DNA from: Lachnospiraceae bacterium
Lineage (GTDB): Bacteria; Bacillota_A; Clostridia; Lachnospirales; Lachnospiraceae
Length of the DNA: 21,744 nt
Assembly: GCA_017620975.1 (NCBI GenBank)
Contig: JAGAUD010000035.1
Location: 1-21,744 of the forward strand
Direction: 5' to 3'
Numbering within the stretch: the stretch's first letter is position 1; each line of letters opens with the position of its first letter. Made by a program: the position numbers and the translations under genes. The notes below the pieces were generated by a model. The model was not told the DNA's origin. It searched no databases and saw nothing but the letters and a program-made list of their open reading frames with translations. Shown here one piece after another: positions 1 through 21,744 of this stretch.

Positions 1-1887
1 AATCCAATCTGGGAGAACTGGCAGGAAGTGGTATGCTGGGGACCTGACGGGGCTCAGCTTTGGTCCGTGAATGTTTCAGATATCCTACAGAACGAAGAAA
101 CGAGTGAATATTTTTACATAAGCAGCATGACTGTGGCAGAAGATGGCAGCCTGTATGTTATCTGCACCGGTGACTCAACAAAAATCCTGATATTTGATCA
201 GACCGGTACGCAGACGGATGAAAAGTCGATTCCTGCTAATTCAAACCAATATATCAACAATACATTTGTAAAATCAGACGGTTCCTTACTTTTGATTGCA
301 TACAATAATGAATGGACCAAAATGTACGCAAGTACCTATGATATGAAGACCGGCGTGCAGGGGGAACAGGTAGAACTTCTGGGAAGTCTGCCGATGTACA
401 ATATTTACCAGGGAACAAATACCGATTTCCTGCTGACCGACAGTCAGGGTGTTTATACCTATAATATTGGTGATACAGAAATTACGAAATTGATGGATTT
501 CGTAAATTCGGACCTTGAGACCAGTTATCTCAGGAATATAGCGATTATCGATGACCGGCAATTTGTTGCTACCTATTCCGACCTTGTAAACTGGGAACCT
601 CATGTGGCAGTATTTACCAGAGTTGAGCCGGAAGATGTTCCTGATAAAGAGGTACTGGTGTTAGGCGCTTATTATTTGGACAGCGAAGTGCTCAAGCATG
701 TGATTGATTTTAATAAGACCAATACAAATTATCGTATTACGGTAAAGGATTACTCTTCCTACAATACAATGGATGATTACATGGCAGGATACACCCAGTT
801 GAATAATGATATTATTGCAGGAAAGATGCCTGATATCCTCATGGCAAACAATAATGTCCCGGTAGCCAATTATATTGCAAAGGGACTTTTGGCAGATGTT
901 GGAAAGCTGATTGAAAACGATGAAGAGCTTTCACAGGAGACCTTCCTGCAGAATGTCTTTGATGCCTATTCCGTAAATGGAGTATTGTATCGTGTGGTTC
1001 CTACGTTTTCCGTAAATACTATCATTGGAAAAACCTCCGTTCTGGGTGAAAGAACCGGATGGAACATGGAAGAGTTCATGCAGCTCATGAGCGAGCAGCC
1101 GGAAGGCACAAGCAGTTTCGGAGACATTACACGTTCCAGCTTTTTCTATCAGATCATGCAGTATTGTGGTACGGACTTCGTAGATCTTTCTACCGGAAAG
1201 TGCAAGTTTGATTCTCAGGAATTTATTAATATGCTGGAGTTTGCCAAGACTCTGCCGGAAGAAATTGAGTATGGTGAGGATTATGACTGGACACAGTATG
1301 AATCCCAGTACCGTAATAATAAGACACTGTTGATGAGTTTATATATTTACAGTATCAGGGATTTAAATTACTCAATCTATGGACAGTTTGGGGAAGATGT
1401 AAGTTTTGTAGGATTCCCAAGTGAAAATAAGGATGGTTCTGTCGTAAATACTTCCATGAGTTTCACCTTATCAGCCGCTTCTGCTAATCTGGATGGCGCA
1501 TGGGAGTTCGTAAGATATTATCTGACAGATGAATATCAGGATAACATCCAGTGGCAGCTGCCTGTCAACAAGGAAGCTTTCGAGAAGATTGCACAGGAAG
1601 CCACCCAGAAGCCTTATTATCTGGATGAAAACGGTAATAAGGTAGAATACGAAGAAACAGTCTATCTCAATGGAGAAAGCGTGCCGCTGCCTCCTATGAG
1701 TCAGGAACAGGTAGACAGGATTGTAGAATTTGTGGAAAGTGTTGATAAAGTATCTTATTACAACGAGGATATTCAGAATATTATTGATGAAGAAGCGGCA
1801 TCGTTCTTCGCAGACCATAAGACAGCAGCGGATGTAGCCTCCATCATTCAGAAGCGTGTAGAACTTTATGTGAGTGAGAATCAATAA
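1..1887 (+). CDS. Extracellular solute-binding protein with N-terminal propeller-like region (5' truncated by window)
   Basis: The frame is open from base 1, so the gene starts before the window and the GTG at 28 is not a real start. The last ~410 residues look like a family 1/8 extracellular solute-binding protein of a sugar-type ABC importer: a strand VLVLGAYYLDSEVLKHVIDF opens the domain, followed by GKMPDILMAN, and a late segment SAASANLDGAWEFVRYYL typical of these proteins. The ~210 residues before it contain repeated short motifs (AEDGSLYVICTGD, KSDGSLLLIAYN, DSQGVYTYNIG) that suggest blades of a beta-propeller. The signal peptide would lie upstream of the window. Propeller-plus-receptor proteins of this kind occur in Lachnospiraceae as far as I recall. 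No permease or ATPase gene follows, since the gene ends at a terminator, so its partners are upstream or elsewhere. The substrate cannot be told. Confidence 0.85.
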   Translation, partial: NPIWENWQEVVCWGPDGAQLWSVNVSDILQNEETSEYFYISSMTVAEDGSLYVICTGDSTKILIFDQTGTQTDEKSIPANSNQYINNTFVKSDGSLLLIAYNNEWTKMYASTYDMKTGVQGEQVELLGSLPMYNIYQGTNTDFLLTDSQGVYTYNIGDTEITKLMDFVNSDLETSYLRNIAIIDDRQFVATYSDLVNWEPHVAVFTRVEPEDVPDKEVLVLGAYYLDSEVLKHVIDFNKTNTNYRITVKDYSSYNTMDDYMAGYTQLNNDIIAGKMPDILMANNNVPVANYIAKGLLADVGKLIENDEELSQETFLQNVFDAYSVNGVLYRVVPTFSVNTIIGKTSVLGERTGWNMEEFMQLMSEQPEGTSSFGDITRSSFFYQIMQYCGTDFVDLSTGKCKFDSQEFINMLEFAKTLPEEIEYGEDYDWTQYESQYRNNKTLLMSLYIYSIRDLNYSIYGQFGEDVSFVGFPSENKDGSVVNTSMSFTLSAASANLDGAWEFVRYYLTDEYQDNIQWQLPVNKEAFEKIAQEATQKPYYLDENGNKVEYEETVYLNGESVPLPPMSQEQVDRIVEFVESVDKVSYYNEDIQNIIDEEAASFFADHKTAADVASIIQKRVELYVSENQ

Positions 1888-1934
1888 TTTTTAAGTGAAG
1901 GCTGCGAAGCAGTATGTGTTCATGCTGACTAATA

Positions 1935-1970
1935 AAAGGCTCAGGAATCTCCTGAGCCTTTCTTTTCAGT
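1935..1970. terminator. Bidirectional intrinsic terminator
   Basis: Arms AAAGGCTCAGGA (1935-1946) and TCCTGAGCCTTT (1950-1961) pair perfectly around a 3-base loop. TCTTTT follows on the plus strand and TTATTAG on the minus strand. It lies between the convergent solute-binding protein gene and the minus-strand metallopeptidase gene and can serve both. Confidence 0.88.
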
Positions 1971-2017
1971 GCGCCCGGCAGATCACGTTTTATAGGGCAG
2001 TTAAAAAACGTTCTTGA

Positions 2018-2446
2018 TTATTCCAGCGAAAGCGGAATTCCCTTGCACTTTAAATGATTTTCCAACGTCAGCTCATGACCATGCTCCCGCAGCCACTCTT
2101 TGTAAATCTTATAATCCGGCATGATTTGCCTCACCATGTTCCAGAAGTCCTTGGAATGATTCATGTGAGTCAGATGACACAGCTCGTGTACTACCACATA
2201 GTCCAGCACCCTGGGCGGTGCGAACATCAGCCTGTAATTAAAGGAAAGGGTGCCTCTGGAAGAACAGCTTCCCCAGCGGCTCTTCTGGTCTCGTACGGTA
2301 ATCGTATGATAGACTCCGCCGGTCAATGTATGATAATAAGCCACTCGTTTGGTAAAATAATCCTTGGCAGCGTTGCGATATCGATTTTCCAGGGCGGCCA
2401 GCCTGCGAAGTTCGGCCTGCTCCAGTGTATTTGATAGTATATGCAT
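2018..2446 (-). CDS. Short DUF45/YgjP-type zinc metallopeptidase
   Basis: The protein matches the C-terminal catalytic half of the YgjP/DUF45 family (M48-like zinc peptidases). The motif DQKSRWGSCSSRGTLSFNYR (about 53-72) is followed by HELCHL (87-92) and the third ligand region MNHSKDFW (95-102). HExxH plus the downstream His would bind zinc, with the Glu as catalytic base. At 142 aa it is much shorter than the usual ~220-240 aa and lacks the N-terminal beta-strand domain. The start cannot move upstream because an in-frame TAA sits two codons before the ATG. An AAAGGAG site lies about 12 bases before the ATG. It may be a genuine short family member or an N-terminally truncated gene. The physiological substrate of the family is not settled. 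Confidence 0.82.
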   Translation of the reverse strand: MHILSNTLEQAELRRLAALENRYRNAAKDYFTKRVAYYHTLTGGVYHTITVRDQKSRWGSCSSRGTLSFNYRLMFAPPRVLDYVVVHELCHLTHMNHSKDFWNMVRQIMPDYKIYKEWLREHGHELTLENHLKCKGIPLSLE

Positions 2447-2568
2447 AGTTTAAGGGGACTCCTTTCCGGCAAAACAGCTATTCTTATTTTACAGGATTGA
2501 GTGAGATTTTTCTACCCTTTTGTGCCACCTCCTTGCTATTTCTGTTTTTTTGTGATAACCTTATAGCT

Positions 2569-2901
2569 GCCCGAAAGTCGATTAAGGAAAATTTTTATCA
2601 CGGTATCTTGCTGGGGATTCTAGGATTCAAAGAAGCCTGGATAGTGAGTTCTAATAAGGAATCCGGTGACGGATATTATGATATTCAGGTGGAAATGGAA
2701 GACGAAGAAATCGGAATTGTCATAGAGGTAAAATATACTCAGGATGGCGACCTTGATGCCGGATGTCTGGAGGCTATGAAACAGATTGCTAAAACAGATT
2801 ATACGCAGCAGCTGAAAGAGGATGGAATGCAAACTATTTTAAAATATGGTGTTGCGTGTTATAAAAAGAATTGTAAAGTAGTTGTGGAAAGAGATATGTA
2901 A
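2569..2901 (+). pseudogene. C-terminal remnant of AAA-ATPase/PDDEXK_9 nuclease-like protein
   Basis: The frame is open from 2497, but recognisable similarity starts near KENFYHGILLGILG and continues through SNKESGDGYYDIQVEM, IGIVIEVKYTQ and ALKYGVACYKK-like sequence. This is the PDDEXK_9 domain that normally ends a ~500-600 aa protein with an N-terminal AAA-ATPase domain (DUF1703 type). The Asp of GDGYYD and the ExK of EVK are the expected nuclease-fold residues. The whole ATPase part is absent, the first residues of the open frame (a TTG start) look non-coding, and there is no convincing ribosome-binding site. I read it as a decayed 3' fragment. It ends just before thiN, so it could still be transcribed. 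Members of this family are often found in many copies in anaerobe genomes; their function is unknown. Confidence 0.72.
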
Positions 2902-2935
2902 TATAGAAAAACAGCTTACAAAGAAAGAAGGAAAA

Positions 2936-3595
2936 ATGGCGACTTCATCAGAAAAGTGCTGCATCGTAATCGGTGCAGGTGATTTGACAATAGGTAATAT
3001 CAATCGTGGAGAGGAGGACCTTGTCATTGCAGTAGACGGCGGCCTTTCTTATTGCAGTGTGCTGGAAATAGAGCCCGATATCCTCATTGGGGATTTTGAT
3101 TCAGTCAATGAAAAAGAACGACAGGCAATCGATATTTTAAAAGAACAGGTGCCTGACAGAGTGATCGAGTTAAAGCCGGAAAAAGACGAAACAGACATGT
3201 TAGCAGCGCTGAAGCTGGGACTTGAATGGGGCTTCCGTTCTTTCAGAATCTACGCTGGAACCGGTGGCAGACTGGATCATACACTGGCCAATATCCAGTG
3301 CTTATTGTATCTGAAAAATCAAGGAGCACAAGGGTATCTTTGCGAAGCAAATTCCATGGTTTTTGTGATGAAAGATGAAGAAGTGCGTTTTCAGCCGGGA
3401 ATGGAGGGATATCTTTCTCTGTTTTCATTGGGAAAAGAAGCCAGGGGAGTAAGCATTCAGGGTATGAAATATCCATTGGATCACTATACAATGAAGAATG
3501 ATTTCCCTATCGGAATCAGCAATGAATTTATAGGAGAGCAGGGAGTTATCACTGTGGAAGACGGAGAACTTGTGGGGATAGTTCAGTATGTTTGA
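2936..3595 (+). CDS. thiN: Thiamine pyrophosphokinase
   Basis: Transfers pyrophosphate from ATP to thiamine, giving the cofactor thiamine diphosphate in the cytoplasm. The 219-residue protein has the family motifs in order: VDGG (33-36), GDFDS (52-56), KDETD (83-87), GGRLDHTLAN (110-119) and SNE (195-197), which together form the metal, ATP and thiamine sites. Length is normal for the family. I chose the ATG at 2936 because AGAAGG precedes it by about five bases and the protein then begins just before the first core strand; an upstream start would overlap the PDDEXK_9 fragment. In many Clostridia thiN sits after rsgA and rpe, but here it follows an unrelated remnant, so the local order has been disturbed or is different. 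Confidence 0.95.
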   Translation: MATSSEKCCIVIGAGDLTIGNINRGEEDLVIAVDGGLSYCSVLEIEPDILIGDFDSVNEKERQAIDILKEQVPDRVIELKPEKDETDMLAALKLGLEWGFRSFRIYAGTGGRLDHTLANIQCLLYLKNQGAQGYLCEANSMVFVMKDEEVRFQPGMEGYLSLFSLGKEARGVSIQGMKYPLDHYTMKNDFPIGISNEFIGEQGVITVEDGELVGIVQYV

Positions 3596-3660
3596 TAGAA
3601 GGCTTTCGACGGATGAAAGTGTATGAAATCAGCCCCAAATAGGCAAACAATGAGAAAGAA

Positions 3661-3695
3661 AAGCTGCGAAGTGACGTAAAATCACAACGCAGCTT
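3661..3695 (-). terminator. Hairpin terminator of the cation transporter gene
   Basis: Arms AAGCTGCG (3661-3668) and CGCAGCTT (3688-3695) enclose a second stem GTGA/TCAC (3671-3674, 3682-3685) across a symmetric AA/AA internal loop. On the minus strand the hairpin is followed by TTTCTTTCTC, so it mainly terminates the CDF gene. It may also stop read-through from thiN. Confidence 0.75.
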
Positions 3696-3713
3696 AAAAT
3701 TTTACATTCCGGC

Positions 3714-4874
3714 TTACTTTTTATCTACTTCAATCACCGCAAAATAATTAGGATTTTCTTCTCGGATTCTGGCGGATATTTTTTCAGTCAATGCCTTATC
3801 TGAAAGTTTAAAATCAAAAGGCACCACCACATCGAAAATAATATTAGTATGGGTAGGCCCGGTCACGATTCTGAAATCATGCAGGGTAAGTGCAGAAGAT
3901 ATTTCTGCCAGATACCCGTTTACCAGTCCTTTCAGCCGATTGGTTTCAGGATCATTGATGCAAACAGGATCCATGTGAATCACTGCATGGCAGTGCAGTC
4001 TGTTTCTCAGGTCATGCTCAATCAAATCTATCATATCGTGCATGGTCAGAATATCACCGTCCGCAGGCACTTCTGCATGCAGGGAAATCAACACCCTGCC
4101 GGGGCCGTAATTGTGGACGATCAAATCATGAATACCAATGACACCCTCATAAGACATAACGATATCATTAATCTGCTGAACAAATTCCGGATCCGGTGCC
4201 TGCCCCAGCAGAGGACTGATGGTATCCTTAGCAGCGCTGATACCGGCAAGGCAGATGAACAACCCTACAACGATGCCGCAATAGCCGTCAATCTGAATCC
4301 CGGTAAAATGAGCTACCAGAGTAGCGATTAATACAACAGTAGTAGCTGCAGTATCGCTCAAGCTGTCGGTTGCAGTAGCCATCATGGCGGCAGAATCCAG
4401 CTTCTTGCCGATTTTCCTGTTATAATAAGCCATGTAGCACTTGACTGCGATGGAAGCAATCAGAATGCCAAGCACGACAGGTGAAAAGCTAAGTTCTTCC
4501 GGATGCAGTATTTTGTCCACAGAAGACTTTATCAACTCGAAAGCCATCAGCAGGATGATAAAGGAAACCATCAAGCCGGATATGTATTCAATGCGTCCGT
4601 GACCGAAAGGATGGTCAGGATCAGGCTTTTGCCCTGCCATTTTAAAACCCACCAAGGTAATGATAGAGGAACCGGCATCGGACAGGTTGTTAAAAGCATC
4701 GGCGGTGATGGCGATAGAATTGCTCAGCATTCCGGCCAGAAATTTCCCGGCAAATAATAGCAGATTGAATCCGATTCCTGCTGCTCCGCACAGGACACCG
4801 TAGGCCTGACGTACCTTTGGTAATGAAGTATTTTCATAATCTTTGATAAATAATTTTGTAAGTAATGTAATCAT
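3714..4874 (-). CDS. Cation diffusion facilitator (CDF) family metal transporter
   Basis: An integral membrane metal/proton antiporter of the CDF family, 386 aa from the chosen start. The signature AITADAFNNLSDAGSS (55-70) lies in TM2 and is followed by the cytoplasmic HPFGHGRIEYISGL motif (88-101). TM5 carries MATATDSLSDTAATT. The C-terminal third is the cytoplasmic metal-binding dimerisation domain, with VHNYGPGRVLISLHAEVP typical of the family. The TM5 site has two Asp and no His, and TM2 has Asp followed by Asn; within the family this pattern argues against a classic zinc site and would fit manganese or iron, but that is inference. I prefer the ATG at 4874, with AGAGG four bases upstream, over the TTG at 4889. 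It faces gpmI divergently. Confidence 0.93.
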   Translation of the reverse strand: MITLLTKLFIKDYENTSLPKVRQAYGVLCGAAGIGFNLLLFAGKFLAGMLSNSIAITADAFNNLSDAGSSIITLVGFKMAGQKPDPDHPFGHGRIEYISGLMVSFIILLMAFELIKSSVDKILHPEELSFSPVVLGILIASIAVKCYMAYYNRKIGKKLDSAAMMATATDSLSDTAATTVVLIATLVAHFTGIQIDGYCGIVVGLFICLAGISAAKDTISPLLGQAPDPEFVQQINDIVMSYEGVIGIHDLIVHNYGPGRVLISLHAEVPADGDILTMHDMIDLIEHDLRNRLHCHAVIHMDPVCINDPETNRLKGLVNGYLAEISSALTLHDFRIVTGPTHTNIIFDVVVPFDFKLSDKALTEKISARIREENPNYFAVIEVDKK

Positions 4875-4937
4875 AAAGCCTCTTTTCAACAGTGCGCAGG
4901 ATACAAAGTAACCTCGCCTGTTATAGATATTCTCACT

Positions 4938-4966
4938 ATTTTATGTCTCTTTCCGAAAAAAAACAA
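4938..4966 (-). promoter_or_regulatory. Candidate promoter of the CDF transporter gene
   Basis: On the minus strand TTGTTT (4961-4966) and TAAAAT (4938-4943) are separated by 17 bases, about 65 bases upstream of the ATG at 4874. The fit to a housekeeping sigma factor promoter is moderate. Confidence 0.55.
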
Positions 4967-4997
4967 TACCTAAATTCATTTTTCATCAGCTTTTCTA

Positions 4998-5026
4998 TTG
5001 CGCGGGTGAAAAATAAAGTGTATAAT
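4998..5026 (+). promoter_or_regulatory. Candidate promoter of gpmI
   Basis: TTGCGC (4998-5003), a 17-base spacer, and a perfect TATAAT (5021-5026). Transcription would begin near 5033, giving a leader of about 90 bases before gpmI. Confidence 0.7.
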
Positions 5027-5122
5027 TTCCACGTAATAGGAAGATAAGAACGTGCGGAAAATGTGCAGACGGCGTTTTACTGTCGGCAGCTGCAGGAGAA
5101 ACGCACCGGAAATGGAGGAAAT

Positions 5123-6664
5123 ATGAGCAAGAAACCAGTAGTATTAATGATTTTAGACGGCTATGGATTGAATGAGAAGGTCGAGGGCAATGCAGTAGCA
5201 GAAGCTAAGACCCCTGTAATGGATAAATTGATGGCAGAATATCCTTTTGTAAAAGGTAATGCCAGCGGAATGGCAGTAGGACTTCCCGAGGGACAGATGG
5301 GTAACTCCGAAGTTGGACATCTGAACATGGGTGCAGGTCGTATCGTATATCAGGAACTGACCAGAATCACCAAGGAGATTCAGGACGGTACCTTCTTTGA
5401 GAATCCTGCACTGCTTGCTGCAGTAGAGAACTGTAAGAAGAACAATAGCGCACTTCACATGATGGGCCTTTTGTCTGACGGTGGCGTACACAGCCACAAT
5501 ACCCACCTGTATGGTCTGCTGGAGCTGGCTAAGAGAAATGGTCTGGAGAAAGTATATGTACATTGCTTCTTAGACGGACGTGATACTCCTCCCGCAAGCG
5601 GTAAGGAGTTTGCTGAAGCACTGGCAGCCGAGATGGAGAAAATCGGCGTAGGTAAGATTGCTTCCGTAATGGGACGTTATTACGCTATGGACAGAGATAA
5701 CAATTATGATCGTGTAAAACTGGCTTATGATGCTATGACCAAGGGCGAAGGATTGACTGCTCCCTGTGGAATCTGCGGCATTCAGGCTTCTTATGATAAG
5801 GGCGAGACCGATGAATTCGTAAAGCCTACCGTAGCAGTAGAAGGCGGCAAGCCTGTAGCTACCGTTCAGGACGGCGACAGCGTGATCTTCTTCAACTTCC
5901 GTCCCGACAGAGCTCGTGAGATTACCAGAGCTTTCTGTGATGATGATTTCAAGGGCTTTGACAGAGGTGCACGCAAGGATATCACTTATGTATGCTTCTC
6001 CGATTATGATCCTACCATCCCTAACAAGCTGGTAGCATTCCATAAAGTATCTGTAACCAATACCTTTGGTGAATGGCTGGCAGCCAACACCATGACCCAG
6101 ACAAGAATCGCCGAGACCGAGAAGTATGCACACGTTACTTTCTTCTTTAACGGCGGTGTGGAGCAGCCCAACGAAGGCGAGGATAGAATTCTGGTAAATT
6201 CTCCTAAGGTCGCTACCTATGACCTCAAGCCGGAAATGAGTGCTTACGAAGTCTGCGACAAGCTGACCGAAGCTATCCGCAGCGATAAATATGATGTGAT
6301 CATCATCAACTTTGCAAATCCCGACATGGTAGGCCATACAGGTGTGGAAAATGCAGCTGTGAAAGCAGTAGAAGCAGTTGATGAATGCGTAGGTAAGGCT
6401 GTAGAAGCCATCAAGGAGGTGGACGGCGCTATGTTCATCTGTGCTGACCATGGTAATGCAGAGCAGCTGGTAGACTATGAGACCGGCGAGCCTTTCACCG
6501 CTCATACCACCAATCAGGTGCCTTTCATCCTGGTAAATTATGATCCTGCTTATACTTTAAGAGAGGGCGGATGTCTGGCAGATATCGTTCCTACTTTGAT
6601 TCAGATCATGGGTAAGGAACAGCCTGCCGAGATGACCGGTAAGTCACTTCTGATTCAGAAGTAA
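5123..6664 (+). CDS. gpmI: 2,3-bisphosphoglycerate-independent phosphoglycerate mutase
   Basis: Interconverts 3- and 2-phosphoglycerate in glycolysis using two Mn ions and a phosphoserine intermediate. The 513-residue length is normal. Visible family residues are the metal-binding Asp in VLMILDGYGLN (8-17), the nucleophile Ser62 in GNSEVGHLNMGAGR, the substrate loop FLDGRDTPP, and the second metal half-site FICADHGNAEQL near the C-terminus. The ATG at 5123 follows TGGAGGAAAT, a strong ribosome-binding site; the open frame from 5063 has no such site and its first residues are not conserved. It lies upstream of eno, the next enzyme of the pathway, but a terminator and a 200-base gap separate them. 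Codon use is that of a well-expressed gene. Confidence 0.97.
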   Translation: MSKKPVVLMILDGYGLNEKVEGNAVAEAKTPVMDKLMAEYPFVKGNASGMAVGLPEGQMGNSEVGHLNMGAGRIVYQELTRITKEIQDGTFFENPALLAAVENCKKNNSALHMMGLLSDGGVHSHNTHLYGLLELAKRNGLEKVYVHCFLDGRDTPPASGKEFAEALAAEMEKIGVGKIASVMGRYYAMDRDNNYDRVKLAYDAMTKGEGLTAPCGICGIQASYDKGETDEFVKPTVAVEGGKPVATVQDGDSVIFFNFRPDRAREITRAFCDDDFKGFDRGARKDITYVCFSDYDPTIPNKLVAFHKVSVTNTFGEWLAANTMTQTRIAETEKYAHVTFFFNGGVEQPNEGEDRILVNSPKVATYDLKPEMSAYEVCDKLTEAIRSDKYDVIIINFANPDMVGHTGVENAAVKAVEAVDECVGKAVEAIKEVDGAMFICADHGNAEQLVDYETGEPFTAHTTNQVPFILVNYDPAYTLREGGCLADIVPTLIQIMGKEQPAEMTGKSLLIQK

Positions 6665-6680
6665 AATGAAAATTATAGAG

Positions 6681-6713
6681 GCCGGGCTGTGTAATGCAGG
6701 CCGGCTTCTTTAT
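6681..6713 (+). terminator. Intrinsic terminator after gpmI
   Basis: GCCGGGCTG (6681-6689) pairs with CAGGCCGGC (6697-6705) with one G/G mismatch, followed by TTCTTTATT. It begins 16 bases after the gpmI stop codon. Confidence 0.82.
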
Positions 6714-6751
6714 TACAATAACAGACCGTTGGCCATGAGGCTGGGTTGGGA

Positions 6752-6854
6752 GGGGATACATACGAATAGAAGATTATCCCCGGAATATGCATAAACAGGC
6801 ATGCCCAGGGGATACTTTTATTTGTATAAATATGGAAGTGGCGAAAAGCGCCAC
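6752..6854 (+). promoter_or_regulatory. Structured leader of eno
   Basis: GGGGATAC occurs twice (6752-6759 and 6808-6815), and TATCCCC (6775-6781) between them can pair with either copy. A perfect hairpin GTGGCG/CGCCAC (6838-6843, 6849-6854) with a five-base loop ends 20 bases before the eno start. A -10-like TATAAA is at 6825-6830 without a good -35. I see no match to a known riboswitch. Control of eno by this region is inference. Confidence 0.4.
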
Positions 6855-6868
6855 GGAAAGGCAGGTAA

Positions 6869-8191
<1,323 letters not shown>

Positions 8192-8207
8192 CAGGGGAGA
8201 GAAATGA

Positions 8208-8230
8208 CGGAGGCAAGCTGTTTGCCTCCG
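8208..8230. terminator. Hairpin after eno, probable terminator
   Basis: CGGAGGCAA (8208-8216) and TTGCCTCCG (8222-8230) form a perfect 9-bp stem with a 5-base loop, 16 bases after the eno stop. No T-run follows on the plus strand, so termination here would be weak or factor-assisted; the hairpin may instead protect the mRNA 3' end. Confidence 0.55.
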
Positions 8231-8290
8231 AAGTAGTACCTTATAGCATAACTCAGGCAAAATTTGTTAGTTGAAAAAGCGTAAGAGATA

Positions 8291-8318
8291 TTGACAAATT
8301 TCGTTTTATATGTATAAT
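8291..8318 (+). promoter_or_regulatory. Strong promoter of the peptide importer operon
   Basis: Consensus TTGACA (8291-8296) and TATAAT (8313-8318) with a 16-base spacer. Transcription would start near 8325, leaving an untranslated leader of about 320 bases before the receptor gene. Confidence 0.85.
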
Positions 8319-8324
8319 TATTCT

Positions 8325-8644
8325 TGTTGTACGTGATATGCGCACAAATGTATTTAATAAATTGGAGTAACGAAGTGCAATGGCAATGGTGCCTGATGCA
8401 CTTCATTTTGTCTGTTCAAAAATAGTTTAATATATTAAAGTGGTGACGCGGTAATACGCTGTTTTGGAACGGATTTTGATGATTTGGCTGAATTTTTATT
8501 GAGCATGCAGTTCTATGAAAGTCAGCAGATTACTACCCGATAAAGGAGGACATTGCACCAGATGCAATGACGCCTTTATATATAGAAACCATTCATGAAA
8601 AGTAGCATCATAATCAAGGTGCTAAATCAAAAGGAGGAAAAATC
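8325..8644 (+). promoter_or_regulatory. Long structured 5' leader of the importer operon
   Basis: This gene-free stretch holds three clear hairpins. (a) GAAGTGCA/TGCACTTC (8372-8379, 8397-8404) with an inner GGCA/TGCC stem, followed by ATTTTGTCTGTT, resembles an early terminator or attenuator. (b) CATTGCA/TGCAATG (8551-8557, 8563-8569), extended by AAAGG/CCTTT (8542-8546, 8573-8577), buries an AAGGAGG sequence. (c) TAGCATC/GGTGCTA (8603-8609, 8618-8624), with one G-T pair, ends a few bases before the receptor ribosome-binding site AAAAGGAGG. A 16-codon frame starting at 8380 overlaps hairpin (a), but its spacing to GGAG is poor. No known riboswitch class fits. Confidence 0.5.
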
Positions 8645-10900
8645 ATGAAAAAGATTTCCAAGAGAATCCTCGCTCTCATGCTTGCTATGGTAATGGTAGT
8701 TGCTATGGCAGCTTGTGGCAGCAGTGATTCAAAAGAGTCTTCTGAGTCAGGTAATGCTCAGACTTCCTCAGCAGTGGAGTCTTCTACACCGGAAGTTGTA
8801 GAACCCGTTTATGAGGATGTTGATGTTGCAGACGCTGTAGAGCACAGCGACTACACTTCTGTTTACGACCAGATCGGCGCTAATGTTACCATCGATATGG
8901 TGACAGAAGATCCCGATACCGGTTTGGCTACTATTACTTATGAAGGAAAGACTTATGAAGCAGGTCTTGACTTCCTGTCCATGGCTATGGTTTATAACTG
9001 TACCCCTGCAGGTGACTATACCACAGAGGAAGAAGTTTACAACCAGTGGTGGAAGCTGTTCATCCAGAGATTCAATTACATGGCTCTGGAGGTACCTCTT
9101 TATTCCAACCAGTACTATGATCTGTACAATGCAAAGCTTGAGAACTTTGTAACCTCTCCTTACTGGAGTGCTGCATCTGCTATCGTAGGTGCAAACGTTA
9201 AGGAAGGTGTGGATAATTCCGCTATCCTTGGTTCTTCCACTGAGCTTTCCGGTGCTTTCCGTAATTCTTCATGGGGTAAATCAAATCCCGGATCTGCAGA
9301 TCTGGACATCGAAGATCTGACCAGTGGTCATTCTACTGTACAGACCGGCTTTGACGGTTCCCTGATGTGGAACATGGCAGCGCTGGCTGAGGAGCCCACC
9401 GCTGTGAAGAATGATGATGGTTCCCTTACTTACACCATCAAGGTAAAAGATGACCTGGTATTCTCTGACGGAAGCCCTATCACTGCAAAGAACTATATTG
9501 CTTATGCACTGGCTAACTCTACCGCTGTATCTGTTGCAGCAGGCGGTACCGGTATCACCGGCCTGAACTTCGTTGGATACGAAGAGTTCAAAGCTTATGA
9601 AGGCGAAGGAGATAAGGTTTATTTCGAAGGTATCAAACTGATTGACGATTATACCTTCTCTGTTACCCTGCTTCCTGAGTATGCTAACTACTATTATTCC
9701 ATTTACTACGCAGGATTCACTCCTACACCCCTGGCTCTGTACCTTGGTGAGAATGATATCGTAGTTGCTGAGAATGGTGCCTGTGGTCTGTCCGATGGCT
9801 TCTATGCGAAGACCACAAAGGATGGCGTTGATGTCTTTGCAATGGCTGACGTTATCGTTGCCAATCTGAAGTGGAATTCTGACCTTCCTTGGTCCGGTCC
9901 TTATGTAGTATCCAATTACGATGAGTCTGCTCTGATTGCAACTCTGACCAGAAATGAGAATTATCCCGGTGATGATGCTCGTGGAACTGCTTCCATCGAT
10001 ACCATTACCTATGTAAAGATCGTTTCCGAGACTCAGATGGATCAGTTCAAGAGCGGTCAGGTTGACATTTTGGCCGGTATTACCGGCGGAGAAGAGACTG
10101 ACGCAGCTCTGGCTCTTGTAAAAGAAAGTCCTGATAAATATGCTGAGACCCACTACGACCGTGCTGGTTACGGTTTCATCGGTCTTCGTTGCGACCTTGG
10201 TCCTACAAGCTTTACCTCTGTACGTCAGGCTATGATGTACACCATCAACCGTCCTGAGTTTGCACAGACCTTTACCGGCGGTTATGGTTCTGTTGTACAC
10301 GGTCCTTACTACACCGGCTATTCCGCATACAAAGCAGTTGAGGATGAAATCCTGCTGAATCAGTATGCTTACAGCTCTGACAGTGCTATTGCAGTTCTGG
10401 AAGAGGGCGGCTGGATTTACAATGACAAGGGTCAGGAATTCGTTGCTGGTACTGATGCTGTTCGTTATAAGAAGCTGGAAGGCTACGAACTGTCTCCTCA
10501 GAATATCCAGTATGCTACTGTTGACGGTGCTTACAAGACTCTGAAGATTAACGGTGAGTACTACATGCCTCTGGCAATCAACTACTACGGAACACAGCCC
10601 AACAATGTTACCGATATGCTGATTACCGCATGGCAGGCAAATGAGAATGCAACCACTAAGATCGGTGCATATATCACCTATACCTCTTGTGATTTCACAA
10701 CCGGTCTGTACGGTGAACTGCTTCAGATTGAAGAGTATGGCTGGGACGGCGTGGCTAAGCTGTGTGCAATCAACTATGCTACCGGATTTACCAGTGCTAT
10801 ATACGATATGTCCCGGAACTTTACCATTGATCCCGATATGTACGCAGATTATTCACGTGCATACGTTATGGATGAAGCTGACTTCTGGGAGAATTACTAA
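8645..10900 (+). CDS. Peptide-type ABC importer substrate-binding lipoprotein (family 5)
   Basis: Extracellular receptor of the importer encoded downstream. Residues 1-24 are a lipoprotein signal peptide with lipobox AMAAC; Cys24 would be lipidated and anchored to the membrane outer face. A Ser/Glu-rich linker (25-55) follows. The family 5 (OppA/DppA) fold is shown by LTYTIKVKDDLVFSDGSPIT (261-280), IDDYTFSVTLLPEY, PWSGPYVVSNYD, TLTRNENYPG and DQFKSGQVDILAG. At 751 aa it is longer than the usual 500-600. Residues ~130-180 (VPLYSNQYYDLYNAKLENF) resemble the motif normally at the C-terminus of this family, and the usual N-terminal segment starts only near 188, so the domain appears permuted. 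The ATG follows AAAAGGAGG. Codon use suggests high expression. The ligand (peptide or otherwise) is not known. Confidence 0.92.
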   Translation: MKKISKRILALMLAMVMVVAMAACGSSDSKESSESGNAQTSSAVESSTPEVVEPVYEDVDVADAVEHSDYTSVYDQIGANVTIDMVTEDPDTGLATITYEGKTYEAGLDFLSMAMVYNCTPAGDYTTEEEVYNQWWKLFIQRFNYMALEVPLYSNQYYDLYNAKLENFVTSPYWSAASAIVGANVKEGVDNSAILGSSTELSGAFRNSSWGKSNPGSADLDIEDLTSGHSTVQTGFDGSLMWNMAALAEEPTAVKNDDGSLTYTIKVKDDLVFSDGSPITAKNYIAYALANSTAVSVAAGGTGITGLNFVGYEEFKAYEGEGDKVYFEGIKLIDDYTFSVTLLPEYANYYYSIYYAGFTPTPLALYLGENDIVVAENGACGLSDGFYAKTTKDGVDVFAMADVIVANLKWNSDLPWSGPYVVSNYDESALIATLTRNENYPGDDARGTASIDTITYVKIVSETQMDQFKSGQVDILAGITGGEETDAALALVKESPDKYAETHYDRAGYGFIGLRCDLGPTSFTSVRQAMMYTINRPEFAQTFTGGYGSVVHGPYYTGYSAYKAVEDEILLNQYAYSSDSAIAVLEEGGWIYNDKGQEFVAGTDAVRYKKLEGYELSPQNIQYATVDGAYKTLKINGEYYMPLAINYYGTQPNNVTDMLITAWQANENATTKIGAYITYTSCDFTTGLYGELLQIEEYGWDGVAKLCAINYATGFTSAIYDMSRNFTIDPDMYADYSRAYVMDEADFWENY

Positions 10901-10935
10901 GTTTTATCTTATCAGTTTAACTGAAATAGGAAGAC

Positions 10936-10975
10936 AATCGGGAAGGGCATTGAAAAGTGCCCTTCCTGATTATAA
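10936..10975 (+). terminator. Stem-loop after the receptor gene (partial terminator or mRNA stabiliser)
   Basis: GGAAGGGCA (10941-10949) pairs with TGCCCTTCC (10958-10966), extended by AATC/GATT. It is followed by TATAAAAATGTTTT, not a clean T-run. A hairpin at this place commonly lowers expression of permease and ATPase genes relative to the receptor. Confidence 0.55.
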
Positions 10976-10990
10976 AAATGTTTTGGCTTA

Positions 10991-11063
10991 AGCAGATACT
11001 GATCTGCTGCGAAGGGCCTTCGAAGTGGATCAGTGCTTACTTGAGCGTGAGTAAGAACACTGA
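10991..11063 (+). promoter_or_regulatory. Competing hairpins between receptor and permease genes
   Basis: AGCAGAT/ATCTGCT (10991-10997, 11002-11008) is incompatible with ACTGATC/GATCAGT (10998-11004, 11028-11034), which encloses CGAAGG/CCTTCG (11010-11022). A third stem, CTTACT/AGTAAG (11036-11041, 11050-11055), extended by TCAGTG/CACTGA, competes with the second for bases 11030-11034. No good promoter is visible, so the operon probably reads through. Confidence 0.45.
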
Positions 11064-11090
11064 CAGTATAAATAGAGTTGGAGGATTGTG

Positions 11091-12110
11091 ATGGCAAAGT
11101 ATATTTTTAAAAGAATAATTTACATCATTGTTGTATTTTTTATCCTCTCGTTTCTGATCTTTATGATTTACAATATGCTGCCTGTAGATAAAGCTGCAGA
11201 ATCAGCGCGAGCTGAAATTACGGCTAACCGTAATTTGAATTATGAGGAAAGATACGAGTATTGGCAGAATCAATACGGAACAAACGGAACCAAGGTGGAG
11301 AGATACCTTCGTTGGCTTGGTGTGTATCCTTATTCCAACGGCACCTATAACGGATTGTTTCAGGGAAATTTAGGTACTTCCACCAAGTTTGCCAAACCGG
11401 TAAGCGAAGTGTTGATTGCACCTATGAAGAACACTGTCTTTCTGAATATTTTTGCGACGATTCTGGCTTTGGGCATAACGATTCCTCTCGGTATATTCTG
11501 TGCCGTAAAGAGGGGAAGCAAGCGTGATGTTGCAGTGCAGGTAGGTACGATAGTAGGATACAGTCTGCCGACGTTTATCATTGCCATAGTGTTCATCTGG
11601 CTGTTTGCCGTTGTGTTGGGGTGGTTCCCTGTCTCCGGTATGCAGACAGCAGGCAGTCTGAACTGGTCTCCCTGGAGACAGTTCTGGGACAGAATGTATC
11701 ACATGGCGTTGCCCTTGATCGTCATGACATTTGCATCCTTGGGTGGTATGACCCGTTATGTCCGTGCTGCCATGATCGAGGCTCTGAGTATGGATTGTAT
11801 CCGTACAGCCAGAGCAAAGGGGCTTAAGGAGAAGGTAGTTATTTATTCTCATGCATGGCGTAATGCCTTACTTCCGATTATCACACTGGTGATCGGATGG
11901 TTCTTGGGTATCTTTGGCGGTTCCCTGATGATTGAGAATATTTTTGCACTGAATGGTCTGGGTAAGATTTATTATGATGCACTGATGGGAAATGACAACG
12001 AGATTATTCTGGCTTTACAGATGTTCTATATCAGTTTATCTCTGTTTGGTAACCTGTTGATTGATGTGGTCTATGGCTTTGTAGATCCCCGTGTCCGTGT
12101 CAATAAGTAA
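11091..12110 (+). CDS. oppB: Peptide-type ABC importer permease, OppB/DppB-like
   Basis: First transmembrane subunit of the importer, 339 aa. TM1 is residues 9-29, followed by an unusually long extracellular loop (about 30-105) that ends in LFQGNLGTSTKFAKPVSEVL, the family's conserved segment before TM2. Further hydrophobic segments lie at about 115-135, 155-180, 205-220, 263-283 and 305-330. The cytoplasmic EAA loop that docks to the ATPase is seen as DCIRTARAKGLKEKVVIYSH (235-254), and the C-terminus has the typical VYGFVDPRVRVN. The ATG at 11091 follows GGAGG by six bases; the GTG three bases upstream is less likely. It is 13 bases from oppC. The symbol is by family resemblance; dpp or app naming is equally possible. 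Confidence 0.93.
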   Translation: MAKYIFKRIIYIIVVFFILSFLIFMIYNMLPVDKAAESARAEITANRNLNYEERYEYWQNQYGTNGTKVERYLRWLGVYPYSNGTYNGLFQGNLGTSTKFAKPVSEVLIAPMKNTVFLNIFATILALGITIPLGIFCAVKRGSKRDVAVQVGTIVGYSLPTFIIAIVFIWLFAVVLGWFPVSGMQTAGSLNWSPWRQFWDRMYHMALPLIVMTFASLGGMTRYVRAAMIEALSMDCIRTARAKGLKEKVVIYSHAWRNALLPIITLVIGWFLGIFGGSLMIENIFALNGLGKIYYDALMGNDNEIILALQMFYISLSLFGNLLIDVVYGFVDPRVRVNK

Positions 12111-12123
12111 GGAGGGCAGTATT

Positions 12124-14076
12124 ATGAGTAAAAATAATAAAATCAGTGCTGCCGTAAAAGGCGTTTTCGCTACTCTCTGGCTCTGGCTGAAACGGGCATT
12201 CTTCGGTGCAGGCAGGGAGCTTGCAGATGATGAGCGTTTTACTGTTGAGAAGATAGAGAGTCCCTCTATCATGGCGGTCAAGGCTTTTTTCCGCCGCAAG
12301 CTTGCAGTAGTTGCTCTGATCGTTCTGGTTTCCATGTTTTTGTTTGTATTCATTGGGCCGTACTTTTTCCCCATGGATCTGAATTACACAGATCCTCTGC
12401 AGGCGAATATGGCACCTAATAATACACTGATGAAGGTTCCCTCTGAACTGGAGGATAATATCAGGAATATTAACGGTTTTTCTGATTTTACCATAGGCGT
12501 CAGCCAGGATGATACTCTTTATCTCTGGGGAAATACTAAGAATAATCTGACCAATGTAGATTATACCGATTTCCCTGATGAAATTCAGGCGGGTAAGGTG
12601 GCATATGCATCTGCAGGCTCTGATCATATCATTGCAATTACCACAGACGGCAAGGTTGTAGGCTGGGGGAACAGCAGTAACGGTCAGTTTGGCGTTAAGA
12701 AGCAGGAATCGGATCCTTATACCCAGATGCCGGATGAATTGTTGAACGGCACTATTGATGTATCTCAGGTGAAGCAACTGATTTGTGGCTATCAGGTAAC
12801 TGCTCTTGTAATGGAAGACGGTCATATGTATATGTGGGGTAATAACAATGCCATGCTGAGTCTGCCGGAATTTACCAAGAGTGACAAATATAACACAGAT
12901 GTTGAGAAGGTTGCTTTCTCTAATTATTATGCAATTATCATGCGTAAGGACGGTACAGTAACCGGCGGACAGACATTGACCTTTAATATGCAGTCAGCTT
13001 ATTCCAACAAGGATGGTCAGATCAAGAATCTCCGTTCCTATATGACCGACCGTACGGTTATTGATATTGCAGCTACCAACAACTGCTATGCTTTTATTAT
13101 GGATGACGGAAGTATTGTGTCATTCGGTGCTGCCGAATATGGTGAGAAAGATATCCCTGCTAGTACAACGGAGGAGAAGATGGTATCCATTTCGGCAGGT
13201 ACCAGACACTTTGTAGCAGTAGGTGAAAGCGGAAAGGTATATACCTGGGGACACAACGACGGCGGTCAGTGTGATGTGGCAGGGGAAACAACAGATCATG
13301 TATTTGTCGGTGCAAAACAGACCTATCTGGTAAATGCAGAAGGAGAACTGACAGAAAAGTCCGGGTTTACAGGTCATATTATGGGAACAGACAGCAGAGG
13401 CCGTGATATCCTTACACGTATCGTTCACGGAGGAAAGATGACCATGACCATCGGTGCGGTGGCAGTAATTGTATCGACAATTATTGCGATTATCATTGGA
13501 TGTCTGTCAGGATATTTCGGTGGCTGGGTGGATATGCTGCTGATGCGTATCACGGAAATTTTCTCTTCAATTCCGTTCCTGCCCTTTGCAATGATGCTTT
13601 CCTATGTCATCCGTACGATGCCCATAGGGGAGACTGTCCGAATATTTATTATTATGATCATGCTGGGTCTGCTAAGTTGGACCGGATTGGCTCGTATGAT
13701 ACGTGCACAGGTTTTGGCAGAACGTGAGAAGGAATTTGTGCTTGCAGCCAAATCCATGGGTATAAAGGAAAAACGAATTGCGTTTATGCATATTTTGCCG
13801 AATGTCATTTCCATTATTCTGGTTAATGTTACTTTGGACTTTGCTACCTGTATGCTGACAGAGTCCTCACTGTCCTATCTGGGATTTGGTGTTCAGCAGC
13901 CTCAGCCTACCTGGGGTAATATGCTTTATGGTGCGAACAATTCCATCGTCATCCAGAATTACTGGTGGCAGTGGGTGTTCCCGGCGATTTTCCTGTCAAT
14001 TGCTACAATTAGTATTAACATTATTGGTGATACCCTGCGTGATGTTCTTGATCCTAAGAGCAGCCAGGAGAAATAA
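12124..14076 (+). CDS. oppC: Peptide-type ABC importer permease, OppC/DppC-like, with inserted seven-repeat RCC1-like propeller
   Basis: Second transmembrane subunit, 650 aa against about 300 usual. The OppC N-terminal part has a cytoplasmic segment (1-57) and TM1 (about 58-80). The permease core resumes at GTDSRGRDILTRIVHGG (421-437), with TM segments beyond and the EAA loop EKEFVLAAKSMGIKEKRIAF (535-554). Between them, residues ~115-415 hold seven RCC1-like repeats, each ending in a hairpin such as DGKVVGWGNSSNGQFG; they start near 121, 167, 225, 259, 322, 362 and 399. Seven matches the blade number of an RCC1 propeller. The insert replaces the first extracytoplasmic loop, so it should sit outside beside the receptor. 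The frame is continuous, so this is not an assembly fusion of two genes. The ATG follows GGAGG by eight bases. The propeller's role is unknown. Confidence 0.92.
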   Translation: MSKNNKISAAVKGVFATLWLWLKRAFFGAGRELADDERFTVEKIESPSIMAVKAFFRRKLAVVALIVLVSMFLFVFIGPYFFPMDLNYTDPLQANMAPNNTLMKVPSELEDNIRNINGFSDFTIGVSQDDTLYLWGNTKNNLTNVDYTDFPDEIQAGKVAYASAGSDHIIAITTDGKVVGWGNSSNGQFGVKKQESDPYTQMPDELLNGTIDVSQVKQLICGYQVTALVMEDGHMYMWGNNNAMLSLPEFTKSDKYNTDVEKVAFSNYYAIIMRKDGTVTGGQTLTFNMQSAYSNKDGQIKNLRSYMTDRTVIDIAATNNCYAFIMDDGSIVSFGAAEYGEKDIPASTTEEKMVSISAGTRHFVAVGESGKVYTWGHNDGGQCDVAGETTDHVFVGAKQTYLVNAEGELTEKSGFTGHIMGTDSRGRDILTRIVHGGKMTMTIGAVAVIVSTIIAIIIGCLSGYFGGWVDMLLMRITEIFSSIPFLPFAMMLSYVIRTMPIGETVRIFIIMIMLGLLSWTGLARMIRAQVLAEREKEFVLAAKSMGIKEKRIAFMHILPNVISIILVNVTLDFATCMLTESSLSYLGFGVQQPQPTWGNMLYGANNSIVIQNYWWQWVFPAIFLSIATISINIIGDTLRDVLDPKSSQEK

Positions 14077-14093
14077 TAGGTGGAGGTGTAGAG

Positions 14094-15113
14094 ATGAATT
14101 TATTAGAAGTAAAAAACCTTCATACGTATTTCAAAACTAGAAAAGGTACCGTTAAGGCGGTTAATGATGTTTCCTATGCGTTGGAACCGGGCAAGACGAT
14201 AGGTATCGTAGGTGAGTCGGGTTCCGGAAAGTCTGTATCTGCCATGAGCATTTTACAGCTTCTGGATGGAAATGGATATATTGCTGAAGGAGAGGTGCTG
14301 TTTGAAGGTCGGGATCTGACAAAATTAAGTCAGCAGGAGATGTATGAGATTCGCGGAAATAAAATTTCTGTAATCTTCCAGGAGCCTATGACCAGTCTTA
14401 ACCCTGTATTTACAATTAAGCGACAGCTAAGTGAGCCTTTCATGATTCATCAGAAGATGAAGAAGAAGGAGGCAGAGAAGAAGGCTCTGGAAATGCTTGC
14501 TGCTGTCCAGATACCAAATCCGGAGGCTGTGCTTAGGCAGTATCCTCATCAGTTATCAGGCGGTATGCGTCAGCGTGTCATGATTGCTATGGCTCTGGCC
14601 TGCAAACCGAAGATTCTTATTGCAGATGAGCCTACTACAGCTCTCGATGTAACTATCCAGGCTCAGATTCTGCGTCTGATGAACGATCTGCAGCGGGAGA
14701 ATGGAACAGCAATTATTTTCATTACTCATGACTTGGGCGTAATCAATGAGATGGCTGATGATGTTGTGGTAATGTATTGCGGTCAGGTGGTAGAGCAGAC
14801 CTCTGCAAAGACAATATTTACGGATTGCCCTACCAGCCATCCCTACACAGAGGGATTGATGAATTCTATTCCTCGTATTGACAATATTACCGGCAAGCTT
14901 GAGCCTATTCCCGGTGTGGTGCCTCATCCTCTGGCACTGCCGAAGGGATGTAAATTTGCGCCGAGATGTAAATATGCAACACAGAAATGTATGGAGCAGG
15001 AGCCTGAGCTGTTGGAAGTAGTACCAGGGCAGAAGGTTCGTTGTTTCTATCCCAAGAAGGAGGTGCGCTGCAGTGAAGAACACAGAAAAGCTGTTATCAA
15101 TCACGAATCTTAA
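14094..15113 (+). CDS. oppD: Peptide-type ABC importer ATP-binding protein, OppD/DppD-like
   Basis: First ATPase subunit, cytoplasmic, 339 aa, a normal length. Motifs in order: Walker A GESGSGKS (40-47), Q-loop FQEPMTSLNP (Gln96), signature LSGGM (154-158), Walker B ILIADEP (174-180) and H-loop His212 in FITHD. The C-terminal region CKFAPRCKYATQKC with a later Cys in VRCFYP is the four-cysteine pattern that in this subfamily can bind an iron-sulfur cluster. The ATG follows GGAGG by seven bases, 17 bases after oppC. The 3' end overlaps the oppF start by 41 bases, which implies coupled translation of the two ATPases. Confidence 0.95.
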   Translation: MNLLEVKNLHTYFKTRKGTVKAVNDVSYALEPGKTIGIVGESGSGKSVSAMSILQLLDGNGYIAEGEVLFEGRDLTKLSQQEMYEIRGNKISVIFQEPMTSLNPVFTIKRQLSEPFMIHQKMKKKEAEKKALEMLAAVQIPNPEAVLRQYPHQLSGGMRQRVMIAMALACKPKILIADEPTTALDVTIQAQILRLMNDLQRENGTAIIFITHDLGVINEMADDVVVMYCGQVVEQTSAKTIFTDCPTSHPYTEGLMNSIPRIDNITGKLEPIPGVVPHPLALPKGCKFAPRCKYATQKCMEQEPELLEVVPGQKVRCFYPKKEVRCSEEHRKAVINHES

Positions 15114-16698
15114 AAAGTATTTTCCCATTGCAAAGACCAGCATCTTCCAGAAGGAACAGCTTTATGTCCGCGCAAATGAGGATATAACCATTGATATCAA
15201 GAACGGAGAAACATTTGGCCTTGTAGGAGAGTCCGGCTGTGGTAAATCCACACTTGGCCGTACTCTGCTGCAGCTCTATGATCAGACTGCCGGAAGCACG
15301 TTGTATTATGGACGTACGCTCGAAGAATTTGCACCTTCTTATGTAGAGGAAACATTACGGAATGCGCCGAAGATGATCGCTAACTATAAGAAGATGCAGG
15401 CAAAAGCAGCAGCAGCGGCGGCAGAATGTGAGAATGCAGGCGAGAATGCAACCTTTTTCCAGCATCAGACAAAGAACCTGCTTGAGGCAGAAGCAGAGAC
15501 TGCATTCCAGAATGTTGTAAAGATCATGGGTGGTTTTGCATCTCTGGATAACTGTACAGAGGGTGCAAAGGTGCTGCTGAAGAAGTTCAAAACGAATGTA
15601 AAGCTCAGTAAGCTGAACGACCAGATTCGCGACCTGGACGGAGAAATTGCTTTTCATGAAGCTGTGGCAAAAGAATTGCAGGAAGATCCTTCCGTGAAAA
15701 ATTCTGCAGCCAGGGTTACTAAGGAGTTGAAGAAGGCTGAGGCAGTTCGGGCAAAAAGAGAGAAGCTTATGCCTGAAACAGAACAGCTGAAAGCAGTTCT
15801 TAGAGATGATGAAAAGGCAGTTGCTGATTTAAAGAGCAAATATGCGGATAATGAAGAGTTTTGCAAGTACGAGGCAATGCTTGACAGCGGTATTGATTTA
15901 AGCAGACTGAAATATGATGAGATGCGCCTTTTGCGTAAGGATATCCAGATTATTTTCCAGGATCCTTATTCCTCGTTAAATCCCCGTATGACAGTGGGAC
16001 AGATTATCGGTGAGGGACTGACGACCCATAAATTCTTTAAAGCCGGTGATCCTAAGATGAAGGATTACATTATTGGAATCATGGAGCAGTGTGGATTGCA
16101 GGATTATATGCTGCATCGCTATCCCCACCAGTTCTCCGGCGGTCAGCGTCAGCGTATCTGTATTGCCCGTGCATTGGCGGTTAAGCCTAAGTTTATTGTG
16201 TGTGACGAATGTGTTTCCGCGTTGGATGTGTCGATTCAGTCCCAGATAATTAACTTGCTTGAGGAACTGAAAGAGAAAGAAAAATTGACTTACCTGTTTA
16301 TTTCTCATGATTTGTCCGTTGTACGTTATATTTCTGACCGTATCGGAGTTATGTATTTGGGTAATATGGTTGAGCTTGGCACTGCAGAAGAAGTATTCTC
16401 AGATCCTCGTCATCCATATACGGTGGCCCTGCTGTCTTCCATTCCTACCACAGATGCCAATGCAGATAAAAAGGAGCGGATTATCCTGGAAGGAAATATT
16501 CCCAGTCCGATTCGTCCGCCGGAAGGATGTAAGTTCCACACACGCTGCTATATGGCCTGCGATAAGTGTAAGGTAGTTCCACCGCCATATGTAGAGGTGA
16601 ATCCCGGTCATTTTGTTGCTTGTCATTTCCTGGATAAGAAGATTGATGAGAATGGAAATTATTTGTTTGAGCATTCGGGGAAATCTACGGAGAATTAA
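15073..16698 (+). CDS. oppF: Peptide-type ABC importer ATP-binding protein, OppF-like, with ~200-residue helical insertion
   Basis: Second ATPase subunit, 541 aa against about 320 usual. Walker A is GESGCGKS (52-59). The usual next segment, a short loop leading to [19 protein letters not shown] (287-305, Q-loop Gln296), is displaced by about 200 residues (82-282) rich in Ala, Glu and Lys, with an Ala-rich run and coiled-coil-like heptads ([28 protein letters not shown]). The rest is standard: FSGGQRQR (354-361), Walker B with DEC in place of the usual DEP (378-380), His412, and C-terminal cysteines 486, 492, 496, 499 and 517. The GTG start is supported by AAGGAGG nine bases upstream, inside oppD. 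The insert should project from the nucleotide-binding domain into the cytoplasm. Its function is unknown. Confidence 0.93.
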
Positions 16699-16701
16699 TG
16701 G

Positions 16702-16908
16702 ATGATTTTCGATAAATTCAAGAAATTAAAAAAATATGATCCGGAAGCCGAGCGTACACTTCGCGAGGAGATCGAAGCGGAAGGCGGATTGGAAAAGAAT
16801 GATGTGAAGGCAATGATCATTTCAGCATTGCTGGTCATTGTGCCTGTGATCTTGATTATCTTTGCGTTGTTTGTGCTGATGGCTTGGATATTTTTGGATG
16901 AACTGTAA
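16702..16908 (+). CDS. Small membrane protein of the importer operon, unknown function
   Basis: A 68-residue protein: a charged N-terminal part (KFKKLKKYDPEAERTLREEI) is followed by one strongly hydrophobic segment (about 40-65), predicting a single-pass membrane protein with the N-terminus inside. It starts three bases after oppF with GGAG nine bases upstream, so it is almost certainly co-transcribed. I do not recognise a named family. An accessory role with the importer is inference from position only. Confidence 0.75.
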   Translation: MIFDKFKKLKKYDPEAERTLREEIEAEGGLEKNDVKAMIISALLVIVPVILIIFALFVLMAWIFLDEL

Positions 16909-16937
16909 TTAATAACTGAAGAATTTTGGAAAATTAG

Positions 16938-16966
16938 TTGAAATTAAATGAATACTGTGGTAAAAT
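16938..16966 (+). promoter_or_regulatory. Promoter of secG
   Basis: TTGAAA (16938-16943) and TAAAAT (16961-16966) with an ideal 17-base spacer, about 24 bases between the -10 box and the TTAGGAGG region of secG. No clear terminator for the importer operon lies before it, only an AT-rich AATTTT/AAAATT inverted repeat near 16922-16935. Confidence 0.75.
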
Positions 16967-16996
16967 AGTATTCGCTTGACATTAGGAGGTGTGGAA

Positions 16997-17236
16997 ATGG
17001 GAGCGCTTAAAATCGTTTTAACTATTATATTTATATTGGTATGTATCGCACTTACCGTGCTGGTATTGATGCAAGAGGGAAAATCAGCAGGACTTGGAGC
17101 TATCAGTGGTGCAGCAGAAACCTACTGGGGCAAGAACAAGGGACGTTCCATGGAAGGCCTTTTGGTCAAGATTACCAAGATTCTGTCTGTATGTTTTATC
17201 GTGCTTGCGGCAATACTGAATCTGAGCGTATTTTAA
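16997..17236 (+). CDS. secG: Preprotein translocase subunit SecG
   Basis: Small accessory subunit of the SecYEG protein export channel in the cytoplasmic membrane. The 79-residue protein has two hydrophobic helices (about 3-24 and 56-77) joined by the family's loop MQEGKSAGLGAISGAAETYW, with NKGRSMEGLL before TM2. The ATG at 16997 lies seven bases after AGGAGG; an in-frame start at 16976 lacks a site. Its position before rnr and smpB is the common Firmicutes order. A terminator follows directly, so rnr is partly separate. Confidence 0.95.
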   Translation: MGALKIVLTIIFILVCIALTVLVLMQEGKSAGLGAISGAAETYWGKNKGRSMEGLLVKITKILSVCFIVLAAILNLSVF

Positions 17237-17247
17237 GAAGCAAGAAC

Positions 17248-17280
17248 AAAAGCACTCTAGTGATATAGGGTGCTTTTTTT
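17248..17280 (+). terminator. Intrinsic terminator after secG
   Basis: AAAAGCACTCTA (17248-17259) pairs with TAGGGTGCTTTT (17266-17277), with one T-G pair and a 6-base loop, ending in seven T. It begins 11 bases after the secG stop. Confidence 0.9.
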
Positions 17281-17293
17281 GTACAACAGTTCA

Positions 17294-17307
17294 CGCGGTT
17301 AGCCGCG
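17294..17307 (+). other. Small hairpin in the rnr leader
   Basis: CGCGG/CCGCG with a TTAG tetraloop, partly extended by TTC/GAA. It lies 38 bases before the rnr start. It may shape the 5' end of the rnr message. No clear promoter is seen between the secG terminator and rnr, so rnr may rely on read-through. Confidence 0.4.
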
Positions 17308-17345
17308 AATGGTATCTTTTGTGTGAGGTTCAGTAAGGAAAGAAA

Positions 17346-19541
17346 ATGGATATCAGAGAGAAGAGAAAAAAAGTTATTTGTGACCTGGTGAATGATGAGT
17401 TATATGTCCCTATGAAAGAAAAGGAACTGGCTATGTTCCTGCAGGTGGCGAAGGAAGATCGACAGGAATTCCACAGCATCTTAGAGGAGCTTCTGGAAGA
17501 ATGCAAGCTCATGATCACCGGCAAGGGAAAATATATGAAATCCAACGGCAAGGTGCTGACCGGTACCTTTATCAGTCACGCCAAGGGCTTTGGATTTGTG
17601 GAGATTGAGGGAAGAGAAGATGATCTTTTTATCCCGGAAGACAAAGTCCATGGAGCTTTTCACAAGGATACAGTGCAGGTATCACTTTTGAGTGAGGTAC
17701 CGGACAAGAACAGCGGAAAGCGCCAAGAAGCACAGGTGGTGAAGATTCTGGCCAGAGGCATGAACCAGGTGGTAGGTACCTATGAGCAGTCCAAGAATAA
17801 TTATGGATTTGTGGTACCTGACATCTCTAAGCTGCCTCAGGACATTTTTGTACCCAGGGAACGCTCCAAAGGAGCAGTGACCGGCAATAAAGTTGTTGTA
17901 GAGATCACTGATTACGGTTCTGATTATAAGAGCCCTGAGGGCAAAGTGGTTGAAATCCTGGGGCATATCAACGACCCGGGCGTGGATATCATGTCCATTG
18001 TGCGAGGCTATGAACTTCCTATGGAATTTGGTGAGAAAGTCATGAATCAGGTGGAGAGAGTCGCCCATGATGTTTCGGAAGCGGATATGGCAGGAAGACG
18101 TGATTTGCGGGATGTGACCATGATCACTATTGATGGTGAGGATGCCAAAGATCTGGACGATGCCATTAGTTTATCTTTTGAAAAGGGACTTTATCATCTT
18201 GGAGTCCATATTGCAGATGTGACCAACTATGTACAGGAGAATTCGGCCCTGGACAGAGAAGCATTGAAACGCGGCACCAGTGTTTACCTTGTGGACCGTG
18301 TTATTCCCATGCTGCCTCATGCATTGTCTAACGGTATCTGCTCCCTGAATGCAGGAGTGGACAGACTGGCTTTAAGCTGCCTGATGACAGTGGATCTGAA
18401 TGGCCAAATCATTGATTATGATATTTGCGAATCAGTCATTCGGGTAGATAAGCGGATGAGTTATACACAGGTAAAGAATATTCTGGAAGATGATACGATC
18501 GTGCACAGGGAAGGAGAGTATCTTCAGTATGCTGAGATGGTGCCAATGTTTCACCTTATGGAGGAACTGGCATCTGCTCTTCGCAGTAAGAGAAGAAAGC
18601 GCGGTTCCATTGACTTTGATTTCCCGGAGGCCAAGATTGTTCTGGACAAAGAGGGTCATCCCACGGATATCAAGCCTTATGAAAGAAATGTGGCTACCAT
18701 GATCATAGAGGATTTCATGCTGGCTGCCAACGAGACTATAGCCCAGCACTTTTACTGGATGGAGCTTCCTTTTGTATACCGTGTCCATGATGTTCCCGAT
18801 GCGGATAGAATTCAGAAGCTATCAACTTTTATTAATAACTTTGGCTATTATATGAAGTCCATCGGTCGTGCGAAAAGTAAGGTCAGCGACCAGGAGATTC
18901 ATCCCAAGGAGATTCAGAAGCTGCTTGATAAAATAGCCGGTACTCCTGAGGAAGCGATGATCAGCCGGCTGACGTTAAGAAGCATGAAACAGGCAAAATA
19001 CAGTACGGAGAGCACGGGACACTTTGGCCTGGCTTGTCAATATTACTGTCATTTTACTTCTCCCATCAGAAGGTATCCTGATCTCCAGATTCACAGAATT
19101 ATAAAGGAGCAGCTGAGAGGAAGAATGAGAGAGGAACGTGTCGATCATTACCGCAGCATTCTTCCACAGGTATGCAAACATTCTTCCGATACGGAGCGTC
19201 GCGCCGACGAGGCAGAACGTGAGACCGAAAAGCTGAAGAAAGCTGAGTATATGGAAGCACGTATTGGTCAGACATTTAGGGGCGTCATATCAGGCATTAC
19301 CTCCTGGGGAATCTATGTGGAGCTGCCCAATACGGTAGAAGGATTGGTGCATGTATCCAGATTGCCCGGAGATTACTTTTATTACAAAGAAGCCAGCTAT
19401 GAGATGGTAGGTGAAGCCACAGGACGTGCTTATAAGCTTGGTATGCCGGTTACAGTCCGTGTCATTGGTACTGATCGCATGACCAGAACAGTTGATTTTG
19501 ACCTTGTGACAGAAGATACAGAGGAAGAAATCCCTGAATAA
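17346..19541 (+). CDS. rnr: Ribonuclease R
   Basis: A 3'-to-5' exoribonuclease that degrades structured RNA and, with tmRNA-SmpB, damaged mRNAs. The 731-residue protein has a winged-helix-like N-terminus (1-60), a cold-shock OB domain (about 68-112, with GFGFVEIEGREDDLFIP), a second OB domain (about 139-200), the RNB catalytic domain (about 253-580) with TIDGEDAKDLDDAIS (261-275) carrying the metal-binding Asp residues, HFTSPIRRYPDLQIHR near its end, and a C-terminal S1 domain (about 638-720, FRGVISGITSWGIYVELP). The C-terminus ends shortly after S1 in an acidic tail and lacks the long basic tail of the E. coli enzyme. AAGGAAAG precedes the ATG. It neighbours smpB and ssrA, consistent with a joint role. 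Confidence 0.96.
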   Translation: MDIREKRKKVICDLVNDELYVPMKEKELAMFLQVAKEDRQEFHSILEELLEECKLMITGKGKYMKSNGKVLTGTFISHAKGFGFVEIEGREDDLFIPEDKVHGAFHKDTVQVSLLSEVPDKNSGKRQEAQVVKILARGMNQVVGTYEQSKNNYGFVVPDISKLPQDIFVPRERSKGAVTGNKVVVEITDYGSDYKSPEGKVVEILGHINDPGVDIMSIVRGYELPMEFGEKVMNQVERVAHDVSEADMAGRRDLRDVTMITIDGEDAKDLDDAISLSFEKGLYHLGVHIADVTNYVQENSALDREALKRGTSVYLVDRVIPMLPHALSNGICSLNAGVDRLALSCLMTVDLNGQIIDYDICESVIRVDKRMSYTQVKNILEDDTIVHREGEYLQYAEMVPMFHLMEELASALRSKRRKRGSIDFDFPEAKIVLDKEGHPTDIKPYERNVATMIIEDFMLAANETIAQHFYWMELPFVYRVHDVPDADRIQKLSTFINNFGYYMKSIGRAKSKVSDQEIHPKEIQKLLDKIAGTPEEAMISRLTLRSMKQAKYSTESTGHFGLACQYYCHFTSPIRRYPDLQIHRIIKEQLRGRMREERVDHYRSILPQVCKHSSDTERRADEAERETEKLKKAEYMEARIGQTFRGVISGITSWGIYVELPNTVEGLVHVSRLPGDYFYYKEASYEMVGEATGRAYKLGMPVTVRVIGTDRMTRTVDFDLVTEDTEEEIPE

Positions 19542-19559
19542 ACGGATACAGGAATTCGA

Positions 19560-19578
19560 CGAAGCCCCGGCAGCTTCG
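19560..19578 (+). other. Hairpin between rnr and smpB
   Basis: CGAAGC (19560-19565) pairs with GCTTCG (19573-19578) around a 7-base loop, ending three bases before the smpB ribosome-binding site. It is too short of T residues to be a terminator and could influence smpB translation. Confidence 0.4.
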
Positions 19579-19592
19579 GAAAGGTGGTAAAT

Positions 19593-20060
19593 ATGGCAAA
19601 AAAAGAAACGCAGAAACTGGTAGCCAATAACAAAAAGGCTTATCATGATTTTTTTATCGATGAAAGCTATGAAGCAGGAATCGCCCTTCACGGAACGGAG
19701 GTAAAGAGCCTGCGTATGGGCAAGTGCAGCATTAAGGAAGCCTTCATTCGTATCGAGAACGGAGAAGTCTTCGTTTATGGCATGCATGTCAGCCCCTATG
19801 AGAAAGGAAATATTTTCAACAAGGATCCCCTGCGCATAAAGAAACTTCTCATGCATAAATATGAGATCAATAAGCTGGCCGGTAAAGTGGCAGAAAAAGG
19901 CTACACGCTGGTCCCACTGCAGGTCTACTTTAAGGATGGCAGAGCCAAAGTGGAAATCGGACTTGCCCGAGGCAAGAAGATCTACGACAAGAGAGCTGAT
20001 ATTGCAAAGAAAGACCAACGCAGAGAGATGGAGAAGGAATTCAAAGTAAAGAATCTGTAA
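19593..20060 (+). CDS. smpB: SsrA-binding protein SmpB
   Basis: Binds tmRNA and brings it to stalled ribosomes. The 155-residue protein has the family core: [20 protein letters not shown] near the N-terminus, [33 protein letters not shown], and [20 protein letters not shown], then the C-terminal tail [19 protein letters not shown] that enters the ribosomal mRNA path. The ATG at 19593 lies five bases after AAGGTGG and gives the usual MAKK start; the GTG at 19584 is inside the ribosome-binding site. It lies 51 bases after rnr. Its RNA partner, ssrA, is encoded 1.3 kb away on the opposite strand. Confidence 0.97.
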
Positions 20061-20068
20061 GCATTGTT

Positions 20069-20374
20069 ATGTATGTTTCCTTCAGAAAGGATCGTTATGA
20101 GTTTCAGGAACTTACACTCGAAGAGGTGGAATCTCTGGGAATTGAAGCTGCCATCCATCAGGACAGTTGGGAGATATCGTACATAGTGCCTTTTTCCCTG
20201 ATAGAAAAGTATATTCCGGGTTATCAGTTTGAAGAGGGAATGGCGATTCGCGCTAATTTCTATAAATGCGGTGAGAAGACAGAATATCCCCACTTCGGTG
20301 TGTGGAAGCATCCGGGGACACCGAAGCCGGATTTCCATAGACCGGAAAGCTTTGGAGAGATTGTACTGGAGTAA
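20069..20374 (+). pseudogene. C-terminal fragment of a CBM9-like carbohydrate-binding protein
   Basis: The 101-codon frame matches the C-terminal half of the CBM9-like family (full length about 200 aa): WEISYIVPFSLIEKYIPGY, then IRANFYKCGEKTEYPHFGVW, and the characteristic ending PKPDFHRPESFGEIVLE. The N-terminal half is absent, since smpB ends nine bases before. No ribosome-binding site precedes the ATG. I read it as a truncated remnant. Proteins of this type usually accompany polysaccharide-degrading enzymes, which fits the heparinase-like fragment that follows. Confidence 0.75.
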
Positions 20375-20388
20375 ACAAAAGAAGAAAA

Positions 20389-21318
20389 ATAAATCTGTTT
20401 GAAGATGACCATGTAAAGAAGATTGCTCAGTTCCCTACGATTACATTCCTGGATCAGGGTGCTGCCATAAGTTTTGCAGACGGTCCCAGACAAGGTGAAG
20501 TGGGGCTTGGTACCATGAGTATATTAAAAAATCATTACGGCGATCTGATTTCTGTAATACCAAGGGAATATTATGTTACGCATGACCATTGCGGACGGTG
20601 GAATTTACATATAAACAGTATTGTGTGGTTCGACCCCAAGATGGATTTTCACGCTTTGTCGCAGGATGCAGTATATTACATGAAAGAATCGCAATGGTTT
20701 GTAAAAAAGTGTGCAGCATATGGTTTTGCAGCAAAAGGCGGAAACAACGGAGAACCCCATAATCATAATGATTTAGGTAATTTTATCTTATGTCATGGCG
20801 GACATCAGATTCTGACAGACCTGGGTGCAGGGGAATACACCAGGGATTATTTTGGGGAGAAGCGGTATACTATACTGTGTAACCGTTCAGCCGGTCACAG
20901 CGTTCCTATCGTAGACGGACACGAACAGTCCAAAGGAATAGAATACTCGGCAAAGACGGAATTTGATGGTGAAAAGCTGACGATAGATATCACGGAAGCA
21001 TATCCGAAGAATCGTGTATCCGGTATTATACGTGAATTTTCATTTAGCGATAATAGCGTTCTGCTGAAAGATACTTTTACTTTTGCAGAAAGCTGTGAGG
21101 TGAAAGAGCGGCTTGTGACACAGGTTAAGCCCGAAGTGACACAAGGATGCATACAACTGGAAGAAGTCAAAGTCCTGTTCGATGCGTCAGCATGGGCGGT
21201 GAGTGTTTCAGAGGAGATTCATGTGAATCACTTGCAGGAAGAGGAGAAGGTCTATTTGATTGATTTCTCTTCCAAACAGATAGAGAACGAATTTGAAGCT
21301 CAGTTTATAATCGGTTAG
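20389..21318 (+). pseudogene. C-terminal fragment of a heparinase II/III-like protein
   Basis: About 310 codons match the C-terminal beta-sandwich part of heparinase II/III-like polysaccharide lyases. The central motif GNNGEPHNHNDLGNF holds the conserved His and Asn residues, followed by ILTDLGAGEYTRDYF and NRSAGHSVPIVDGHEQ. Similarity continues in frame upstream of any good start codon (FPTITFLDQGAAISFADGP), beginning near 20389. The N-terminal alpha/alpha-barrel of roughly 300 residues is missing and no ribosome-binding site is present at the in-frame GTG (20500) or ATG (20515). The frame itself is intact to its natural end, so truncation may be recent. A shortened functional protein is unlikely because the lyase needs both domains. 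Confidence 0.75.
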
Positions 21319-21367
21319 TGGTACCTTGCCAAGAGAAGCAGGGGAACACAAAATGCAATATGCAAAC

Positions 21368-21397
21368 AAAAAACACCGCGTCATTGCGGTGTTTTTT
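21368..21397. terminator. Intrinsic terminator of ssrA
   Basis: AAAAAACACCGC (21368-21379) and GCGGTGTTTTTT (21386-21397) form a perfect 12-bp stem with a 6-base loop. It works on the minus strand for ssrA, ending three bases after the mature 3' end, and on the plus strand for read-through from the heparinase-like remnant. Confidence 0.9.
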
Positions 21398-21399
21398 GA

Positions 21400-21743
21400 T
21401 GGACTAGACGGGAGTCGAACCCGTGTCCAAAAGCCCATTCCCTGTACTTCTACTATCATAGTCCGTTATCGTGGTCAAGACCCATTCCCTCCTGTGTCAG
21501 GAAACGAACACCCTGGCACATTCAGTAGCTTCATGATACGCCCATACACGCAAAGCTTAATGTATGTCGTTTCTCACATAGTCGATGCCCGGATTCTAAG
21601 GTGTGAGTGCCCTAGAGCGGACAGCTGCCATTAGGCAGCGTATGCTAAATTATCTTCAGCGTTTATTTTTAATTTTGCGATTAACGTGTCGCAACGGATA
21701 GCTTCTCCAGCTGCAAGACCCCTGTCGAAACCTTTACTAGCCC
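21400..21743 (-). tRNA. ssrA: tmRNA (transfer-messenger RNA)
   Basis: Rescues stalled ribosomes by acting as alanyl-tRNA and then as a short mRNA that adds a degradation tag. On the minus strand the 5' end GGGCTAG (21743-21737) pairs with CTAGTCC (21407-21401), with one G-T pair, to make the acceptor stem. A T-arm with GGTTCGACTCC lies next to it. The discriminator A is at 21400 and CCA is not encoded. The resume codon GCA (21678-21676) follows TTAATC, and the tag frame reads AKLKINAEDNLAYAA before TAA at 21633-21631. The gene is complete, 344 bases. Its promoter lies beyond the window. The type 'tRNA' is the nearest available; it is strictly a tmRNA. Confidence 0.97.
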
Positions 21744-21744
21744 G

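Follow-up and report, generated by a model that had tools for sequence, protein, structure and literature searches.

Drawings of ABC importers usually show little on the outer face, and the locus described here raises the question of what a domain of seven repeats is doing inside the first outer loop of one of their permeases. The window, the whole stretch of 21,744 nucleotides that was analysed (contig JAGAUD010000035.1 of a Lachnospiraceae bacterium, assembly GCA_017620975.1), carries an Opp-type operon on the forward strand, with genes for a substrate-binding protein (SBP), OppB, OppC, OppD and OppF (Table 1). Genes were assigned to these five families (A, B, C, D and F) at 92 loci, and the order A-B-C-D-F is found in all 77 complete ones, a count that includes a locus with a broken SBP frame (L048) which was omitted from the SBP correlation, permutation and insert-tree analyses.

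Table 1. Features of the operon and of OppC genes with other inserts. Positions refer to the window, or to the locus named before the colon.
Feature	Position	Strand	Basis
Lipoprotein SBP, 751 aa, circularly permuted	8645..10900	+	SBP_bac_5, model, HMMs; lipobox by eye
SBP segment (residues 108-186), C-terminal in unpermuted relatives	8966..9202	+	HMM of relatives' C-terminal segment, E 2.1e-23
OppB-type permease	11091..12110	+	Pfam and NCBIfam models
OppC-type permease with inserted RCC1-type propeller	12124..14076	+	650 aa, single frame
OppC_N, cytoplasmic end and TM1 (residues 47-98)	12262..12417	+	Pfam PF12911
Linker TM1-propeller (residues 82-112), contains P98 and P106	12367..12459	+	Alignments
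Seven-bladed RCC1-type propeller (residues 113-414), predicted fold	12460..13365	+	Pfam, predicted model, structural alignment
Blade 1 (residues 113-158)	12460..12597	+	DSSP on model; author-set boundaries
Blade 2 (residues 159-215)	12598..12768	+	DSSP on model; author-set boundaries
Blade 3 (residues 216-259)	12769..12900	+	DSSP on model; author-set boundaries
Blade 4 (residues 260-311), least conserved	12901..13056	+	DSSP on model and conservation
Blade 5 (residues 312-352)	13057..13179	+	DSSP on model; author-set boundaries
Blade 6 (residues 353-391)	13180..13296	+	DSSP on model; author-set boundaries
Blade 7 (residues 392-414)	13297..13365	+	DSSP on model; author-set boundaries
GTDSRGRD motif (residues 421-428)	13384..13407	+	Six residues past final propeller strand
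BPD_transp_1 membrane core (residues 455-645)	13486..14058	+	Pfam and E. coli OppC match
OppD-type ATPase	14094..15113	+	Pfam and NCBIfam models
OppF-type ATPase, 541 aa with insert, putative GTG start	15073..16698	+	Domain models
OppF insert, about 200 aa, between Walker A and Q-loop	15310..15912	+	Walker A-FQDP distance, alignment A4
OppC with non-RCC1 insert	L114:6291-8123
OppC with non-RCC1 insert	L115:472-2214
OppC with non-RCC1 insert	L116:5731-7320
OppC with non-RCC1 insert	L117:5494-6813
OppC with non-RCC1 insert	L118:4358-5680

The OppC gene begins with an ATG at 12124, preceded by AGGAGG, and ends with its stop at 14076. Both Pfam domains expected of an Opp/Dpp C subunit exceed their cut-offs in the product (OppC_N, 40.1 bits against 23.9; BPD_transp_1, 109.1 against 26.4), and in a sequence search E. 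coli OppC (8z21_B) matches residues 416-646 (E 5.5e-51). No named NCBIfam equivalog fits it, the best being Opp4C with 302.5 bits against a cut-off of 350 and the other models falling further below. The protein departs from Opp/Dpp C subunits in their short TM1-TM2 loop: its most hydrophobic segment near TM1 ends at residue 78, and about 338 aa separate TM1 from the membrane core. The first-pass annotation had placed an RCC1-like insert between TM1 and GTDSRGRD in one continuous frame, which the Pfam domains and the 650-aa frame uphold, and the span it gave, 12460-13375 (residues 113-417), agrees with the modelled propeller. A fusion produced by a frame artefact or misassembly was excluded by near-identical full-length proteins from several sources and by the constant operon of the complete loci.

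The RCC1 relationship read from the sequence is borne out by Pfam, where RCC1_2 (97.4 bits, cut-off 22) and RCC1 (49.4 bits, cut-off 21.7) match from residue 105 onward; the whole-domain model WD40_RLD is sub-threshold (124.5 against 150). In the predicted structure of the 650-aa protein, DSSP assigns seven three-stranded repeats to residues 113-414, with a third strand of just two residues in blade 4, and mean pLDDT per ten residues is 82-95 over residues 111-410 and 76 for 411-420. The transmembrane part is poorly modelled (block means 30-69), so that the model fixes no orientation of the propeller to the membrane. The second strands start at residues 122, 168, 225, 269, 321, 362 and 399; the repeat positions proposed earlier (121, 167, 225, 259, 322, 362 and 399) were thus right for six repeats, and 259 should be about 269. 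A sequence search matched UVR8 to residues 147-240 and BLIP-II to residues 311-390, the modelled propeller aligns structurally with both over the whole ring, and from these alignments we judge the seven predicted blades to form a closed ring. Within 12300-13500, Tandem Repeats Finder reported only two copies of an 11-base unit. A chance or low-complexity repeat was excluded, the domain being present in all inserts of relatives that were scanned. That the propeller lies outside the cell, as had been proposed, follows from the family: in DppABCDF the TM1-TM2 regions of both permeases, DppB and DppC, lie in the periplasm, and DppA forms a cap over the two, according to the part of that report used here (PMC12136057). 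We read the operon as that of an ABC importer of the Opp/Dpp type (type I), whose OppC displays a seven-bladed RCC1-type propeller, its fold predicted, on the outer membrane face. Guanine-nucleotide exchange, the activity of RCC1 itself, is not expected of a propeller in this place.

Across 81 homologues the polar residues of the hub turns hardly change (D167, Q224 and Q399 invariant, H168 and H362 nearly so). This would suit a propeller that binds ligand in its own right, capturing a substrate or a cue at the hub or top face and pre-selecting what enters the pore. We consider such a role unlikely, since only Q399 and H168 among these residues stay at 90% or above in a broader 96-row alignment, since residues of GxxH-type turns are presumably also structural in RCC1 repeats, and since a binding-protein gene adjoins OppC in 86 of the 92 loci, the contigs of the other six starting no more than 1.7 kb upstream of OppC. 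Most of the conserved blade residues are ones that we take to be kept for structure in RCC1 repeats, and for this reason no docking face stands out on the propeller.

The propeller OppC is a standing subfamily in many uncultured gut Clostridia, not a one-off fusion. At E <= 1e-20 a protein search gave 1933 relatives from 7996 scored candidates sharing most words, and all 120 relatives among the matches listed have both RCC1_2 and BPD_transp_1. A one-genome-per-species collection held at least 523 relatives among 596 candidate stretches; within the best 80 of these, 79 are metagenome-assembled or uncultured and the sole isolate is Acetatifactor muris DSM 23669, with two copies, while the record titles name Clostridia, Clostridiales/Eubacteriales, Lachnospiraceae, Oscillospiraceae and others (two just Bacillota) and, in many cases, animal gut sites. 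At E <= 1e-90 the propeller OppC was found in 14/398 genomes of the phylum, 8/250 of the family of A. muris, 23/245 of the order of Candidatus Limivicinus (three matches partial) and 21/248 of the order of Christensenellaceae Phil1, in draws that overlap, that each include their centre genome and that all lie within the phylum. The partial profile matches cover 187-632 (G852:C76), 6-487 (G821:C128) and 22-499 (G692:C108) of 635, the last of them starting at contig base 1. The membrane core alone, a less biased query, gave an OppC-type match in 34/60 genomes of the class, and the four genomes with the closest cores (G001, G1148, G1158 and G1172; at least 61% identical) have frames of 615-672 aa; 12 of the places found were fetched, including three of these four propeller-size frames. 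Two other frames, of 633 and 537 aa (G1179:C15:28173-28850 and G1142:C15:22568-23239; cores about 30% identical), possibly contain further inserts or upstream extensions. Frame lengths quoted here are upper bounds, because some frames begin upstream of the true start.

The TM1-TM2 loop is 299-351 aa long in all 95 propeller relatives measured, against 19-57 aa in 17 of 19 short-loop controls (94 and 99 aa in the other two). In 96 inserts from relatives picked by full-length similarity, a Pfam scan found RCC1_2 at E <= 0.001 in every one and RCC1 in 91, with Tectonin, Kelch and other propeller models matching one to four each; loop length and RCC1_2 match are retained down to 21% insert identity. 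About one blade is missing from P0072 (590 aa), one of 40 aligned homologues, which is either a natural six-bladed variant or an assembly error. In a tree of OppC cores the 34 propeller rows, 29 of them a hand-picked spread of the 92 loci, form one clade (support 100/99; present in 100% of 200 bootstrap trees), and within this set of rows the propeller OppC has one origin. L077 and L097 stand for one contig, which leaves one duplicate in these 34 rows and one in the 82 SBP rows. Losses of the propeller within the clade would be under-counted, because the searches for genomes and loci mostly used the propeller family as query.

A neighbouring clade in this tree (L112-L118) has other inserts in the same loop, of 293 aa in L114, 277 in L115, 221 in L116, 153 in L117 and L118, and 55-57 in L112 and L113; L119 and L120, with a 22-aa loop, join the same unresolved fork as the two clades. 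The L112 and L113 operons have long OppF (444 and 510 aa) and OppD (392 and 429 aa) frames with extensions. A Pfam search of the L114-L118 inserts matched no family; those of L114 and L116 align in two overlapping registers (E about 6e-12 and 7e-12), a pattern suggestive of internal repeats. Inspection by eye places the propeller after an NxAPxxS stretch and right before an LMGTD stretch, and the inserts of the L114-L118 type before a PPSxxHxLGTD-like stretch; if these insertion points hold, the two kinds of insertion would be independent. With the propeller and unrelated inserts in one place, the TM1-TM2 loop looks like an insertion hotspot. Tolerance of unrelated inserts of 153-293 aa, in a loop of 22-57 aa in the other neighbours, is also what would be expected if the propeller were a tolerated passenger without a role in transport, and the homologue short of a blade and the three partial matches (G852, G821 and G692) lean the same way. 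We nevertheless hold this to be very improbable: the propeller clade contains no short-loop row (among 34, mostly chosen by full-length similarity), the loop and its RCC1_2 match persist to low insert identity, and every genome with a close core in the core-only search of 60 genomes has a propeller-size frame.

The SBP of the operon (predicted model, pLDDT 91.6) is circularly permuted relative to OppA/DppA, and among loci L001-L098 the permuted form occurs in 51 of 82 rows and the unpermuted one in 30. An HMM of the displaced C-terminal segment matched none of 14 canonical SBPs, so the tie to the canonical proteins rests on profile alignment. An extra N-terminal domain in this long SBP is partly ruled out, residues 108-186 being the displaced segment and about 55-107 lying outside it. 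In a single metagenome assembly (L068:1631-3832) this SBP is circularly permuted in another way, with signal peptide and lipobox kept. At L122:10919-15434 there are two adjacent binding-protein gene copies, of 672 and 661 aa, and permutation could have arisen by way of such duplicates. The ADYNDP stretch of a canonical binding protein begins with an Asp that we take to bind the peptide amine in OppA, and in one profile alignment this residue stands opposite Ala in the SBP of L081; this may be a lead towards an unusual substrate and would fit a propeller that binds ligand itself.

The two outer proteins vary together. In 77 systems, with OppC core, OppD and OppF core regressed out, the distance residuals of propeller and SBP correlate at 0.56, a value reached in 0/999 permutations. 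With polynomial controls in 60 systems the correlation is 0.56 (0.44 on ranks), as against 0.13 (0.01 on ranks) between propeller and OppF insert, which evolves equally fast; when OppB is also removed, the values are 0.40 (0.30 on ranks; 0/999 permutations each) and 0.10 (0.03 on ranks; 12 and 204 of 999 permutations). Before that removal, OppB residuals correlate at 0.44 with the propeller and 0.52 with the SBP, as expected if all three meet outside the cell and equally if they share another cause. The N-terminal part of the SBP (residues 57-195) correlates with the propeller at 0.14 (6/999), in an alignment that mixes permuted and unpermuted forms. Such correlated distances would favour docking or coupling and prove no contact, as shared selection on surface proteins could produce them. 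They point to the SBP and thereby speak against a propeller that binds a third protein or envelope component, such as a surface protease or a cell-wall polymer, and anchors the importer near its substrate source, which we regard as distinctly unlikely.

The operon has a second insert, in OppF, where Walker A and FQDP lie 243 residues apart, against 47-55 in all 10 measured control OppFs. The insert is missing from these 10 and from the seven OppFs of L114-L120. Scored as absent where the Walker A to FQDP distance is under 100, it is present in 69/84 measured propeller loci, including short versions with distances of 145-158 in L019, L023 and L026, and absent from 15. Presence and absence require four changes on the tree (without L022 and L029), the absences falling in L038 and in one clade that also holds the three short versions; the insert was probably lost in that propeller clade. 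At E <= 1e-30 it occurs in 14/398 genomes of the phylum, 13 of which are propeller genomes. The other, G192, has an insert-bearing D-F pair, with neither adjoining A-B-C genes nor a propeller OppC at E <= 1e-90; the pair (L095:7218-9756) has kbl/tdh-like genes on one side and a BMP-type nucleoside importer on the other, names given by eye. In G357, of the same sample, the contig stops before D and F. Four weaker hits in the 398 genomes (E 8e-7 to 3e-6) are taken as coiled-coil matches. The suspected co-occurrence of propeller and OppF insert is therefore real in the 13 shared genomes and 69 loci, and loose in that one clade is without the full insert; an obligatory pairing is ruled out by the 15 insert-less loci and G192.

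The likeliest reading, for and against which we find the balance about even, is that the propeller serves as an integral platform on which the lipoprotein SBP of the same operon docks and is coupled to the permease. The first-pass annotation had suggested three roles, substrate selection, receptor docking and partner binding, of which this reading takes up the second. The chain enters the propeller through the conserved proline-bearing linker after TM1, and six residues past the final strand it runs into the GTDxxGRD motif, which precedes TM2. P98 and P106 of the linker are unvarying in both the 81-row alignment and the 96-row insert alignment, and these prolines, together with the short exit, suggest a rigid mount. 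Held rigidly beside the translocation mouth, the propeller would contact the docked SBP and could transmit the state of the SBP to the permease at its TM2 end, as is thought for MalF-P2 with MalE. In the portion of the MalF study used here (PMC3150292), part of MalF-P2 (residues 91-271) is in direct contact with MalE. This contact, the matching TM1-TM2 site and the correlation between SBP and propeller favour a docking and coupling scaffold over the three rivals. Against docking on OppC counts that, in the part of the E. coli work considered, the scoop that enters the DppA cleft is in the TM1-TM2 region of DppB, not of DppC (PMC12136057).

More broadly, these systems may be an importer class with a rebuilt extracellular reception side, in which a rigid RCC1 propeller sits in one OppC lineage and other modules sit in the same loop of its neighbour, a lipid-anchored SBP has been permuted at least twice, so that its membrane tether moved, and docking uses an OppC platform rather than mainly the OppB scoop; in this full form the proposal is tentative, and we rather doubt it. 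A propeller in a fixed operon, alternative domains in its neighbours and a repeatedly permuted SBP make the outer face an evolutionary construction site, and they open two questions: how the SBP is coupled to the gate in type I importers, and what gut Clostridia import here. As the propeller domain is modular, deletion and binding tests would be simple.

The propeller OppC is apparently a conserved, undescribed variant of a well-known Opp/Dpp-type importer. A literature search, with most subscription journals outside its coverage, found among the papers listed no account of an RCC1 domain or propeller joined to OppC, OppF or an ABC transporter permease, and one relative is annotated merely as 'ABC transporter permease subunit'. 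The OppC and DppC proteins of E. coli and M. tuberculosis (8z21, 8z1v, 8j5s and 8wda) are about 290-300 aa long in all, whereas here some 338 aa lie between TM1 and core. RCC1-like propellers are likewise present in UVR8, RCC1, the RLDs of HERC2 and RPGR, and bacterial BLIP-II. Those occur as soluble proteins or as parts of other proteins; the present one is built into the chain of a permease. Like the SBP of this operon, Tp0684 (MglB-2) of Treponema pallidum is a circularly permuted lipoprotein binding protein, but it is a glucose-binding relative of MglB and not of the OppA/DppA type, and the part of its description considered names no permease (PMC4990184). The DppB scoop, as far as the part of the report already cited describes it, is also an extracytoplasmic TM1-TM2 segment that acts on the binding protein, but belongs to DppB and has about 30 residues, not a domain. 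MalF-P2 resembles the propeller in being an insertion on the extracytoplasmic side of a type I importer, in a single permease subunit, a place that the propeller shares by its TM1-TM2 position, with sidedness taken by analogy with DppC. MalF-P2 lies in a different loop and probably has a different fold. The two differ further in size and in that contact with the binding protein is reported, in the portion of the MalF study used, for MalF-P2 and inferred for the propeller.
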